Positions 1 through 64,000 of a DNA stretch of 64,000 nt are shown here, one piece after another. The position numbers were made by a program, and so were the translations under genes. The stretch is from Halobacterium sp. R2-5. Lineage in GTDB: Archaea; Halobacteriota; Halobacteria; Halobacteriales; Halobacteriaceae. The notes under the pieces were generated by a model, which saw nothing but the letters and a program-made list of their open reading frames with translations, was not told the DNA's origin and made no database searches. The stretch is taken from contig NZ_JAANTH010000002.1 of the NCBI RefSeq assembly GCF_011734195.1, positions 310,001-374,000 of the forward strand, given 5' to 3'. How positions within the stretch are numbered: position 1 is the stretch's first letter; every line of letters begins with the position of its first letter.

Positions 1-500
1 TCTTCGACTCCTCGGTCGCGCGCAACGTCGAGTACGGCCTGCGCGTGCGGCGGTCGTGGCGCGAGCGCGTCCGCGACGAGTTCCGCTCGCTCGCCGGCCG
101 CGCCGACACCCCCGAGGCCGTCACGGACGCCCTCGACGCCGTCGGCCTCGCGGACTACGCCGACGAGCCCACGGACTCGCTGTCGGGCGGCGAAGCCCAG
201 CGCGTCGCGTTCGCCCGCGCACTCGCCTACGACCCCTCGTTCCTCCTCCTGGACGAGCCGACCTCGGACCTCGATCCGCGGAACACCGCCGTCATCGAGG
301 ACGCCGTCGCGGAGGCCGCGGACCGCGGCATCGGCGTCGTCGCCGCCACCCACGACATGCACCAGGCCGAACGCATCGCGGACCGCGTCGCGGTGCTCCT
401 CGACGACAGCGTCATCGAGGTCGGGCCGGCCGACCGCGTCTTCGAGGACCCGCGCGACGAGCGCGCGCGGAAGTTCATCGACGGCGAACTCGTGTACTAG
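1..500 (+). CDS. ABC transporter ATP-binding protein, C-terminal part (5' end outside window)
   Basis: Open reading frame enters from the left edge (first full codon at base 3) and ends at TAG 498-500. Visible are the signature motif ([15 protein letters not shown]), the Walker B region with D-loop ([12 protein letters not shown]) and the switch histidine (AATHDM), so this is the nucleotide-binding subunit of an importer. The segment just before the signature ([16 protein letters not shown]) resembles phosphate/tungstate/molybdate-type importers, and a tungstate (TupC/WtpC-like) role is possible, but the substrate cannot be decided because the Walker A half and partner genes lie outside. No gene follows on this strand for several kilobases, so it is the last gene of its operon. 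Confidence 0.9.
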
Positions 501-596
501 CCACGCAGCGATCTCCTGTCGAACTGTCAAGCGACGCGGGCGACGTAGCCGCGGCTGAACGACGGAACGAGCGGGGAAAAGCCGCGCTGGCGCGCG

Positions 597-1586
597 TTAC
601 AGGCGGTCGATAATCGCGTCGCCGACCTGCTCGGTGGTGGCGTCGCCGCCGAGGTCGGGCGTCCGCGGGCCGTCCGCGAGCACGCCCTCGACGGCGTCGC
701 GGACGCGCTGGCCGTCCTCGTCGTAGCCGAGGAACTCCAGCAGCATCGCCGCCGACAGCACGGTCGCGCCGGGGTTCGCGACGCCCTGGCCGGCGATGTC
801 CGGCGCGGTGCCGTGGACCGGCTCGAACAGCCCGCGCTCGTGGCCGACGTTCGCGGACGGCAGCAGCCCGAGGCCGCCGACGAGGCCCGCGGCGAGGTCC
901 GAGAGCACGTCGCCCGCGAGGTTCGGGCAGACGACGACGTCGTACTCGTCCGGATAGAGGGGGAGCCGCGTCGCGAACGCGTCCATCAGCTCCTCGTCCG
1001 TGTCGACGCCCTGTTCGTCGGCGACCGAGAGCACGTCCTCGCGGAAGCGGCCGTCTGTCTCCCGCATCACGTTCGCCTTGTGGACGACCGTGAAGCCGTC
1101 CGTCCCGTCGGGGCCGCGGCCGTCCTCGACGAACTCGCAGGCGAACTCCGCGAGCTGTCGGGAGGCGGACGTGGTGACGACCCGGGTGAGCGTCGAGAGG
1201 TCGTCGCTCAGGCGGTCCTCGTGGCCCGAGTAGACGCCCTCCGTGTTCTCCCGGAGGAAGACGACGTCGGTCTCCGGGCGGAGCGCGTCCACGCCCGGGT
1301 ACGCGCGGGCGGGGCGGATGTTCACGAACGAGTCGACCGCCGAGCGCAGCGGCAGGATGACGTCCGCGGCGGTCTCGCCGGCGGCGCCGAACAGCGTCGC
1401 GTCCGCGGCTTCGACCGCCGCCCGCGTCTCCGCTGGCAGCGGCGTGCCGGTCTCCTCTTTCACCGCGTCGCCGGCGTCGGCGTGCACGAACTCGAAATCC
1501 CCGACCGCACCGAGGACGTCCACCGCGACGGGGACGACTTCCTGTCCGATGCCGTCGCCGGGGATGACCGCTATCTCCTCAGACAT
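597..1586 (-). CDS. leuB: 3-isopropylmalate dehydrogenase
   Basis: 329-residue member of the isocitrate/isopropylmalate dehydrogenase family. It starts [13 protein letters not shown], has the substrate-binding segment [12 protein letters not shown] and the Mg/NAD region [22 protein letters not shown] followed by [15 protein letters not shown]. It oxidises and decarboxylates 3-isopropylmalate to 4-methyl-2-oxopentanoate in leucine synthesis. It is the last gene of the minus-strand ilv-leu operon: its ATG overlaps the end of leuD by 8 nt, which suggests translational coupling. Genes of this family can also act on related beta-hydroxyacids (isocitrate, methylmalate), but the operon position right after leuCD supports leuB. 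Confidence 0.95.
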
Positions 1587-2193
1587 CCGTGTAGGGGAGA
1601 CTCTCGGCGGTTTCGCGCACGGTGTCGGCGTTCGCGCCCATCAGCGCGGTCGTGTCCCAGACGCCGTCGACGAGCGCGCGCCGCTGCGCGTCGTCGACCT
1701 CCGCGTCGATGACGGTGTCGCCGTACCGGACTTCCTCGTTCACGACGTCGACGTCGATCTCCTCGTCGGGGTGCTCGTCGATGTAGTCCTGCAGGGCTTC
1801 GACGTCCTCCTGCGAGGCGGTGACCGTGGGGATGCCGAGCGCGAGGCAGTTGCCCGCGAAAATCTCGGCGAACGACTCGCCGACGATGGCGTCGATTCCC
1901 CACCGCATCAGCGCCTGCGGCGCGTGCTCCCGGGAGGAGCCGCAGCCGAAGTTCGCGTTCACCGCGAGCACGGACGCCCCCTGGAAGTGGTCCTCGTTGA
2001 ACGGGTGGTCTTTGGGGTTGTCCTCGTCGTCGAAGCGCACGTCGAAGAACGAGAACTCCCCGAGGCCGTCGAACGTGACGACCTTCATGAACCGCGCGGG
2101 GATGATCTGGTCCGTGTCGATGTCGTTCCCGCGCACGGGGACGCCCGTGCCCGAGACGTGCTCGACGGTGTCCGCGGGACCGTCGTCGCTCAT
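1579..2193 (-). CDS. leuD: 3-isopropylmalate dehydratase small subunit
   Basis: 204 residues, the swivel-domain subunit of isopropylmalate isomerase. The family motif GCGSSREH is at residues 83-90 and the N-terminal [13 protein letters not shown] segment is typical. With LeuC it interconverts 2- and 3-isopropylmalate. The ATG at 2193 overlaps the leuC stop by 4 nt (ATGA), and the leuD end overlaps leuB by 8 nt, so the three leucine genes are almost certainly one translationally coupled unit. The length is slightly above the roughly 165-200 residues usual for the archaeal small subunit; the extra residues are an acidic N-terminal tail. Confidence 0.95.
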
Positions 2194-3614
2194 GCGCGCA
2201 CCTCCTCGAAGCGCTCCAGCTCACGGACGTCGGTGACCTCGCCGGTGATGGCGGCCGCAGCGACCATCGGCGGGCTCATCAGGACGGTGCGGCCGTCCTT
2301 CGAGCCCTGCCGGCCGACGAAGTTCCGGTTCGACGACGACGCGCAGCGCTCGTCGCCGACCAGCTGGTCCTCGTTCATGCCCAGACACATCGAACAGCCG
2401 GCGCCGCGCCACTCGAAGCCGGCCTCCTTGAACACCTCGTCGAGGCCCTCGGCCTCGGCGGCGGCCTTGACGCGCTGGCTGCCCGGCACGACCATCGCGC
2501 GCACGGAGTCGTGGACCTCGTGGCCCTTCACGACCTCCGCGGCCTCCCGGAGGTCCGGCAGGCGCGCGTTCGTACAGCTCCCGAGGAACGCCACGTCGAT
2601 GGGGTAGCCCGCCATCGTGTCGCCGGGCTCGACGCCCATGTGCTCCTGGGCGCTGCGCGCGGTGTCCTGCTTGTCCGCGGGCAGGTCCTCGGGCGCGGGA
2701 ATCTCCTCGGAGATGCCGATGCCCTGACCGGGCGTCGTCCCCCACGTCACCGTGGGTTCGAGCGCGTCGCCGTCGATCTCCACGACGTCGTCGTACTCGG
2801 CGTCCGCGTCGGACTTGATGGACTCCCAGTAGGACTTGAGCTCCTCGAACTCCTCGCCCTCGGGAATCTCGTCCCGCCCTTCGAGGTACTCGTAGGTCGT
2901 CTCGTCGGGGTTGACGTAGCCCGCGCGAGCGCCGCCCTCGATGGACATGTTACAGATGCTCATCCGGCCGGCCATGTCCATGGCCTCGACGGCCTCGCCG
3001 CCGTACTCGTAGACGTAGCCGACGCCGCCGTCGGTGCCGAGCTTCCGGATGACCTGCAGGATGACGTCCTTCGGCGTCACGCCCTCGTCGAGTTCGCCGG
3101 TGACCTCGATGCGCCGGACCTTCTGTTTCTCCATGGCGACACAGCCCGTCGCCAGCACGTCCCGAATCTGGGACGTGCCGATGCCGAACGCGAGCGCGCC
3201 GAACGCGCCGTGGGTCGCCGTGTGGGAGTCGCCGCAGACGATGGTCATCCCGGGCTGGGTGAGCCCCTGCTCCGGGCCGACCACGTGGACGATGCCCTGC
3301 CGGCCCGTCGTCGGGTCCGCGAAGTCGATGCCTGCGTCGCGGACGTTCTGCTCCAGCTCGCTCATCATCTCCTCGGCCGCGTCGTCGCTGTACGGCCGGG
3401 ACTGGTCGGCGGTCGGGACGATGTGGTCGACGGTCGCGTACGTGCGCTCGGGGTACGCGACGTCGAGGCCGCGCTCTTTCAGCATCCCGAACGCCTGCGG
3501 GCTCGTCACCTCGTGGATGAGGTGGAGGCCGACGAACAGCTGGGTCTGCCCGGTCGGCAGCTCCGTCACTTCGTGGCGGTCCCAGACCTTGTCGTAGAGC
3601 GTGTTCTCACTCAT
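2190..3614 (-). CDS. leuC: 3-isopropylmalate dehydratase large subunit
   Basis: 474-residue aconitase-family subunit that carries the [4Fe-4S] cluster. The three cluster cysteines are visible as [11 protein letters not shown] (Cys about 347) and [11 protein letters not shown] (Cys about 407 and 410). The N-terminal half contains [23 protein letters not shown], the typical substrate-domain signature. It works with LeuD encoded immediately downstream. Its start overlaps the preceding 82-residue ORF by 8 nt and its stop overlaps leuD by 4 nt, which marks it as an internal cistron of the operon. A homoaconitase or methylmalate role is conceivable but the setting favours leucine synthesis. Confidence 0.95.
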
Positions 3615-3855
3615 CGCGTCCGTCCTCGTCCGCTACGGGTTCGCCGCCGCGCTCCCATACGGGGTTCGCGCCCTCGTCGTCCTCGGTCGGCGGCGTCTGG
3701 TCGACGTCTTTCATCTTCTGCTCGCCCTTCTCGGGCTCCGCAGCACGCTCGCCTCCGTCGGCGGCCACAATCGGACCGCGTCGGAACACGTTGTTGACGC
3801 CGTCGGGCGCCGCGGGGTTGCGCTGGCTGACGTCCTTCAGCGTCTGCTCAGTCAT
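3607..3855 (-). CDS. small acidic protein of unknown function inside the ilv-leu operon
   Basis: 82 residues between ilvC and leuC, overlapping each by 8 nt in the same way as the neighbouring enzyme genes overlap each other, which is good evidence that it is translated. It has no membrane segment and no cysteine. It contains two imperfect copies of one short motif: [15 protein letters not shown] (about residues 21-35) and [16 protein letters not shown] (about 64-79), i.e. N-x-V-[F/W]-x-R-G followed by Ala-Asp and glycine. From memory, other haloarchaea also carry a short ORF at this operon position. I do not recognise a domain; it might be a small partner of KARI or isopropylmalate isomerase, but that is only guilt by association. 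Confidence 0.75.
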
Positions 3856-4897
3856 CCGCGGACACCTCCGCCTCCTGCTCCTGTTCTTCCTGCTCGTCGG
3901 CCCACGCGAACAGCTCCCGGAGGCGCTCGCCGACGTCCTCGATGTCGTGGTTCTGTTCGGCCGTGCGGCGCTGGCGGTACGACGGGCGGCCCGCCTGATT
4001 CTCCGCGATCCACTCGCGGGCGAACTCGCCGTTCTGGACCTCTTCGAGGACTTCCTCCATGTTCTCCCGGACGGACTCGTCGACGACCTCGTCGCCGCGG
4101 GTCAGCCCGCCGTACTCCGCGGTGTCGGAGACGGAGTCCCACATGCCGGCGTTCCCGCCCTCGTACATCAGGTCCACGATGAGCTTGAGCTCGTTGAGGA
4201 CCTCGAAGTACGCCATCTCCGGGCTGTACCCGGCGTCGACCAGCGTCTCGTAGCCGGTCTTCACGAGGCTCGTCACGCCGCCGCAGAGGACGGCCTGCTC
4301 GCCGAACAGGTCGGTCTCGGTCTCCTCGCGGAACGTCGTCTCCACGACGCCCGCGCGAGCGCAGCCGATGCCGTCGGCGTACGCCAGCGCCTCGTCGTGG
4401 GCGTCACCGGTGGCGTCCTGGTAGACCGCAAGCAGCGCGGGCGTCCCCTGGCCGGCCTCGTAGTTCCGGCGTACGAGGTGGCCGGGGGACTTCGGTGCGA
4501 TCATCGTCACGTCGACGTCTTCCGGCGGCTCGATCTGGCCGTAGTGGATGTTGAACCCGTGCGCGAACTGGAGCGTGTCGCCGGCGTCCAGTTCGGGACG
4601 GATGTCCTCGAACACCGACGGCTGGACGGTGTCCGGCACGAGCACGGAGACGACGTCCGCCTCGCGGGCGGCCTTCTTCGGAGAGGCCACGCGCAGGCCG
4701 TCGGCCTTCGCCGCCGACCGCGACGAGGAGTCCTCGCGCAGGCCGACGACCACGTCGACCCCGCTGTCGTCGAGGTTCTGCGCGTGGGCGTGGCCCTGGC
4801 TGCCGTACCCGAGTACGGCGACTGTCTTGTCGTCGATGTAGCGTCGGTCGACGTCCGATTCGTGGTACACTGGCTGCGTGAAGTCTGCGTCTGTCAT
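3848..4897 (-). CDS. ilvC: ketol-acid reductoisomerase
   Basis: 349 residues, class I (short) KARI length. The NADP-binding motif [13 protein letters not shown] is near residue 30, the catalytic His lies in AHGFNIHYG, and the acidic metal ligands are in [14 protein letters not shown] and in [17 protein letters not shown]. It converts 2-acetolactate and 2-aceto-2-hydroxybutyrate to the dihydroxy acids of valine and isoleucine synthesis. The last 20 residues form a Glu/Gln-rich acidic tail beyond the catalytic fold, typical halophilic decoration. The ATG overlaps the ilvN stop by 4 nt. Confidence 0.97.
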
Positions 4898-5523
4898 TTG
4901 AGGTGGTCTGGAACGACTGCTGTCTTGGTCTCGCCACGCGCCAGCGCCGTCTGTCCGGTTCGGGCGATCTCCCGGATACCGAACTGCCGGTAGGCGTCGA
5001 TGGCGTCGTTGATCTTCTGCTCGTCGCCGGTCAGCTCGACCGTGATGGTCCGCGGGCCGGCGTCGAGGGTCTTCCCGTTGTACATCTCCGTGATGGCGTG
5101 GACCTCGTGGGGGCGGTCGGCGTCGACTTTCACCACCACGAGCTCCCGCGTCACCGCGTCGTCCGCGAGCTCGCGGACGTGGATGACCGGGACGACCTTC
5201 TCTAGCTGCTTCTCGACCTGGTCGATACCGGGGTCGGGCTCCTCGACGACGACCGTGATGCGCGCCCAGTCGTCGTTCTGGGTGTCCGCGACGGTCAGCG
5301 ACTCGATGTTGAACTGCCGCCGGCTGAACAGCCCGGAGACGCGCGCGAGCACGCCCGGCTCGTGTTCGACGAGCGCGGAGATGACGGTGCGCCGCGGCGG
5401 GTGCTCGGCCTCGACTTCGGGGTCGACGCGGATGCCCTGCGAGGTCCGGCGGCCCTTCGGCCGCCGACGGTCCTCCGGGGCGGGCCCCGGCAGTCCCTCT
5501 CGTTCGGTGTCTCGCTCGCTCAT
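4894..5523 (-). CDS. ilvN: acetolactate synthase regulatory (small) subunit
   Basis: 209 residues from the ATG at 5523, chosen because it overlaps the ilvB stop by 4 nt and gives the expected length; the longer upstream reading frame is antisense-like sequence inside ilvB. An ACT domain starts near residue 45 ([29 protein letters not shown]), followed by the small-subunit C-terminal domain ([21 protein letters not shown]). It binds the end product valine and stabilises and feedback-regulates IlvB. The first 40 residues are a charged, probably disordered extension not needed for the ACT fold. Confidence 0.95.
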
Positions 5524-7310
5524 AGGTGGTCCTCCGAGAGCGCGAACTGGCCGTTGTCGCCGCCCGAGGGAACCATCGGGTAGACGTCCTCGGTCGGGTC
5601 GATGTAGACGTCGACCACGGCGGGTCCGTCGACGGCGAGCGCTTCCTCGATGACGTCGGGCGCGTCGTCGTAGCCCTCGATGCGGAAGCCGTCCGCGCCG
5701 AACGCCTCCGCGAGCGTGTCGAACTTCGGCACCCACGGGTACTCCGAGGCCATCCGGCGGCCGTCGAAGAACGCGTCCTGCCACTGCCGGACCATCCCGA
5801 TGGCCTCGTTGTTCAGCACGAAGACGGTGATGTCCATCTGCTCGCGCACCGCGACGACGAGCTCCTGACACGTCATCAGGAACGAACCGTCGCCGTCGAA
5901 GCTGACGACGGACTGGTCGTCGTCGGCGGCGACGCGCGCGCCGATGGCCGACGGCAGCCCGTACCCCATCGCGCCGAGGCCGTGGGAGGACACCCACGTC
6001 CGCGGCTCGGTGTACGTCCAGAACTGGCAGGCCCACATCTGGTGCTGCCCGACGCCGGTCGTGACGACCGTGTCGCGGTCGGTCGCCTCGTCGACGGCCT
6101 CCACGACGTACTGGGGTTTCAGCGGCTCGTCCTCGGGGGCCGCGTAGTCGAGGCGGTACTCCTCTTTCCACTCGCGGCACTGCTCGACCCACGCCTCCGT
6201 GTCCGGCGAGGTCGGCATCGCCTCGTCGAGCTGGTCGAGGACGGTGCCCGCGTCGCCGACGAGCGGGTGGTCGGCCTCGATGTTCTTCGAGATCTCCGCG
6301 GGGTCGATGTCGACGTGGATAACCTCGGCGTCCGGCGCGAACGAGTCGACGCCGCCGGTCAGGCGGTCGTCGAAGCGCGTGCCGACCGCCAGCAGGCAGT
6401 CGGTCAGCGTGATGGCCATGTTCGCGTAGCCGGTGCCGTGCATCCCCGCCATCTCGAGGGCGAGGTCGTGGTCCTCGGGGAACGCGCCGATGCCCGGCAT
6501 CGTCGTCACGACCGGAATCTCGTGCTCGGTCGCGAACGCGTACAGCTCCTCGGTCGCGTCGCCCTTCACGACGCCGCCGCCCGCCAGAATCACGGGCTCG
6601 TCGGCGTCGACGATGGTCTGCGCGGCGGCCGCGACGTTCTCGTCGTCCGCGCGCGTCTGCACGTCGACGGTGCCCGGGACTTCGGGCTCGACGGGGTCGA
6701 CGTCGGTCTCGCCGGTCGTGACGTCCTTCGGCAGGTCGACGACCGTCGGCCCCTGTCGGCCGTGGCTCGCGAGCGCGAACGCCGTGCTCACGTCCTCACC
6801 GACCGTGTCGGGGCTGGACGCGAAGTAGTTCGACTTCGTGATGGGCGTCGTCACGCCGACCGTGTCCGTCTCCTGGAACGCGTCGTTGCCGACCAGCTCC
6901 GTGGGGACCTGGCCGGTGAGCGCGACGACGGGCTCGGAGTCCATGTCGGCGTCCGCGAGCCCGGTCACGAGGTTCGTCGCGCCCGGGCCGGACGTCGCCA
7001 TGCAGACGCCGGGGTCGCCGCTGACCGCGCCGTACGCGTCCGCGGCGTGCGCGGCGCCCTGCTCGTGCGCCATCGTCACGTGGTCGAGACCGGAGTCGTA
7101 CAGCGCGTCGTAGACGGGCATGATGGCGCCGCCCTGCACGCCGAACACCGTCTCGACGCCGGCGGCCTCCAGGGACGCGACGACGGACTCCGCGCCCGTT
7201 CGCTTCGCGACTTCGGCCTCCTCGGCGTCGACTCCCTCGGCTTCGGTCGCCTCGCTTTCGGCCTCCGGCTCGGCCTCGTCCGGTTCCGTGACTGCGCCGT
7301 GTTCTGTCAT
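5520..7310 (-). CDS. ilvB: acetolactate synthase catalytic subunit
   Basis: 596-residue thiamine-diphosphate enzyme. The catalytic Glu is in [16 protein letters not shown], and the ThDP/Mg motif runs from [11 protein letters not shown] to VLNNEAIGM. It condenses two pyruvates (or pyruvate and 2-oxobutyrate). The first 35 residues are an acidic, Glu/Ala-rich extension before the [22 protein letters not shown] start of the PYR domain. The ATG at 7310 is preceded by GAGGGG (minus strand, 7316-7321) at a 5-nt spacing, a good ribosome binding site. It is the first enzyme cistron after the leader-peptide region at 7416-7529, so expression is probably controlled there separately from leuA. Confidence 0.97.
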
Positions 7311-7415
7311 CGATACCCCTCGCGCGGTGTCGGGTCGGTTCGTGTGGACTGTGTCATTGCGGATGCTGCGGTGGCTGTCGGTCGTGGGTGATTCCGGACT
7401 GGGGGAGAAGTGGTA

Positions 7416-7437
7416 GTAGGGGAGCTTACGCCCCTAC
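7416..7437 (-). promoter_or_regulatory. hairpin overlapping the leader-peptide stop codon
   Basis: Perfect inverted repeat: 7-bp arms (GTAGGGG and CCCCTAC) separated by an 8-nt loop that contains the leader's TAA stop. A ribosome that finishes the leader would occupy the 5' arm, while one stalled at the Ile/Val codons just upstream would sit differently, so hairpin formation could report charged tRNA levels. No U-tract follows on the minus strand, so it is not a typical intrinsic terminator. Its CCCCT arm has five bases complementary to the ilvB ribosome binding site AGGGG, a weak hint of translational control. Confidence 0.55.
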
Positions 7438-7497
7438 AATACCGACAATCGCACCGCTGCCCGCGAGAAGACCCGTGTGCGCGGCCTGCGGCAACAT
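7426..7497 (-). CDS. putative Ile/Val-rich leader peptide of the ilvBNC-leuCDB operon
   Basis: A 23-codon ORF, too short for normal ORF calling, begins at ATG 7497 and ends at TAA 7426-7428. The peptide starts MLPQAAHTGLLAG and ends SGAIVGIVGA: codons ATT GTC GGT ATT GTA lie just before the stop, so four of the last seven residues are Ile or Val. A TATA-like element is centred 27 nt upstream of the ATG, which would make this the first codon of a leaderless mRNA. A perfect 7-bp hairpin covers the last codons and the stop. ilvB follows about 115 nt after the stop. The arrangement resembles bacterial ilv leader peptides; that the peptide is translated and regulatory is inference. Confidence 0.6.
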   Translation of the reverse strand: MLPQAAHTGLLAGSGAIVGIVGA

Positions 7498-7520
7498 CGT
7501 GCTCCGATAAGCGGCCTCGG

Positions 7521-7529
7521 TAGATAAAG
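7521..7529 (-). promoter_or_regulatory. TATA box of the leader/ilvB promoter
   Basis: Minus-strand CTTTATCTA sits between the leuA stop and the leader ATG. Its centre is about 27 nt upstream of ATG 7497, the spacing normal for archaeal TATA boxes and transcription starts, which predicts a leaderless transcript beginning at or next to that ATG. It implies that ilvB and the genes behind it can be transcribed independently of leuA. Confidence 0.5.
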
Positions 7530-7563
7530 CCGTTGCTGGGAGCGCAATGCTTGCCGGCCGGCA

Positions 7564-8763
<1,200 letters not shown>

Positions 8764-8810
8764 CGGGCGCCTCGTTGTGAGACATCGTACCAGTCTCGCC
8801 GGGCTCCGGG

Positions 8811-8818
8811 TATTTACG
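8811..8818 (-). promoter_or_regulatory. TATA box upstream of leuA
   Basis: Minus-strand GTAAATA lies 25 nt before ATG 8785 and about 50 nt before the GTG 8763 start of leuA. The expected transcription start is therefore at or near 8785-8790, giving either a leaderless 23-codon upstream ORF (8785 to 8714, overlapping the leuA start out of frame) or a short leader containing the GAGG ribosome binding site. Confidence 0.45.
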
Positions 8819-8856
8819 TGTTTCCCCTTGACAGACGAGCGCACCTCCCGAATCTA

Positions 8857-8994
8857 TCACGATTGTCCGTCCGCATCGACGAAAACGCAAGACGGCGATA
8901 CATCAAAGGGGATATTAGGCACATTCCCCACTACATACGTCTGAATGTCGGATTGTCGGAGTAGTTCGCCGATTCGCCCTCCGAAACCGGACAT
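8857..8994 (-). CDS. possible 45-residue protein upstream of leuA
   Basis: ATG 8994 to TGA 8857. The product begins MSGFGGRIGELLRQSD, has a hydrophobic middle (TYVVGNVPNIPF) and a single Cys near the C-terminus. It is clearly lower in GC than its surroundings, as expected either for a promoter-rich intergenic region or for acquired DNA. A GC-rich imperfect inverted repeat (about 8999-9025) lies just upstream of the ATG. No family is recognised and no start-proximal ribosome binding site is convincing. It could equally be chance, so it is listed only as a candidate in the 390-bp gap between leuA and the divergent membrane-protein gene. Confidence 0.25.
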   Translation of the reverse strand: MSGFGGRIGELLRQSDIQTYVVGNVPNIPFDVSPSCVFVDADGQS

Positions 8995-9150
8995 TCGTGG
9001 AGGGCGCGCGGCGTGCGCGCGCTCCGCACACCCCCGATCGGCGGGCGTAACGATTATGATACGGGATTGAAACGAGTGGTACGTGCAGCACCGGCACACC
9101 ACCCCGAGCAGTGCGCATCGCCGACGAACGGACCCGGTAGAGGTGGGCGG

Positions 9151-9897
9151 ATGAGCGTCCGCGGCACGATACGAGGTCTCGCCGTGCGCGCGAACCCGCC
9201 GTTCGCCGCCGGCGTCGCCGGTGTCTCCCTGCTCGCGCTCGCGTACGCGACGACCGTCGCGAACGTCGTCCACCACACGTACGTCCACGTCATGGCGGGC
9301 GTGCTCTGGACGGGCATCGACGTGTTCATGGCTATCGTGCTCGGCCCCGTCGTCGGCAGCCTCGGCGTCGAACAGCGCGCGGCGTTCTTCCGGAAACTCA
9401 CCCCGAAGACGTCGTTCCTCCTGCCGTCGCTCGCCACCGTCACCATCGCCGGCGGTATCACGCTCGCGCTCCGGCTGCCCGGGCTGTTCTCGCACGCGCA
9501 CGCCTGGCTCGCCATCTTCACGTTCGTCGCCTTCGTCCCCACGCTGCTGCTGATCGGCTGGGAGTTCGACGCGTTCGGCGACTGGCGCTGGCGGGCGTGG
9601 TTCGGCGTCGCGCTCGCCGTCAGCGTCGCGTACCTCGCCGTCACGCTCCCCGACTTCGGGTGGACCGAGCCCGTCTTCGTCGTCGCGCTCGCCATCGTCG
9701 CCGTGCTCAACGTCCTCGGGTTCGGCGTGCTGATGCCCGGCGAAGTCCGGATGTACAAGCAGATGACCTCCGAGAACCCCGACAGCCAGGTCATCGCGGA
9801 CATCGGCATGCGGAACGCCAAGCTCGGCGGCGTGCAGGGCGCGTTCCAGCTCGCGGTCGTCGCCACGATGGTCTACATCCGCTGGGGCGGCTTCTAG
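9151..9897 (+). CDS. polytopic membrane protein, HemJ/CopD-like helices
   Basis: 248 residues with about seven to eight hydrophobic segments and a GAGG-containing ribosome binding site (aggtggg) before the ATG. The second helix, YVHVMAGVLWTGIDVFMAIVLG, has the His-x6-Trp-x-Gly pattern seen in HemJ, CopD and DUF2269-type membrane proteins, where the His may bind heme or a metal. The ending has a conserved-looking polar stretch (MPGEVRMYKQM, IADIGMRNAKLGGVQGAFQL). Function is not assigned: protoporphyrinogen oxidase-like or respiratory/metal roles are both possible. Its 3' end overlaps the convergent ATP-grasp gene by 4 nt. An AT-rich stretch near 9051-9060 may be its TATA box, leaving a leader of about 65 nt. 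Confidence 0.8.
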   Translation: MSVRGTIRGLAVRANPPFAAGVAGVSLLALAYATTVANVVHHTYVHVMAGVLWTGIDVFMAIVLGPVVGSLGVEQRAAFFRKLTPKTSFLLPSLATVTIAGGITLALRLPGLFSHAHAWLAIFTFVAFVPTLLLIGWEFDAFGDWRWRAWFGVALAVSVAYLAVTLPDFGWTEPVFVVALAIVAVLNVLGFGVLMPGEVRMYKQMTSENPDSQVIADIGMRNAKLGGVQGAFQLAVVATMVYIRWGGF

Positions 9898-11090
9898 CGC
9901 TTCGGTATCGGCACTTCGGGGAGCACGGCCTCCGGTCCCTCGTCGTCGTCCTCCACCTCGTCGTCGAGGTACACCGACGCCCAGTACAGCACCTGTCCGA
10001 GCGCCGGCAGCGGGTCGCTGCGCGACACGAGATCGTAACAGCACGGCTTCGACGCCGGCGTGACGAACTCCCGGACGGCCGTCAGCGTGTCCTCGCGGTC
10101 GAGCACCTGCAGGGCGTCCGTGAACAGGCACCGCGCCTGCACGCCGACGTCGTACTCCAGGTCGGGTTCGGGTTCGTCGCCGACCGCCACCCGGTACAGC
10201 AGGTACGGGAAGTTCACGCCCGCGTACACGGAGAGCGCGAGGCTCCCCCACAGCCGGGGGTTGATTTCGAGGAGCTGCGGTTCGCCGGTCCGGGCGTCGA
10301 CGCGGAACTCCACCATCGCGAGCCCGTACCAGTCCAGCGCCGCCAGGAACTCGTCGGCCAGCTCGACCAGCTCCGGGTCGACGACAGTCTCCCGGTACGT
10401 GCTCGCGCCGCCCGACGGCGGCCGCGTCCGGAGTCGCTGCTGGACCGTCAGCGCGGTCAGCTCGCCGGGCGCCCCGTAGAGCGTGTAGACGCCGCGCTCG
10501 CCGCCGTTCGGGACGAACTCCTGGAAGATGACGGGGCCGTGGGACGCCCGGAGGTCCCGCGTTCTGTACTCGAGCTCGCGGCGAGTGTGACAGACGGCGG
10601 TGCCGTTCCCGCCCTCGCCGCGCTGGGTCTTCACGACCACCGGATAGCCGAGTCGGTCCACCGCGGCGTCGATGCCGCCCTCCCCGGGCAGCACCGTCTC
10701 GGGGTGTGGAACGTCGTGCTCGCGAGCGGCCTCGACGGTCCGGCGCTTGTTCACGCCGACGGCCAGCTGCTCCTCGGGTGGGAACGGCAGCGTCGTCGCC
10801 GGCTCGAAGCGGTCCCGGTGCTCGGAGACCACCTCCACGGTCGCCTCGCTGATCGGCAACAGCATGTCGTAGTCCCGGGCGCGGACTTCGGCCTCGACGT
10901 CGCGCACGAACCCCGACGGGTCGTTCTCGGGCGACGGGAAGACGACGTGCCTGTCGACGTGCCGGGAGAACCCGCCCGCGCTCCACCGGCTGGCGCTCCC
11001 GGCGGTCACGTCCACGCCGCGGGCGCCCAGCGAGCGAATCGCGACCACGCCGTGTCTCGCGTTCGCGTCGAGCACTAACGTCGACCCCAT
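9894..11090 (-). CDS. ATP-grasp carboxylate ligase-like protein
   Basis: 398 residues. An N-terminal Rossmann-like part (STLVLDANARHGVVAIRSLGARGVDV) is followed by the ATP-grasp core: GYPVVVKTQRGEGGNGTAV for the nucleotide lysines, FQEFVPNGGERGVYTLYG, and the metal-binding MVEFRVDARTGEPQLLEINPRLWGSLAL. This is the carbamoyl-phosphate-synthase-like subgroup that activates a carboxylate with ATP and joins it to an amine or thiol. Substrate is unknown; haloarchaeal relatives often sit near cell-surface or peptide-modifying genes, but no such partner is seen here. The C-terminal 70 residues are outside the grasp fold and end in an acidic then basic tail. It overlaps the neighbour end to end. Confidence 0.85.
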   Translation of the reverse strand: MGSTLVLDANARHGVVAIRSLGARGVDVTAGSASRWSAGGFSRHVDRHVVFPSPENDPSGFVRDVEAEVRARDYDMLLPISEATVEVVSEHRDRFEPATTLPFPPEEQLAVGVNKRRTVEAAREHDVPHPETVLPGEGGIDAAVDRLGYPVVVKTQRGEGGNGTAVCHTRRELEYRTRDLRASHGPVIFQEFVPNGGERGVYTLYGAPGELTALTVQQRLRTRPPSGGASTYRETVVDPELVELADEFLAALDWYGLAMVEFRVDARTGEPQLLEINPRLWGSLALSVYAGVNFPYLLYRVAVGDEPEPDLEYDVGVQARCLFTDALQVLDREDTLTAVREFVTPASKPCCYDLVSRSDPLPALGQVLYWASVYLDDEVEDDDEGPEAVLPEVPIPKR

Positions 11091-11243
11091 TTAGTACCAG
11101 TTGGCGCGTTAGCGACTTCAGCGCGGGGCTTGCGAGAGACCCCTCAACGACCCGGACCCCCTCACGTACGGGGTGTTCGGCGCGCTACGGGCGGAGGACT
11201 CTCGGTCCAACGCGGAGCGAGAAAATCGGCGCTCGAAACCCGC

Positions 11244-12152
11244 TCAGTTCCCGCGGCCCTGCAGCTTCTCCTCCTCGGGAAGGTCGACGTTCGCCTCGCC
11301 CTTCATGCTCTTGCCGAGGTTCGAGGAGATCTCCGCGAGGCGCTCGGGGTCGTCCCAGTTGTTCACGGCGTCCACGATGGCGCGGCCCATCACTTCGGGG
11401 TTCTCCGCGCCGAAAATGCCGGAGCCGACGAAGATGCCGTCGCACTCGTGGTGCATCATCAGCGCCGCGTCCGCGGGCGTCGCGATGCCGCCCGCCGCGA
11501 AGTTCACGACCGGCAGCCGCCCCATCTCGGCGGTCTCGTGGACGAGCTCCGCGGGCGCCTCGATGTCGCGGGCGTAGTGCTCGCGCTCCTCGTGGGTCAT
11601 CCCCTCCAGCTCGCGGATCGCGCCCTTGATGGTGCGCTGGTGGTGGACGGCCTGGTTCACGTCGCCCGTGCCGGCTTCGCCCTTCGTGCGAATCATCGCC
11701 GCGCCCTCGTCGATGCGACGGAGCGCCTCGCCGAGGTCGCGGGCGCCGCAGACGAACGGCGCCGTGAACCCGCGCTTGTCGATGTGGTACTTGTCGTCCG
11801 CGGGCGTCAGCACCTCGGACTCGTCGATCATGTCCACGCCGACCGCCTCCAGAATCTCGGCCTCCTTCGTGTGGCCGATGCGGGACTTCCCCATCACCGG
11901 GATGGAGACCGCGTCGACGATGTCCTGCACGTCCGCGGGGTCGGCCATCCGCGCGACGCCGCCGCGCTTCCGGATGTCAGCGGGCACCGCTTCCAGCGCC
12001 ATCACTGCGACGGCGCCGGCCTCCTCCGCGATCTTCGCCTGCTCCTCGTTGACGACGTCCATGATGACGCCGCCCTTCTGCATCTTCGCGAACCCGCGTT
12101 TCACGAGGTCGCTGCCGCGTCGCAAGTCCTCGAGGTCGGTCTCGGTAGCCAT
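11244..12152 (-). CDS. pdxS: pyridoxal 5'-phosphate synthase lyase subunit
   Basis: 302-residue PdxS/SNZ protein, very highly conserved: [38 protein letters not shown] at the N-terminus, [14 protein letters not shown], and [34 protein letters not shown] near the phosphate site. With the glutaminase PdxT (not in this window) it makes PLP from ribose 5-phosphate, glyceraldehyde 3-phosphate and ammonia. It is monocistronic here: the divergent neighbour starts 102 bp away and the next minus-strand gene begins 154 bp downstream. A TATA element (12178-12183) 28 nt upstream suggests a leaderless mRNA. Confidence 0.97.
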
Positions 12153-12177
12153 ACGAGGGTGTTGCGTGCGCCGCCGC

Positions 12178-12183
12178 TTAATT
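12178..12183 (-). promoter_or_regulatory. TATA box of pdxS
   Basis: Minus-strand AATTAA in otherwise GC-rich sequence, centred 28 nt before the pdxS ATG at 12152. The spacing predicts transcription from the A of the start codon, the common leaderless arrangement in haloarchaea. A weaker plus-strand AT-rich patch (around 12219-12226) stands at similar distance from the divergent gene at 12255. Confidence 0.45.
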
Positions 12184-12254
12184 GGGTTGGTTGCGGCACG
12201 GCCGGGCGGACCGAGATGCTAAACGATTAGGACGTGGCCTCCGGAAGCCCGACA

Positions 12255-14069
12255 ATGAGCGACAGCGACGAGCCTGACCCCGAGGAGTCGGTACGGGAGG
12301 CCATCGAGCGCTCCCGGAGCGGCGCGCCCGCGGTCGGGTCGGTCGTCCGCGACCGGTTCACGTCGAACGAGATCTTCCAGCGCATCATCGCCGCCGCCGA
12401 CGAGGAGATCACGTCGGGCAGCCGCGAGCTGTTCTTCAGCGCGCTCGCGGCCGGCTTCGCGATCACGATCACGTTCATGCTGTACGTCTCCCTGTCGGCG
12501 TCGACGGGCGGCGACCCGGTGCTGAGCGCGCTGCTGTACCCGCTCGGGTTCATCTACATCATCATCGGCGGCTACCAGCTGTACACGGAGAACACGCTCC
12601 CGCCGGTCCTGCTGACTCTCGAACGGCTCGCCAGCGTCCCCGCGCTGCTGCGGAACTGGACGGTCGTGCTCCTCGGGAACTTCACGGGCGGCGCGCTCGG
12701 CGCGCTCGCGCTCGCGTTCGGCGGCGTCATCTCGCCGGACGCGGCCGAGTACGCCGTCTACCTCGGCGAGACGGGCGTCGCCACGGCGTGGTGGAGTCTC
12801 TTCTCGAAGGCGGCGTTCGCGGGGCTCATCGTCGCCGGCGTCGTCTGGGTGGAGTACGCCGCCCGCGACACCATCTCCCGGCTCGTCGTCGTCTACATCG
12901 CGTTCCTCGCGATTCCGCTCGGCGGCCTCTACCACTCCGTCGTCTCGTTCACCGAGATGACGTTCCTCGTCCTCCAGGGCGACCTCCTCGTCACCACCGG
13001 CCTCTGGGAGTTCGTGCTCCCCGTGTTGCTCGGGAACACCGCCGGCGGCGTCGTGCTCGTCACCGTCGTCAACTACTTCCAGACGACCGAACACCGGCTG
13101 TCGTCGGCGCGCTTCGACGGCGCCGACCGCCAGCTCTCCGCCCGCGAGTGGCTGTTCGGCAGCCTCGTCGGGCGCTCGTACGTCCCGCTCATCGACCACA
13201 CCGGCGAGAGCGAGCTCCCCGAGGCGGACAACTACCGCATCGTCGTCCCCATCTCGAATCCGCGGACCGAGACCCGGCTCGTCGAGCTCGCGTGTACGCT
13301 CGCCAGTCGGGAGGCGGGCGCGAGCGTCCACGTCGTCCACATCGTCCAGATGCCCGACCGGACGCCCCGCGGCTACCGGCTCGACCAGCACCAGCGCATC
13401 GTCGAGAACTCGGACGAGCTGATGCAGGACATCCGTGACGTCGCCGAGGGGTTCGACGTGCCCTGCGAGACGTCGACGGTCGTCTCCCACCGCTCGTTCG
13501 AGGAGCTGTTCGACGTCGCGAAGCGGAAGCGCGCGGACCTCGTGGTGATGGGCTGGGGCGAGGGCCGGCTGTGGTCGAACGGCCGCGCCGAGCGCCCGCT
13601 CGACGAGCTCACCAACAGCCTCCCCGCGGACGTGCTCGTGTTCAAGGACCGCGGCCTCGACGTCTCCAATCTCCTCCTGCCGGTCGTGGACAGCGTCCAC
13701 GCCGACCTCAACGCCGAGGTCGCGCGGTCGCTTCGCGAGACCGCGGGCTCGGAAGTCACCCTCATGCGCGTCGTCGACGGCGAACACGAACGCGAGACCG
13801 GCGAGGAGTTCCTCGAAGCGTGGGCCGCCGACCACGACCTCGCGGACGCCGACTTCGCGGTCGACACCTCCGGTGACGTCGAGCGCGCGATCGTCGACGC
13901 CGCCGCCGACCACACGCTGCTGTTGATCGGCGCGACCTCGCAGGGGCTGCTCGCTCGCCTCGCCACCGGGTCGCTGCACTTCGACATCGCGAACCACGTG
14001 GACTCCTCGATGCTGCTCGCCGAGCGCGCGGCCGACCGCGGCATCCTCAAGCGGCTGTTCGGACGGTAG
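12255..14069 (+). CDS. formate/nitrite transporter-family channel fused to two universal-stress-protein domains
   Basis: 604 residues from ATG 12255 (an in-frame GTG lies 21 nt upstream; the ATG is preferred because an AT-rich box sits about 30 nt before it). Residues 50-280 form six hydrophobic segments with FNT-family features: LAAGFAITITFMLYV, YQLYTENTLPPVLLTLE and LLGNFTGGALGALAL. The subgroup resembles E. coli YfdC. Residues 320-600 hold two tandem UspA-like domains (YRIVVPISNPRTETRLVELA, then LLLPVVDSVHADLNAEVA ... LLLIGATSQGLLARL), the second with the nucleotide-loop pattern. The fusion suggests a small-anion channel gated or sensed by a cytosolic nucleotide-binding module; substrate is unknown. 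Confidence 0.88.
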   Translation: MSDSDEPDPEESVREAIERSRSGAPAVGSVVRDRFTSNEIFQRIIAAADEEITSGSRELFFSALAAGFAITITFMLYVSLSASTGGDPVLSALLYPLGFIYIIIGGYQLYTENTLPPVLLTLERLASVPALLRNWTVVLLGNFTGGALGALALAFGGVISPDAAEYAVYLGETGVATAWWSLFSKAAFAGLIVAGVVWVEYAARDTISRLVVVYIAFLAIPLGGLYHSVVSFTEMTFLVLQGDLLVTTGLWEFVLPVLLGNTAGGVVLVTVVNYFQTTEHRLSSARFDGADRQLSAREWLFGSLVGRSYVPLIDHTGESELPEADNYRIVVPISNPRTETRLVELACTLASREAGASVHVVHIVQMPDRTPRGYRLDQHQRIVENSDELMQDIRDVAEGFDVPCETSTVVSHRSFEELFDVAKRKRADLVVMGWGEGRLWSNGRAERPLDELTNSLPADVLVFKDRGLDVSNLLLPVVDSVHADLNAEVARSLRETAGSEVTLMRVVDGEHERETGEEFLEAWAADHDLADADFAVDTSGDVERAIVDAAADHTLLLIGATSQGLLARLATGSLHFDIANHVDSSMLLAERAADRGILKRLFGR

Positions 14070-14145
14070 CCGAACCCGCTCCCGCCGTCGTTTCTCGTCC
14101 CCGCGACCGCCAGAGCTATGCGGCGGTCCCGAGACGCTCCCGGAT

Positions 14146-14820
14146 ATGTCGCTGCCGTCCCGGTCGGACCTCCCGTGGTACCTCGCGCCGCTGCCCGGCT
14201 GGCTGGAGGACGTCGCGCTCCGGCTCGCGTGGGTCATCGTCGCCATCAACCTCGCCGGCACCGCGTTCGGGTTCTGGTACTACCGCGTGCAGTTCGAGGC
14301 CACGCCGATGCTGGCGTGGCCGGTCGTCCCCGACAGCCCGGTCGCGACGCTGTTCATCGGGCTGTCGCTGGCCGCGTACAAGCTCGACTTCGACGCGGAC
14401 TGGCTGCACGCGCTCGCGTTCTTCGGCTGCATCAAGCTCGGGCTGTGGACGCCGTTCGTCCAGCTCGTCGTCAACGGCCAGGGCGACCTCTGGTGGGCGA
14501 TGTACTGGTTCCTCGTGCTCAGCCACCTCGCGATGGCCGTCGAGGCGTTCGTGATTCACCGCTACGCGACGTTCTCCGTGGGCGCGGTCGCGGTCGCCGC
14601 GGCGTGGTACGGCTTCAACGACGTCGTCGACTACTTCGTCGGCGCCGCAGGCGGCCCTCACCACACGGTCCTGCGCGCCGAGGTCGTCACTGGCGGCATC
14701 ACGCACGCGGTCCCCGCCCACGACCTCGCCGCGGCCGCCGCGGTCGCGCTCACGCTGCTCGCGACGTTCCTCGCGCTCGCGACCCGCGTGAAGACTCTGG
14801 AGTCTCGGCTCGCGGACTGA
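14146..14820 (+). CDS. DUF1405 family membrane protein
   Basis: 224 residues with six to seven hydrophobic helices. It matches the pattern of the DUF1405/YpjA family: an early NLAGTAFGFWYYRVQFEATPMLAWPVVPDSP loop, SLAAYKLDF, a Trp-rich GDLWWAMYWFLVLSHLAMAVEAF segment, and THAVPAHDLAAAAA near the end. Family function is not established. It lies 76 bp behind the FNT-Usp gene and 42 bp ahead of the enolase-like gene, all on the plus strand, so cotranscription is plausible. The conserved Asp/His pairs in the loops could bind a metal, but this is only impression. Confidence 0.88.
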   Translation: MSLPSRSDLPWYLAPLPGWLEDVALRLAWVIVAINLAGTAFGFWYYRVQFEATPMLAWPVVPDSPVATLFIGLSLAAYKLDFDADWLHALAFFGCIKLGLWTPFVQLVVNGQGDLWWAMYWFLVLSHLAMAVEAFVIHRYATFSVGAVAVAAAWYGFNDVVDYFVGAAGGPHHTVLRAEVVTGGITHAVPAHDLAAAAAVALTLLATFLALATRVKTLESRLAD

Positions 14821-14862
14821 CCGTCCTCCCGCTTTTTCAGTCCCGGCGTCGTCTGTCCGGAC

Positions 14863-15918
14863 ATGTACGACGCGATAGCCGACCTGCCAGTGGTCGTCGA
14901 CTCGGTCTCTCTCGACCGCGTGGAGCGCGAGACGGCGGCGTTCACGCGTGCCACCACGGTCGTCGCGCTGTCCGGCGACGGCGAGGCGGGCCGCGGCGAG
15001 GACGTCACCTACGAGACCGCCCACCACGACGCGTTAGCCGAACACGAAGCCGACACGGCCGACGGCGGGGCGTTCGATCTCGCGGGCGAGTACACGTTCG
15101 CGGAGTTCGCCGCTACGCTCGACGAGACGGACCTCTGGCCCGTCGACGACCCCGACCGCGAGGACTTCCGGCACTACCGGCGCTGGGGGTTCGAGGCCGC
15201 CGCGCTCGACTTGGCGCTCCGGCAGGCCGGCGAGACGCTCGGCGAGCGCCTCGACCGCAGCCTCGACCCGGTGCGCTTCGTCGTCAGCGGCCGCCTCCCC
15301 GAAGGGGACACCAAGCGCGTGGAGACGCTGCTGGACCGCTACCCGGACGCGGAACTCAAACTCGACCCGACCACCGACTGGCCCGACGGGACCTTCGACT
15401 TCCTCGCCGACACCGACGCCGTCCGCGTGCTCGACCTGAAGGGCCACTACGAGGGCACGGACGTCGACCAGTCGCCGGACCCCGCGCTCTACGAGCGCGT
15501 CTTCGAGGGGTTCCCCGACGCCACCGTCGAGGACCCCGCGGTCACGGCCGCCACCCGCGGTATCGTCTCCGAGCACGCCGGCCGCGTCGCGTGGGACGCG
15601 CCGATTCACGGGCTCGACGACGTCCGCGACGCGCCCTTCGACGTGCGCCGGCTGAACGTCAAGCCGTCCAGATTCGGCACGCTCGAATCCCTCTTCGAGA
15701 CCCTGGAGTGGGCGTTCGAGCGCGACGTCGCGCTGTACGGCGGCGGCCAGTTCGAGCTCTCCGTCGGCCGCGGTCAGATTCAGGAGCTCGCGAGCCTCTT
15801 CTACCCCGCCGGCCCGAACGACGTCGCGCCCGGCGCCTACAACGACCCCCGGCTCCCCGACGACCCGCCGAGAAGTCCGATTTCTCCGCCGGAGGACCAC
15901 GTCGGGTTCGGACTGTAG
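14863..15918 (+). CDS. enolase-superfamily-like protein (o-succinylbenzoate synthase-like fold)
   Basis: 351 residues. The central part looks like a barrel of the enolase/mandelate racemase superfamily: YRRWGFEAAALDLALRQAGETLGERL, a substrate-strand pattern FVVSGRLPEGDT, VETLLDRYPDAELKLDPTTDW, RVLDLKGHYEGT and a C-terminal LNVKPSRFGTLESLFETLEWAFERDVALYGGGQFELSVGRGQIQELASLFYP. The expected K-x-K and Asp/Glu/Asp metal triad is only partly recognisable (LDLKGHY, IHGLDD, NVKPSRFG), so catalysis is uncertain. It is a conserved haloarchaeal type as I recall. Its 3' end faces the structured inverted repeat at 15948. Confidence 0.75.
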   Translation: MYDAIADLPVVVDSVSLDRVERETAAFTRATTVVALSGDGEAGRGEDVTYETAHHDALAEHEADTADGGAFDLAGEYTFAEFAATLDETDLWPVDDPDREDFRHYRRWGFEAAALDLALRQAGETLGERLDRSLDPVRFVVSGRLPEGDTKRVETLLDRYPDAELKLDPTTDWPDGTFDFLADTDAVRVLDLKGHYEGTDVDQSPDPALYERVFEGFPDATVEDPAVTAATRGIVSEHAGRVAWDAPIHGLDDVRDAPFDVRRLNVKPSRFGTLESLFETLEWAFERDVALYGGGQFELSVGRGQIQELASLFYPAGPNDVAPGAYNDPRLPDDPPRSPISPPEDHVGFGL

Positions 15919-15947
15919 CTGCTCGGGTAGCCGGTATCCTGGCGGAT

Positions 15948-16080
15948 TGAAAGGGCGAGGGTGTCTGCGGGAACCCCGACGAAGCAAGCGCCGCAGCGAA
16001 GCGAGGAGCGTGGTCCGAGAGCGCGGAGCGCTCTTTCGGCGACAGCGAGTCGCGGGACCGCAGACACCCGAGGGCTTTCA
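15948..16080. repeat. 133-bp inverted-repeat element with nested hairpins (RNA-like)
   Basis: Arms 15948-15970 and 16058-16080 are inverted copies matching at 19 of 23 positions (TGAAAG, then the core GGGTGTCTGCGG). Inside, GGTCC (16012-16016) pairs with GGACC (16055-16059, next to the right arm) around two further hairpins: AGAGCGC/GCGCTCT (16018-16034) and GCGAC/GTCGC (16039-16053). The left interior is rich in GCGAAGCGAGGAGCG-type sequence. It lies between two genes that converge on it and encodes nothing. It could be a bidirectional terminator, a dispersed palindromic element, or a structured RNA. Confidence 0.7.
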
Positions 16081-16136
16081 GGAGGCGTTGGCCACGCCAC
16101 CGTCGGGAACAGCACTAAGCGAACTATCCGCCAGCG

Positions 16137-17033
16137 CTAGTCGTCGTTCCGGTGCGCTCGGACCCACAGCGCCCCGATGCGGGAGAGCCGGGTGCGGTAG
16201 GACTTCCCGCGCTCTTCGCGTTCGACGTAGCCCTTACCGCCGGGGCCGAGCTTGTCGACGGTGTACGTGACTTTCGAGCGGAAGCTGTCGGTGTACTCCT
16301 CGTTGAGGTCGTCGGCGACGGTCTTCGCGAGGTCGCTGACGGACGCGAACTCGCCGTGGTCGCCGAGCGTGAACAGGATGAGCTCCTCGAACGGCTTGAC
16401 GTTCGAGAAGGAGGCGACGGGGAGTTCGACGACGTGGCTGCCGTCGATCTCCTTCGCGCCGATGGTGGTGCCGCGCTCGTCGAACTCCGAGAGCAGGTCG
16501 CGGGCGTCCTCCAGCTGTTCTTGGACCTCGCTCTCGTCGACGTCGCCGTCCGCGACGGATTCGAGGAGGGCGGCGCTCGCGCGCAGTTCCTCGGCGAGCT
16601 CGGTTTCGAGGTACTTCTCGGGGGCGGTGTAGTACGTGTGGATGCGCTCGCGGTCCTCGGGCCGCTCGACCATGATGGAGTGAGCGGCGGTCGCGAACGC
16701 GAACGAGACGGTGCGTGGCATCGACGCGATGTTCACCCAGACTTCGCCGTCGGGGTCGGCGTCGAGCTCGTCCTCGATGAGGTCGAACGCCTGCTCGAAG
16801 GCGGTGTCGTAGTCGTAGACGTCCGCGACGGAGACGCGCTCGGTCTCGGCGCCGAGGAGGTTCCGGAAGTCGTCCTCGAGCTTGCGGGAGATGCGCTGGC
16901 TGTACTCGACGTTCGCCTCGCTGCCGACCGCGCCTTCGAGGAGAATCACGCGGTCGACGGCGAGCTGCTCGCGCACCAGCGGCGCGATGAGCCGGTCGTA
17001 GTCGAAGCCGACCGGGACGACGTGCGTCTGCAT
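16137..17033 (-). CDS. HFX_2341-type transcriptional regulator with CARF-like sensor domain
   Basis: 298 residues from ATG 17033 (an upstream in-frame start would add nine residues rich in Pro and Gly). Residues 1-150 form a Rossmann-like domain beginning HVVPVGFDYDRLIAPLV and containing VNIASMPRTVSFAFATAAHSIM, which occupies the place of the N-x-TGGTK motif of CARF ligand-binding domains. A helical linker follows, then a winged helix-turn-helix (LILFTLGDHGEFASVSDLAKTVADDL ... YTVDKLGPGGKGYVEREERGKSYRTRLSRIG). This corresponds to the haloarchaeal HFX_2341/DUF6293 regulators. It probably binds a small ligand and controls transcription; target and ligand are unknown. No CRISPR genes are nearby. 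Confidence 0.82.
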   Translation of the reverse strand: MQTHVVPVGFDYDRLIAPLVREQLAVDRVILLEGAVGSEANVEYSQRISRKLEDDFRNLLGAETERVSVADVYDYDTAFEQAFDLIEDELDADPDGEVWVNIASMPRTVSFAFATAAHSIMVERPEDRERIHTYYTAPEKYLETELAEELRASAALLESVADGDVDESEVQEQLEDARDLLSEFDERGTTIGAKEIDGSHVVELPVASFSNVKPFEELILFTLGDHGEFASVSDLAKTVADDLNEEYTDSFRSKVTYTVDKLGPGGKGYVEREERGKSYRTRLSRIGALWVRAHRNDD

Positions 17034-17140
17034 GCCCGGCCCTTGGGGGAACGCCGGCAAAAGGTTGCCCGTGTGGACGGCGCGCGTTCGGGCCGCGGCG
17101 TCGCGCAGGCGTTTTCTCGCTCCGGGGCGTCGAGGCGGCC

Positions 17141-17422
17141 ATGAGCAAGTGGCTGGCCTCGGGGCTGCGCCGGGACGTCTGCGTGGTCGTCGCCAGCGAG
17201 GGCGACCCCACCAAGCAGTCCGTCAAGCGCGCGATAGAGCGGAAGAACGACGAGCGCATCCGCCCGAAGCGGTTCAACGGCGCGGTCAACAAGCTCGAAG
17301 ACGCGGGCATCGTCGACCGCGAACCTGACGGCGTCCACGACCGGCTCACGCTCACCGAGGCGGGCGAGCAGCGCCTCCGCGAGCACCGCGAGTGGGTCGC
17401 CGAGCGCCTCGCGGACTGGTAG
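17141..17422 (+). CDS. small winged-helix DNA-binding protein (PadR-like)
   Basis: 93 residues that are almost entirely one winged helix-turn-helix: LRRDVCVVVASEGDPTKQSVKRAIERKNDERIRPKRFNGAVNKLEDAGIVDREPDGVHDRLTLTEAGEQRLREH. The LT-EAG-E-LREH wing/tail is characteristic of PadR-like and related archaeal regulators. It is divergently placed from the HFX_2341-type regulator (107 bp) and ends immediately before the stop of the convergent symporter gene, so it may regulate the symporter or its neighbour. No effector domain is present. Confidence 0.8.
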   Translation: MSKWLASGLRRDVCVVVASEGDPTKQSVKRAIERKNDERIRPKRFNGAVNKLEDAGIVDREPDGVHDRLTLTEAGEQRLREHREWVAERLADW

Positions 17423-18904
17423 TCAGTCCGCGGGCTCGAAGTAGACGCTCGTGTCCTCGCTGGTCGCCTGCGCGGTCACCGCGGAGACGCCGACGGTGAG
17501 CACGAGTCCGACGGCCATCCCGACGACGGAGGGGAGCCAGCCCCAGTAGGCGTCCGCGAACACCGGAAATCCGCCGACGTACACCGTGGGGCCGAACACC
17601 GTCACGAGGTAGAACAGCTGGCTGCCGCCGACGCCCGCGAGCATCCCCGAGAGCGTGGTGTTCCGCCAGTACATCGCCACCCCGACGGGGAGCGCGAGCT
17701 GCGCGAACCCGCCGAACGCGGTCTCCCCGATTTCGACGAGCGTGCCGGGCGTGAACAGGCTCGCGACGAACGTCGCGGAGGCGAACACGACGACGCCGAT
17801 TCGCCCGAGGTAGTTCTCGTACCCCTCGCTGGCGTCGGCGTTCACGAACGGCCGGTAGAGGTCTCGCGTGAAGTACGACGCCCCCGACAGCAGCATCGAG
17901 TCCGAGGAGCTCATCATCGCGGCGAGCGCGCCCGCGACGACGAGCGCGGCGAACCAGCCGGGCGTGTACTCGGCGAGAAGCACCGGGAGGATGTTGCCGC
18001 CGTCGGGCATCGCGAGGCCGACGCCCTGCGCCCACGACCCGAGCAGGAACGCCGGCACGAACAGCAACACGACGAGCACGGGCCACAGCGCGAACGTGCG
18101 CTTCAGGACTTTCTCGGACTTCCCGACGAAGAAGCGCTGGTTCACCTGCGGGAACATCGTCACGCCGAACGCGATGCCGACGGCCTGTGAGAGCATCCAC
18201 TGCGGCGAGTAGACGCCGCCGCCGAGCGCGCGGAACCCCTCGGGCATCGCGGCGCCGATGCCGCCGGGTTCGGCGGCGAGCGCGCTCGCGATCCACGCGA
18301 ACGCCAGCCACACCATCGACAGCATGAACACGCCCTGGAGGGTGTCCGTCCACGCGACGCCACGCATCCCCGACAGTACGACGTACGCGATCATGAACAG
18401 CGTGATGAAGCCCGCGCCCGCCCAGTACGGGACGACTCCGTCCGTGAGCGCTTCGAGGGCGGTGCCGGCGCCGACCTGCTGGAGCATGACGTACGGGAAC
18501 AGCCAGAAGATGCTGACGGCCGCGACCAGTCCCCTGAGCGTCTTCGAGCCGAAGCGGTCGCCGAGCATCTCGCCGAGCGTGACGTAGCCGTGCGCGCGGC
18601 CGAGCAGCCACTGGCGGTAGCCCAGCAGGTACCACAGCAGGCCGAACAGCACGCCGTCCATCAGCCCCATCACGAGAATCCACTCCGGCCCGGAGGAGAA
18701 CGCGGTGTTCGGGCCGCCGAAGAACGTGAACGCCGACAGCAGCGTCGCGAACGTCGTGAACAGCAACACGCCGGTACCGAGGCCGCGGCCCGCGAGGTAG
18801 TAGTCCTCCGCGGTGCGGTCGGTGACGCGGTACGCGACGGCGCCCACCGCGAGCGCGACGAGCATGTACGCCGCGACGATGCCGATTTCCAGCAGCGCGC
18901 TCAT
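17423..18904 (-). CDS. sodium:solute symporter (SSS) family permease
   Basis: 493 residues from ATG 18904, which overlaps the DUF3311 gene by 4 nt. About thirteen hydrophobic helices; family landmarks include EDYYLAGRGLGTGVLLFTTFATLLSAFTFFGGPNTAFSSG, the tenth-helix-like FGGFAQLALPVG and the sodium-site region AGALAAMMSSSDSMLLSGASYFTRDLY. It imports an organic solute with Na+, a sensible choice in a high-salt niche. The DUF3311-SSS pair is a known two-gene arrangement, with the small protein thought to be an accessory. Substrate cannot be read from sequence; carboxylates or pantothenate are typical for close SSS groups. Confidence 0.9.
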   Translation of the reverse strand: MSALLEIGIVAAYMLVALAVGAVAYRVTDRTAEDYYLAGRGLGTGVLLFTTFATLLSAFTFFGGPNTAFSSGPEWILVMGLMDGVLFGLLWYLLGYRQWLLGRAHGYVTLGEMLGDRFGSKTLRGLVAAVSIFWLFPYVMLQQVGAGTALEALTDGVVPYWAGAGFITLFMIAYVVLSGMRGVAWTDTLQGVFMLSMVWLAFAWIASALAAEPGGIGAAMPEGFRALGGGVYSPQWMLSQAVGIAFGVTMFPQVNQRFFVGKSEKVLKRTFALWPVLVVLLFVPAFLLGSWAQGVGLAMPDGGNILPVLLAEYTPGWFAALVVAGALAAMMSSSDSMLLSGASYFTRDLYRPFVNADASEGYENYLGRIGVVVFASATFVASLFTPGTLVEIGETAFGGFAQLALPVGVAMYWRNTTLSGMLAGVGGSQLFYLVTVFGPTVYVGGFPVFADAYWGWLPSVVGMAVGLVLTVGVSAVTAQATSEDTSVYFEPAD

Positions 18905-19110
18905 CTCGCCACCCCCGCGAACGTCCCCCAGTCGCGGCGCGCGAACGCGGCGAACGCCCCGGCGGTGACGACCATCCAGCCGACGTGCCACCACACCCAG
19001 ACGGGGAGACCGGCGACCATCGTGGCGTCGTCCCACAGGAACCACGGTATCGCGAGCGCGACGAGGACGACGAAGACGATTCCCCAACCGAGCGCCGAAC
19101 GCGAGGGCAT
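18901..19110 (-). CDS. DUF3311 small membrane protein
   Basis: 69 residues, two transmembrane helices (GWGIVFVVLVALAIPWFLW and VWVWWHVGWMVVTAGAFAAFA). The pattern of a first helix ending in PWF, a GLPVWVWWH loop and a polar tail matches DUF3311, a family found right before sodium:solute symporters. It overlaps that gene by 4 nt, so the two are translationally coupled and probably form one transport system. An AT-rich CTTAACC on the minus strand about 31 nt upstream of the ATG is a plausible TATA box for a leaderless message. Confidence 0.88.
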   Translation of the reverse strand: MPSRSALGWGIVFVVLVALAIPWFLWDDATMVAGLPVWVWWHVGWMVVTAGAFAAFARRDWGTFAGVAR

Positions 19111-19345
19111 GTTAGCGCTAGTTGTCTACCTAATCGGGTTAAGTGTTACTGAAAATCTCCGAATATCGGTCCGTAGAATATTTTTCTACTATCTGGCGAA
19201 CGCGAAGGCGTCGTCGTCAGCTCGTCTCGCGCTCGGGAGTCCCGGCGTGGTCGCCCGCGTGCGGTCGCTTCTCGGAAACTCGGCCGACTCTCGGCGGCTC
19301 TGCGGCGTCGCAGGCGGGCGTCGCGACAGCTATTTCCCGCGCGGG

Positions 19346-19351
19346 TACATA
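19346..19351 (+). promoter_or_regulatory. TATA box of dnaG
   Basis: TACATA stands centred about 25 nt before the dnaG ATG at 19374, consistent with a leaderless start. The 263-bp intergenic region also holds a conspicuously AT-rich stretch (about 19139-19195) that probably contains the control sequences of the divergent DUF3311 gene. Confidence 0.45.
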
Positions 19352-19373
19352 GTTCTAGGAGAGAACAATACTG

Positions 19374-20681
19374 ATGGAGGACACCGCGAAGTACCTCATC
19401 CACGCGGACTTCGTCGCCGACGGGGTCGTCGAGCGAACCGACGTGGTCGGCGCCGCCTTCGGGCAGACAGAGGGTCTACTGGGCGACGACCTCGACATCC
19501 GCGACCTGCAGGACTCCGCGAAACTCGGCCGCATCGACGTCTCCGTCGACAGCGAGGGCGGCCAGTCGTTCGGCACCATCACCATCGCGTCCAGCCTCGA
19601 CCGCGTCGAGACGGCGACGCTCGCGGCGGCCCTGGAGGCCGTCGAGCGCATCGGCCCGTGTCGCGCGCAGGTCGAGGTCGAGCGCATCGAGGACGTCCGC
19701 GCCGCCAAGCGCCGGGAGATCGTCGACCGCGCGAAGGAGCTGCTCGCGTCCGCGTTCGACGAGGGCGCCATCGACTCCGAGGACATTCTCCGCGAGGTCC
19801 GCGAGAGCGTCCGCGTCGAGGACGTCACCGAGTACGAGGGCCTGCCCGCCGGCCCGAACGTCGCGACCAGCGACGCCGTGCTCGTCGTGGAGGGCCGCGC
19901 GGACGTCGTCAACCTCCTCCAGTACGGCATCAAGAACGGGGTCGCCGTCGAGGGGACGAACGTCCCCGACGCCGTCGCCGACCTCACCGCCGACCGCACC
20001 GCGACCGCGTTCCTCGACGGGGACCGTGGCGGCGACCTCATCCTCCGCGAACTCCAGCAGGTCGGCGACCTGGACTACGTCGCGCGGCCGCCCACGGGGG
20101 AGTCCGTCGAAGACCTCTCCCGACAGGCCGTCGACGTCGCGCTCCGCGAGAAGACGCCCGTGGACGCCGCAGTGCCGGTGAGCGGGAGCGAAGACGACGA
20201 GGACGAGGCAGCTGCCGACGCGTCCGCAGAGCCCGCCGAAGCCGCGGACGCTTCCGTCGCCACCGTCGAGGCGTCGCCCGACGAGGCGACCGCGGCGACC
20301 GACGGCAGCGCGACGCCCGCCCCCGCAGCCGGCGGCGGGTCCGCGAGCACCGTCCAGTCCGAACCCGAATCCCCGGCGGAGCCCGCCGAGCCCGCGCCGA
20401 AGACCGTCGCCGACCACGTCGAGGCGGTCGTCGGCGCCGGAACGATTCGGCTACTGAGCGACGACCTCGACGTGCTCTCGGAGGGCGACGCCGACGGCGC
20501 CGTCGAGACGCTCGACGCCGCGGAGACGGTCCCCCGAATCGTCGTCGTCGACGGCTCCGTCACGCAGCGCCTGCTCGACGTCGCCGCCCAGCGCGGGGTC
20601 GCGAAGCTCGTCGGTACCAGTACCGGCGAGTTCGTCAAGCAGCCCGCGAGCGTCCGCGTCCACACCGCGGACGACTACTGA
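19374..20681 (+). CDS. dnaG: DnaG-type primase (archaeal, exosome-associated)
   Basis: 435 residues. The N-terminal part begins KYLIHADFVADGVVERTDVVGAAFGQTEGLLGDDLDIRDLQ, typical of archaeal DnaG. The Toprim domain (about 160-250) shows the catalytic Glu in VLVVEGRADVVNLLQYGIKN and the acidic TATAFLDGDRGGDLILREL. It lacks the bacterial zinc-finger and helicase-binding domains, as usual for archaea, where DnaG joins the RNA exosome and can make short primers. Residues 265-345 form a long Ala/Glu/Asp/Pro-rich linker with little order before a conserved C-terminal segment (DHVEAVVGAGTIRLLSDDLDVL). It is monocistronic; the next gene converges on it. Confidence 0.96.
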   Translation: MEDTAKYLIHADFVADGVVERTDVVGAAFGQTEGLLGDDLDIRDLQDSAKLGRIDVSVDSEGGQSFGTITIASSLDRVETATLAAALEAVERIGPCRAQVEVERIEDVRAAKRREIVDRAKELLASAFDEGAIDSEDILREVRESVRVEDVTEYEGLPAGPNVATSDAVLVVEGRADVVNLLQYGIKNGVAVEGTNVPDAVADLTADRTATAFLDGDRGGDLILRELQQVGDLDYVARPPTGESVEDLSRQAVDVALREKTPVDAAVPVSGSEDDEDEAAADASAEPAEAADASVATVEASPDEATAATDGSATPAPAAGGGSASTVQSEPESPAEPAEPAPKTVADHVEAVVGAGTIRLLSDDLDVLSEGDADGAVETLDAAETVPRIVVVDGSVTQRLLDVAAQRGVAKLVGTSTGEFVKQPASVRVHTADDY

Positions 20682-20699
20682 GTTCTCGGAAGCGTTCCG

Positions 20700-22022
20700 T
20701 TACGCGAGGCCGACCAGCAGCGCGAGCGCGCCGCCCGCGATGCCGCCCGACAGCGTCGCGAGGAAGTTCACGCCCTGATTGCCGACGACGCCGCCCTCGA
20801 TGAGTGCGCCGGCGACGCTGTCCGCGGTCATCCCGACGAAGCCGGCAGCCACGACGAGCGCCGCGCCGACGGCGCCGAATCCGAAGACGGCGACGCAGAG
20901 CGCAGCGATGAGCGCGGCGCCCGCGAGCCCCGCGAGTTCGCCCTGCCACGTCACCGCGCCGTCGGTCCCGGGGTCGACGCGCTCGAACGTGGTGACGAGC
21001 CGCGGCGTGTCGAAGAGGCCGCCGACCTCGCTGGAGAGCGTGTCCGCGAGCGCCGTCGCGACCGCTCCCGCGTACGCGAACTGGTACGCGAGGTCGGACA
21101 GCGGCACGTGGGCGTGCGCGGCGTACAGCAAGAGTGCGACCAGCGCCGCCGCGGAGTTCCCGAGCACGTTCCCGGTGCCGCGGGCGCCCTCGTTCTCCTC
21201 GGCGACGCCGCGCTCGAGCTTCTGGTCGTACCGGAACTTCGTCGTCAGGCTCCCCACGGCGAAGAACGCGATGAGCACGACGAACCAGCCGTAGCCGCCG
21301 AGCACGACCGCCAGCAGGCCGAGCAGGACGCCGGTCAGCATCCCCGCGACCGAGGTCGCGTCGAGGGCGTGCGAGACGTAGCCGAACGCGGCGGTGACGG
21401 CGAGGGCGACGACGACGCGCTCCCACGCGGTCGCCGGCGCCACGCCCTCGAACGGCGCGAGCACGGCGAACAGCCACAGCAGCAGCGCCACGGTCACGAG
21501 CACGACCGGGTCGTCCCGGCCGACGAACACGGACCGCAGGATGCCGGCCGCGAGCCCGCCGCTCGCTCCGATGAACACCCAGTACGGGTAGTTCGCGGGC
21601 TGGCCGGTGAGCGACGCGGCGACGGCCTGCCCGGCGAACGCCGCGAGCGCGCCGAGGACGACGAACCCGACCATCGAGAGCGCGCGGCTCTCCCGGACCG
21701 CGAGCACGAGCCGGCGGCCCAGGTCGCCGTACCCGACGACGAGCACGCTCGCGACGAACACGCCCACCGGCACGTCGAACAGCGGCACGAGCAAGCCGAT
21801 GGCCGCCGCCGCCAGCGCGAAGCCGACGAGCGTCCACAGCCGCCCCTCGCGGCGGTCGCGGGCGGTCGAGAACACCTCGAACAGCCGGCCGTCGGGGACG
21901 ACGGCGGCCGCCGCGGCGACGAGCACGAACGGGGCGGCCGCTGCCCGGCCGAGCAGCGGCGCGACCAGCGCGAGCGACGCCACGAGTGCGAACGCGGCGG
22001 CGCGCCGGAGACTCCAGTTCAC
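20700..22022 (-). CDS. DUF92 family membrane protein (phytyl/farnesyl-phosphate kinase-like)
   Basis: 440 residues with about ten to twelve helices. The C-terminal half matches DUF92: FFAVGSLTTKFRYDQKLERGVAEENEGARGTGNVLGNSAAALV, then a TALADTLSSEVGGLF segment, RLVTTFERVDPGTDGAVTWQGELAG and GMTADSVAGALIEGG near the end. Characterised DUF92 relatives (plant VTE6, archaeal homologues) phosphorylate isoprenyl monophosphates. The N-terminal 200 residues are extra helices. Placed beside two cis-prenyltransferase homologues, a role in isoprenoid salvage is possible; that is contextual inference. Confidence 0.85.
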   Translation of the reverse strand: MNWSLRRAAAFALVASLALVAPLLGRAAAAPFVLVAAAAAVVPDGRLFEVFSTARDRREGRLWTLVGFALAAAAIGLLVPLFDVPVGVFVASVLVVGYGDLGRRLVLAVRESRALSMVGFVVLGALAAFAGQAVAASLTGQPANYPYWVFIGASGGLAAGILRSVFVGRDDPVVLVTVALLLWLFAVLAPFEGVAPATAWERVVVALAVTAAFGYVSHALDATSVAGMLTGVLLGLLAVVLGGYGWFVVLIAFFAVGSLTTKFRYDQKLERGVAEENEGARGTGNVLGNSAAALVALLLYAAHAHVPLSDLAYQFAYAGAVATALADTLSSEVGGLFDTPRLVTTFERVDPGTDGAVTWQGELAGLAGAALIAALCVAVFGFGAVGAALVVAAGFVGMTADSVAGALIEGGVVGNQGVNFLATLSGGIAGGALALLVGLA

Positions 22023-22155
22023 GTCCGTCGTGGGTTGCCTTGGACCCTACTTAACTTCCCCGAAGCGGGAGCCACGAGACCCGACGCCTGCGCGGGTCCT
22101 CCCGACAGCCTTCGAGACCCGCAAGGTTTTGTGGAGCGCCGGCGCACGCTCCCGT

Positions 22156-22764
22156 GTGGGTCTCTACGACCGCTACCTCGCGCTGCGCGTGCGCCGCCAC
22201 GACGCCGACGCCCCCGACCACGTCGCGCTCGTCATCACGGAGCGCGACCTCCTCGAAGCCGGCGCGTACGACACGCTCTCGGAGTTCTTCGGGTGGGCGT
22301 TCGACTACGGCGCCGACCGCGTCACCGTCTACGTGAGCGTCCTCGACGAGGCCGCCGTCCCGACGCTCGAACGCGAGCTCGCGCGCGTCGACGCGCCCCG
22401 CGAGGTCGCCGTCCGCGGCCCCGACGACGACGCGCGCGCCGACGCCCCCATCCAGGTGAGCGTCGGCCACGGCGGCAAACAGGAGTTCGCGACCGCCGTC
22501 CAGAGCGTCGCGGAAGCCGTCGACGCCGGCGAGATGGCGCCCGAGGACGTCGACGAGGACGTCGTCGAGTCGGAGCTCGTCTTCCCCGAGGAGCCCGACC
22601 TCGTCATCAAGACCGGCGCCGAGCGCCTCTCCGACTTCATGATCTGGCAGTCCGTCTACTCCGAGCTCTACTTCACGGACGTCAACTGGCGGGACTTCCG
22701 CAAGCGCGACTACCTGCGCGCGGTGCTGGACTACGAGAACAGACAGCGCAGGTTCGGGCGGTAA
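22156..22764 (+). CDS. divergent cis-prenyltransferase homologue lacking the DGN catalytic motif
   Basis: 202 residues from GTG 22156. The C-terminal third is clearly UppS-like: DLVIKTGAERLSDFMIWQSVYSELYFTDVNWRDFRKRDYLRAVLDYENRQRRFGR, equivalent to the RTGGE-LSNFLLWQ segment of undecaprenyl diphosphate synthases. The N-terminal part keeps the fold pattern (LSEFFGWAFDYGADRVTVYVSVLDE) but where UppS has the catalytic Asp-Gly-Asn this protein reads VITERDLLEAG, and the following substrate loop is shortened. It is therefore unlikely to be an active synthase alone and may be the non-catalytic partner of the complete UppS encoded tail to tail at 22780-23688. Confidence 0.85.
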   Translation: MGLYDRYLALRVRRHDADAPDHVALVITERDLLEAGAYDTLSEFFGWAFDYGADRVTVYVSVLDEAAVPTLERELARVDAPREVAVRGPDDDARADAPIQVSVGHGGKQEFATAVQSVAEAVDAGEMAPEDVDEDVVESELVFPEEPDLVIKTGAERLSDFMIWQSVYSELYFTDVNWRDFRKRDYLRAVLDYENRQRRFGR

Positions 22765-22779
22765 GCGTAGCGAGCCGCG

Positions 22780-23688
22780 TCAGTCCGCGGACCGCCCCTC
22801 GGCTTCGATGTCCTCGGGCGGGTCGGGGAGCTGGTCGCGAAGTTTGTCGAGCACGCGGCGGGCCTCACCGACTTCGCTGCCGAGCGCGCGAACGAGCGCG
22901 AGCGCGCGCTCCGCTCGGGTGCGGCGCCACGACGCCTCCCGGGACTCGTACGTGCGGACGGCGCGCAGGAAGTCGGTCTTCGAGAACTCCGGCCAGTACG
23001 GCGTGCAGAAGAACGCGGCGGCCTCGCTGCCGTTGGCGTGCCACGGCAGGAAGTTCGACGTGCGCTCGTCGCCGCCGGTCCGGATGATGAGGTCGACGTC
23101 CTGCACGGGGCTGGTCTCCAGGCGCGCCTCGATCTCCGCGACGTCGACGTCATCCGGGTCGAGGTCGCCGCGGTCGACGGCTTCCGCGACGCCGCGCGCG
23201 GCGCCGAGCAGTTCCGCCCGGCCGCCGTACGCGACCGCGATATTCAGCGTGAAGTCGTCGTAGCCGGCCGTCCGGCGGTCGGCGTACTCGATGGCGTCCC
23301 GGACGCGCTCGGGGAGCATGTCGATCTCGCCGATGGCGCGGATCCGGACGCCCTGGTCGTGGACGCGGTCGGCGTCCGCGAACTCCCGGAACTTCTCCGT
23401 GAGGAGGTCGAAGAGGTGCTGGCGCTCCTCCTCGGGGCGGTCGAAGTTCTCCGTGGAGAACGCGTACAGCGTGAGCTCCTCGACGCCGAGTTCCGCACAC
23501 CAGTCGAGGACGTTCTCCGTGGTCTCGGCGCCCGCGCTGTGGCCCGCCGTCGCGTCCTTGCCCTGTTCGCGGGCGTACCGCCGGTTGCCGTCCTGGATGA
23601 CGGCGACGTGCTCGGGCGCGCCGTCGACCTCGTGACGGAGCACGCGCTCGTAGCCGCTGTGCAGCACCGAGCGGAGCCACGTTCGCAT
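22780..23688 (-). CDS. uppS: cis-prenyl (undecaprenyl-type) diphosphate synthase
   Basis: 302 residues from ATG 23688 (an upstream start at 23712 adds eight residues). The catalytic motif is present as AVIQDGNRRYAREQG with Asp33, followed by TLYAFSTENFDRPEEE, NIAVAYGGRAELL and the pyrophosphate-binding IIRTGGDERTSNFLPWHANGSEAAAFF. It elongates allylic diphosphates with isopentenyl diphosphate in Z configuration to make the dolichol-type carrier for glycoprotein synthesis at the membrane. The last 50 residues (after RTYESREAS) are a helical, charged extension. The downstream convergent gene is a second, motif-less homologue 15 bp away. Confidence 0.93.
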   Translation of the reverse strand: MRTWLRSVLHSGYERVLRHEVDGAPEHVAVIQDGNRRYAREQGKDATAGHSAGAETTENVLDWCAELGVEELTLYAFSTENFDRPEEERQHLFDLLTEKFREFADADRVHDQGVRIRAIGEIDMLPERVRDAIEYADRRTAGYDDFTLNIAVAYGGRAELLGAARGVAEAVDRGDLDPDDVDVAEIEARLETSPVQDVDLIIRTGGDERTSNFLPWHANGSEAAAFFCTPYWPEFSKTDFLRAVRTYESREASWRRTRAERALALVRALGSEVGEARRVLDKLRDQLPDPPEDIEAEGRSAD

Positions 23689-23890
23689 CGGGCGAGTGGA
23701 CGGTGGACTCACGTATCAGCCTTCTGTTCGCTCGTCGACGTAATCGACTGGCCGGGCATCGTCTCGTCACTGCTCGGCACGCCACCCGGATAGTTAGGCG
23801 CCGCCAAACCATCGCGTGAGTGCCCAGCGGGCCGAGTGCGAGCGCGCGGCAACCGCCACACGTATGGCCGGGTAGCGTCTCGTCTCGGAC

Positions 23891-24307
23891 ATGAGCGAGA
23901 CGGTCAACGAGGACCTCTACCGGGAGACGGTCGAACTCCTGCAGCCCGGCGACATCGAGCTGGCGGGCGCGGTCGTCCACACGAGCTACGAGTCCAGCGC
24001 GGAGAGCCTGCTCCACCAGCTCACCCTCGACGCGGGCGACGCCGTCGCCGAGCACGCCGACGTCGGCGACACGTACGTCTACTCGGGCAACGACAGCGAC
24101 GAGTTCGGCGTGAACCAGCACCAGGGGCTCACCCTCGACGGCGACGAGTTCGTCTGGGAGTGCCAGCAGCTGCTCCGCGAGGGCACGTTCGACCTCGTGC
24201 TGTACTGGAAGGCGACTGGCGACCACGACGCCGTCGTCGCGGACATCGAGGCCCTCGACGGCGTCGAGCGCGTCGTCGGCATCACCGAGGACGGCTACGA
24301 GCCGTAG
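23891..24307 (+). CDS. haloarchaeal DUF5778-type protein
   Basis: 138 acidic residues without membrane segments: starts MSETVNEDLYRETVELLQPGD, includes VVHTSYESSAESLLHQLT and ends VERVVGITEDGYEP. I believe it corresponds to the haloarchaeal family named DUF5778, for which no function is known to me. It precedes the heme operon by 72 bp and could share its promoter. A TATA-like GTATGG lies about 27 nt before the ATG. There are four His and two Tyr residues in the central HQHQGL/VWECQQLL segment; one Cys. No catalytic pattern is evident. Confidence 0.75.
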   Translation: MSETVNEDLYRETVELLQPGDIELAGAVVHTSYESSAESLLHQLTLDAGDAVAEHADVGDTYVYSGNDSDEFGVNQHQGLTLDGDEFVWECQQLLREGTFDLVLYWKATGDHDAVVADIEALDGVERVVGITEDGYEP

Positions 24308-24379
24308 CTCCGTCCCCGATTCGTCCGCGTCGGCGCGCGAGTCGGGCCGTTTATGGTTCGTGCGGACGCAGATGCGCCC

Positions 24380-25435
24380 ATGGATATTGCGGACCTCGAC
24401 GACCGGGACCGCGCGGTGCTGAACGCGTTCCAGGGGGGGTTCCCGGTCGTCCACCGGCCGTTCGAGCCGGCGGCGCACGCGCTCCGGTCGCGGGGCGTGG
24501 ACATCGAGCCGGCGGAGCTCCTCGAGCGCGTGCAGCGCCTCGACGACGAGGGCGTGCTGACGCGGTTCGGCGCGCTCATCAACGCGGAGGAGATCGGCGG
24601 GAACGCCTCGCTGGTGGCGATGCACGCTCCGGAAGACGAGTTCGAGGAGATCGCCGAGACGGTCAACGGCTTCCGGGAGGTCGCGCACAACTACGAGCGC
24701 GAGCACCCGCACCTGAACATGTGGTTCGTGGTGTCGGTCGCGGACGACGAGAACGTCGAGGACGTCCTCGCGGAGATCGAGGAAGCGACCGGCCAGGAGA
24801 CGTACAACCTCCCGAAACAGCGGGAGTTCCGGGTGGAGGCGAAGTTCCTCGTCGACGGCCCTATCCCGGAAGGGGACGTCGACCTCTCGCACCTGGGGCC
24901 GCGGCCGGACCCGACCGACCGCGACACCCTCACGCCCGCCGAGCGCGACCTCGTCATCGAGGTCCAGGACGGCCTCCCCGTCGTGGAGACGCCGTATCAG
25001 GCGGTCGCGGAGGAGATCGGCCACGACACCGACTGGGTGGTGCAGACGCTGCGCCGGTTCAACGAGGAGGAGAAGGTGCGCCGAGTCGGCGTCATCCCGA
25101 ACCACTACTCGCTGGGGTACACGGAGAACGGGATGACCGTCTGGGACGTTCCCGACGACGTCGTCGACGAGGTCGGTCCCGCCGTCGCGAGCCTTGACTT
25201 CGTCACGCACTGCTACCAGCGGCCGCGCCACGACGGCGTCTGGGACTACAACTTCTTCGCGATGACTCACGGCCGCACCGATGAGGAGAGCCAGCGCCGC
25301 GTCCAGCAGGTGCGGGACGTGATGGACGAGTACTGGGACGTCGGCGACGGCGACTGGGACACGCTGTTCTCGACGCGGATTCTGAAGAAGACGGGCATCC
25401 GGCTGGCCGAGCGCGCGGACGCGAACACCGCATGA
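24380..25435 (+). CDS. ahbAB: siroheme decarboxylase, fused alpha/beta (AhbAB, NirD/L-like)
   Basis: 351 residues from ATG 24380. Two Lrp/AsnC-type units are joined in one chain: residues 1-165 (DIADLDDRDRAVLNAFQGGFPVVHRPFEPAAHAL ... GVLTRFGALINAEEIGGNASLVAMHAP) and 185-351 (LTPAERDLVIEVQDGLPVVETPYQAVAEEIG ... VRRVGVIPNHYSLGYTENGMTVWDVP). The R-R-x-G-x-[IVL] linker and the substrate-facing His residues (PNHYS, HLNMW, THCYQ) are those of siroheme decarboxylases rather than of true regulators. It converts siroheme to 12,18-didecarboxysiroheme in the archaeal alternative heme pathway. SirC and HemA follow directly in the same operon. Confidence 0.88.
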   Translation: MDIADLDDRDRAVLNAFQGGFPVVHRPFEPAAHALRSRGVDIEPAELLERVQRLDDEGVLTRFGALINAEEIGGNASLVAMHAPEDEFEEIAETVNGFREVAHNYEREHPHLNMWFVVSVADDENVEDVLAEIEEATGQETYNLPKQREFRVEAKFLVDGPIPEGDVDLSHLGPRPDPTDRDTLTPAERDLVIEVQDGLPVVETPYQAVAEEIGHDTDWVVQTLRRFNEEEKVRRVGVIPNHYSLGYTENGMTVWDVPDDVVDEVGPAVASLDFVTHCYQRPRHDGVWDYNFFAMTHGRTDEESQRRVQQVRDVMDEYWDVGDGDWDTLFSTRILKKTGIRLAERADANTA

Positions 25436-25457
25436 GCGGGAACCGGGGGCAGACGCC

Positions 25458-26114
25458 GTGATTCCGCTGTTCCACGACTTCGAGGGGGAGACGGTGCTCG
25501 TCGTCGGCGGCGGGCCGGTGGGCGCGCGGAAGGCCCGCCGGTTCGCCCGCGAGGCCGACGTGGTCGCGCTCAGCCCGGAGTTCGCTGACGCGGACTTCGG
25601 GGACGCCGAGCGCGTGCAGGCTGCGCCCGAGCCCGGGGACGCGACGGAGTGGGTCGACCGCACGGAACCGGCGCTCGTGGTCGCAGCGACCGACGACGAG
25701 GCCGTCAACGACGCGTTCGTCGCCGCGGCGCGGGCCGCCGGCGCGCTCGTGAACCGCGCGGACGAGTCGGGCGGCCGCGAGGCCGACAGCGTGGTGGTAC
25801 CGGCGACGGTCCGCGACGACCCCGTGACCGTCGCCGTCGCGACGGGCGGCGCGAGCCCGGCGCTCTCGAAGTACCTCCGCGAGCGCCTCGAAGACGACCT
25901 CGCGGGTGCCGGCGGTATGGCGGACTTAACCGCGTCGCTGCGCGCGGAACTGAAGGCCGCGGGCGTCGACCCGGAGACGCGGCGAGACGCCGTCAGGGCG
26001 GTGGTGCGCTCGGAGCCGGTTTGGAAGGGTTTACGTACCGGTGGGACAAATCCTCGCCAAGTAGCCGACGACGTCGTCGCCGACGTCGTGGGCAATTCAG
26101 AGTGGTCCACGTGA
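25458..26114 (+). CDS. sirC: precorrin-2 dehydrogenase / sirohydrochlorin ferrochelatase-like protein
   Basis: 218 residues. The NAD-binding N-terminus LFHDFEGETVLVVGGGPVGARKARRFAREADVVALSPEF and the VVAATDDEAVNDAFVAAARAAGALVNRADE stretch match CysG N-terminal/SirC proteins; VATGGASPALSKYLRERLEDDL is the dimer-domain signature. It oxidises precorrin-2 to sirohydrochlorin and may also insert iron. The start is GTG 25458, 22 nt after the ahbAB stop. Its own stop overlaps the hemA start as GTGA, so hemA translation is probably coupled to it. Confidence 0.92.
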   Translation: MIPLFHDFEGETVLVVGGGPVGARKARRFAREADVVALSPEFADADFGDAERVQAAPEPGDATEWVDRTEPALVVAATDDEAVNDAFVAAARAAGALVNRADESGGREADSVVVPATVRDDPVTVAVATGGASPALSKYLRERLEDDLAGAGGMADLTASLRAELKAAGVDPETRRDAVRAVVRSEPVWKGLRTGGTNPRQVADDVVADVVGNSEWST

Positions 26115-27418
26115 ACGGAAACACTGGCGTCGTCTCGGGCGTGCGCGTCTCCCACGAGTCGGCCTCCCTCTCGGAACTGGAGGCCGCGAGTGCGGACAGC
26201 GAGGCGGACGCCCTCGAGGAACTGCTCGTCCAGCCGGCCGTCGAGGAAGCGTTCGTCGTCCAGACGTGCCACCGGTCGGAAGCGTACGTCGTCGCGGACG
26301 AGCCGCGCAGCGGGCGGCGAGCGCTCGCCGCCGCGGGCTTCGACCCGGCCGCGGAGGGCGCCGTCTCGATGGGACACGAGGAGAGCCTGCGCCACCTCCT
26401 CCGGGTGGCCGCCGGCCTGGAATCTCTCGTTGTCGGCGAGGACCAGATTCTCGGGCAGGTGCGGGACGCCTACGACACCGCCCAGGACGCCGGCGCCATC
26501 GGGCACGTGCTCCGGCAGGCGGTCACGAAGGCCATCCACGTCGGGGAGCGCGCTCGCACGGAGACCGCAATCAACGAGGGCGTCACGTCGCTCGGGAGCG
26601 CGGCCGTCCGGCTCGTCGAGGGCGAGGTAGACGTCGACGGCGCGACCGCGCTCGTCGTCGGCGCCGGCGAGATGGGCGCGCTCGCGGCGAAGGCGTTCGC
26701 GAGCGCGGGCGTCGACCGCGTCGTCGTCGCGAACCGCACGCCCGCTCGTGCGGACCGCGTGGCGGCCGCCGTCGACGCGGACGCGGAGACCGCGTCGCTG
26801 GAGGCAGCGCCCGAGCACGCGGACGAGGCCGCCGTCGTCGTCACGGCGACCAGCAGCCCCGAGTACCTCCTCGACGAGGACACGCTCGCCGAGGCGGGCG
26901 AGACGACCGTCGTCGACCTCGCGCAGCCCCGGGACGTCGCGCCCGACGCGGCGGCCGTCGACGGCGTCTCCGTCCACGACCTCGACGACCTCGAAGCCGT
27001 CACGGAGTCGACTCGCGAGCAGCGCCGGGACGCCGCCCGCGAGGTCGAGGCGATGCTCGAAGCCGAGTTCCAGCGCCTGCTCTCCCAGTACAAGCGCAAG
27101 CGCGCCGACGAGGTCATCGCGCGCATGTACGAGAGCGCCGACCGCCTGAAGGCCCGCGAGGTGTCGACGGCCGTCTCGAAGCTCGAAGCCGCCGAGGGCG
27201 AGGTCTCCGACGAGGAGCGCGAGGTCCTCGAGTCGATGGCGGACGCGCTGGTCAGCCAGCTGCTGGCGGCGCCGACGAAGAGCCTGCGGGACGCCGCCGA
27301 GGAGGACGACTGGTCGACCATCGCGACCGCGCTCGAGCTGTTCGACCCGGACTTCGAGGACGGGATGCCGTTCGACACGGCCACGGGCGAGGCGACGCCC
27401 GCTGAGTCCGAGGACTAG
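26111..27418 (+). CDS. hemA: glutamyl-tRNA reductase
   Basis: 435 residues from GTG 26111, overlapping the sirC stop. The catalytic Cys is residue 53 in QTCHRSEAY, followed by GHEESLRHLLRVAAGLESLVVGEDQILGQVRDAYDTA, the NADPH-binding VVGAGEMGALAAKAFASAGVDRVVVANRT, and a C-terminal dimerisation helix (LLSQYKRKRADEVIARMYESADRLKAREVSTAVSKL). It reduces glutamyl-tRNA to glutamate-1-semialdehyde, the first step of tetrapyrrole synthesis. The common family motif is TCNR; here the Asn is His, a conservative oddity. Ahead of it are siroheme-route genes, so the operon covers the first and later heme steps. Confidence 0.96.
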   Translation: MNGNTGVVSGVRVSHESASLSELEAASADSEADALEELLVQPAVEEAFVVQTCHRSEAYVVADEPRSGRRALAAAGFDPAAEGAVSMGHEESLRHLLRVAAGLESLVVGEDQILGQVRDAYDTAQDAGAIGHVLRQAVTKAIHVGERARTETAINEGVTSLGSAAVRLVEGEVDVDGATALVVGAGEMGALAAKAFASAGVDRVVVANRTPARADRVAAAVDADAETASLEAAPEHADEAAVVVTATSSPEYLLDEDTLAEAGETTVVDLAQPRDVAPDAAAVDGVSVHDLDDLEAVTESTREQRRDAAREVEAMLEAEFQRLLSQYKRKRADEVIARMYESADRLKAREVSTAVSKLEAAEGEVSDEEREVLESMADALVSQLLAAPTKSLRDAAEEDDWSTIATALELFDPDFEDGMPFDTATGEATPAESED

Positions 27419-27471
27419 CGGCTGTTCTGTCGGCGGGTACGGTTATGTGACTGGCGCGTGACGTTACGTGC

Positions 27472-27747
27472 ATGGCCGAGTTACTCTCCGACGACGAGAT
27501 CGAGGAGCGAGCGCCGAAGGGCTGGACGCTCGACGGCGACGAGATAACGCGGACCTACGAGTTCGACGACTACCTCAAAGGCGTCGCGTTCGCCAGCGAG
27601 GTCGGCGAGCTCGCCGAGGAGGAGTTCCACCACCCCGAGATCCGGATCCGCTACGAGGAGGTCGAAGTCCGGTTCACGAGCCACGAGGCCGGCGGCGTCA
27701 CCGAGCAGGACGTCGAGCTCGCGGAGCTCTGCGACGAACTCCAGTAG
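27472..27747 (+). CDS. pterin-4a-carbinolamine dehydratase-like protein
   Basis: 91 residues, the full length of the PCD/DCoH family: LLSDDEIEERAPKGWTLDGDEITRTYEFDDYLKGVAFASEVGELAEEEFHHPEIRIRYEEVEVRFTSHEAGGVTEQDVELA. The paired His of the active site (FHHPE) and the later SHEAGG-VT-D are in place. In bacteria it dehydrates pterin carbinolamine; in archaea, which use other pterins, its role could be in molybdopterin or methanopterin-like metabolism. Two molybdopterin genes (moeA) lie 1.3 kb downstream on the other strand. It ends 1 bp before the next gene. Confidence 0.92.
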   Translation: MAELLSDDEIEERAPKGWTLDGDEITRTYEFDDYLKGVAFASEVGELAEEEFHHPEIRIRYEEVEVRFTSHEAGGVTEQDVELAELCDELQ

Positions 27748-27748
27748 G

Positions 27749-28117
27749 ATGGACGCCCGGTACGTCTTCGCGGTGCGGTTCCGCCTCGACCCCGAGTACG
27801 GGGTGCGCGTCGACCCGGAGACGTTCGAGACGCGGATGCAGCGCGTCGCCGCCGAGCCCGGCGAGCCCGGGTGGCTGTTCTTCCGGGACAACCTCTGGCG
27901 CGGCGACATCGGCGACCCCGGGCACTTCCGGGAGCTCACCGAGGACGCGCTGGCCGTGGACGTCGACTCCGTGGAGTACCGCGCGTTCGAGACCGACCGC
28001 GAGTACTACGACGCGCTGAAGGCGGAAATCGGCGCGAACCTCGACCTGTTCAAGGCCGACAGCGCGGCCGACGTCCTCAACAAGTACCTCGGGAGCTCCG
28101 TGGAAGTCCAGGACTGA
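27749..28117 (+). CDS. LWR-salt family protein
   Basis: 122 residues. The sequence RYVFAVRFRLDPEYGVRVDPETFETRMQRVAAEPGEPGWLFFRDNLWRGDIGDPGHFRELTEDAL matches the haloarchaeal family named after the conserved Leu-Trp-Arg in DNLWRGD. The fold and function are not known to me. Its ATG lies directly after the PCD stop, which implies cotranscription and coupling with that gene. C-terminal half is helical (YYDALKAEIGANLDLFKADSAADVLNKYLGSSVEVQD). No cysteines or membrane segments. Confidence 0.85.
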   Translation: MDARYVFAVRFRLDPEYGVRVDPETFETRMQRVAAEPGEPGWLFFRDNLWRGDIGDPGHFRELTEDALAVDVDSVEYRAFETDREYYDALKAEIGANLDLFKADSAADVLNKYLGSSVEVQD

Positions 28118-28158
28118 GGGCAAGGCATTTGCCCCACGACGTCGTAGTGCCTGCTCCG

Positions 28159-28809
28159 ATGCAGCCCTCCGACTACGACGTCTGGCTGTTCGACCTCGAC
28201 GGCACGCTCGTCGACACCGAGTGGTCGTACACCCGCGAGGTGTTCGACCGCGTCGGCGCCCGGGTCGGCCACGAGTTCTCGGACTACCAGGCGGAAGTGC
28301 TGTGGCACGGGCTCGGCGGCTCCCGGAACGCCCAGCTCCGCGAGTGGGGGTTCGAGCCGTCGGCGTTCTGGGAGGCGTTCCACCACGTCGAGGACCCGAT
28401 GGCGCGCGCGGAGGCGACGTACCTCTACGACGACGCCGCGCACGTCGCGGACCTCGACGGCCCCGTGGGCGTGGTCACGCACTGCGCGGAGTTCCTCACC
28501 GAGCCCGTGATGGACAGCCTCGACATCGGCGACTGGTTCGACGTCGTGGTCTGCTGCGACGACGACATCGGCTGGAAGCCCGACCCGCGCCCCATCGAGC
28601 TCGCGCTCGCCGACGTCGGCGCGGGCCCGGACCACGACGGCGTCTACGTCGGAGACGGCGCGAGCGACGTCGGCGCCGCGCGGAACGCGGGTCTGGACGG
28701 CGTCCACGTCGAGCGCCACGACCCCCACAAGCGCGGGCGCTGCGTGCTCGGCGACCGCCGCGTCGAGTCCTTCGACGACCTCTTCGTCACCCCCCGGAGC
28801 GCCGATTAG
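28159..28809 (+). CDS. HAD-superfamily hydrolase
   Basis: 216 residues from ATG 28159. Motif I is WLFDLDGTLVDTEW with the nucleophile Asp12 and acid/base Asp14; a cap domain follows; motif II is VGVVTHCAEF (Thr), motif III Lys is in DIGWKPDPRP, and motif IV is VYVGDGASDVGAARNAGL. It is probably a small-molecule phosphatase (phosphoglycolate phosphatase-like group); substrate unknown. Unusually, motif II is followed by a Cys and a VVVCCDDD strand. It ends with a 4-nt overlap with the convergent moeA gene and follows the PCD/LWR pair by 41 bp. Confidence 0.9.
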   Translation: MQPSDYDVWLFDLDGTLVDTEWSYTREVFDRVGARVGHEFSDYQAEVLWHGLGGSRNAQLREWGFEPSAFWEAFHHVEDPMARAEATYLYDDAAHVADLDGPVGVVTHCAEFLTEPVMDSLDIGDWFDVVVCCDDDIGWKPDPRPIELALADVGAGPDHDGVYVGDGASDVGAARNAGLDGVHVERHDPHKRGRCVLGDRRVESFDDLFVTPRSAD

Positions 28810-30680
28810 GCCTCGTAGCCGGCGAGCCCGTCGAGGACGTCTGCGAGGTCGTCGAGCACGTCCACGAGTTCCTGTACGCCGTCTTTCTCCGCGCGTTCCG
28901 GGTTCGCGAGCGCGCGCACCGGCTGCTCGCCAAGCTCCACGAAGTCGAGGCCGAGGCGGTCCGCGGTCGCGCGCAGCGCGAGGCCGGCGTCCGCGTCGCC
29001 CTCCAAGACTGCCCGCGCGGGGCTCTCCGTGCCCTTCGTCTCGCGTTCGTACCCGTCGATTTCCCCCGTAAGCGTGCGGCGGTCGGTGTCGCGCTCGTCC
29101 GCTAACTCCGCGAGCGCGTCGTCGAAGGCGTCCCGCAGGCCGCTCGCGCCGGTGCGATTCGACAGCGTCACGCCCGAATCCACGAGGTCTGGGACTCCCG
29201 AGACGCCTAGCGGGTTCCCGGCGGGGACGACGAGCCCCCACTCCCGGGTCCACGACGCGAGCTCCTCGCCGTCGCCCCTGTCACCCGTCGTAATTGCGAC
29301 GTCCGGGACGCCGTTCCGTAAGCGGCGTGCGCCCTCTCGCGAGCCGAGCCCGAGGAACCGCGGGTTCGCGAGGCGGTCGAGCACGCGGTCGAAGCCCGGG
29401 TCGCGCTCGCCGACCGCGAACACCGACGGCGGGCGGACGTCCGGCGAGAACAGCTCCACCTCGACGGTCTCGCCCTCGTCGAGGTACTCCGTGTCGGCGT
29501 CCACGGTGACGGTGCCGTCGGCCTCGACGAGACTCGTGGTCGCGCCCGAGCCCTTGTCCACTGGGTAGACGAGCGTCTCGCCGTCCCCGGACTCCACGAG
29601 CCCGGCGGGCATCAGGCGCGTGCGTCCCTCGGCGTAGCGCTCGCGGACCGCCATCGTCCCCTCGACGGTCGCCGAACGCGGCTCGGGGAGGCCCGCCGCG
29701 TCCCGGATCTTGGGCGCGACGAACGCCCGGAAGATGGTGAGCGCGGACACCGGGTAGCCCGGCAGCCCGACGTACGCGGACCCGCCCATCTCACCGAGTA
29801 GCATCGGCTTCCCGGGCTTGACGCTGACGCCGTGCAGGAGCAGTTCGCCGCGCTCCTCGACGACCTGGTAGACGACGTCGACCGCGCTCGCGGAGGTCGA
29901 CCCCGAGGAGAGCACGAGGTCGCAGTCGTCCGCGGCGTCCCGCAGCACGCGCTCCAGTTCCTCGTAGTCGTCGCCCGCGTGCGGGTACAGCACGGGCTCG
30001 CCGCCCGCGTCCCGCACCGCCGCGGCGATGGAGTAGCTGTTCACGTCGTAAATCTGGCCCGCGCGGTGGCTCACGTCGCCGCCGGGCCGGACGAGTTCGT
30101 CCCCGGTGGAGACGATGCCGACCTTCGGCTTCGCGCGCACCGGCACCGTCTCTACGCCGAGCGCCGCGAGCAGCCCGATCTCCCGGGACGTCAACAGCGT
30201 CCCCGGGCCGAGCACGCGGTCGCCCGCCGCGACGTCCGCGCCCGCGACCATCACGCCGTCTCCGGGCGCCAGCGAGGTTCGAACGGTCACCGTGTCCTCG
30301 TCTCGGGCAGTTCGCTCGACCATCACCACGGCGTCCGCGCCCGGGGGAACGGGCGCGCCCGTCGAAATCTCCGCGCACTCTCCGTCGCCGACGCTCACGT
30401 CCGGCTCGCTGCCCGCGTGGATGTCGCCGACGCACTCGATTTCGACGGGGTCGGTCTCGCTCGCGCCGAACGTGTCCGCCGCGCGGACGGCGTAGCCGTC
30501 GACCTTCGCGCGGTCGAACCCCGGTACGTCGAGGCGGGCGTCGATGCGGTCCGCGAGCACGCGGCCGTCCGCGTCGTCCAAGTCGACGCGCTCGACGCCC
30601 GGTGAGAGGTCGAGGCCGGCGATGACCTCGCGGGCCTCCTCGGGGCTGGCGAGGTCGCGGAACTGCTTGCGGTCGCTCAT
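28806..30680 (-). CDS. moeA: molybdopterin molybdenumtransferase MoeA with C-terminal periplasmic-binding-like domain
   Basis: 624 residues. Residues 1-410 are a full MoeA: RVDLDDADGRVLADRIDARLDVPGFDRAKVDGYAVRAADTF, STGAPVPPGADAVVMVE, VGIVSTGDELV and the GSTSASAVDVV, LLHGVSVKPGKPMLLG, GLPGYPVSA series. Residues from about 425 on (VGERDPGFDRVLDRLANPRFLGLGSREGARRLRNGVPDVAITTG ... GNPLGVSGVPDLVDSGVTLSNRTGASGLRDAFDDAL) form a substrate-binding-protein-like domain common in archaeal MoeA fusions and thought to sense molybdate/tungstate-like ligands. It inserts the metal into molybdopterin. Its ATG overlaps the upstream moeA stop by 4 nt. Confidence 0.93.
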   Translation of the reverse strand: MSDRKQFRDLASPEEAREVIAGLDLSPGVERVDLDDADGRVLADRIDARLDVPGFDRAKVDGYAVRAADTFGASETDPVEIECVGDIHAGSEPDVSVGDGECAEISTGAPVPPGADAVVMVERTARDEDTVTVRTSLAPGDGVMVAGADVAAGDRVLGPGTLLTSREIGLLAALGVETVPVRAKPKVGIVSTGDELVRPGGDVSHRAGQIYDVNSYSIAAAVRDAGGEPVLYPHAGDDYEELERVLRDAADDCDLVLSSGSTSASAVDVVYQVVEERGELLLHGVSVKPGKPMLLGEMGGSAYVGLPGYPVSALTIFRAFVAPKIRDAAGLPEPRSATVEGTMAVRERYAEGRTRLMPAGLVESGDGETLVYPVDKGSGATTSLVEADGTVTVDADTEYLDEGETVEVELFSPDVRPPSVFAVGERDPGFDRVLDRLANPRFLGLGSREGARRLRNGVPDVAITTGDRGDGEELASWTREWGLVVPAGNPLGVSGVPDLVDSGVTLSNRTGASGLRDAFDDALAELADERDTDRRTLTGEIDGYERETKGTESPARAVLEGDADAGLALRATADRLGLDFVELGEQPVRALANPERAEKDGVQELVDVLDDLADVLDGLAGYEA

Positions 30681-31876
30681 CGGTGGGCCTCCCAGTTCTG
30701 TACGGCGACTCCCTCGCGGTCGTCGATGCCCTCCGCCTGCTCGGAGACGACCACCCAGCCGTCCGCGAGCGCGACGCTGGAGAGCACGCCGCTCCCGCTC
30801 GCGCTCACCGGCTCCGCGACCGTCTCCCCGCCGTCCTCGCGGAGACGGACGCGCGCGAACGTCCGCACCCCGGGTTCGGAGCGAATCTTCCCGTCCAGCC
30901 GAGCCTGCACGCTCGGCGGATCGTCGATCGGCATCCCACCGGCGCGCTTCACTGCGGGCCGCAGGAACTGCACGGCGTTCACGATGCACGCGACCGGGTA
31001 GCCGGGCAGCATCACCACGAGCGTGTCGTCGACTTCGCCGAGCGCGACGGGGTGGCCGGGCCGCAGCGCGACCCCGTGGACGAACACCTCGCCGAGGTCT
31101 TCGACGACCTCCGGGACGAGGTCGCGTTCCCCGACGGACGAGCCGCCGGTCGTCACCACCACGTCGGCGTCGAGGTCCGCCTCGATTGCGTCCCGGAGCG
31201 CCGCCTCGTCGTCGGTGACGATGTCACGGTAGCGCGCGCTCGCGCCCCAGCGCTCCGCGAGCCGGGAGACAGTGAGGCCGTTCGTCTCCACGACCTCGCC
31301 GGGCCCCGGGTCGTCCTGTACGAGCTCCTCGCCGGTCGGAATGACCGCGACCTCGGGGCGCTCGTACACCTCGACCTCGCGCAGGCCGACGGACTTCAGC
31401 AGCCCGAGATCCGAGGGCCGCAGGCGGTGCCCGGGCTCGTAGAGCCGGTCGCCCTCGGCGACGTCCTCGCCGACGGGCGCGACGTTCTCGCCCTCGCCGA
31501 CGGCGTCGAACGTCTCGACCTCGCCGCTCGCCGCGTTCGCCTGCTCCACCATCACGACGGCGTCCGCCCACTCCGGGAGCGCGCTCCCCGTGTGCACGCG
31601 CTCGGCCTCGTTCTCGCGCAGCACCGCGGGCGAGCGGTCGCTCGCACCGAACGTGTCCTCGGCGCGCACCGCGAACCCGTCCATCGCCGCGCGCCGGTAG
31701 TGCGGGACGTTCTGCTCGGCCGTGACGGCCGTCGCGACGGTCCGCCCGTCCGCTTCGGTGAGTGGGACGCGCTCAGTGCGGTCGTGGACCGCCACCCGGT
31801 CGAGTAACCGCTCTCGCGCGGCCTCGACGCGCGTTCGTTCCTTGAAGCCGGCGTCGTGCCGGTCGTGCTCGGTCAT
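30677..31876 (-). CDS. moeA: molybdopterin molybdenumtransferase MoeA, single-domain copy
   Basis: 399 residues, the standard MoeA length without the extra C-terminal domain. Motifs: PLTEADGRTVATAVTAEQNVPHYRRAAMDGFAVRAEDTFG, HTGSALPEWADAVVMVEQ, VAVIPTGEELV, TTGGSSVGERDLVPEVV, VHGVALRPGHPVALG and MLPGYPVACI. Two MoeA proteins often coexist in archaea, one for molybdenum and one for tungsten or adenylylated-pterin handling; which is which cannot be told. It is the first gene of a two-gene operon. The 5' region beginning at 31911 carries the direct repeats. Confidence 0.93.
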   Translation of the reverse strand: MTEHDRHDAGFKERTRVEAARERLLDRVAVHDRTERVPLTEADGRTVATAVTAEQNVPHYRRAAMDGFAVRAEDTFGASDRSPAVLRENEAERVHTGSALPEWADAVVMVEQANAASGEVETFDAVGEGENVAPVGEDVAEGDRLYEPGHRLRPSDLGLLKSVGLREVEVYERPEVAVIPTGEELVQDDPGPGEVVETNGLTVSRLAERWGASARYRDIVTDDEAALRDAIEADLDADVVVTTGGSSVGERDLVPEVVEDLGEVFVHGVALRPGHPVALGEVDDTLVVMLPGYPVACIVNAVQFLRPAVKRAGGMPIDDPPSVQARLDGKIRSEPGVRTFARVRLREDGGETVAEPVSASGSGVLSSVALADGWVVVSEQAEGIDDREGVAVQNWEAHR

Positions 31877-31910
31877 GGGCGTCAGTTGGGTGGGGGGCGG
31901 GGTAAAGGCT

Positions 31911-32085
31911 GCGTGGGCGACCGCAGGGAGCCCACGTTACCGCGAACGGCGAACAGAGTGAGCCGTGAGCCGCGCGGCACGCCGCGTTGATGCGAACGCG
32001 GAGCGCAGCGATGCGTGAGCCGCGTGGGCGACCGCAGGGAGCCCACGTTACCGCGAACGGCGAACGGAGTGAGCCGTGAGCCGCG
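31911..32085. repeat. hairpin-rich 64-bp direct repeat, two copies 111 bp apart
   Basis: Copies at 31911-31974 and 32022-32085 are identical except for one A/G difference (GAACAGAG versus GAACGGAG). Each contains GTGGGC/GCCCAC (31913-31918 with 31930-31935 in the first copy) and CGGC/GCCG arms. The spacer (31975-32021) holds a diverged third copy of the second half (GCGAACGCGGAGCGCAGCGATGCGTGAGCCGCG-like, in pieces), and a truncated start of another unit follows copy two. It lies between divergent moeA and hsp20-like genes. No ORF fits it. Similar GTGAGCCG-type repeats occur between haloarchaeal genes as I recall. Confidence 0.75.
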
Positions 32086-32567
32086 TGGGCGTTCCCACCC
32101 GTCGATTGCGCGCCCGAACCGCCGCTCGACCCGACCACCGTTAGCAGGTGCGTGTCCGACGCGCCTGCCGCAGTGTGGGCGCGAAACCGCGCTTAATTCG
32201 GCTTAACCGTCTCGAATCCGGGGCGACGGAGTGCATCGTTGAATACCCCGGCGACTGTTGGGTCAGGTGGCGGCAGACGCACGCCGCCGGTCAGGGCACA
32301 CTGAGCGTCACTCGCGTCGCCGACGCCACTCCCCCTCCCGCGTCGCCGACGCTCGCCGGGCCGCGTACCCCCACCGACGCGGCCCGCGTCACAGTCTCTC
32401 AGCACGCAACTGGTGTGTCGAGCACAGCCGGTTTCACTCTCTGCGCGTTCGCGCTCTCCCCCGACGCGAGCGCGGCCGTCCGGTTCGGACGGCTCCCCTC
32501 TCCGTTTTCGCGGTCGTATCCGCCAACGACCACCGGGTTTAACGCCGCGCCGACCCAAGAGGCGTGC
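32086..32567. other. gene-free region upstream of the Hsp20 gene
   Basis: About 480 bp with no supported gene. Reading frames across it (both strands) have Arg/Pro/Ser/Thr-rich products unlike haloarchaeal proteins. A moderately AT-richer patch (around 32190-32215, CTTAATTCGGCTTAACC) could hold promoter elements. The last 20 bases before 32568 contain GAGG, an apparent ribosome binding site for the Hsp20 gene. Confidence 0.5.
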
Positions 32568-32915
32568 ATGTCCCGCCTGCGCGAAGCGCTGCGGAGCCTG
32601 CCCGACTCGGTGTTCGTGGACGTCATGGAGAGCGACGACGCGTACGCGTTCGTGGTGGACGTGCCGGGCGCGAGCGCGGACTCCGTGGACGTCCGCATCG
32701 ACGGGCGGACGCTCGTGGTGGACGCGCGCCGCGAGAAGGACGTGCCCGCGGGGTTCGAGTACCGCGTCGAGGAGCGGTCGCTGTTCCTCGAACTGGAGCT
32801 GCCGCTGCCGCCGGACGCGGCGACCGAGGGCGCGTCCGGGAGCGTCGACGACGGCGTGCTCGACGTCCGAGTTCCGAAGCGCGGCGACGGCCACACCGTG
32901 CCCGTCGAGGGGTAA
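32568..32915 (+). CDS. small heat-shock (Hsp20/alpha-crystallin) protein
   Basis: 115 residues from ATG 32568, preceded by GAGG. The chain is nearly only an alpha-crystallin domain: VFVDVMESDDAYAFVVDVPGASADSVDVRIDGRTLVVDARREKD ... GFEYRVEERSLFLELELPLPPDAATEGASGSVDDGVLDVRVPKR. The conserved A-x-x-x-n-G-V-L motif appears as SVDDGVLDVRVPK. It lacks the long N-terminal arm and C-terminal I-x-I of large oligomeric Hsp20s, so it may form small assemblies. It is 5 nt ahead of the UbiB-like kinase gene, so the two are probably one transcript. Confidence 0.9.
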   Translation: MSRLREALRSLPDSVFVDVMESDDAYAFVVDVPGASADSVDVRIDGRTLVVDARREKDVPAGFEYRVEERSLFLELELPLPPDAATEGASGSVDDGVLDVRVPKRGDGHTVPVEG

Positions 32916-32920
32916 GACGA

Positions 32921-34582
32921 GTGGCGCTGCTCCGGTCGTACCGGCGGTTCGTCGCCGTCGTCTGGCAGTTCCTCCCGCTGCTGTGGGGGTATTTGCGGGA
33001 CCGCCGGCGGTACGTGTTGTTCGGGGGGCGGCGCCGCGTCACCCCGGAGATGCGGGTGGCGCGGGCGCGCCGGCTGCTGGACTCGCTGCTGACGCTCGGG
33101 CCGACGTTCATCAAGCTCGGGCAGCTGTTGTCGACGCGGCCGGACGTGCTGCCGCCGGAGTACGTCGAAGTGCTCGCGGACCTCCAGGACCGCGTGCCGC
33201 CCGCGAACTGGGAGGACGCCCGCGTCGTCCTCGAAGACGAGCTCGGTGACGTCGACGAGCGCTTCGACGACTTCGAGACGGACGCCATTAGCGGCGCGAG
33301 CCTCGGGCAGGTGTACCGCGCGAAGGTGGACGGCGACGAGGTCGCGGTGAAGGTGCGGCGGCCGGACATCGAGGACCTCGTGAACGCGGACCTGCGCGTG
33401 ATTCGCTGGACGCTCCCGGTCATCGTGCGCTTCGTGGGCGAGTCGCGGGCGTTCAGCCTGCGGAACCTCGCAGACGAGTTCGCGAAGACGATCCGCGAGG
33501 AGATGGACTACGGCCGCGAGGCGGAGATGCTCACGGAGATCCGCGGGAACTTCGCGGACGACCCGAAGGTCGTGATTCCGGAGGTCTACGACACGCACTC
33601 CAGCAGCCGCGTGCTCACGATGGAGTACATCCCGGGCACGAAGATCTCGGACGTCGAGGAGCTCGACCGCCGGGACGTCGACCGCTCGCAGGTCGCGGAA
33701 ACCGTCGAGCGGGCGTACCTCCAGATGATCATCGAGGACGGCGTGTTCCACGCCGACCCGCACCCGGGGAACCTCGCGGTGCGGGACGACGGCGCGGTGG
33801 TGTTCTACGACTTCGGGATGAGCGGGCGCGTCGACGCGTTCGTCCAGGAGAAGATCGTGGACTTCTACATCGCGGTCGCGAACCAGGACATCGACGCGAT
33901 TCTGGACGCGCTCATCGAGATGGGGACGCTCTCCCCGGAGGCCGACCGCGCGACGATGGCGGACGTGATGGAGCTCGCGATCCAGGACGCCCGCGGGGAG
34001 GACATCGAGACGTACCGCGTCCAGCAGATCGTCGGGAAGGTCGAGGACACCATCTACGAGTTCCCGCTTCGCCTGCCGTCGAACCTCGCGCTGGTACTGC
34101 GCGTGGCGACGGTCGTGGAGGGCGTCTGCGTGACGCTGGACTCGGACTTCGACTTCATCACGGTGGCGACGGAGTACCTCACCGAGCAGGGGTACCGCGA
34201 GGAGTCGATTCGGCAGTACGCCGAGGAGACCGCCGACCAGTTCCAGCGCTCGGCGCAGTCCGCGGTCCGCGTGCCGCCGAAACTGGAGTCGGCGCTCGAC
34301 CGCGTGGAGCGAGAGGACCTCCACGTTCGCGCCGACATCGAGGACGGCGACGGCGTCATCGACCGACTGGCGCGCCGGGTCGTGCTCGGGCTGGTGTTCG
34401 CGACGAGCGTGCCGACGACCGCGCTCCTCTACACGGAGGCGGACCTGCTCGCGGCGGGCGTCATGGGCGCGTTCACGTTCGCGGTCGGCGCCGGCCTCTA
34501 CCGGTCGTTCAGGAAGCGCAGCGGTATGCGCGCGGCCCCGCAGTTCACGCGACAGAACCTCCGCGACCGCCGGAACGACTGA
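32921..34582 (+). CDS. ABC1/UbiB-family atypical kinase
   Basis: 553 residues from GTG 32921. Landmarks of the family: TLGPTFIKLGQLLSTRPDVLPPEYVEVLADLQDRVPP (the KxGQ motif), an Ala-rich nucleotide loop equivalent (AISGASLGQVYRAKV), the lysine in VAVKVRRP, and the catalytic/metal segments VFHADPHPGNLAV and VVFYDFGMSGRV. The C-terminus has two transmembrane helices (VVLGLVFATSVPTTALL, AGVMGAFTFAVGAGLY). UbiB/ADCK proteins support isoprenoid-quinone metabolism; in haloarchaea the quinone is menaquinone and the exact role is unknown. Confidence 0.92.
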   Translation: MALLRSYRRFVAVVWQFLPLLWGYLRDRRRYVLFGGRRRVTPEMRVARARRLLDSLLTLGPTFIKLGQLLSTRPDVLPPEYVEVLADLQDRVPPANWEDARVVLEDELGDVDERFDDFETDAISGASLGQVYRAKVDGDEVAVKVRRPDIEDLVNADLRVIRWTLPVIVRFVGESRAFSLRNLADEFAKTIREEMDYGREAEMLTEIRGNFADDPKVVIPEVYDTHSSSRVLTMEYIPGTKISDVEELDRRDVDRSQVAETVERAYLQMIIEDGVFHADPHPGNLAVRDDGAVVFYDFGMSGRVDAFVQEKIVDFYIAVANQDIDAILDALIEMGTLSPEADRATMADVMELAIQDARGEDIETYRVQQIVGKVEDTIYEFPLRLPSNLALVLRVATVVEGVCVTLDSDFDFITVATEYLTEQGYREESIRQYAEETADQFQRSAQSAVRVPPKLESALDRVEREDLHVRADIEDGDGVIDRLARRVVLGLVFATSVPTTALLYTEADLLAAGVMGAFTFAVGAGLYRSFRKRSGMRAAPQFTRQNLRDRRND

Positions 34583-34628
34583 CTCCGGGCGCCAGATTCT
34601 TGCTCGTGCCCGTCCGTTGCTGTAGGTG

Positions 34629-35399
34629 ATGTACCTCGGCGACGAAGCCTGGCCGGACCTCGGCACGTACTTCGAGGAGGAGTCGCTGGCGCTCGTACCG
34701 CTCGGTTCCACCGAGCAGCACGGCCCGCACCTCCCCGAATCCACCGACCACGTCATCGCGGAGGCGTTCGCCCGTGAGGCCGCCGACCGCACTGGATTCC
34801 TCTGTACGCCCACGGTCAACGTCGGCGTGAGCGGCCACCACCGGCAGTTCCACGGGACGATGTGGGTCGAACCGCCGGTGTTCCGGGAGTACGTGGAATC
34901 GCTGACGCGGAATCTCACCGCCCACGGCGTCGACCGCGTCGTCTACGTGAACGCGCACGGCGGGAACGTCCCGCACCTCCGCGAGGTCGGCACGCGCCTC
35001 CGACAGGACGAGGTGGCGTACGCGATCGAGTGGATGTGGGACGAGAGCATTCCAGACCTCGTCGGCGACCTGTTCGCGCAGAACGGCCCGCACGGCGGCC
35101 CGAAGGAGACGTCGATGATTCAGTACCTCGAACCCGAACTGGTCCACGACGACCGCCTCGCGGAAGCGAGGGACGGCGGCGTGGCGAGCGTCGACGAGGC
35201 CGACACCGTCATGCACGGCTCGCGGACGTTCTACGACGCCGCGGACAACACCGGCAACGGCGTGCTCGGCGACCAGACCGACGCCAGCGCGGAGAAGGGC
35301 GAGCAGTTGTTCGAGGCGGCGACCGAGCAGCTGGTCGCGCTCTGCGAGTGGCTCGACGACCAGGCGTTCGCGGACCTGCTGCCGGAGGACCACGTCTGA
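34629..35399 (+). CDS. creatininase-family amidohydrolase
   Basis: 256 residues from ATG 34629 (a GTG directly before it is also possible). The metal-binding motifs are GSTEQHGPHLPESTDH, HHRQFHGTMWV, YVNAHGGN and GGPKETSMIQYLEP, all typical for creatininase-fold dinuclear metal enzymes. In archaea one member of this family (ArfB) removes the formyl group in riboflavin/F420 synthesis, so that is one option; creatinine or other amide hydrolysis are alternatives. The stop overlaps the start of the aminotransferase gene by one base (TGATG). Confidence 0.88.
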   Translation: MYLGDEAWPDLGTYFEEESLALVPLGSTEQHGPHLPESTDHVIAEAFAREAADRTGFLCTPTVNVGVSGHHRQFHGTMWVEPPVFREYVESLTRNLTAHGVDRVVYVNAHGGNVPHLREVGTRLRQDEVAYAIEWMWDESIPDLVGDLFAQNGPHGGPKETSMIQYLEPELVHDDRLAEARDGGVASVDEADTVMHGSRTFYDAADNTGNGVLGDQTDASAEKGEQLFEAATEQLVALCEWLDDQAFADLLPEDHV

Positions 35400-36472
35400 T
35401 GGACGTCGAACCGTTCGAACTGGAGCGGTGGTTCGCCGAGTACGAGCACGACGCGGACGTGATGCTCGCGGAGAGCGGCGTTCGCAGCCTCCCGGCCGAC
35501 CGCTTCGACACCGACCCCGGCGACCTCGGCTACGTGATTCCGACGGCGGGCGCGCCCGACGTTCGGGAAGCTATCGCAGCCGAGTACGGCCGGAGCGCCG
35601 AGGAAGTCGTCTGCACCGTCGGAACCCAAGAAGCGAACTTCCTCGCGTTCCAGTCGCTCCTGTCCCCGGGCGACCACGCCGTCGTCGTCACGCCGACGTA
35701 CCAGAGCCTCCACGCGGTCCCGGACTCTATCTGCGACGTGACGCGGGTGCCGCTGGACGAACCGGATTGGGCGCTCGACGTGGACGCCGTCGCCGACGCG
35801 ATTCGGCCCGAGACCGAACTCGTGGTCGTCAACAACCCGAACAACCCGACCGGGAGACGGCACCCCGAGGAGGCGATTCGCGCGCTGTACGACCTCGCCG
35901 CGGACGCGGACGCGTACCTGCTCTGCGACGAGGTGTACCGGCTGCTCGCCGAGGACCCGGTGCCGCCGGTCGCGAGCCTGGGCGAGCGCGGCATCAGCAC
36001 TGCGAGCCTCTCGAAGGCGTACGGGCTCGCGGGCCTCCGGTTCGGGTGGCTCGCCGGTCCGGCAGAGGTGGTCGAGGCGGCGGAGCGCTGGAAGGACTAC
36101 ACGACGATTTCGCCGTCGAAGTTCGGCCAGCACGTCGCCCGGCAGGTCCTCGACGGCGAGGAGGGAGCGCTGCGCTCGGACGCACTCGACCACGTCCGGG
36201 AGAACCGCGAGATCACCGCGGAGTGGGCACGCCGACACGGGCTCGACTGGCCCGACCCCGTCGGTTGTAACGTGTTCCTGCGCGTTCCGGACGGCTTCTC
36301 GGGCTCCCGAGAGTTCTGTCGGACAGTCGTGGAGGACGCCGGCGTCGTGCTCGCACCCGGAGACTGCTTCTCCACGGGCGGCGAGTCCTACGACGGCTAC
36401 TTCCGGCTCGGATTCGGGCTGCCCACTGACGAACTCTGGGACGGACTCGCGCGCGTCGACACCGTGCTTTGA
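35399..36472 (+). CDS. class I/II PLP-dependent aminotransferase
   Basis: 357 residues from ATG 35399, which shares a base with the preceding stop. PLP motifs: [62 protein letters not shown] and the Schiff-base Lys in [21 protein letters not shown]. The C-terminal Arg that binds the substrate carboxylate is in [10 protein letters not shown]. It is a fold-type I aminotransferase resembling capreomycidine/aspartate-type enzymes; the amino acid is not assigned. Coupling with the creatininase-family protein suggests a shared pathway. Confidence 0.9.
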
Positions 36473-36549
36473 GTGGTTCTCACTCGACACGTCTCTGGCC
36501 GTCTCCGCGAGTGTGGGGCCCTCTCCCGGCCGGAACGCGTTCCAAACAG

Positions 36550-36556
36550 TTTATAC
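36550..36556 (+). promoter_or_regulatory. TATA box of aIF5A
   Basis: TTTATAC, preceded by a purine-rich CCAAACAG that fits a BRE, is centred 27 nt before the aIF5A ATG. This is the cleanest promoter in the window and predicts a leaderless transcript covering aIF5A and probably the agmatinase gene. Confidence 0.65.
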
Positions 36557-36579
36557 CCGGCAGGCGTGAATCGCGCCGT

Positions 36580-36960
36580 ATGGCGAAAGAGCAGACGGAA
36601 GTCCGTGACCTGCAGGAAGGCAACTACGTGATGATCGAGGACACGCCGTGCAAGATCAACGCCTACAGCACTGCCAAGCCCGGCAAGCACGGCAGCGCGA
36701 AGGCCCGCGTCGAGGCGGAGGGCGTCTTCGACGAGAAGAAGCGCAGCTTCAGCCAGCCCGTCGACGCGAAGGTCTGGATCCCCATCATCGAGCGCAAGCA
36801 GGGCCAGGTCGTCTCCATGGAGTCCGACACCGTCGCGCAGGTCATGGACCTCGAGACGTACGAGACCGTGACCATGCAGATTCCCGCGGACCTCGACCTC
36901 TCCGCGGACGACAACATCGAGTACCTCGAGTTCGAGGGCCAGCGGAAGATCGTCCAGTAA
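36580..36960 (+). CDS. eif5A: translation initiation factor aIF5A (hypusine-containing)
   Basis: 126 residues. N-terminal SH3-like barrel with the hypusine loop [12 protein letters not shown] (modified Lys 36), then an OB-fold domain ([44 protein letters not shown]). It helps ribosomes past stalled motifs and needs deoxyhypusine synthase, which is not in this window. The ATG lies 27 nt after a TATA box. Only 3 nt separate its stop from the agmatinase gene; in haloarchaea polyamine metabolism feeds hypusination, so the pairing is meaningful. Loop residue Ser replaces the more frequent His after KHG. Confidence 0.97.
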
Positions 36961-36963
36961 CGG

Positions 36964-37782
36964 ATGTTCCCCGGCGCCAGCCCCGTCGACGAGTCCGCCG
37001 ACGAGCCGTTCGGCGACGCGGACCACGTCGTCGTGGGCGCGCCGCTGGACGTTTCGACCTCGTTCCGTCCGGGCGCGCGCTTCGGCCCGGACCGCATCAG
37101 GAAGTTCGCTCGAACGTTCGAGGACTTCCACCCCGCTACGGGGACACACTTCTCCGAGCTACACGTCGCCGACTACGGCGACGTCCACGCGTGGCACGAC
37201 ACCGCCGCGTACCTCGACTACCTCGAAGGCGTGCTGACTGACGTCCGCTGGGCGGACGCCGCCCCGGTAGTGCTCGGCGGCGAGCACACGGTTTCGGTGG
37301 CGGGCGTGCGGGCCGCGGAGCCCGACACGTTCGTCGCGCTGGACGCCCACCTCGACCTCCGCGAGGACCTCGACGGCGACGAGCTCAGCCACTCGACGGT
37401 CACTCGGCACGCCCTCGACGTCGCCGACGAGGCCGTCGTCGTCGGCGCGCGCTCGGGCAACGAGGCCGAGTGGGAGCGCGCCGCCGAGGGGGACGTCACC
37501 GTGCTCTCTCCCGAGGACGCCGCGGACTGGACGCCCGAGGTCGACGACTCGGTGTACCTCTCGGTGGACATCGACGCCGCCGACCCGGCGTACGCGCCCG
37601 GGACGGGCACCCCGGAGCCGTTCGGCCTCGACTCCGCGACGATGCGGGACCTCGTCCGCGCGCTCGCGCCACAGGCCGTGGGGTTCGACGTCGTGGAGGT
37701 CAACGACCGCGACGACGGGCAGGCCGCGACGCTCGCCGCGAAGCTCGTCCGCGAGTTCGTGCACGCGAACGCGGACGCCTGA
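36964..37782 (+). CDS. speB: agmatinase (ureohydrolase family)
   Basis: 272 residues. Manganese-binding ureohydrolase motifs: VVLGGEHTVSVAG, VALDAHLDLREDLDGDELSHSTVTR and YLSVDIDAADPAYAPGTGTPEPFG, with DVVEVNDRDDGQAATLAAKLV near the end. The preferred product is agmatinase (agmatine to putrescine), although the family includes formiminoglutamase and arginase. Its location 3 nt after aIF5A supports a link to supplying the amine used for hypusine or deoxyhypusine precursors. The start is a plain ATG following the aIF5A stop. Confidence 0.93.
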   Translation: MFPGASPVDESADEPFGDADHVVVGAPLDVSTSFRPGARFGPDRIRKFARTFEDFHPATGTHFSELHVADYGDVHAWHDTAAYLDYLEGVLTDVRWADAAPVVLGGEHTVSVAGVRAAEPDTFVALDAHLDLREDLDGDELSHSTVTRHALDVADEAVVVGARSGNEAEWERAAEGDVTVLSPEDAADWTPEVDDSVYLSVDIDAADPAYAPGTGTPEPFGLDSATMRDLVRALAPQAVGFDVVEVNDRDDGQAATLAAKLVREFVHANADA

Positions 37783-37838
37783 CGCCCGGTCGGTGCCGTA
37801 ACGGCCATCTGTCCGCCGTTCGACTGTTCTGGTGTTCG

Positions 37839-39383
37839 ATGCCCTGGACGCCGAGCACGTACGTCGACTACCGGGTGAGCGTCGCCTACGTCGGGACGGT
37901 GCTGAAGTACATCGGCGTGACGCCGCTGTTCCCGCTCGCGCTCGCGCTGTACTACGGCGAGGACCCGCTGCCGTTCCTCGCGGGGAGCGTCGTGATGGTC
38001 GGCCTGGGCGCGCTGCTCGAACGCGCCGACACCGGCGGCGAGCTCGGCAACCGCGAGGCGTTCCTGCTCGTGAGCCTCTCGTGGCTCGTCGTCCCGCTGG
38101 TCGGGACGGTGCCGTACCTCGTCGCCGGCACGGGCACCGTCGCGGCGCCCGTCGACGCGCTGTTCGAGTCGATGAGCGGGTTCACGACGACGGGCGCCAC
38201 CGTCCTCGGCGTGATCTCCGTCGAGCGGCACGGCCACGCGATGCTGATGTGGCGCCAGCTCACCCAGTGGCTCGGCGGCATGGGCATCCTCGTGCTGATG
38301 GTCGCCATCCTGCCGAAGCTCTCGGTCGGCGGTGCGCAGGTCATCAACCAGGAGGCGCCCGGGCTCGACCTGGAGAAGCTCACGCCGCGCATCCAGGAGA
38401 CCGCCCGCGCGCTGTGGGCCATCTACGCCGCGTTCACGGTGCTCGCGGCCGCCGTCTACTACGCGCTCAACGTCGCCGGGGTCGCGCCCGAGATGGACCT
38501 CTACAACGCCGTCGCGCACGCGCTCACGACGCTGCCGACCGGCGGCTTCTCCCCGAAGGGCCGGAGCGTCGAGGCGTTCTCGCCGGTCGTCCAGTGGGCG
38601 GTGATTCCGTTCATGCTCGTCGCCGGGACGAACTTCGCGCTGTTCTGGTACGTCCTCGAGGGCGAGCCGGAGCGGCTCACGCGGAACACGGAGTTCCGGT
38701 CGTACCTGCTCGCGGTCGTGGGGTTCGGCGCCGTCGTCTCCGCGGTCCTGTTCGCGGGTGTCGGGCTCGCGGAGACGCCGACGAACGTCGGCACCATCCC
38801 GGGGAACGTCGAGGACGCGCTCCGGCAGGGGCTCTTCCAGGTGGTCGCCATCGTGACGACCACCGGGTACGCGAGCATGGACTTCAACACGTGGGACGCG
38901 TCCGCGCAGACGATTCTGCTGTTCGCGTACTTCCTCGGCGGCTCCGCGGGGTCGGCCGCCGGCTCCATCAAGATCGTGCGCTGGGTGCTCGTCAAGCGCG
39001 CCGTCGGCCGGTCGCTGTTCACGTCCGTCCACCCCGACGCAGTCAGGGCGATACGTCTCGAAGACGTCGTCGACGAGGAGACGATCCGTGACGTCCTCGT
39101 GTTCGTCCTCCTGTTTCTCGGCCTGTTCGCCGCCTCCACGATGCTGCTGTACCTCGACAGCTTCCGCGCGAGTGAGGTGACGCTGTCCGGGCTGGAGGCG
39201 ATGAGCGTCGCCATCGCGACGCTCGGGAACATCGGCCCGGGGTTCGGCGTCGTCGGTCCGATGAACAGCTTCGAGCCGTTCACGAACGCCTCGAAGCTCT
39301 ACATGGTGTTCCTGATGTGGATCGGCCGGCTCGAAGTGCTGTCCGTGCTCGTCATCCTCACGCCGTCGTTCTGGCAGCGGTGA
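37839..39383 (+). CDS. trkH: TrkH-type potassium uptake protein (first copy)
   Basis: 514 residues with about ten to twelve helices and the P-loop repeats of Trk/Ktr channels: FESMSGFTTTGATV, AHALTTLPTGGFSP, TTTGYASMDFNTW and SVAIATLGNIGPGFG. The conserved LTQWLGGMGILVL and GGSAGSAAGSIKIVRW segments are present. It imports K+ coupled to ions or voltage; haloarchaea accumulate molar potassium. It needs a TrkA partner, and one follows 94 bp downstream. The start ATG 37839 gives the normal N-terminal helix; there is a 56-bp gap after the agmatinase gene, so it may have its own promoter. Confidence 0.95.
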   Translation: MPWTPSTYVDYRVSVAYVGTVLKYIGVTPLFPLALALYYGEDPLPFLAGSVVMVGLGALLERADTGGELGNREAFLLVSLSWLVVPLVGTVPYLVAGTGTVAAPVDALFESMSGFTTTGATVLGVISVERHGHAMLMWRQLTQWLGGMGILVLMVAILPKLSVGGAQVINQEAPGLDLEKLTPRIQETARALWAIYAAFTVLAAAVYYALNVAGVAPEMDLYNAVAHALTTLPTGGFSPKGRSVEAFSPVVQWAVIPFMLVAGTNFALFWYVLEGEPERLTRNTEFRSYLLAVVGFGAVVSAVLFAGVGLAETPTNVGTIPGNVEDALRQGLFQVVAIVTTTGYASMDFNTWDASAQTILLFAYFLGGSAGSAAGSIKIVRWVLVKRAVGRSLFTSVHPDAVRAIRLEDVVDEETIRDVLVFVLLFLGLFAASTMLLYLDSFRASEVTLSGLEAMSVAIATLGNIGPGFGVVGPMNSFEPFTNASKLYMVFLMWIGRLEVLSVLVILTPSFWQR

Positions 39384-39477
39384 CCGAGCCCGGGGATTGG
39401 AGCCGCTTCCGGGGAGGGCAATACACTTCCGGCCCCCTCGTGAAGAACACGGGTATGTACGAGTCGGAGGGTCGCCG

Positions 39478-40809
39478 GTGTACGTCGTAGTCGTCGGCGC
39501 CGGCGAGGTCGGGACCGCCATCGCCACCAGTCTCTCCGAGAACCACGACGTCGCCGTCGTCGACACCGACGAGAGCCGCGTGGAGAGTCTCGTGTACGAC
39601 GCAGACGTGCTCGGCGTCGAGGGCGACGGGACGGACCTCGACGTCCTCGAAGAGGCCAACGTCGAGGACGCCGACATGGTCATCGCGAGCACGGACGCCG
39701 ACGAGACGAACATCATCGTCTGCAGCACCGCGAAAGCGGTTTCGAGCGCATTCACCATCTCTCGGGTGAAGAGCGCGAAGTACCTCCGGACGTGGCAGCA
39801 CTCGGATGTCGCGTTCGGCGTCGACCACATGGTCGGCACGAACGTCTTGACTGCGGAGACTATCGTGCGAGTCGTCGGCCTGCCGGCGGCGCGGGACGTC
39901 CAGCTGTTCGCGGACGGGCTGGTCCAGATGGCGGAGTTCACGATCCCCGAGTCGAGCCCGGTCGCGGGGATGACCGTCCGGGAGGCCGACCAGTACGACT
40001 CCCTGACGTTCGCGGCCGTGCTGGGCGAAGACGACGTGGTCGTCCCGCGCGGGGAGACGGTGCTGTCGGTGGGCGACGCTGTCATCGTCATCGGGAGCCC
40101 GGAGAGCGTCCAGACGTTCTCGCACGCGCTCGCACCGGACAGCGACGGCACGCCGAACGTCCTCGTCGTCGGCGGCAGCGACGTCGGCTACCACACCGCC
40201 CGCCTGCTACAGGAACGCGGGCTGAAGCCGCGGCTCGTCGAACGGGACCACGACCGGGCCCGCGAACTCGCCGAACTGCTGGAGGGGACGACGGTCCTGG
40301 AGAGCGACGCGACCGACCGGGAGTTCCTCGAACGCGAACACATCGAAGCGGTCGACATCGTCGTCACGGTCCTCGAAAACGACGAGAAGAACCTGCTGGC
40401 GTCGCTCATCGCGAAGAGCGCCGGTGCGAAGCGCGCCATCGCGGTCGTCGACTCGGCGGAGTACGTCGACCTCTTCGAGACGGTCGGCGTCGACGCGGCG
40501 ATCAACCCCCGGGAGACGACCGCGGAGGAGATCACGCGGTTCACCCGCGAGCGCCACGCCGAGAACGTCGCCATCATCGAGACCGACCGCGCGGAAGTGC
40601 TCGAAATCACGGTCGACGAGGACAGCGTGCTCGCGGGACGGCCGATTCGCGAGTCGATAGCCGACCTTCCGGACGGCGTGGTCGTCGGTGCGATAACCCG
40701 GAACGGGGAGTTCGTCGTCCCGCGCGGGGACACCGTCGTCGAGGTCGGCGACCACGTCATCGTGTTCGTCGACGCTGCGTCCCTCGCGGAGGCGACCAGC
40801 AAACTGTAG
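39478..40809 (+). CDS. trkA: TrkA potassium-uptake regulator, duplicated RCK type
   Basis: 443 residues from GTG 39478, 9 nt after a GGAGG ribosome binding site. Two complete RCK units are in tandem, each an NAD-binding Rossmann domain plus RCK-C: VYVVVVGAGEVGTAIATSLSENHDVAVVDTDESRVESL, then VLVVGGSDVGYHTARLLQERGLKPRLVERDHDRARELAELL. The RCK-C parts are about residues 140-220 and 360-440. It gates the TrkH channel in response to NAD(H)/ATP. It sits right behind trkH, forming a complete Trk module. Confidence 0.94.
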   Translation: MYVVVVGAGEVGTAIATSLSENHDVAVVDTDESRVESLVYDADVLGVEGDGTDLDVLEEANVEDADMVIASTDADETNIIVCSTAKAVSSAFTISRVKSAKYLRTWQHSDVAFGVDHMVGTNVLTAETIVRVVGLPAARDVQLFADGLVQMAEFTIPESSPVAGMTVREADQYDSLTFAAVLGEDDVVVPRGETVLSVGDAVIVIGSPESVQTFSHALAPDSDGTPNVLVVGGSDVGYHTARLLQERGLKPRLVERDHDRARELAELLEGTTVLESDATDREFLEREHIEAVDIVVTVLENDEKNLLASLIAKSAGAKRAIAVVDSAEYVDLFETVGVDAAINPRETTAEEITRFTRERHAENVAIIETDRAEVLEITVDEDSVLAGRPIRESIADLPDGVVVGAITRNGEFVVPRGDTVVEVGDHVIVFVDAASLAEATSKL

Positions 40810-40875
40810 CACGCGGCGACCTCACTCCCGGGGAATCGGCCGAGTCGTTATGTGAGTGGGGTGGGTAGGACGACT

Positions 40876-41232
40876 ATGGTCGAGTCCTCTGACCGCCCGA
40901 CGCCGCCGGAGGGGCTTCCCGAGGCGGTCGCGTCGGACCTGAGCGACCTGTCGCCCGAGGAGCTTCGGAACGCCGTCGTCTTCGCTCGCGAGCTCCTTCA
41001 GCACCACCACGAGGGAGAATCTCCGGTGACGCCTGCTCCTGGGGAGGACATTCTTCGCGTCACCGAGCACGACGGGTACACGGAGGTCGTCAAGCAGTTC
41101 GACTGCCCCGAGGGCTGCAGCGACTGCCCGCACGGCCCGTACCTCTACCACGTCACCGAGGAGCCGCAGATCGAGGGCGGAGCGAAGCCCCACTGGTCGT
41201 TCCTCGGGCGCGTCGAAGTCGACGAGGAGTGA
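40876..41232 (+). CDS. haloarchaeal protein with Cys-rich HGPYLYHV motif
   Basis: 118 residues from ATG 40876. The C-terminal region has FDCPEGCSDCPHGPYLYHVTEEPQ followed by KPHWSFLGRVEV. Three cysteines and two histidines close together suggest a small zinc site; the pattern Cys-Pro-His-Gly-Pro-Tyr-Leu-Tyr is found in a family of small archaeal proteins whose function I do not know. The N-terminal half is helical (DLSDLSPEELRNAVVFARELLQHHHEG). It stands alone between the two Trk modules and ends 19 bp from the convergent trkH. Confidence 0.75.
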   Translation: MVESSDRPTPPEGLPEAVASDLSDLSPEELRNAVVFARELLQHHHEGESPVTPAPGEDILRVTEHDGYTEVVKQFDCPEGCSDCPHGPYLYHVTEEPQIEGGAKPHWSFLGRVEVDEE

Positions 41233-41251
41233 CAGCGGGGAGGCGACCGCG

Positions 41252-42946
41252 TTAGGGGTCGAGCCCGGAGATCGCGGCGCGGACGAACACGAGCACCGGG
41301 ATGATTTCGAGGCGGCCGACCCACATGTTGAGGACGAACATGGCCTCGGCGAGCCGCGACATCGCCGGCCCGGTGATGCCCGAGGAGAGCCCGACGTTGC
41401 CCTGCGCGCTCGCCACCTCGAAGAGTGCGTCGGCGTACGTGAAGTCGGGGCCGGCGACGTTGACGAGCACGACGCTGCTGGCGACGAGGACGAGGAGCCA
41501 CAGCAGCGTGACGATGGCGGCCTCGCCGAACTCCTGTTCCATCGCCTCGCGGTCGAGCGTGCGGTCGCCGATGCGCGCGGTGACGACCGCGTTCTTCGGG
41601 AGGAACACGCGGGAGAACTGCCAGATGATGCCGCGCGCGATGGTGTACCCGCGGATGATCTTGATGCCGCCGACGGTGGACCCGGCGGCGCCGCCGAGCA
41701 CCATCGCGCCGACGACCAGCAGCTTCGCGCCGGCGAGCCAGCGGCCGATGGGCGCCGACTGGAAGCCCGTGCAGGTCAGCGCGCTCACCCACTGGAACGT
41801 CGAGTCCCGGGCGGCGTCGAGCTGCGCGGCGTCGAGGCTCGGCGCGGGAAACGGCAGGAACGACTGCGTGGCGAACGCGCCGGGCGCCGAGGGGACTGTC
41901 AGGACGTTCTGGAGCGAGAGGACCCCGACGCCGAGCGCGAGCAGGACGAACAGCCAGCGCGTCTGGAGGTCCGCCGCGAGCTCGCTCAGCTCCCGGTCGC
42001 GGAGGACGACGTAGTGGACGGGGAACGCGATGGCGCCGAGAATCATGATTGGGAGGAGGACGGTCTCGACGAGCGGGGAGTTGTACGTCGCGATGGAGTT
42101 GTCCGTGACGGAGAACCCGCCCGTGGTGAGCCCGGTCATCGCGTGGTTGAGCGCCTGCCACGCGGTCTCCCACACGGTGAGTGACTCGGCGTACTCGCTG
42201 GTGCTCGCGCGGATGGCGCCGAACAGCAGGACGAACGCGAGGACGGTGTACCCGACGACGAGCTTCCAGACCGTGCGGACGGTGGAGACGACGCTCGGGT
42301 GAATCTTCTCCTCGCGGGCCTCGCTCTGGTAGAGCGCGTAGCTCCCGCTACCGGGCCGGGCGAGGATCGAGACGGTGAGGACGATGACGCCGACGCCGCC
42401 GACCCACTGGATGAACGACCGCCACCACTGGACGGCGTGCGGCAGCGACGGCTCGTGGACCGCCATCGTCAGGCCGCTGCCTGTCCACCCGCTCATACTC
42501 TCGAAGAACGCGTGCAGCGGGTCGCGGAAGTACGCGAGACTCGACAGCGTCGTCGTGCCGCCGACGGCGATCGGGTCCCACGTGCTCGTGTCGGTGGCTG
42601 CCGGGACGAACGTGTCCATGACCGCGGGCGGCGTCAGCCACGCGGTCAGCAGGAACGGGAGCGCGCCGAAGACGGCCACCATCAGCCACCCGCCGGCGGC
42701 GATGACCATCCCGTGTTTCATCTTCGGGTCCGGGGCGTCGGCGAACCGCTGGTTGGCGAGGCCGCCGAGGCCGGCCGTGACGCCGCCCGCGACGAGGAAC
42801 CCGAGCGCGGCGTGGAACTCCCGGAATCCGAGCGCGATGACGGTGGTGACGGTCATCAGCCCGGCCTCCATCAGCAGCAGCGAGCCGACGTCCCGGAGGA
42901 TGATTTCGAGGTCCGTCGGGAGCAGGCCGTCGTTCCGGCGGGGCAT
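41252..42946 (-). CDS. trkH: TrkH-type potassium uptake protein (second copy)
   Basis: 564 residues, a longer TrkH with an extended N-terminal region. P-loop repeats: FESMSGWTGSGLTM, NHAMTGLTTGGFSV, LTCTGFQSAPIG and ASAQGNVGLSSG. It also has QWVGGVGVIVLTVSIL and GGAAGSTVGGIKIIRGYTI, and it is only distantly similar to the copy at 37839. It begins 1 nt after the stop of the single-RCK trkA gene at 42948 on the same strand, so the two form a second, independent module. Having two Trk systems allows different affinity or regulation. Confidence 0.94.
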   Translation of the reverse strand: MPRRNDGLLPTDLEIILRDVGSLLLMEAGLMTVTTVIALGFREFHAALGFLVAGGVTAGLGGLANQRFADAPDPKMKHGMVIAAGGWLMVAVFGALPFLLTAWLTPPAVMDTFVPAATDTSTWDPIAVGGTTTLSSLAYFRDPLHAFFESMSGWTGSGLTMAVHEPSLPHAVQWWRSFIQWVGGVGVIVLTVSILARPGSGSYALYQSEAREEKIHPSVVSTVRTVWKLVVGYTVLAFVLLFGAIRASTSEYAESLTVWETAWQALNHAMTGLTTGGFSVTDNSIATYNSPLVETVLLPIMILGAIAFPVHYVVLRDRELSELAADLQTRWLFVLLALGVGVLSLQNVLTVPSAPGAFATQSFLPFPAPSLDAAQLDAARDSTFQWVSALTCTGFQSAPIGRWLAGAKLLVVGAMVLGGAAGSTVGGIKIIRGYTIARGIIWQFSRVFLPKNAVVTARIGDRTLDREAMEQEFGEAAIVTLLWLLVLVASSVVLVNVAGPDFTYADALFEVASAQGNVGLSSGITGPAMSRLAEAMFVLNMWVGRLEIIPVLVFVRAAISGLDP

Positions 42947-42947
42947 C

Positions 42948-43628
42948 TTAGCGGTCCTCGGCGCCTCTGAACACGGCGGTCACGTCCTCGGTCGCTCCCT
43001 CGCCGGAGTAGACCGTGAGCAGGTCGTCGGCCTCGATGCGCGTGCCCCCGCGCGGCGTGATCGGGTCGCCCTCGCCGTCGCGCTCGACGGCGACGATGAG
43101 CATCTGGGGGCCGATGAGGTTCTCCCGGTCGGCCTCCTTCAGGGTCTTTTCCGCGATTGGCGCGCCTTCCTCGACGACGATTTCGAACACCTCCGCCTCT
43201 TCGCCGATCTGCATGAAGTCCACGATAGAGGGGTTCTTCACCGCGCGGTAGAGGTACTCGGCGATGAGACTCTGGGGGTTCTGCATGGTGTTGACGCCGA
43301 TCTGCCGGAAGAGGTTCATGTGCTCGGGGTTGTGGACGACCGAGACGATCTGGGGGACGTCGAATTCCTGGGCGAGCAGGCAGACCATCACGTTCGCGGC
43401 GTCCCGGTCGGTCGTCGAGATGAGCGCGTCCGCGCGGTCGGCGCCCGCGTCCTGTAGGGTCTCCTTGGAGGTGGCGTCGTCGTTGATCACGAGGCAGTCG
43501 TACTGCCGGGACGCGCGTTCGGCGCGCTCGGCGTCGCGCTCGATGACGACGACCTCGTTGCCGCCCCGCGTGGCGGTATCGATGAGCGGCGTGCCGATGT
43601 CGCCGGCACCGACGATGACGATGTACAT
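42948..43628 (-). CDS. trkA: TrkA-type regulator, single RCK unit
   Basis: 226 residues from ATG 43628: YIVIVGAGDIGTPLIDTATRGGNEVVVIERDAERAERASRQYDCLVINDDATS is the NAD-binding RCK-N; EEAEVFEIVVEEGAPIAEKTLKEADRENLIGP ... TRIEADDLLTVYSG is RCK-C. It is half the length of the other TrkA and would need to dimerise twice to make the octameric ring. The following trkH begins 2 nt after its stop. Upstream is 105 bp to the divergent Nif3-like gene. Confidence 0.93.
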   Translation of the reverse strand: MYIVIVGAGDIGTPLIDTATRGGNEVVVIERDAERAERASRQYDCLVINDDATSKETLQDAGADRADALISTTDRDAANVMVCLLAQEFDVPQIVSVVHNPEHMNLFRQIGVNTMQNPQSLIAEYLYRAVKNPSIVDFMQIGEEAEVFEIVVEEGAPIAEKTLKEADRENLIGPQMLIVAVERDGEGDPITPRGGTRIEADDLLTVYSGEGATEDVTAVFRGAEDR

Positions 43629-43733
43629 TCGGTGTTCCTGTTCAAATCCGACGATTGAAAGGCTATCGTTCGTACTGCGGTCGGCTCTCCCGCGCCGACG
43701 CCTAGAAGTTCCCGGCGCGCACGCTACTCGAAC

Positions 43734-44492
43734 ATGGACCTCTCGGACATCACTGCGGAGTACGGCCAGCGACTGCGCGTCGACGACTACGAGGACGCCG
43801 CGACGAACGGCCTGCAGGTCGGCCCGGAGGACGCCGACGTCGAGCGCGTGGCGTTCGCGGTGGACGCCGCGGTCGCGACCATCGAGGACGCCGTGGAGTG
43901 GGGGGCGGACCTGCTGGTCGTCCACCACGGCCTCGTCTGGGGCGGGCTGGATTCGGTGACGGGCCGCGAGTACGAGCGCGTGCGGCGGCTCGTGGACGCC
44001 GACTGCGCGCTGTACGCCGCGCACCTGCCGCTGGACGGCCACCCCGAGCTCGGGAACGGCGCGGGCGTCGCGGACCTGCTCGGGTTGGAGAACCGCGCGC
44101 CGTTCGGCGCACACGCCGGCGAACACGTCGGCACCCGGGGGACCGCGACCTCGGGCTTCACGGCCGAGGAGCTCCGGGAGGCGCTGGCGGCCGAACTCGA
44201 CCCCGAGAACGGCGTGCAGGTGCTGGACTTCGGGCCGGAGACGCTGGAGGACGTCGCCATCGTCACCGGCAGCGGCGCGGACTGGATCCGGGAGGCCGAG
44301 GCCGACGGCGTGGACGCGTTCGTCACCGGCGAGGGCAAGCAGAAGCTCTACCACGAGGCCCGCGAAGCCGGAATCTCGGTGTTCCTCGCGGGCCACTACG
44401 CGACGGAGACACTGGGCGTGCGCGCCCTCCGGGACGTCGCCGACGACTGGGACCTGGAGACGACGTTCCTCGACCACCCGACCGGGCTCTGA
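43734..44492 (+). CDS. Nif3-like dinuclear metal-centre protein
   Basis: 252 residues, the compact form of the NIF3/DUF34 family. Metal ligand motifs are VVHHGLVWGG (paired His), the Asp in LPLDGHPELGNG, and FVTGEGKQKLYHEAREAGISVFLAGHYATETLGVRAL (Glu and His). These proteins form hexamers with two metals per subunit. Some act on GTP-cyclohydrolase-like or metal-chaperone roles, but function remains open. It is divergent from trkA and lies 124 bp before the phototaxis operon. Confidence 0.92.
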   Translation: MDLSDITAEYGQRLRVDDYEDAATNGLQVGPEDADVERVAFAVDAAVATIEDAVEWGADLLVVHHGLVWGGLDSVTGREYERVRRLVDADCALYAAHLPLDGHPELGNGAGVADLLGLENRAPFGAHAGEHVGTRGTATSGFTAEELREALAAELDPENGVQVLDFGPETLEDVAIVTGSGADWIREAEADGVDAFVTGEGKQKLYHEAREAGISVFLAGHYATETLGVRALRDVADDWDLETTFLDHPTGL

Positions 44493-44587
44493 GCCGCGCG
44501 GCCGTCGCGTCGATACCCCGAACGTCCAACCGGCGAGACTCGCCGCGAGACAGTATCACGAGCGAAAATCGGGGGCCAACCCTTTTG

Positions 44588-44606
44588 TCTCGTCCCGGAG
44601 ACGAGA
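44588..44606 (+). promoter_or_regulatory. hairpin just upstream of the htrII ribosome binding site
   Basis: Perfect 7-bp inverted repeat (TCTCGTC and GACGAGA) with a 5-nt loop (CCGGA), ending two bases before GGAGG (44608-44612), which is itself 3 nt from the ATG at 44616. A stem that close to the ribosome binding site could modulate translation of the phototaxis genes. It could alternatively be an operator-type palindrome. Confidence 0.5.
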
Positions 44607-44615
44607 GGGAGGAAG

Positions 44616-46889
44616 ATGGGGTTAGCCCGCCAGTTCGAACGAGTCAGGGGGAGTTACGCCGCGAAGCTCGCGGTGGCGCTGCTCGTCGTCGTCGCCATCG
44701 CGGTCGGCGTCGGCGCGATGGTGTACCAGCAGACGAACGACCAGCTGCAGGACGACGTGCGCACGGAGCTGTCCGCGAACGCGGACGCTCGCGCCGCACA
44801 ACTGGACGCGTTCCTCGACAACGTGCGCGGCCAGACGCGGCTCGCGTCCACGCGGCCGGCGCTGTCGTCCGGCGACAACACTCGAATCGCGGGGTTCCTC
44901 GACGACCTCGCGGCCAGCGACTCGCTGCCCGAGGGCGTCACCGCGGTCCACTACTACGACGCCGCCGAGGGCCGCATCGTCGAGAGTTCCAGCGACGACG
45001 CGGTCGGCGCGGACGCCGCCGAGCGCGGCGAGGCGTACGCCACCGACCCGCCCGCGTTCGAGGGCACAGACGACGTCGCGGTGACGGCGCCGTACGAGGT
45101 CGCGGGCGCGGATTCGCCGGTCGTCGCGGTGCTGTCGCCGGTCGAGGGCGCGTCGGAGAAGCACCTCGTCTACGTGGTGAGCGTGAACGCGCTCACGAGC
45201 GGGTTCGGCGAGGTCGTCGACGGCAGCCACACCGTCGTCGTGAACAGCGAGGGGACGAACGTCGCGCACACGGACGCCTCGCAGGTGCTCGCGAGCCACG
45301 ACGGCAGCGAGTCGATGCTCGAACGCTCGCTGTCGGAGTCGACGTTCGTGAACAACGGCGGCACCGTGATGGCGGCCGCGCCCGTCGCCGGCGCGGACTG
45401 GACGGTGATGGTGCACGCGCCCGCGAGCCAGGCGTTCGCGCTCGGCGACTACGTCGCGTCCAGCGTCGTCGGGCTCATCCTCCTCACGGTGGTGAGCCTC
45501 GCGCTCGTCGGCGTGACGCTCGGGTCGACGACCGTGATCTCGCTGCGCCAGCTGTCGGCGCGCGCCGACGAGATGGCCGACGGCGACCTCGACACCACCA
45601 TCGAGACCAACCGGAACGACGAGTTCGGGACGCTCGCCGGATCGTTCCGTCGGATGCGTGACTCGCTGTCGGCGTCCCTGACCGACGCCGAGGCCGCGAA
45701 GGCGGACGCGGAGGCGGCCCGCGAGGAGGCCGAGGCCCAGCGCGAGGAAGCCGAGCGAGCCCGCCAGGCCGCACAGGAGACGGCTCGCGCGCTGGAATCG
45801 GCGGCCGCGGACTACGACGACGCGATGACGGCGGTCGCCGGCGGCGACCTGACGCGGCGCGTCGACGCGGACCGCGAGCACGACGCGATGGCGCGGGTCG
45901 GCCGGTCGCTGAACGCGATGCTCGACGACATCGAGGACAGCGTCGCCGCCGCGTCGTCGTTCGCGGACCACGTCTCGACGGCGGCCACGCGGGTCGACGA
46001 CGGCGCGACGGACGCGATGGACGCCAGCGCGGACGTCTCCGGCGCCGTGGACGAGATTTCGGACGGCGCGACCGAGCAGACCGAGCGCCTCCACGAGGTC
46101 GCGGGCGAGGTCGACGACCTCTCCGCGAGCGCCGAGGAGGTCGCCGAGACGGTCGCGTCGCTGGCCGACACCGCGGGGCAGGCGGCGGACGCGGTCGAGG
46201 ACGGACAGGACGCCGCGGACGACGCGGTCGCGACGATGGACGAGGTCGCCGAGGAGGCCGCGGCGGCCGCGGACGCGATGGACGACCTCGACGGCGAGAT
46301 GGACGACGTGGGCGAGGTCGTCGACGTCATCGCGGACATCGCCGAGCAGACGAACATGCTCGCGCTGAACGCGTCCATCGAGGCCGCACGCACTGGCGCG
46401 GAGGGCGACGGCTTCGCGGTGGTCGCCGACGAGGTCAAGAGCCTCGCGGAGGAGTCCCACGCCGCCGCCCAGGACGTCGAGGACCGCCTCGTGGACCTCC
46501 AGGAGCAGGTGAGCGAGGTCGCCGACGAGATGCGGGAGACCAGCGGCCACGTCGCGGACGGCCGCGCGACGGTCGACGAGACCGCCGAGGCGCTCGACGA
46601 CGTCGTGGAGTTCGTCGCGCAGACGGACTCCGCCGCGGGCGAGATCCGGGACGCCACCGACCGACAGGCCGAGGCCGCCTCCCGGGTGGCGTCGGCGGTC
46701 GACGAGGTCGCGAGCATCAGCGAGGAGACCGCCGCGCAGTCGACGGACGTCGCGGACGCGGCGGACGAGCAGACGGAGACGCTCTCGGAGGTCGGGGACG
46801 CCGCCGCCGAGCTCGCGGAGCGCGCGGTCACCCTGGAGGACCTGCTCTCGGACTTCGACGCCCGCGGCGACGGGGGTGAGCTGCAGTGA
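44616..46889 (+). CDS. htrII: transducer for sensory rhodopsin II (methyl-accepting)
   Basis: 757 residues. TM1 about residues 16-37, a large extracellular Cache-like domain about 38-275, TM2 about 279-302, a HAMP domain ([35 protein letters not shown]) and a second HAMP-like unit ([33 protein letters not shown]), then a cytoplasmic coiled coil with the signalling tip [38 protein letters not shown] near 575-610. The large outer domain makes it like H. salinarum HtrII, which also senses serine, rather than the short Natronomonas type. It relays light signals from the rhodopsin to CheA. The stop overlaps the sopII start (GTGA). Confidence 0.92.
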
Positions 46890-47626
46890 CGCCCGAGACG
46901 TGGTTCTGGGTGGGCGCCGTCGGCATGGCCCTCGGCACGCTGTTCCCGATTCGGGACGCGATTCGGAACCCCAGCCACCGCCGCTTCGACGCCGTGCTCG
47001 CGGGCGTCACCGGCATCGCCGCGGTCGCGTACGCGCTGATGGCGCTCGGCGTCGGCTCGCTCGTCGTGGACGGCGTGACCGTCCAGCTCGCGCGGTACGC
47101 CGACTGGCTGGCGACGACGCCGCTGCTCGTGCTCTACCTCGCGATGCTGTCGCGGCCGAGCCGGCGGGCGTACGTCGCGCTCGTCGCCGTCGACGTCGTC
47201 GTCATCGCGGCCGGCGTCGGCGCCGCGCTCGTGCCGGCGCCCGAGAAGTGGGCGTTCTACGCGGTCGGCTGCGTCGCGTACGCCGGGCTGCTGTACGGCC
47301 TGCTGTACACGCTGCCCGCGGCGCTCGGCGGGGACGCGGACCCGCGCGTCGACGCGACGTTCACGACGCTGCGGAACCTCACCGTCGTGCTGTGGACGCT
47401 GTACCCGGTCGTGTGGGTGCTCGCGCCGACCGGCGTCGGCGTCCTCCAGCCGGAGATGGAGGCCATCGTCGTGGTCTATCTCGACTTCATCAGCAAGGTC
47501 GGGTTCGTCGCGTTCGCGGTGCTCGGCGCGGACGCCATCGACCGCGTGGCCGCTCCCGCGAGCGAGCGCTCGGACGCGCCTGCGTCGTCGGGGACGGTGG
47601 AGGCGCCCGCCGTGGACGACGACTGA
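46886..47626 (+). CDS. sopII: sensory rhodopsin II
   Basis: 246 residues, seven helices. Counting from GTG 46886, the retinal-binding Lys is K204 in [10 protein letters not shown] with Asp200 before it, and the counter-ion Asp is D73 in [12 protein letters not shown] with Arg70. Position equivalent to the bacteriorhodopsin proton donor Asp96 is Tyr84, so it is a sensor rather than a pump. [31 protein letters not shown] closely resembles H. salinarum SRII as I recall it. It triggers repellent phototaxis to blue light. The C-terminal 25 residues are an acidic tail. Translation is coupled to htrII. Confidence 0.94.
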
Positions 47627-47798
47627 CGAAACCCTTCTTCGTCACGTGGCGTCCTTCCGGCGAAAATTATCCAATCACGCGCGCTGTTGTCGTTTTCCGA
47701 CGACCGGCGGGTGTCCGTTCTGGCCGTGGAAAGGGAGAGTTAAGTAGCCGAATCGCAACCCTCGCAACGTACGACTGGCGCGCGGGAGCACTCAAAGT

Positions 47799-49169
47799 AT
47801 GAGAGACGAATACGACTTACTCATCGTCGGCGGAGGTATCAGCGGGGCTTCGCTGCTGTACACGGCCGCGAAGTTCACGGACATCGAGGACATCGCGCTC
47901 GTGGAGAAAGAAGACGAGATCGCGGCTATCAACTCCCACAGCACGAACAACTCCCAGACCCTCCACTTCGGGGACATCGAGACGAACTACACCCTGGAGA
48001 AGGCCGAGGAAGTCAAGGAGGGCGCGGAGCTGCTCGCCGGCTACCTCGAGAACGTCGACGCCGACCGCGAGATGCACAGCAAGCGCTCGAAGATGGTCCT
48101 CGGGGTCGGCGACGAGGAGGTCCAGAAGCTCGAGTCCCGCTACCACGAGGAGGGCTTCGGCGACCTCTACCCGAAGCTGCGGGCCATCGGCCGCGAGGAG
48201 ATCGCCGACCTCGAACCGAAGGTCGTCGAGGGCCGGGACCCCGGCAAGGAGATGCTCGCGCTCCAGACGCCGGACGGCTACGTCGTCGACTACGGCATGA
48301 CCGCGCAGTCGTTCGTCGAGGAGGCCGAGGAGGTCGACGGCGTCGACGTCTACACCGGCACCGAGGTCGAGGAGATCAACGACACCGGCGACGAGTTCCT
48401 CGTGGAGACCGACGACGGCTGGTTTGAGAGCGATGTCGCGGTCGTCGCCGCGGGCTCGCACAGCCTCCAGATCGCCAAGGAGATGGGCTACGGCGAGAAC
48501 ATGAGCCTGCTCCCGGTCGCGGGTAGCTTCTTCCTGGCGGAGGACTTCCTCAACGGGAAGGTGTACACCCTCCAGATGAAGAAGCTCCCGTTCGCCGCCG
48601 TCCACGGCGACGCCGACGTCCACGACGCCTCCATCACGCGCTTCGGCCCGACCGCGAAGCTCGTGCCGACGCTCGAACGCGGCCGCATCGAGACGGTCGG
48701 CGACTTCTTCGACGTGTTCGGGCTGAACGTCGACTCGTTCCTGAGCTACGCGAACATCCTCGCGGACCGCATCCTCTTCCCGTACGTCGTCCGCAACCTC
48801 GTCTACGACGTCCCCGAGATCGGGAAGCGCACGTTCCTCCCCGAGGTCCAGAAGGTCGTCCCGAGCGCGACGCTCGACGACATCGAGCGCGCGAAGGGCT
48901 ACGGCGGCGTCCGCCCGCAGATCGTCGACACCGAGGCGAAGTCCCTCGACATGGGCGAAGCCAAGATCACGGGCGACGGCGTCATCTTCAACATCACGCC
49001 CTCGCCGGGCGCCTCCACGTGCCTGAAGAACGCGATGCGGGACACCGAACAGCTCCTGGAGTTCTTCGACGACGACCACGAGTTCGACGAGGAGGCGTTC
49101 CGCGACGCCACTATCGAGAACTTCCCGCGCGGCGACGCCGAGGACGCCACCGCAGAGGCCGACGACTGA
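47799..49169 (+). CDS. malate:quinone oxidoreductase-like FAD-dependent dehydrogenase
   Basis: 456 residues. The FAD-binding motif is YDLLIVGGGISGASLLYTAAKF, followed by LVEKEDEIAAINSHSTNNSQTLHFGDIETNYT and a second dinucleotide-binding region VAVVAAGSHSLQIAKEMGYG. The segment after the FAD motif and the ending (ITPSPGASTCLKNAMRDTEQLL) are like those of Mqo proteins. These oxidise malate and pass electrons to quinone. A 2-hydroxyglutarate or other hydroxy-acid substrate is an alternative, because Mqo-like proteins are diverse. It stands alone between the phototaxis operon and small-protein genes, with an AT-rich GTTAAGTA box about 57 nt upstream and GGGAG before the ATG. Confidence 0.85.
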   Translation: MRDEYDLLIVGGGISGASLLYTAAKFTDIEDIALVEKEDEIAAINSHSTNNSQTLHFGDIETNYTLEKAEEVKEGAELLAGYLENVDADREMHSKRSKMVLGVGDEEVQKLESRYHEEGFGDLYPKLRAIGREEIADLEPKVVEGRDPGKEMLALQTPDGYVVDYGMTAQSFVEEAEEVDGVDVYTGTEVEEINDTGDEFLVETDDGWFESDVAVVAAGSHSLQIAKEMGYGENMSLLPVAGSFFLAEDFLNGKVYTLQMKKLPFAAVHGDADVHDASITRFGPTAKLVPTLERGRIETVGDFFDVFGLNVDSFLSYANILADRILFPYVVRNLVYDVPEIGKRTFLPEVQKVVPSATLDDIERAKGYGGVRPQIVDTEAKSLDMGEAKITGDGVIFNITPSPGASTCLKNAMRDTEQLLEFFDDDHEFDEEAFRDATIENFPRGDAEDATAEADD

Positions 49170-49310
49170 CCGGCTCCGCGTCGCGTCGTCCGCGCGTTTG
49201 CGCTAGTGTTCTGCCCGCGATTCTGGGCGACCCGACTGGGTTCGAGACACGGTCGCCGTTCGTCACTGACTGACTCGCGTCCACTTCGAGCACCGGAATC
49301 GCACAGGAAC

Positions 49311-49318
49311 ATTTATTA
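49311..49318 (+). promoter_or_regulatory. TATA-like element upstream of the 49424 small ORF
   Basis: ATTTATTA is the strongest AT-rich box in this 254-bp gap. A transcript from about 49340 would start with an eight-codon ORF (ATG 49347, product MSVVPVRE) and reach the GTG at 49424 after about 85 nt. Confidence 0.45.
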
Positions 49319-49423
49319 CATTCCTCGTCGCAGTAGGGGACACGTCATGTCGGTCGTACCTGTACGCGAGTAACTCCTTCCCGGCCGTACAGCCTTCAGA
49401 CCGACTCTACCCGCACCCCAAAC

Positions 49424-49666
49424 GTGAGCACACACACCACACGGACGACCGAACCGGAACCGAACACCGAGACGCGGCCGGAACCGTCACCCGCAGAGAC
49501 CGCCCCGCGGGCGACGCTGTCGGCGGACGACGGCGCGGACCGAACGCACGACGACCTCCCCGGGTCGTGGGTCGCACGGTGTCAGTCCCAGTTCGACGCG
49601 GGACACCGCGACCGCCTCCGCAATCTCGCCGACGACGCGAACCACGCGATGCCGGACGGCGTCTGA
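49424..49666 (+). CDS. small Thr/Pro/Glu-rich protein of unknown function
   Basis: 80 residues from GTG 49424. The first 45 are low-complexity (THTTRTTEPEPNTETRPEPSP), the last 35 look folded and slightly acidic (DDLPGSWVARCQSQFDAGHRDRLRNLADDANHAMPDGV) with a central Trp, one Cys and regular helix pattern. I do not recognise the family. A TATA-like element about 110 nt upstream supports transcription, but no ribosome binding site precedes the GTG. It may be a small haloarchaeal regulator or a non-functional frame; confidence is moderate. Confidence 0.4.
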   Translation: MSTHTTRTTEPEPNTETRPEPSPAETAPRATLSADDGADRTHDDLPGSWVARCQSQFDAGHRDRLRNLADDANHAMPDGV

Positions 49667-49750
49667 CTGCCTCGCTCCCGCTGCGTTCCGCCGGCGAGCG
49701 ACCACGCTCGGAATCCTCTTGTCCGTGGCCCCAGTACGTCTACGCGGCCG

Positions 49751-50009
49751 ATGACGACGCCACCGGGCCGACCCGGGGTGGCTCCCGCGGGACGACGAGC
49801 CCTATGAGTACCGAGGCCAGCCTTCTACACCGACGTTCCGAACGGCGGTCGTCACTGAGCCGCGCCGCTACCATCTGGTGGCAGCCACGGCTGGCGAACG
49901 GTGGCTCCCCGGTGAGGCCGACAGTTCGTCGGGGAGTGCGCCCCGCGACTCGGACTGGTTCCCGGTCGACGCAGACCCGAACACGTCGGTCTGGAACGTC
50001 CGGTTGTAG
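49751..50009 (+). pseudogene. possible frameshifted 85-residue ORF
   Basis: The ATG at 49751 opens MTTPPGRPG, but the following acidic, protein-like segment (WLPRDDEPYEYRGQP ... HLVAATAGERWLPGEADSS ... VDADPNTSVWNVRL, ending at TAG 50007-50009) is in another frame. The two join perfectly if one G is removed from the run GGGG around 49775-49778: 259 nt equals 86 codons plus one base. The last 140 nt overlap the LEA14-like gene on the other strand. Either a real frameshift, a sequence error, or chance. Confidence 0.3.
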
Positions 50010-50887
50010 GAGAGGAACTCCAGGGGGAGCGTCCGCTCGACGCCGCCGTACCGGACCGTCGCGTCGAACGCGACGGACATCCGCGTCGTCTGGTCGTTCC
50101 GCAGGTGGGTCACCCACCACTCGTCCAGCTTCGAGTTGTCGATGAACGCGCGGGCTTCGAGCGTCCGCGTGCTCTCCGCCGGGATTACCGTCTGCTCGGC
50201 GGCCTGGCCGGTCCCGACGACGACGCCGTTCATCCGGACGGTGTACTGGACCTCGGTGACCGGGACGGGGACCGGGAGCGAGTTCGTCACCGTGGCCGAC
50301 GCGTTGACGGGCGTCCGTTCGGTGGTCGCCTGCCCCCACTGCGCGTTCGTCTCGTTGACGACGAAGACCGTCCGGCCGTACGCCGAGAACCGGCGCGTCT
50401 CCTCCGTCTGGAGCGGTGCGAGCAGGTCGGTCTGGAACGTCCGGTTCCGGGTCAGGGACTCCGCCGGCAGCTTCACGCCGGCGAAGCGGACCACGACGGA
50501 CGGGTCGACCGTGACGGTCGTCGTCTCGTCGTTGTTCACGTGCGTCACCCACCACTCCGGAATCCGGTCGTTGTTCACCCACGTCGACGTCGTGAGGGTG
50601 TCGTCGTCGCCGAGGCTCACCCGCTTCTCCTCCTCCGTGGCGAAGACGACGTCGTTCAGCGCGACCGTGTACTTGACGTTCGCCGCGCTGTCGGCGACCC
50701 CGAGCAACCACGGGTTGTCGACCGTGATCTCCGTCTCGACCTCGGTGCGGTTCTCCTCGACGGTCCCCCACTCGTTGTCGACAGACTCGACGCTCGGCCG
50801 CTCGAAGACGAGGAACCCGTAGACCGCTGCCACGACCAGGAATCCGACCAAGACGAGAACGGCGACCCGCCTCCGGTTGAGGTTCAT
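49868..50887 (-). CDS. LEA14-like protein with two WHy domains and an N-terminal membrane anchor
   Basis: 339 residues. A basic start and hydrophobic helix (RRRVAVLVLVGFLVVAAVYGFLVF) anchor it in the membrane. Two repeats of a Water-stress/Hypersensitive (WHy, LEA type 2) domain follow: about 33-165 (SVESVDNEWGTVEENRTEVETEITVDNPWLLGV ... YTVALNDVVFATEEEKRV) and 175-310 (NETNAQWGQATTERTPVNASATVTNSLPVPVPVTEVQYTVRMNGVVVG). Both contain EWWVTH and end in a similar NRTFQTD. Such proteins are thought to protect against desiccation or salt stress. The last 35 residues are polar and possibly disordered. Confidence 0.85.
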   Translation of the reverse strand: MNLNRRRVAVLVLVGFLVVAAVYGFLVFERPSVESVDNEWGTVEENRTEVETEITVDNPWLLGVADSAANVKYTVALNDVVFATEEEKRVSLGDDDTLTTSTWVNNDRIPEWWVTHVNNDETTTVTVDPSVVVRFAGVKLPAESLTRNRTFQTDLLAPLQTEETRRFSAYGRTVFVVNETNAQWGQATTERTPVNASATVTNSLPVPVPVTEVQYTVRMNGVVVGTGQAAEQTVIPAESTRTLEARAFIDNSKLDEWWVTHLRNDQTTRMSVAFDATVRYGGVERTLPLEFLSYNRTFQTDVFGSASTGNQSESRGALPDELSASPGSHRSPAVAATRW

Positions 50888-51020
50888 ATCGTGCCCAGCC
50901 TAGGCCGTGGATGTGCTTCCGTGACCTCGTGGCAGCGGAAAGCCACTTATTCCCGGGAGAGCGGCGGCTCGGGAGCTACGCCGCTGGCTCGAACGCCACC
51001 CGACGAGCCGCGGCTCCCGC

Positions 51021-51305
51021 TCACTCCCCGTGCGGGTGTTCCTCCATGTACTCCCGGAGGTGCTCGCTGGCGTCGTCCACGGACGACTGCGTCTCCGGGT
51101 CTTCAATCTCTCCTTCGAGGGATTCGAGCTTGTCCCGGACCTCCGCGATGCGGTCGACCGTCGAGTCCGAGCCGTCGCGAGTCGTGTCCCGCTCGTCCTC
51201 GCTTCCGATGCCGCTCAACAGCGAGTCTAGTTGCGTGTGGACCGGCCCGGACGCCCGTTCGCTGGCCCGGCGGAGGTTCGTGCGCGCGAGTTCGAGGTGG
51301 TCCAT
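51021..51305 (-). CDS. small helical haloarchaeal protein
   Basis: 94 residues from ATG 51305. The N-terminal MDHLELARTNLRRASERASGPVHTQLDSLLSGI resembles a family of haloarchaeal helical proteins that I believe is catalogued as DUF7553, and the remainder is an acidic helix (STVDRIAEVRDKLESLEGEIEDPETQSSVDDASEHLREYMEEHPHGE) likely to form a coiled coil. No cysteines or membrane segment. It may be a stress-related or structural protein; function unknown. It stands between the LEA14-like gene and the GNAT gene, all on the minus strand, so cotranscription is possible. Confidence 0.7.
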   Translation of the reverse strand: MDHLELARTNLRRASERASGPVHTQLDSLLSGIGSEDERDTTRDGSDSTVDRIAEVRDKLESLEGEIEDPETQSSVDDASEHLREYMEEHPHGE

Positions 51306-51388
51306 GTCGTCGTGTTCGCGCCAGACTCGGAAAGTCGTGCGGCCGGCGAGCGAAGGCGTGGGGGTGAACGGGCGGCTTCGGGCCGCGT

Positions 51389-52213
51389 TCAGAGGTAGGA
51401 GTCGTCGTAGGACTGGTCGGACCGCGCGGCGTGAGCGTTCCCGCACTCGGGGCAGTTCAGCCGCTCGGTGTCGTCCATCGTGACGTCCAGCGACCCGCAG
51501 TTCCCGCAGTAGAAGCCGTACTGCTCGTCGCGGCTCTCGTCGGTGTACGCGGCGAAGAACGGCGCTTCCGTCCCCGACTCGTGCTCCTCGCGTGAGACGA
51601 CTACCCGCTGGCCGTCCTCGGTCGTCGCCGTCGTCGTCTCGCCCTCTGTCTCCGTCCCGGGGAGGTCCATGTCGGCGGGCGTCTCGCGCTCGCCGTGCTC
51701 GTCGTCGGTCTCCACGTCCGCCGACGACGCCACGTACACGCGCTCGACGAGCGACTCGTCGCCGACCTCGACCTCGCGCTCGTCGGCCTGCTCGAGGCCG
51801 AACCGCTCGAAGAACTGCGGGCCCTCCGTGTTCGCCTCCAGCGTGGTCGCCCGGACCTCCGAGGCGCCCGCGTCTTCGAGCGCGTCGCGCATCGACTCGA
51901 ACAGCTCCGTCCCGATACCCTTCCCGCGGTGCTCGGGGTCGACGAACAACCACCGCAGTTCGCCCCACTCGCCGTCGAGTTGACCCTCGACGTACCCGAC
52001 GACGGTCTCCGTCTCGACGTCCTCGCTGGTCTCCGCGACGCGCACGAGCGTCTCTTCGCTGTCGAGCTTCTCGGTGACGGCGTCCTCGTCGAACCCGGCC
52101 TCGGCGATTCGCTCGATCTGCTGGGGGCTGAGGCTGAACGACGTCGTCATCGAACTCTCGACGAGTTCGCCGATTCGCTCCGCGTCGGCCGCCGAGGGTT
52201 CTCGAAGTGTCAT
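51389..52213 (-). CDS. GNAT acetyltransferase fused to a zinc-ribbon tail
   Basis: 274 residues from ATG 52213. The GNAT core has VVGYVEGQLDGEWGELRWLFVDPEHRGKGIGTELFESMRDALEDAGASEVRATTLEANTEGPQFFERFGLEQAD, with the acetyl-CoA loop EHRGKGIG. After an acidic linker (residues 165-205) and VVVSREEH..., the C-terminus carries FYCGNCGSLDVTMDDTERLNCPECGNAHAAR, a four-Cys zinc ribbon. The combination suggests an enzyme that modifies a protein or tRNA-linked amine while contacting a nucleic acid or protein by the ribbon. Substrate unknown. Confidence 0.85.
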   Translation of the reverse strand: MTLREPSAADAERIGELVESSMTTSFSLSPQQIERIAEAGFDEDAVTEKLDSEETLVRVAETSEDVETETVVGYVEGQLDGEWGELRWLFVDPEHRGKGIGTELFESMRDALEDAGASEVRATTLEANTEGPQFFERFGLEQADEREVEVGDESLVERVYVASSADVETDDEHGERETPADMDLPGTETEGETTTATTEDGQRVVVSREEHESGTEAPFFAAYTDESRDEQYGFYCGNCGSLDVTMDDTERLNCPECGNAHAARSDQSYDDSYL

Positions 52214-52317
52214 GTCGTATCGTTCGACGGTATCACGGATAAGCAACCGGGCAGCACACGTAGTGCACCGCTGAGCCCCCACGAGACCTTTCCAACTGTG
52301 GACCGAACGTCCGAGTG

Positions 52318-52707
52318 ATGGCTCAGGACGACGAACCCGACGTCAGCAGCGTACAGGACAGCGCCAGGGACCGCCAGCACGAGCGCAGCGAGCACGTCGA
52401 GAACATCGTGAACCGCGTGGACGGCCTGCTGGACGAGGACAAGTACCCGACGACGAGCGAGGAGCTCGCCGCGGAGTACGCCGACGAACCCCTCGACCTC
52501 CCGAACGAGACCGAGAGCCTCGGCAGCGTCTTCGACCGGCTGGTCGACGAGCGCTTCGAGACGCCCGAAGAGGCCCGCGAAGTGCTCTACCGCGAGCTCA
52601 GCGGCCCCGCGGGCACGAACGACGAGTACAACGAGGGCCGGGACCTCGAACAGCTCGAGGAGGGCACGCAGGACGACGTCACCGACAGCGGCGCCTCGGA
52701 CATGTGA
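52318..52707 (+). CDS. haloarchaeal DUF5789-like protein
   Basis: 129 residues from ATG 52318 (GTG three bases earlier also possible). The central part, VDGLLDEDKYPTTSEELAAEYADEPLDLPNETESLGSVFDRLVDERFETPEEAREVLYREL, has the K-x-P-T-T-x-E-E-L pattern of the DUF5789/DUF2795 helical family seen widely in haloarchaea. The C-terminal 25 residues are an acidic tail with Thr/Asp. Function unknown to me. It is the first plus-strand gene after the divergent GNAT gene, 104 bp away. Confidence 0.8.
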   Translation: MAQDDEPDVSSVQDSARDRQHERSEHVENIVNRVDGLLDEDKYPTTSEELAAEYADEPLDLPNETESLGSVFDRLVDERFETPEEAREVLYRELSGPAGTNDEYNEGRDLEQLEEGTQDDVTDSGASDM

Positions 52708-52851
52708 CGACCCGCCGCGGTACGCCCGGCGCGGTTCACCACCCACACCTGCCGCCGTCCATTTAGGTTAGAAACGACAAAGCGCAGGTATACGCGCCTT
52801 ACGCGCCGGATTCGAGCAGTGATTTTTCCGACTGCGCCGTGTGCACGTGGT

Positions 52852-53850
52852 ATGAACTACACCCGCGGCGTGCTCCTGGTGGTCGTCCTCGCGCTGCTCG
52901 CGCTGAGCGTCGCGTTCGTGCTCCCGTTCCTCCAGTTCTTCCTCCTGGCGCTGGTCCTCACGGTCGTCTTCCTGCCCGCGCAGGAGCGACTGGAGCGGCG
53001 GCTGAGCCCGTCACGGGCGGCGACTGTCCTCGTCGCGCTCGCGTCGGTGACGGTCGTCCTGCCGCTGCTGTACGTCGTCCGCGTGACGGCCGCCGACGCC
53101 ATCGCGATAGGGCGGGCGATCCGCGAGGGCGAAGTCACGTTCTCGGGCGCCGAGGACCGCATCCAGGCCCTCGTGGGGATAGACGTCGACATCACTAGCG
53201 CGCTCCAGTCCGCGACCGGCGGCGTCCAATTCGACAGCGTCGTGAACGTCTTCGGCGCGGTCACGCACGTCCTCATCGGCGTCGGGCTCACGCTCTTCTT
53301 GCTGTTCTACTTCCTGAAGGACCGCGAGGCGTTCTTCTCGTGGCTACACGACCGGATGCCGCTGTCCGACGACACGCAGAGCGACCTCTACGACGAATTC
53401 GACCACATCATGAAGGCGGTCCTGCTCGGGCACGTCCTCGTCGCTATCGTGCAGGGCCTGCTCGCGGGCATCGGTCTGATAGCGACCGGCATCCCGAACG
53501 CCACGTTCTGGACGGTCGTGATGACCGTGCTCTCCCTGCTGCCGGTCGTCGGCTCGTTCCTCGTGTGGGGGCCCGCCGTCATCTACCTCTTCGCGAACGG
53601 GCAGACCGTGATGGCCGTCGGACTGGCGCTGTGGGGGACCGTCGTCGTCGGTGTCTCCGACGACTACCTCCGGCCCATCATCGTCGACCGGTACGCGCAG
53701 ATCAACCCCAGCGTCATCATCATCGGCGTGCTCGGCGGCATCTACGTCATCGGCGTCATGGGCATCTTCTTCGGCCCCGTCATCATCGGGATGTTGCGCG
53801 CGACCGTGGACGCGTTCGCCGAGGAGTTCGACGCCAACGAGATGACCTGA
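52852..53850 (+). CDS. AI-2E family transporter (permease)
   Basis: 332 residues, eight helices: two N-terminal (GVLLVVVLALLALSVAFVLPFLQFFLLALVLTVVFLP), two more around 65-90, then four in the second half. Family signatures are LFLLFYFLKDREAFFSWL, GHVLVAIVQGLLAGIGLIATGIPNATFWTVVMTVLSLLPVVGSFLVWGPA and GIYVIGVMGIFFGPVIIGML. The family exports small molecules and some members are sodium/proton or autoinducer exporters; the haloarchaeal substrate is not known. It has its own upstream region with AT-rich CCATTTAGGTTAG about 95 nt before the ATG. Confidence 0.9.
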   Translation: MNYTRGVLLVVVLALLALSVAFVLPFLQFFLLALVLTVVFLPAQERLERRLSPSRAATVLVALASVTVVLPLLYVVRVTAADAIAIGRAIREGEVTFSGAEDRIQALVGIDVDITSALQSATGGVQFDSVVNVFGAVTHVLIGVGLTLFLLFYFLKDREAFFSWLHDRMPLSDDTQSDLYDEFDHIMKAVLLGHVLVAIVQGLLAGIGLIATGIPNATFWTVVMTVLSLLPVVGSFLVWGPAVIYLFANGQTVMAVGLALWGTVVVGVSDDYLRPIIVDRYAQINPSVIIIGVLGGIYVIGVMGIFFGPVIIGMLRATVDAFAEEFDANEMT

Positions 53851-53863
53851 CCCTGACGGGCAC

Positions 53864-54739
53864 TCACTTCCCGTACGGCTCCTGTATCACCTCCCGGCCG
53901 TCCGGCGTCCTGACGGTGATGGTGTCGCCCGCGTCGTCCCAGACCTCGCTGTCGGCGCCCCAGTAGACGTCCGTCTCGCTGTCGGCTCCACTGCCGCTGT
54001 GCAGCGTGACGTGCTGTCCGGCGTCGAGCTCGAACCCCTCCGGGAAGACGAACCGCTCGCCGTCGTCGTTCTCCACGACCCACTCCGAGAGGTCCAGGGC
54101 GTCCTCGCTCGTGTTCCGGAACGTCACGTACTCCTCGTCGACGCCGTCCGTGAGCCCGTGCGTCTCGTGAATCTCGTCGAGCACGAACGCGCCGAGCTCG
54201 GCGCCGTGCGACGACCCCGACATCGCCGTGTCCGTCTCCCGGTCCGCGGCGTCGTCGTCCGCGTCCGTGGTCGGCGTGTCCTCGTGCCTCGCGGAGTCGC
54301 CGCTACGAGCGACCGTCTCGCTGTCGACCTGCGTGGCGCCGCTGCCCTCGTTCCCGGGAGGCGTCGGCTGGTCGTCACTGACGTCGCCCCGGTCGTCCTC
54401 GTGAGTGTGCGCCTCGACGTTGCCGGGCGTCTCCTGTCCCTCGACGGCCTCGTCCACGATCTCGTCCCGGTCGACGAACTCGTAGGCCGGCTGGCCCTGT
54501 CCCCGGGTGTCCGTCTCCCGGTACCGGAGCGCCAGCGACCGCGCGTCGAAGCGCTCGAAGAACTCGTCCCAGGACAGCGGCTCGCCGCGGCCGTCCTCTG
54601 GCTCCGAGAGCAGCCGCAGGTCGTTGCCGTCCGTCCCCTCGGCGCGCAGCGGCACCACGTCGTGGCCGTCCGCCCACTGGCGTATCTGTTCGCGGTCGGT
54701 CGTGACCTGCCACGCGGCGCGGTCGGAGTTCCCGGACAT
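53864..54739 (-). CDS. lamin-tail-domain protein with N-terminal haloarchaeal domain
   Basis: 291 residues. The C-terminal part is a lamin tail domain: EYVTFRNTSEDALDLSEWVVENDDGERFVFPEGFELDAGQHVTLHSGSGADSETDVYWGADSEVWDDAGDTITVRTPDG. The N-terminal 100 residues (WQVTTDREQIRQWADGHDVVPLRAEGTDGNDLRLLSEPEDGRGEPLSWDEFFERFDARSLALRYRE) form a second domain common in haloarchaea that I do not know by name. A low-complexity acidic linker (about 110-185) joins them. No signal peptide is visible, so it may be cytoplasmic. LTD domains usually attach to DNA-repair or cell-surface proteins. Confidence 0.82.
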   Translation of the reverse strand: MSGNSDRAAWQVTTDREQIRQWADGHDVVPLRAEGTDGNDLRLLSEPEDGRGEPLSWDEFFERFDARSLALRYRETDTRGQGQPAYEFVDRDEIVDEAVEGQETPGNVEAHTHEDDRGDVSDDQPTPPGNEGSGATQVDSETVARSGDSARHEDTPTTDADDDAADRETDTAMSGSSHGAELGAFVLDEIHETHGLTDGVDEEYVTFRNTSEDALDLSEWVVENDDGERFVFPEGFELDAGQHVTLHSGSGADSETDVYWGADSEVWDDAGDTITVRTPDGREVIQEPYGK

Positions 54740-55046
54740 GCCAATTGCTACACGGCAGTGCGCCGGTTAACTATTGGTACCGTTTCGCGACTCCGCCGCG
54801 AGTACTGCCGCGCTACTCGCCGTAGCCCGCGCTTACGCCGTCCGTTCGCCCGGCCTAACAGCCGCCGTCCGAATCTGCGCCCCCAGCTACGTCGTAGCCG
54901 CCCTGCGCTCGGTATATAGCTCCTGTGTGTGCAGGCACAAACGCCAGCCCCGCGATTGCCGTGGTTCCTCGTGAGACCGTGTATCGTCACCGACCGTTCG
55001 GTCGTCGCGCACCCGCTGCGAGCAACCACTACGACCCACGTTTCAA
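54740..55046. other. 307-bp divergent intergenic region with an isolated TATA box
   Basis: Between the minus-strand lamin-tail gene and the plus-strand SRPBCC gene. The minus-strand gene has an AATAGTTAAC element about 30 nt upstream. On the plus strand GTATATAG (54912-54919) is a strong TATA-like box, but the next ATG is at 55047, so a transcript from about 54940 would have a leader of about 105 nt, unusual for a haloarchaeon. No ORF in that leader looks convincing; a small RNA is possible. Confidence 0.5.
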
Positions 55047-55814
55047 ATGGAGAGACAGCCACCAGACCCGGACAGCACGCGAGGAGAGACGCCACCGGCG
55101 GCGCCGCGCCGCGAGCGAAACGGGCTCGACTTCGACCGGCTGAAACGCCCGCTCCTGGGGGTGGCCGGGACGGCGCTCGTCGTCCGCGGCCTCCAGCAGC
55201 GGTCGCTGCGCGGCGCGGCGACGGCGCTCGTCGGCGGCGCGCTCCTGTCGACGTCGCTCGGCGAGAACGCCCGCATCAGGACGATGGTCGAGTCGCGGAC
55301 CGGTCTCGGCGGCGGCGACGAGGAGACGGCGTTCAGCCGCTCCGTCGTCGTCGGGCGGCCCGCCGACGAGCTGTACGAGATGTGGCGGGACCCCGAGCAG
55401 TTCTCCCGCGTCGTCGGGCACTTCGCGGACCTCGCCGAGACCGACGACGGACGCCTCGAGTGGACCGTCCACGGTCCCCGCGGCAAGGACGTCTCCTGGG
55501 AGACGGACGTCGTCGAGGAAGAGCCCGGCGAGACCCTCCGCTGGGGGACCGGCGAGGACGCCACCGTCCCCAACGAGGGGTCGGTGCGGTTCACGCCCGC
55601 GCCCGGCGACCGCGGCACCGTCGTGACGCTCTCGATCCGCTTCGACCCGCCCGGCGGCAGCGTCGGGAACGCCGCCCTGGAGCGCCTCGACGTCGCCCCG
55701 GAGATGCTCGTCGGCACCGCGCTCAACCGCTTCAAGAGCCTCGCGGAGACCGGCGAAATTCCGACGACGAAGGACGGCAACCCCTCCGCTCGTGGCGAGG
55801 GTGATCTGGTGTGA
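55047..55814 (+). CDS. SRPBCC-family (polyketide cyclase-like) protein with membrane-associated N-terminus
   Basis: 255 residues. N-terminal 50 are acidic/Pro-rich, followed by two short hydrophobic Gly/Ala-rich stretches ([34 protein letters not shown]) that probably lie in or on the membrane. The C-terminal 150 residues are a START/SRPBCC fold: [72 protein letters not shown]. This family binds hydrophobic ligands. Its stop overlaps GTG of the alcohol dehydrogenase frame (GTGTGA), so the two genes are a likely pair and may act on the same hydrophobic aldehyde or alcohol. Confidence 0.85.
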
Positions 55815-55816
55815 CG

Positions 55817-56986
55817 ATGGAAGCGCTCACCTGGCACGGCGAGAAGGACGTCCGCGTCGAGGAGGTGCCCGAGCCCGAAATCATCAACCCCAGCGACGCT
55901 ATCGTCGAGATCACGGCGACTGCCATCTGCGGCTCGGACCTCCACCTCTACAACGGCAAGATGCCGTCGATGCGGGAGGGCGACGTCATCGGACACGAGC
56001 CGATGGGCGTCGTGGTCGAGACCGGCGACGACGTGGAGACGCTCGAAGCCGGCGACCGCGTCGTCGTCCCGTTCACGGTCAGCTGCGGCGCGTGCTGGTT
56101 CTGCAACCAGGACCTCTACTCGCTGTGCGACAACTCAAACCCGAACGCGGAGCTCGCACGGCAGGCGATGGGGCAGTCGCCCGCTGGCCTGCTCGGGTAC
56201 TCCCACATGCTCGGCGGGTACGCCGGCGGGCAGGCCGAGTATCTCCGCGTGCCGTACGCCGACGTCGGCCCGGTCAAGGTCAACTCCGACATGGACGACG
56301 AGGAAGTGCTGTTCCTCTCGGACATCTTCCCGACCGGTTACATGGCCGCCGAGAACGCCGACATCGAGGCCAACGACACGGTCGCGGTGTGGGGCTGTGG
56401 CCCCGTCGGGCAGTTCGCCATCCAGAGCGCGGAGATGCTCGGCGCGGACCGCGTCGTCGCTATCGACCGCGTCGAGGAACGCCTCGAGATGGCCGCCGAG
56501 TACGGCGACGCGGAGACCATCAACTTCGAGCACGAGGACGTCTACGACCGCCTGATGGAGCTGACGGGCGACCGCGGCCCCGACCGCTGCATCGACGCGG
56601 TCGGCACCGAGGCCCACGGCATGGGTCTGACCTCGACCGCGGACCGCGTGAAGCAGCAGGCGAAGATGGCCCACGACCGCGGGTACGTCCTCCGCGAGGC
56701 GATCAAGTGCTGCCGGAAGGGCGGCACGCTCTCCGTCCCCGGCGTCTACCTCGGGGACGTCGACAGCGTCCCGTTCGGCGCGCTGATGAACAAGTCCCTC
56801 ACCGTGAAGACCGGCCAGACCCACGTCCAGCGCTACCTCGACCCCCTGCTCGAGAAGATCGAGGACGGCGACATCGACCCGTCGTTCGTCGTCACCCACG
56901 AGGGGTCCCTGCAGGACGGCCCCGACATGTACCAGAAGTTCAACGACAAGGCGGACGGCTGCATCAAGTCGATACTGAAGCCGTGA
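55817..56986 (+). CDS. zinc-dependent alcohol dehydrogenase (formaldehyde/threonine dehydrogenase-like)
   Basis: 389 residues from ATG 55817; GTG 55811 overlapping the preceding stop is an alternative start. Catalytic zinc ligands are in [15 protein letters not shown] and GHEPMGVV, structural zinc in [17 protein letters not shown]. The NAD(P) motif is [28 protein letters not shown]. The long segment after the fold resembles glutathione-independent formaldehyde dehydrogenases. The exact substrate is unknown. It is followed by a 7-bp hairpin and by the copper-storage-like gene. A role in aldehyde detoxification with the SRPBCC neighbour is inference. Confidence 0.9.
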
Positions 56987-56997
56987 CCGCGGCGGCC

Positions 56998-57014
56998 CAC
57001 CACCGACGGTGGTG
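56998..57014 (+). terminator. hairpin after the alcohol dehydrogenase gene
   Basis: Perfect 7-bp stem (CACCACC, loop GAC, GGTGGTG) starts 12 nt after the TGA. It is a likely 3'-end stabiliser or weak terminator, although no T-tract follows it immediately. The next gene starts at 57101 with an AT-rich box near 57070. Confidence 0.35.
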
Positions 57015-57100
57015 AGGTCCCGCTACCCCCCGAACGGGTCAACCCCTTTCAGTGGCAGGGGGAGCCGTTCACGTACTTCCCCGTCGTTGTCTCTGTTGAA

Positions 57101-57457
57101 ATGTCCCTCTCAGAGACCGTCTCGAAGATCGACAGCCTGAGCGACGAACAGCGCGAGTGCATCGAGATCTGCAACGAGGCCGCCGAGGTCTGCGAGTGGT
57201 GCGCGGACGAGTGCCTCGGCGACGCCGACATGGAGGAGTGCGCCCGCCTCTGTCGGGACGTCGCGGACCTCACGTCCCTGCACGCGCGCTTCATGGCGCG
57301 GAGTTCGAACTACAGCACCCAGCTCGCCCAGGCCTGTGCGGGCGCCTGCGAGGAGTGCGCCGAGGAGTGCGACCGCCACGACGCCGACCACTGCCAGGTC
57401 TGCGCGGAGGTCCTCGAGGAGTGCGCCGAGTCCTGCCGACGAATGGCCAGCAGCTAA
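57101..57457 (+). CDS. four-helix-bundle copper-storage-like protein (DUF326)
   Basis: 118 residues with 15 Cys, nearly all in helical spacing: RECIEICNEAAEVCEWCADECLGD, MEECARLCRDVADL, AQACAGACEECAEECDRHDADHCQVCAEVLEECAESC. This is the DUF326/Csp pattern: a tetramer of four-helix bundles with the Cys lining a core that binds many Cu(I) ions. No signal peptide, so cytosolic (Csp3-like). It protects against copper toxicity or stores it. The ATG follows a TATA-like ACGTAC at about 30 nt. No copper ATPase or regulator gene is nearby. Confidence 0.92.
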   Translation: MSLSETVSKIDSLSDEQRECIEICNEAAEVCEWCADECLGDADMEECARLCRDVADLTSLHARFMARSSNYSTQLAQACAGACEECAEECDRHDADHCQVCAEVLEECAESCRRMASS

Positions 57458-57532
57458 ACTACGCTCGGAAACCCGCGCCACGTCGTTCCAGTGCTCGGCC
57501 GGTGCGGACACCGTAGTCAGCTACCAACACAG

Positions 57533-57859
57533 ATGAGTTCAGACGACGGCGGAACGAGCACGACTCGAATCGAGGAACGCCTGCAGCAACTCGGCCACTA
57601 CTCCCGGCTCGTCAGAGCGGGGCTCGGCGTCATCCTCACTGCGTTCGTCCTCGCGGCCGTCGTCGTCCTGCCCCAGAACACCGACTCGCTCGCGAGCGCC
57701 GTCGAGGCGATGCTCACGCCGCTCATCTTCGTCGGCATGGGGCTGCTGTTGTTCGGCATCGGGATGCACCTCCACCTCATGCACATGAACCTGGTTCGGC
57801 AGCTGCGCAACGACCCGGAGATGGACGGCACGTCCGCGGACGAACACGGGGATTCGTGA
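57533..57859 (+). CDS. small two-helix membrane protein
   Basis: 108 residues from ATG 57533. A charged N-terminal amphipathic region (RIEERLQQLGHYSRLVR) precedes helix one (AGLGVILTAFVLAAVVVL) and helix two (AMLTPLIFVGMGLLLFGIGMHLHLM), followed by a His/Met-rich HLHLMHMNLV segment and an acidic tail. The His/Met pattern next to the copper-storage-like gene could suggest metal handling, but the evidence is weak. No family recognised. It starts 75 bp after the DUF326 gene, probably on the same transcript. Confidence 0.7.
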   Translation: MSSDDGGTSTTRIEERLQQLGHYSRLVRAGLGVILTAFVLAAVVVLPQNTDSLASAVEAMLTPLIFVGMGLLLFGIGMHLHLMHMNLVRQLRNDPEMDGTSADEHGDS

Positions 57860-57906
57860 GCCATCCCACCCCAGAGTGACGAGTGAAGCCGCCCAGCGAC
57901 GGGTAG

Positions 57907-59184
57907 TCAGGGGCGATCGAGGAACAGCGCGAGGTGGCTGACGACGGTCCGGTTCTCCAGGCCGCCCGCGAGCGCGCCCGACAGCACGCCGATGGTGCTG
58001 ATGAACGCGCCCGTCCGCACGAGGTCGACGACCCCGACGGCGGGCTCTTCGATGCTCGGCCAGTTCGACATCAGGTTCGGCGGGAACACCACCAGTTCGA
58101 CGAGCAGGATGATGCCCCAGACGAGCGCGAACAGCCCGAGCATCGCGAGCACGAGCACCAGGAACACCGTGACGTTGACGAGCGCCGTGTGCTCGGTGAC
58201 GAGGTCGTGGCGCTTCCGCGGGAACGAGAGGTTCTGCGCGAACAGGAGGTAGACGGCCGCGGCGAGCACGCTCGCGGCCGCGAACAGCACGGCGGTGGCG
58301 TCGCTCATGTGGAACCCGACGTCCCAGGACTCGGCGCTGAAGACGATGACGAGCGTCGGCGTCACGGCCGCCGTCGAGAGCTTCGGCAGCGACAGCGGCA
58401 GCAGGGGCGCGCGGCTGTCGACGAGCGTTCGAGCGACCTCCCGGGGGTTGCGCGCGGCGCTCCGCGCGTGGAACGCGAGCCGCGAGAGCACGCCCCGCGG
58501 GCGCGCCTCGGCGGCGGGAATCTCGCCCGCGACCCGGCGGAGCGAGGACTCGACGTCGGCGTCCACGGGCGGCACCGCGCGTCGCTGTGGGTCGAACTCG
58601 AACGGCTCCATCGCGCCGCCGTCGGCGTCGCCGTGGCGCGCGCCGAAGACGTGCCCGAGGAGGTGGACGAGCAGCGTCGCGCCGTTCCAGCGCACGCTCG
58701 CCGCGTCGAGCGGGCGGCGGGGTTCGCCGCGGGGCGCGCTCCGTAGGTCCCGCGTGGAGACCACCGCGACCCGGGACAGCGGCGACGCCAGCCCGGGGAC
58801 GAAGCGCTCTCGGCTGGAGACCAGCGGCACGTCGGTCACCACGACCACGACGTCGTACGCCCCCTCGACCATCCGGTGGGTGGCGCGGTCGAGAAACTCG
58901 GAGGGCCGGCGCTGGTCGTGGTCCGAGAGCCGCGCGGGCGTTTCGAGGTAGAACCGCCACGACACGTCGGACGCGGCCGCCAGTTCGTCGACTGCGTCCG
59001 TGGCGGCCTGCGAGGCGAACGATTCGAGGCTGTCCGCATCGGTCCCGGGCGCGTGCGCGACGAGGACGCCCACGTCCACTCGCAGGTCCGCGGCCCCCTC
59101 GCGCTCGGCGGCGACCAGCGCGCGGTCCTCGCGGTGGTCCGACCCGGAACTGTTCACTACGATGGCAGTTCGCCGCGAGAACAC
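57907..59184 (-). CDS. degenerate metzincin-like domain fused to C-terminal membrane helices
   Basis: 425 residues. The N-terminal ~260 residues look like an archaemetzincin/metzincin-type domain with strands (VDVGVLVAHAPG, YDVVVVVTDVPL, RVAVVSTRDLR) and the zinc signature HLLGHVFGARH at 174-184, i.e. HxxxHxxGxxH. In active metzincins the second residue is Glu (HExxHxxGxxH); here it is Leu, so general-base catalysis should be lost or altered, while the three His could still hold zinc. From about 270 to the end there are four or five helices (AAVTPTLVIVFSAESW, ATAVLFAAASVLAAAVYLLFA, ALVNVTVFLVLVLAMLGLFALVWGIILLVELVVF). A Met-turn equivalent (GAMEPFEFD) follows. Likely membrane-bound zinc-binding or pseudo-protease. 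Confidence 0.78.
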   Translation of the reverse strand: MFSRRTAIVVNSSGSDHREDRALVAAEREGAADLRVDVGVLVAHAPGTDADSLESFASQAATDAVDELAAASDVSWRFYLETPARLSDHDQRRPSEFLDRATHRMVEGAYDVVVVVTDVPLVSSRERFVPGLASPLSRVAVVSTRDLRSAPRGEPRRPLDAASVRWNGATLLVHLLGHVFGARHGDADGGAMEPFEFDPQRRAVPPVDADVESSLRRVAGEIPAAEARPRGVLSRLAFHARSAARNPREVARTLVDSRAPLLPLSLPKLSTAAVTPTLVIVFSAESWDVGFHMSDATAVLFAAASVLAAAVYLLFAQNLSFPRKRHDLVTEHTALVNVTVFLVLVLAMLGLFALVWGIILLVELVVFPPNLMSNWPSIEEPAVGVVDLVRTGAFISTIGVLSGALAGGLENRTVVSHLALFLDRP

Positions 59185-59293
59185 TTAACGCCACGTGGCG
59201 GAACGGGCCGCTGACCGGTCTCGCCGGACGGCTTTGACACCGGGCGAGTGCAGGCAGACAGCCTAACCCGGGATGTGACGTCCCAATCACACG

Positions 59294-60562
59294 ATGGTGG
59301 AGCTCTACGTCCTCGCGCTGACGATAGTCGGCGTCGCGGCGCTCGCGGCGGCGGTACTCCCGGAGCTCCTCTCCGATAGCTACCTCACGCCGCCCATCGT
59401 CTTCGTCGCGCTCGGCGCGATAGCGTTCTCGCTGCCGCTCCAGATGCCCGACCCGAGTCCACTCGCGCACGGCTACCTCGCCGAGAAGTTCGCGGAGTTC
59501 ATCGTCGTCGTCTCGCTGATGGGCGCGGGACTGAAGCTCGACCGGCCGTTCTCGCTGCGGACGTGGTCGACGACGTGGCGGCTGCTGGCGGTGACGATGA
59601 CGCTGACCATCGCGAGCGCGGCGCTGCTCGGCTGGTGGGCGCTGGGCATCGTGCCCGCGTCCGCCCTCCTCCTCGGCGCGGTCGTCGCGCCCACCGACCC
59701 CGTGCTGGCCTCGGACGTGCAGGTCGGGCCCCCCGGCGAGGGGACCGACGACGCCGACGACGACGCCGAGGACGCCGAGCACGAACACGAGATTCGGTTC
59801 GCGCTCACCTCCGAAGCGGGCTGCAACGACGGGCTGGCGTTCCCGTTCACGTACGCCGCGATTCTCGCCGCCGGCGCTGGGTTCACCGGCACCGACTGGG
59901 TCGGGGAGTGGCTGGCGACGTACGTCGTCTACAAGATCGTCGTCGGCGTGGTCGCGGGCGCGGTCCTCGGCTACCTCTTCTCGAAGGTGCTGTTCGACTT
60001 TTCGCCGACGACGCGCCTCGCCCGGGCCGTCGAGGGAACCGAGGTGCTCGGCGTGACGCTCCTGATTTACGGGCTGACGGAGCTCGTGCAGGGGTACGGC
60101 TTCATCGCCGTCTTCGTCGGCGCGGTCGTCATCCGCCACAACGAGCAGTCCGGGAAGTACAATCAGGCGCTGCACGACTTCTCGGAGGTCGTCGAGCGGC
60201 TCGCGATGGCGCTGCTCGTCACGCTGTTCGGGGGCGCGCTCGCCACCGGGCTGCTCGCCCCGCTCACGCTGGAGGCGGCGGCGGTCGGGCTGGTGCTGGT
60301 GTTCGTCGTCCGGCCGCTGGCCGGCGTGCTCGGACTGCTCGGCTCGCCCATCGAGTGGGACGAGCGCGCCAGTATCGCGTTCTTCGGCATCCGCGGCCTC
60401 GGCTCGTTCTACTACCTGGCGTACGCGATGAACCAGGAGGTGTTCACGCAGCTGCGGGACCTCTGGGCGCTCGTCGGGTTCGTCGTGCTCGTCTCCGTCG
60501 TCGTCCACGGCGTCGCGTCCGAGCCCGTGATGTCGATTCTCGAACGCCGCGGGGAGGCGTAG
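59294..60562 (+). CDS. cation:proton antiporter (NhaP/CPA1 type)
   Basis: 422 residues, about twelve helices. The transport-site pattern PTDPVLASDVQVG and the EAGCNDGLAFPFTYAAILAAG segment with its paired Asn-Asp are diagnostic of CPA1 antiporters, and YGFIAVFVGAVVIRHNEQSGKYNQALHDF is typical of NhaP. GIRGLGSFYYLAYAMNQ comes near the end. It exports Na+ for H+ and keeps the cytoplasm K+-rich. An Asp/Glu-rich insert (GTDDADDDAEDAEHEHEIRFA) lies between helices. The start is ATG 59294. It precedes the CNNM/CorC gene by 92 bp. Confidence 0.92.
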   Translation: MVELYVLALTIVGVAALAAAVLPELLSDSYLTPPIVFVALGAIAFSLPLQMPDPSPLAHGYLAEKFAEFIVVVSLMGAGLKLDRPFSLRTWSTTWRLLAVTMTLTIASAALLGWWALGIVPASALLLGAVVAPTDPVLASDVQVGPPGEGTDDADDDAEDAEHEHEIRFALTSEAGCNDGLAFPFTYAAILAAGAGFTGTDWVGEWLATYVVYKIVVGVVAGAVLGYLFSKVLFDFSPTTRLARAVEGTEVLGVTLLIYGLTELVQGYGFIAVFVGAVVIRHNEQSGKYNQALHDFSEVVERLAMALLVTLFGGALATGLLAPLTLEAAAVGLVLVFVVRPLAGVLGLLGSPIEWDERASIAFFGIRGLGSFYYLAYAMNQEVFTQLRDLWALVGFVVLVSVVVHGVASEPVMSILERRGEA

Positions 60563-60654
60563 CCCGCCGGGATTTCCACCAACCACTTCTGTCGACGCGT
60601 CGAAGAGAGTGCTATGACCGTACTTCGACCGAGCCGCGTTTCCCGGAGGAGCGG

Positions 60655-61998
60655 ATGGTAGACCTCCTGTTCTCCGTGGGGCGGCTCGCCCTCGCGTTGT
60701 TCCTCGTCGTCCTGAACGGCTTCTTCGTCGCCGCGGAGTTCGCGTTCGTGCGCGTCCGCTCGACGTCCGTCGAACAGCTGGTCGAGGAGGGCCGCACCGG
60801 CTCGGCGGCGCTGCAGGACGTGATGAACAACCTCGACAACTACCTCGCGGTCACCCAGCTCGGCATCACGCTCGCCTCGCTCGGACTGGGGTGGGCGGGG
60901 GAGCCAGCCGTCGCGTCGCTCATCGAGCCCCTACTGGGCCCGCTGCTCCCCGAGAGCGTCCTCCACCTCGTCGCGTTCGGCATCGGGTTCGGCATCATCA
61001 CGTTCCTCCACGTCGTCTTCGGCGAACTCGTCCCGAAGACGCTCGCAATCGCGCAGGCCGAGACGCTGTCGCTGTACGTCGCTGCGCCGATGCGGATGTT
61101 CTACCTCGTGTTCTACCCGGGGCTCATCGTGTTCAACGGCACGGCGAACGCGTTCACGCGGTTGCTCGGCGTGCCGCCCGCCTCCGAGACCGACGAGAGC
61201 CTCAAGGAGCGAGAGCTCCGGCGGGTGCTGTCGAGGTCCGGTGAGGCCGGCCACGTCGACATGGAGGAAGTCGAGATGATAGAGCGCGTCTTCGACCTCA
61301 ACGACGTGACCGCGCGGGAGATCATGGTGCCGCGGCCGGACGTCGTGAGCGTCCCCTCGGACACGCCGATGTCCGAACTCCGGGACACCATCCTCGACGC
61401 CGGGCACACGCGCTACCCCGTCGTCGACGCGGACGACCGCAACGAGGTCGTGGGGTTCGTGGACACGAAGGACGTGCTCGACGCGATCAGCGGCGACGAA
61501 GCGGGCGCGACGACCGCGGGGTCGCTGGCGCACGACGTCATCGTCGTCCCGGAGACGATGGCCGTCGACGACCTCCTGTTGCAGTTCCGCGACGAGCACC
61601 AGCAGATGGCGGTCGTCATCGACGAGTGGGGCGCCTTCGAGGGCATCGCGACCGTCGAGGACGTCGTCGAGACCATCGTCGGCGACCTCCGTGACACGTT
61701 CGACGCCGAGAGGGGCGAGCCCTCGGTTCGCCGGCGCAGCGACGGCCAGTACGACGTCGACGGCGGCGTCCCGCTCTCCGTGGTCAACGACGCGCTCGGC
61801 GCCGACTTCCGCAGCGACGGCTTCGAGACCATCGGCGGCATCGTTCTGGAGCGCCTCGACCGCGCGCCCGAACCCGGGGACGCCGTCGAGGTGGCCGGGC
61901 ACGTCGTCGAGGTGACGAGCGTGGACGGCGCCCGCATCTCCACGGTCCGCGTGCGCGAGGGCGAGCAGCAGTCCGACAGCGACGACGAGGAAAACTGA
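60655..61998 (+). CDS. CNNM/CorC-family (HlyC/TlyC-like) transporter
   Basis: 447 residues from ATG 60655 with GGAGG 5-9 nt upstream. Residues 1-190 are the DUF21 transmembrane domain (GRLALALFLVVLNGFFVAAEFAFVRVRSTSVEQLV, GELVPKTLAIAQAE), 190-330 hold two CBS domains (MVPRPDVVSVPSDTPMSELRDTILDAGHTRYPVVDAD and the second at VVPETMAVDDLLLQFRDEHQQMAVVIDEWGAFEGIATVEDVVE), and the last 80 form the CorC_HlyC domain (DGQYDVDGGVPLSVVNDALG). The family is linked to magnesium or sodium-magnesium export. It is placed behind the antiporter, so both may serve ion balance. Confidence 0.92.
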   Translation: MVDLLFSVGRLALALFLVVLNGFFVAAEFAFVRVRSTSVEQLVEEGRTGSAALQDVMNNLDNYLAVTQLGITLASLGLGWAGEPAVASLIEPLLGPLLPESVLHLVAFGIGFGIITFLHVVFGELVPKTLAIAQAETLSLYVAAPMRMFYLVFYPGLIVFNGTANAFTRLLGVPPASETDESLKERELRRVLSRSGEAGHVDMEEVEMIERVFDLNDVTAREIMVPRPDVVSVPSDTPMSELRDTILDAGHTRYPVVDADDRNEVVGFVDTKDVLDAISGDEAGATTAGSLAHDVIVVPETMAVDDLLLQFRDEHQQMAVVIDEWGAFEGIATVEDVVETIVGDLRDTFDAERGEPSVRRRSDGQYDVDGGVPLSVVNDALGADFRSDGFETIGGIVLERLDRAPEPGDAVEVAGHVVEVTSVDGARISTVRVREGEQQSDSDDEEN

Positions 61999-62050
61999 CC
62001 GCTCGCGGTACGCTGGCCGGCAGCGCGCCCGGTCTCTGTCTATCGGCGGC

Positions 62051-62122
62051 GTGGTGTTCGTCGCCGGTTTCAACTACGGCCACATCGAGCTGGTCGGCGA
62101 GGAAGCCGACGTCGAGGAGTGA
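62051..62122 (+). other. short ORF or gene remnant
   Basis: A GTG-initiated 23-codon frame ending in TGA reads FVAGFNYGHIELVGEEADVEE, acidic and protein-like, and continues open upstream without a good start. It may be the last fragment of a decayed gene or chance in GC-rich sequence. Nothing more can be said. Confidence 0.2.
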
Positions 62123-62140
62123 CGCGGTCTCGTCGGCGTG

Positions 62141-62815
62141 CTACTCGCTGGTCGTCGCGTCCTCGTAGCGCACCTCGGTCCCGGACGCGACCGGCTGGAG
62201 CAGGTACCGGCCGGTCTGTCCGCGCTTCACGGGCGTGAAGTCCGCGACGAACGTCGTCCGCTGGTCCTCGCGGACCTCGAAGGCCTCCTTGAACTGCAGG
62301 GGCGCGTCCCCCGGCGTGCCCACGTCGGCCTCGCCGCCGTCCGCGAGCGTGCCCGCCACGGCCGACACGTCGAGCTGGAGGAACTCGTAGCTCCCCGTCT
62401 CCACTTCCCGGTCGTCGACGAGCGCCGAGTCGCCGTTCTGAAGCTGCACGAGGTCGGCCTCCTGCGGCTCGTCGAACTCGTGGTACTCGCGGTCGTCTCC
62501 CTGGTCGACGTCCGACTCGTCCTGCGTCTCGACCGTCTCCGTGGTCGCCTCGCTGTCGGTGGTCTCCCCGCTCTGGGTCGTCTCGTCTCCACCCTCGCTG
62601 GGCTTCAGTCAGATGCCGTCGATGGTGACGACGCACGATTCGAAGTCGGAGATGTCGCCCGGCGCGTCCTTGACGCTCGTGGCAAGCGTGCCCGTGCTCG
62701 ATTCACCGCCGCCGAGGCAGCCGGAGAGGCCGGCGGCGCCGGCCAGTCCCACGGCACCCGCGGCTCGGAGGTAGTCGCGTCGGTACGCCGTCGCGTCTTC
62801 GTTCGTGTCTCGCAT
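62141..62815 (-). pseudogene. DUF4382-type Tat lipoprotein gene interrupted by one in-frame TGA
   Basis: From ATG 62815 the frame encodes a twin-arginine signal (YRRDYLRAAGAVGLAGAAGLSGCLGGG, lipobox Cys) and STGTLATSVKDAPGDISDFESCVVTIDGI, then meets TGA at 62609-62611. The same frame continues without a break: LKPSEGGDETTQSG, an acidic Thr/Ser/Glu linker, then YHEFDEPQEADLVQLQNGDSALVDDREVETGSYEFLQLDVS and FVADFTPVKRGQTGRYLLQPV, ending at 62141. DUF4382 proteins carry GIW-hydrophobic after that motif, so TGG has probably become TGA. It would encode an exported lipoprotein of unknown role. Confidence 0.75.
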
Positions 62816-62942
62816 ACGACCACTGGAGGCGCCACCGACGGGTAAACCGGGCACACCGTCGCCGCCAGTTCAGCCAAATTCACGCCCGTTTCGCCCGAGT
62901 TGGCGTGCGTGTGGCTCGCCGACGCGGACCCGATACGCCGGC

Positions 62943-64000
62943 TCAGAGCTTCTCGGCGTTCTGCGCCTGCTCGGTCCGGCGGCGCGCCTGTTCGAGGCGG
63001 TTGTCGGTCGCGCGAGCGAGCGCGTCCGGGAGCGAGCCGCGGGCCTCCGAGAGCCGCCGGGAGACGTTCTCGAGCCGCGTCGCGACCGCGTCGAGGTTCT
63101 GCTCGGCGTTCCCGCGGTCCCCCGCCTCGGCGTTCTCGGCCGCTTTCCGCGCGGCGTCCGCGACGGCGCCGAGCGCGTTCGCCAGTCCCTCGACGGCGTT
63201 GCTCCGGCCGCCGCCGTTCTGGTCGTCGTCGCGGTCGTCCGAGTCGCCGTCGCCCTCGACGGCCGCCACTTCCGCGCGCGTCTCCTCGGCGACGTCCGCG
63301 AGGTACGACGCCAGCGGCGCCTTCCCGGTCCGTGGCTCCTCGACGCGGACGCGCTCCTCGTCGCCCGGGTTGACGCGGAACGCGCCGACCTCGTCGTCGC
63401 TGTCCCGGACTTCCGTGGTGAACGCGCCGCCGCGGTGGACGTAGACGGCGTCCGGGCCGGACAGCGGCGCGTCGTACAGCCGGCCCGCGAAGTCGTCCTC
63501 GACGGCGAGGTCGGTGAGGTCGCTGTCGGCCTCGCTCGGGTCGACTTCCAGTTTCACGGCGTGCTCGCGCGCGACCACGGGAATCTCGCCGTCCACGCCG
63601 GCCGCTGTCGGTCCGCCGCCGTCCTCGACGGTCACCGTCTCGCCGTGCGGCGCGACGCCCGCGCCGTTGACGGTCAGCGAGTGCTCGCCCGCGGGGACGT
63701 CCTGCACGACGGCGACGCCGTTGAACGTCGGCACCGCCTCGGGGTCGCTCTGGAGCAGCGCGAACAGCTCCACGCCCGAGGAGACGGTCGTGAGCCCCTC
63801 GTCCTCGGGCGCGTCGTCGTCCGCGACGGCGTTCGTCACGGCCGCGACGACCTGGTTCACGGGGGAGGCGTCGCCGATGGCGTCGTAGCGGTCCGCGAGC
63901 GCCTGCCGGTGGGCGGGCTCGCTGATGTCCGACGCGGGTTCGTCGTAGCGCGTGCTCTGCCACGGCACCGCCGTCGTCGTGATGTGGCTGGCGAAGGCGT
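62943..64000 (-). CDS. haloarchaeal protein with helical tail, 5' end outside window
   Basis: The frame is open to the right edge (reads AFASHITTTAVPWQSTRYDEPASD into the first in-frame GTG at 63968), so the start is beyond the window. About 350 residues are visible. The middle has beta-rich segments (GVELFALLQSDPEAVPTFNGVAVVQDVPAGEHSLTVNGAGVAPHG) resembling a PEGA/carboxypeptidase-regulatory type module, and the C-terminus is a long charged helix (GDRGNAEQNLDAVATRLENVSRRLSEARGSLPDALARATDNRLEQARRRTEQAQNAEKL). It is probably an exported or surface protein, although no signal peptide can be seen. No family recognised. Confidence 0.75.
   Translation of the reverse strand, partial: AFASHITTTAVPWQSTRYDEPASDISEPAHRQALADRYDAIGDASPVNQVVAAVTNAVADDDAPEDEGLTTVSSGVELFALLQSDPEAVPTFNGVAVVQDVPAGEHSLTVNGAGVAPHGETVTVEDGGGPTAAGVDGEIPVVAREHAVKLEVDPSEADSDLTDLAVEDDFAGRLYDAPLSGPDAVYVHRGGAFTTEVRDSDDEVGAFRVNPGDEERVRVEEPRTGKAPLASYLADVAEETRAEVAAVEGDGDSDDRDDDQNGGGRSNAVEGLANALGAVADAARKAAENAEAGDRGNAEQNLDAVATRLENVSRRLSEARGSLPDALARATDNRLEQARRRTEQAQNAEKL

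Follow-up and report, generated by a model that had tools for sequence, protein, structure and literature searches.

The short open reading frame between leuA and ilvB of Halobacterium sp. R2-5, here called ORF1, appears to encode the leader peptide through which a ribosome-mediated attenuator controls the ilvB-ilvN-ilvC-leuCDB operon of haloarchaea; we assign this reading a probability of roughly 0.6. The attenuator is predicted to sense charged tRNA-Ile and tRNA-Val, and its output is probably transcription termination. Comparison across the class establishes, at the level of sequence, the conservation of ORF1 and its frame, the promoter spacing, the codon choice, a hairpin (P2), the tract behind it and a second ORF (ORF2) with its amino acid composition. 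The features are listed in Table 1, where positions refer to the window, i.e., the whole 64,000-nt stretch of DNA that was analysed.

Table 1. Features of the leuA-ilvB region and of the downstream operon in the window.
Feature	Position	Strand	Remarks
leuA-type gene (2-isopropylmalate/citramalate synthase)	7564..8844	-	Stop 7566-7564; upstream of the leader; exact start uncertain
Leader-transcript promoter (putative)	7523..7537	-	BRE-like AGCAA 7537-7533; TATA-like TTTATC 7528-7523
ORF1, leader peptide	7426..7497	-	MLPQAAHTGLLAGSGAIVGIVGA, 23 codons; ATG 7497-7495, TAA 7428-7426
Outer helix, 5' arm	7442..7456	-	Pairs with 7381-7368; Halobacterium, not class-wide
Control codons ATT GTA (Ile-Val)	7435..7440	-	Both rare in these genomes
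Hairpin P2	7416..7437	-	GTAGGGG 7437-7431 / CCCCTAC 7422-7416; stop codon in loop
Pyrimidine-rich tract	7403..7418	-	TACTACCACTTCTCCC, no G; after P2; candidate termination or cleavage site
Outer helix, 3' arm	7368..7381	-	Just upstream of ORF2; Halobacterium
ORF2	7307..7357	-	16 residues, no Ile, Val or Leu; stop overlaps ilvB start (ATGA)
ilvB, acetolactate synthase large subunit	5520..7310	-	ATG 7310-7308; first operon gene; class-wide matches
ilvN	5523-4894	-	ORF and gene order
ilvC	4897-3848	-	ORF and gene order
leuC	3614-2190	-	ORF and gene order
leuD	2193-1579	-	ORF and gene order
leuB	1586-597	-	ORF and gene order

The ORFs of the window downstream of the leader give the order ilvB-ilvN-ilvC-leuC-leuD-leuB, the genes behind ilvB spanning 597..5523 on the minus strand; the names ilvN, ilvC, leuC, leuD and leuB are those we take to apply from knowledge of the families. 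All 145 genomes sampled from the class contained ilvB, and the leuA-ilvB synteny is general. Insertions in ilvB1 and ilvC cause auxotrophy for Val, Leu and Ile (PMC4300041), which we count as a match at the level of the pathway.

Conservation of ORF1, its promoter and its frame

Re-examination of the window confirmed the initial annotation as to coordinates, codons, hairpin and TATA-like box. The codons preceding the ORF1 stop are ATT GTC GGT ATT GTA GGG GCG, TTTATC begins 31 nt upstream of the ORF1 ATG, and AA at 7534-7533 corresponds to the BRE. We compared 158 non-redundant haloarchaeal gaps upstream of ilvB from about 50 genera, with the leader found in nine families. The short ORF ending in Ile/Val codons that the initial annotation had proposed to look for in relatives is conserved across the class: in 154 of the 158 gaps an ORF ends with Ile-Val-Gly-Ala/Val in frame and near its stop codon. 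These gaps are not independent events because the species are related. A motif score of at least 10 was reached by 150/154 real gaps and by 16/3080 Markov-resampled gaps. The element persists while the surrounding body of the leader changes. Two loci outside the 154 (L100 and L101) keep ATT and GTA with CGC inserted between them and have the stem rebuilt as GGGCC/GGCCC; in two other gaps (L120 and L150) the leader element is absent.

When the best TATA box was picked regardless of frame, the first ATG past it shared the frame of the control codons, and that frame was open, at 141 of 146 loci, one third being expected. This conservation of frame suggests that ORF1 is translated. The TATA box at a constant distance, also proposed earlier as a check, was found as well, its start lying 32 nt before the ATG at 112 of the 141 in-frame loci; the class-wide profile has AA at -37/-36 (BRE) and TTAT at -32..-29. 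With BRE and TATA elements at a constant distance from the start codon, the leader mRNA is presumably leaderless. In H. volcanii, the majority of messages are leaderless, with 0-5 nt before the start codon (PMC4983044).

In 26 genomes of the family, motif matches were nearly confined to ilvB and a reversed control gave zero matches, while 20 Halobacteriota genomes of other classes contained no ilvB leader motif. An AT-rich conserved ATGAANAATAATGATAAACTATTAATA before ilvB in three genomes of a non-haloarchaeal family (L217-L219, family f18) looked at first sight like a Leu/Ile leader; it is more simply, and probably, a promoter. Second copies of ilvB away from leuA (L126, L138 and L143) have leaders of their own, with altered control codons (II, FV and II) and the ends SIIGASY, PVFVGAA and LAIIGAPQ.

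Control codons

The Val codon of the leader is GTA in 152/154 cases, whereas GTA makes up 0.4% of 4974 Val codons in the neighbouring ilvB genes. ATT makes up 73% of the control Ile codons of the leaders against a background of 6.4% (background usage was drawn from ilvB genes and seven genes of the window). The control residues are IV in 148 of the 154 leaders, II in 2, VV in 2, LV in 1 and FV in 1. Fifty leaders retain GTA even though no T of P2 pairs with its A, so the conservation of this codon goes beyond what base pairing alone would require. The leader thus carries codons for the end-product amino acids at the critical position, as an attenuator would. There are only two or three of them, fewer than in most bacterial ilv leaders, and we count this against attenuation.

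The hairpin at the stop codon and the tract behind it

In the window, P2 is a perfect 7-bp hairpin lengthened by GGTA/TACC. The corresponding 46-nt stretch has a folding energy of -16.4 kcal/mol (z -3.4), and none of 200 shuffles was as stable. The full 226-nt leader region and an 81-nt stretch were unremarkable in folding, and P2 alone stands out. The same is seen across the class: over the stretch that begins with the Ile codon and ends shortly after the P2 3' arm, the mean folding z is -3.0 (below -2 in 88%), and both an upstream control and the tail after P2 are near zero (tail mean z 0.2). CCCC follows GGGG in 153/154 leaders and CCC in one, usually at a separation of 8 nt (110/154). In 145/154 leaders the stop codon lies within the P2 loop or has one base in common with the 3' arm; in the nine where it has moved behind the 3' arm (L015, L016 and L018 among them) the stem is still present. 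The 5' arm begins at or directly after the Val codon, so a ribosome on the control codons would exclude the hairpin.

The initial annotation had looked to compensatory changes as support for the hairpin. The hairpin is indeed kept, but its core GGGG/CCCC pairs hardly vary and are too invariant for a covariation test; covariation support for P2 is thin for this reason, and we count that against our reading. Compensatory changes were instead found in a second hairpin, located inside ORF1 and covarying in Haloarculaceae, where five standard pair types occur at one pair and four at another, and 13 compensated cells were counted versus 3.7 in shuffles; support in Natrialbaceae is weaker.

A U-run after P2 was not found, TTTT occurring within 90 nt in only 47/154 leaders. 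The first 16 nt after P2 are free of G in 80/154 cases versus 2 of 462 sequence windows taken further on, and T/C motifs are enriched over shuffles (TTC, 101 versus 51; TTYTC, 48 versus 6). The GC-rich stem of a bacterial intrinsic terminator is present, with a G-free T/C tract in place of the U-run. Haloarchaeal termini differ from the bacterial definition of stem plus U-run: at intergenic termini of H. volcanii a T stretch plus TC is seen, and hairpins lie at most 10 nt upstream of 503 termini (PMC7237163). The G-poor T/C tract of the leaders resembles these haloarchaeal termination motifs. A conserved CGCACCGTTTTC-like block was also seen ca. 40-50 nt past the leader stop in Natrialbaceae (L015-L083) and at L119, L157 and L161; it is possibly a second terminator element. 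An Rfam search with the leader returned no relevant match at E up to 10.

ORF2 and pairing with the ilvB start

Across the class, the TGA of ORF2 overlaps the ilvB ATG, and the length of ORF2 is mostly 9-30 codons. It is open and begins with ATG at 118 of 141 loci (84%), versus 15% of dinucleotide shuffles; in the other frame, an open ATG was found in 9%. Ile, Val and Leu together make up 1.9% of its residues, versus 8.1 and 11.1% in the other two frames of the same sequence, and 82 of 112 unique ORF2s have none at all. The corresponding values are 24.7% for ORF1, 4.7% for ilvB codons 2-21 and 20.6% for ilvB codons 101-120. The ORF2-ilvB pair has an SD-like stretch in 101/112. Gene pairs with ATGA overlaps are strictly coupled in H. 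volcanii (PMC6728339). ORF2 may be a relay that can be translated while branched-chain amino acids are missing.

Pairing of the leader with the region of the ORF2 and ilvB starts was considered as well. In Halobacterium, an outer helix joins the codons just 5' of ATT-GTA to the stretch before ORF2, and the initial annotation had suggested that AGGGG near the ilvB start could pair weakly with the CCCCT arm of P2. Such pairing is not general, for the 3' region has no class-wide excess of pairing with the leader (mean z of -0.1 for the outer and 0.1 for the anti duplex). As a general mechanism, base pairing between the ilvB/ORF2 start and either the leader or the 3' arm of P2 was rejected, a signal being seen in Halobacterium only. 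Likewise, no mutually exclusive antiterminator or alternative helix was detected class-wide, the outer helix being lineage-specific, and this too is counted against attenuation.

Proposed mechanism

The following sequence of events would account for these features. The promoter would give rise to a leaderless mRNA starting at or next to the ORF1 ATG, and ribosomes following RNA polymerase would translate ORF1. With ample Ile-tRNA and Val-tRNA, a ribosome would pass the rare ATT-GTA pair, end at the stop codon and depart. P2 could then form and, together with the G-free T/C tract, would halt RNA polymerase or make the transcript accessible to the archaeal termination factor (FttA/aCPSF1). In a shortage of Ile- or Val-tRNA, a ribosome stuck on ATT or GTA would mask the 5' arm of P2; with P2 blocked, transcription would proceed through ORF2 and ilvB. 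ORF2, nearly devoid of branched-chain residues, could still be translated during the shortage and would pass ribosomes to ilvB via the ATGA overlap. From the conserved arrangement we infer that ribosomes stall, that transcription terminates and through which factor, that ORF2 and ilvB are coupled at this site, and that the leader controls the operon. Two observations lead us to favour control of transcription termination as the output: the likeness of the conserved tract behind P2 to termination motifs, and the absence of class-wide pairing with ORF2 or the ilvB start.

A parallel leader at pheS

Amino acid attenuation has an example at Phe-tRNA synthetase genes, the pheM-pheST attenuator of E. 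coli, with a Phe-run leader before these genes. A list of upstream ORFs of H. volcanii contains a 26-aa ORF before pheS (HVO_2948) (PMC4983044, Table 2), which prompted us to examine pheS. In 23 of 30 haloarchaea, an ORF upstream of pheS has at least three Phe among its last nine codons, typically ending GFGFFFA(R); it is placed 28-31 nt behind a TATA-like box and 38-194 nt before pheS. Stems around the stop of the Phe leader change together (GCCCGG/CCGGGC, ACCC/GGGT, ACGC/GCGT, GACC/GGTC). These stems do not exceed shuffled versions of their own short stretch in stability (mean z -0.5), so that support for the pheS hairpin is comparative only. There is no obvious T tract after the hairpin; for this reason the output step at pheS may differ, which we count against our reading. 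At L285-L311, for instance L311:742-831 (G000:C1, about 110 nt before pheS), the leader ends PGFGFFFA with its stop inside a hairpin, in the design of the ilvB leader, and conserved GAAACCG and GGAACCGCTAACTGAC blocks lie between the leader and pheS.

The same kind of scan found no leaders at trpC, hisG, trpS or pheA. At the trpC promoter (L238, L228 and L234), a conserved CTTATGTACA..TGTACAATG-like dyad was seen instead of a leader peptide, and is an operator candidate.

Alternative explanations

The same sensor might act on a different output, with a ribosome stalled on Ile-Val controlling translation or mRNA decay rather than transcription: P2 or a longer fold would hinder entry at ORF2, and stalling would open ORF2, which feeds ilvB via ATGA. 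The ATGA overlap and branched-chain-free composition make ORF2 look like a translational device, no U-run follows P2, and the outer helix of Halobacterium would be opened by a stalled ribosome; given that helix, translational control is possible, particularly in Halobacterium. However, neither an excess of leader-ORF2 pairing nor structure past P2 is seen class-wide, both being at the level of shuffles, and we consider this output rather unlikely. A different sensor is conceivable too. TnaC is an arrest peptide responding to tryptophan, and a nascent IVGA chain might similarly respond, within the ribosome tunnel, to free branched-chain amino acid instead of tRNA charging, as the nearly invariant end of IVG plus Ala or Val would allow. 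Yet an arrest peptide has no need of a fixed synonymous choice, and GTA is kept although GTC, GTG and GTT specify the same residue. R, I, G, V, A, P, F, S or E may precede the motif, the control residues interchange among branched-chain amino acids and the leader body is highly variable, unlike what a TnaC-type peptide would show, which makes arrest improbable.

Two further readings dispense with attenuation altogether. The inverted repeat GTAGGGGC..GCCCC(TAC) is partly palindromic and occurs in a single copy at ilvB, as would an operator that lies behind the start site and binds a repressor, with the ORF incidental. An incidental ORF would not keep its frame at nearly every locus, however; the spacer that holds the stop codon is variable (mostly 5-9 nt), symmetry is often lost beyond GGGGC, and an analogous element coded for Phe exists at pheS, so that an operator is very improbable. 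ORF1 might also be a small trans-acting protein with its own terminator and no cis effect on ilvB, as its conservation and its own promoter would permit, but the last four residues alone are kept while the body changes, codon identity is kept, and ORF1 is tied to ilvB, including the second copies at L126, L138 and L143. We give this last reading hardly any credence. Attenuation by ribosomes stalled on the control codons remains our preferred explanation.

Relation to known systems and implications

Regulation of amino acid operons by attenuation through leader peptides is textbook bacterial biology, and ivbL-ilvBN and ilvGMEDA of E. coli are its ilv examples. The uORF of Corynebacterium ilvBNC is another bacterial ilv leader-peptide attenuator (PMC10272879, PMC11857589). 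Like these, the haloarchaeal leader has a short ORF coded for the product amino acids upstream of ilvB, an overlapping hairpin and then a putative termination region. Unlike them, it is archaeal and lies on an mRNA predicted to be leaderless; it has, instead of long runs, one or two Ile-Val pairs whose very rare codons would make them slow, a G-free T/C tract instead of a U-run, no detectable antiterminator, and a second, branched-chain-free ORF presumably coupled to ilvB. The ilvB leader would work like a bacterial attenuator, yet two defining bacterial features, the U-run and the antiterminator, are missing, so we do not place it in a described family, and we do not claim common descent with the bacterial systems. 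The pheS leader shares with pheM-pheST a Phe run before the synthetase gene; it differs in the peptide end, GFGFFFA or GFGFFFAR, in having the stop within the hairpin and in that no U-run was seen.

Both leaders resemble the uORFs in long 5'-UTRs of H. volcanii, which are short ORFs in transcribed leaders and include the one at pheS; that paper contains neither "attenuation" nor "leader peptide", and ilvB is not on its list (PMC4983044). ORF2-ilvB has the same overlap as ATGA pairs with termination-reinitiation, usually with an SD-like stretch, but ORF2 is a very short upstream partner that avoids Ile, Val and Leu (PMC6728339). We found no earlier report of archaeal leader-peptide attenuation in the open-licence literature, and it goes unmentioned in a review of archaeal translation initiation and in a review of H. 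volcanii biology. Beyond the initial annotation, the analysis adds ORF2 with its near-absence of Ile, Val and Leu, the finding that GTA is extremely rare, the parallel at pheS and the covarying hairpin in Haloarculaceae.

We see an even chance that the translation-coupled attenuators of haloarchaea form a class of their own, with members at least at ilvB and pheS. These would combine a leader ORF on a leaderless mRNA, control codons that are rare or repeated, a stop inside a hairpin and factor-dependent termination that dispenses with U-run and antiterminator; at ilvB, ribosomes would be kept entering the operon in starvation by a relay ORF from which the sensed amino acids have been purged. 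Such a relay is a design feature of which we know no description. If true, a class of this kind implies close coupling of transcription and translation in these archaea. The leader, carried by many genera that can be cultured, would then offer a natural single-locus assay for the functional coupling of archaeal ribosomes and RNA polymerase, and for how archaeal termination senses translation.
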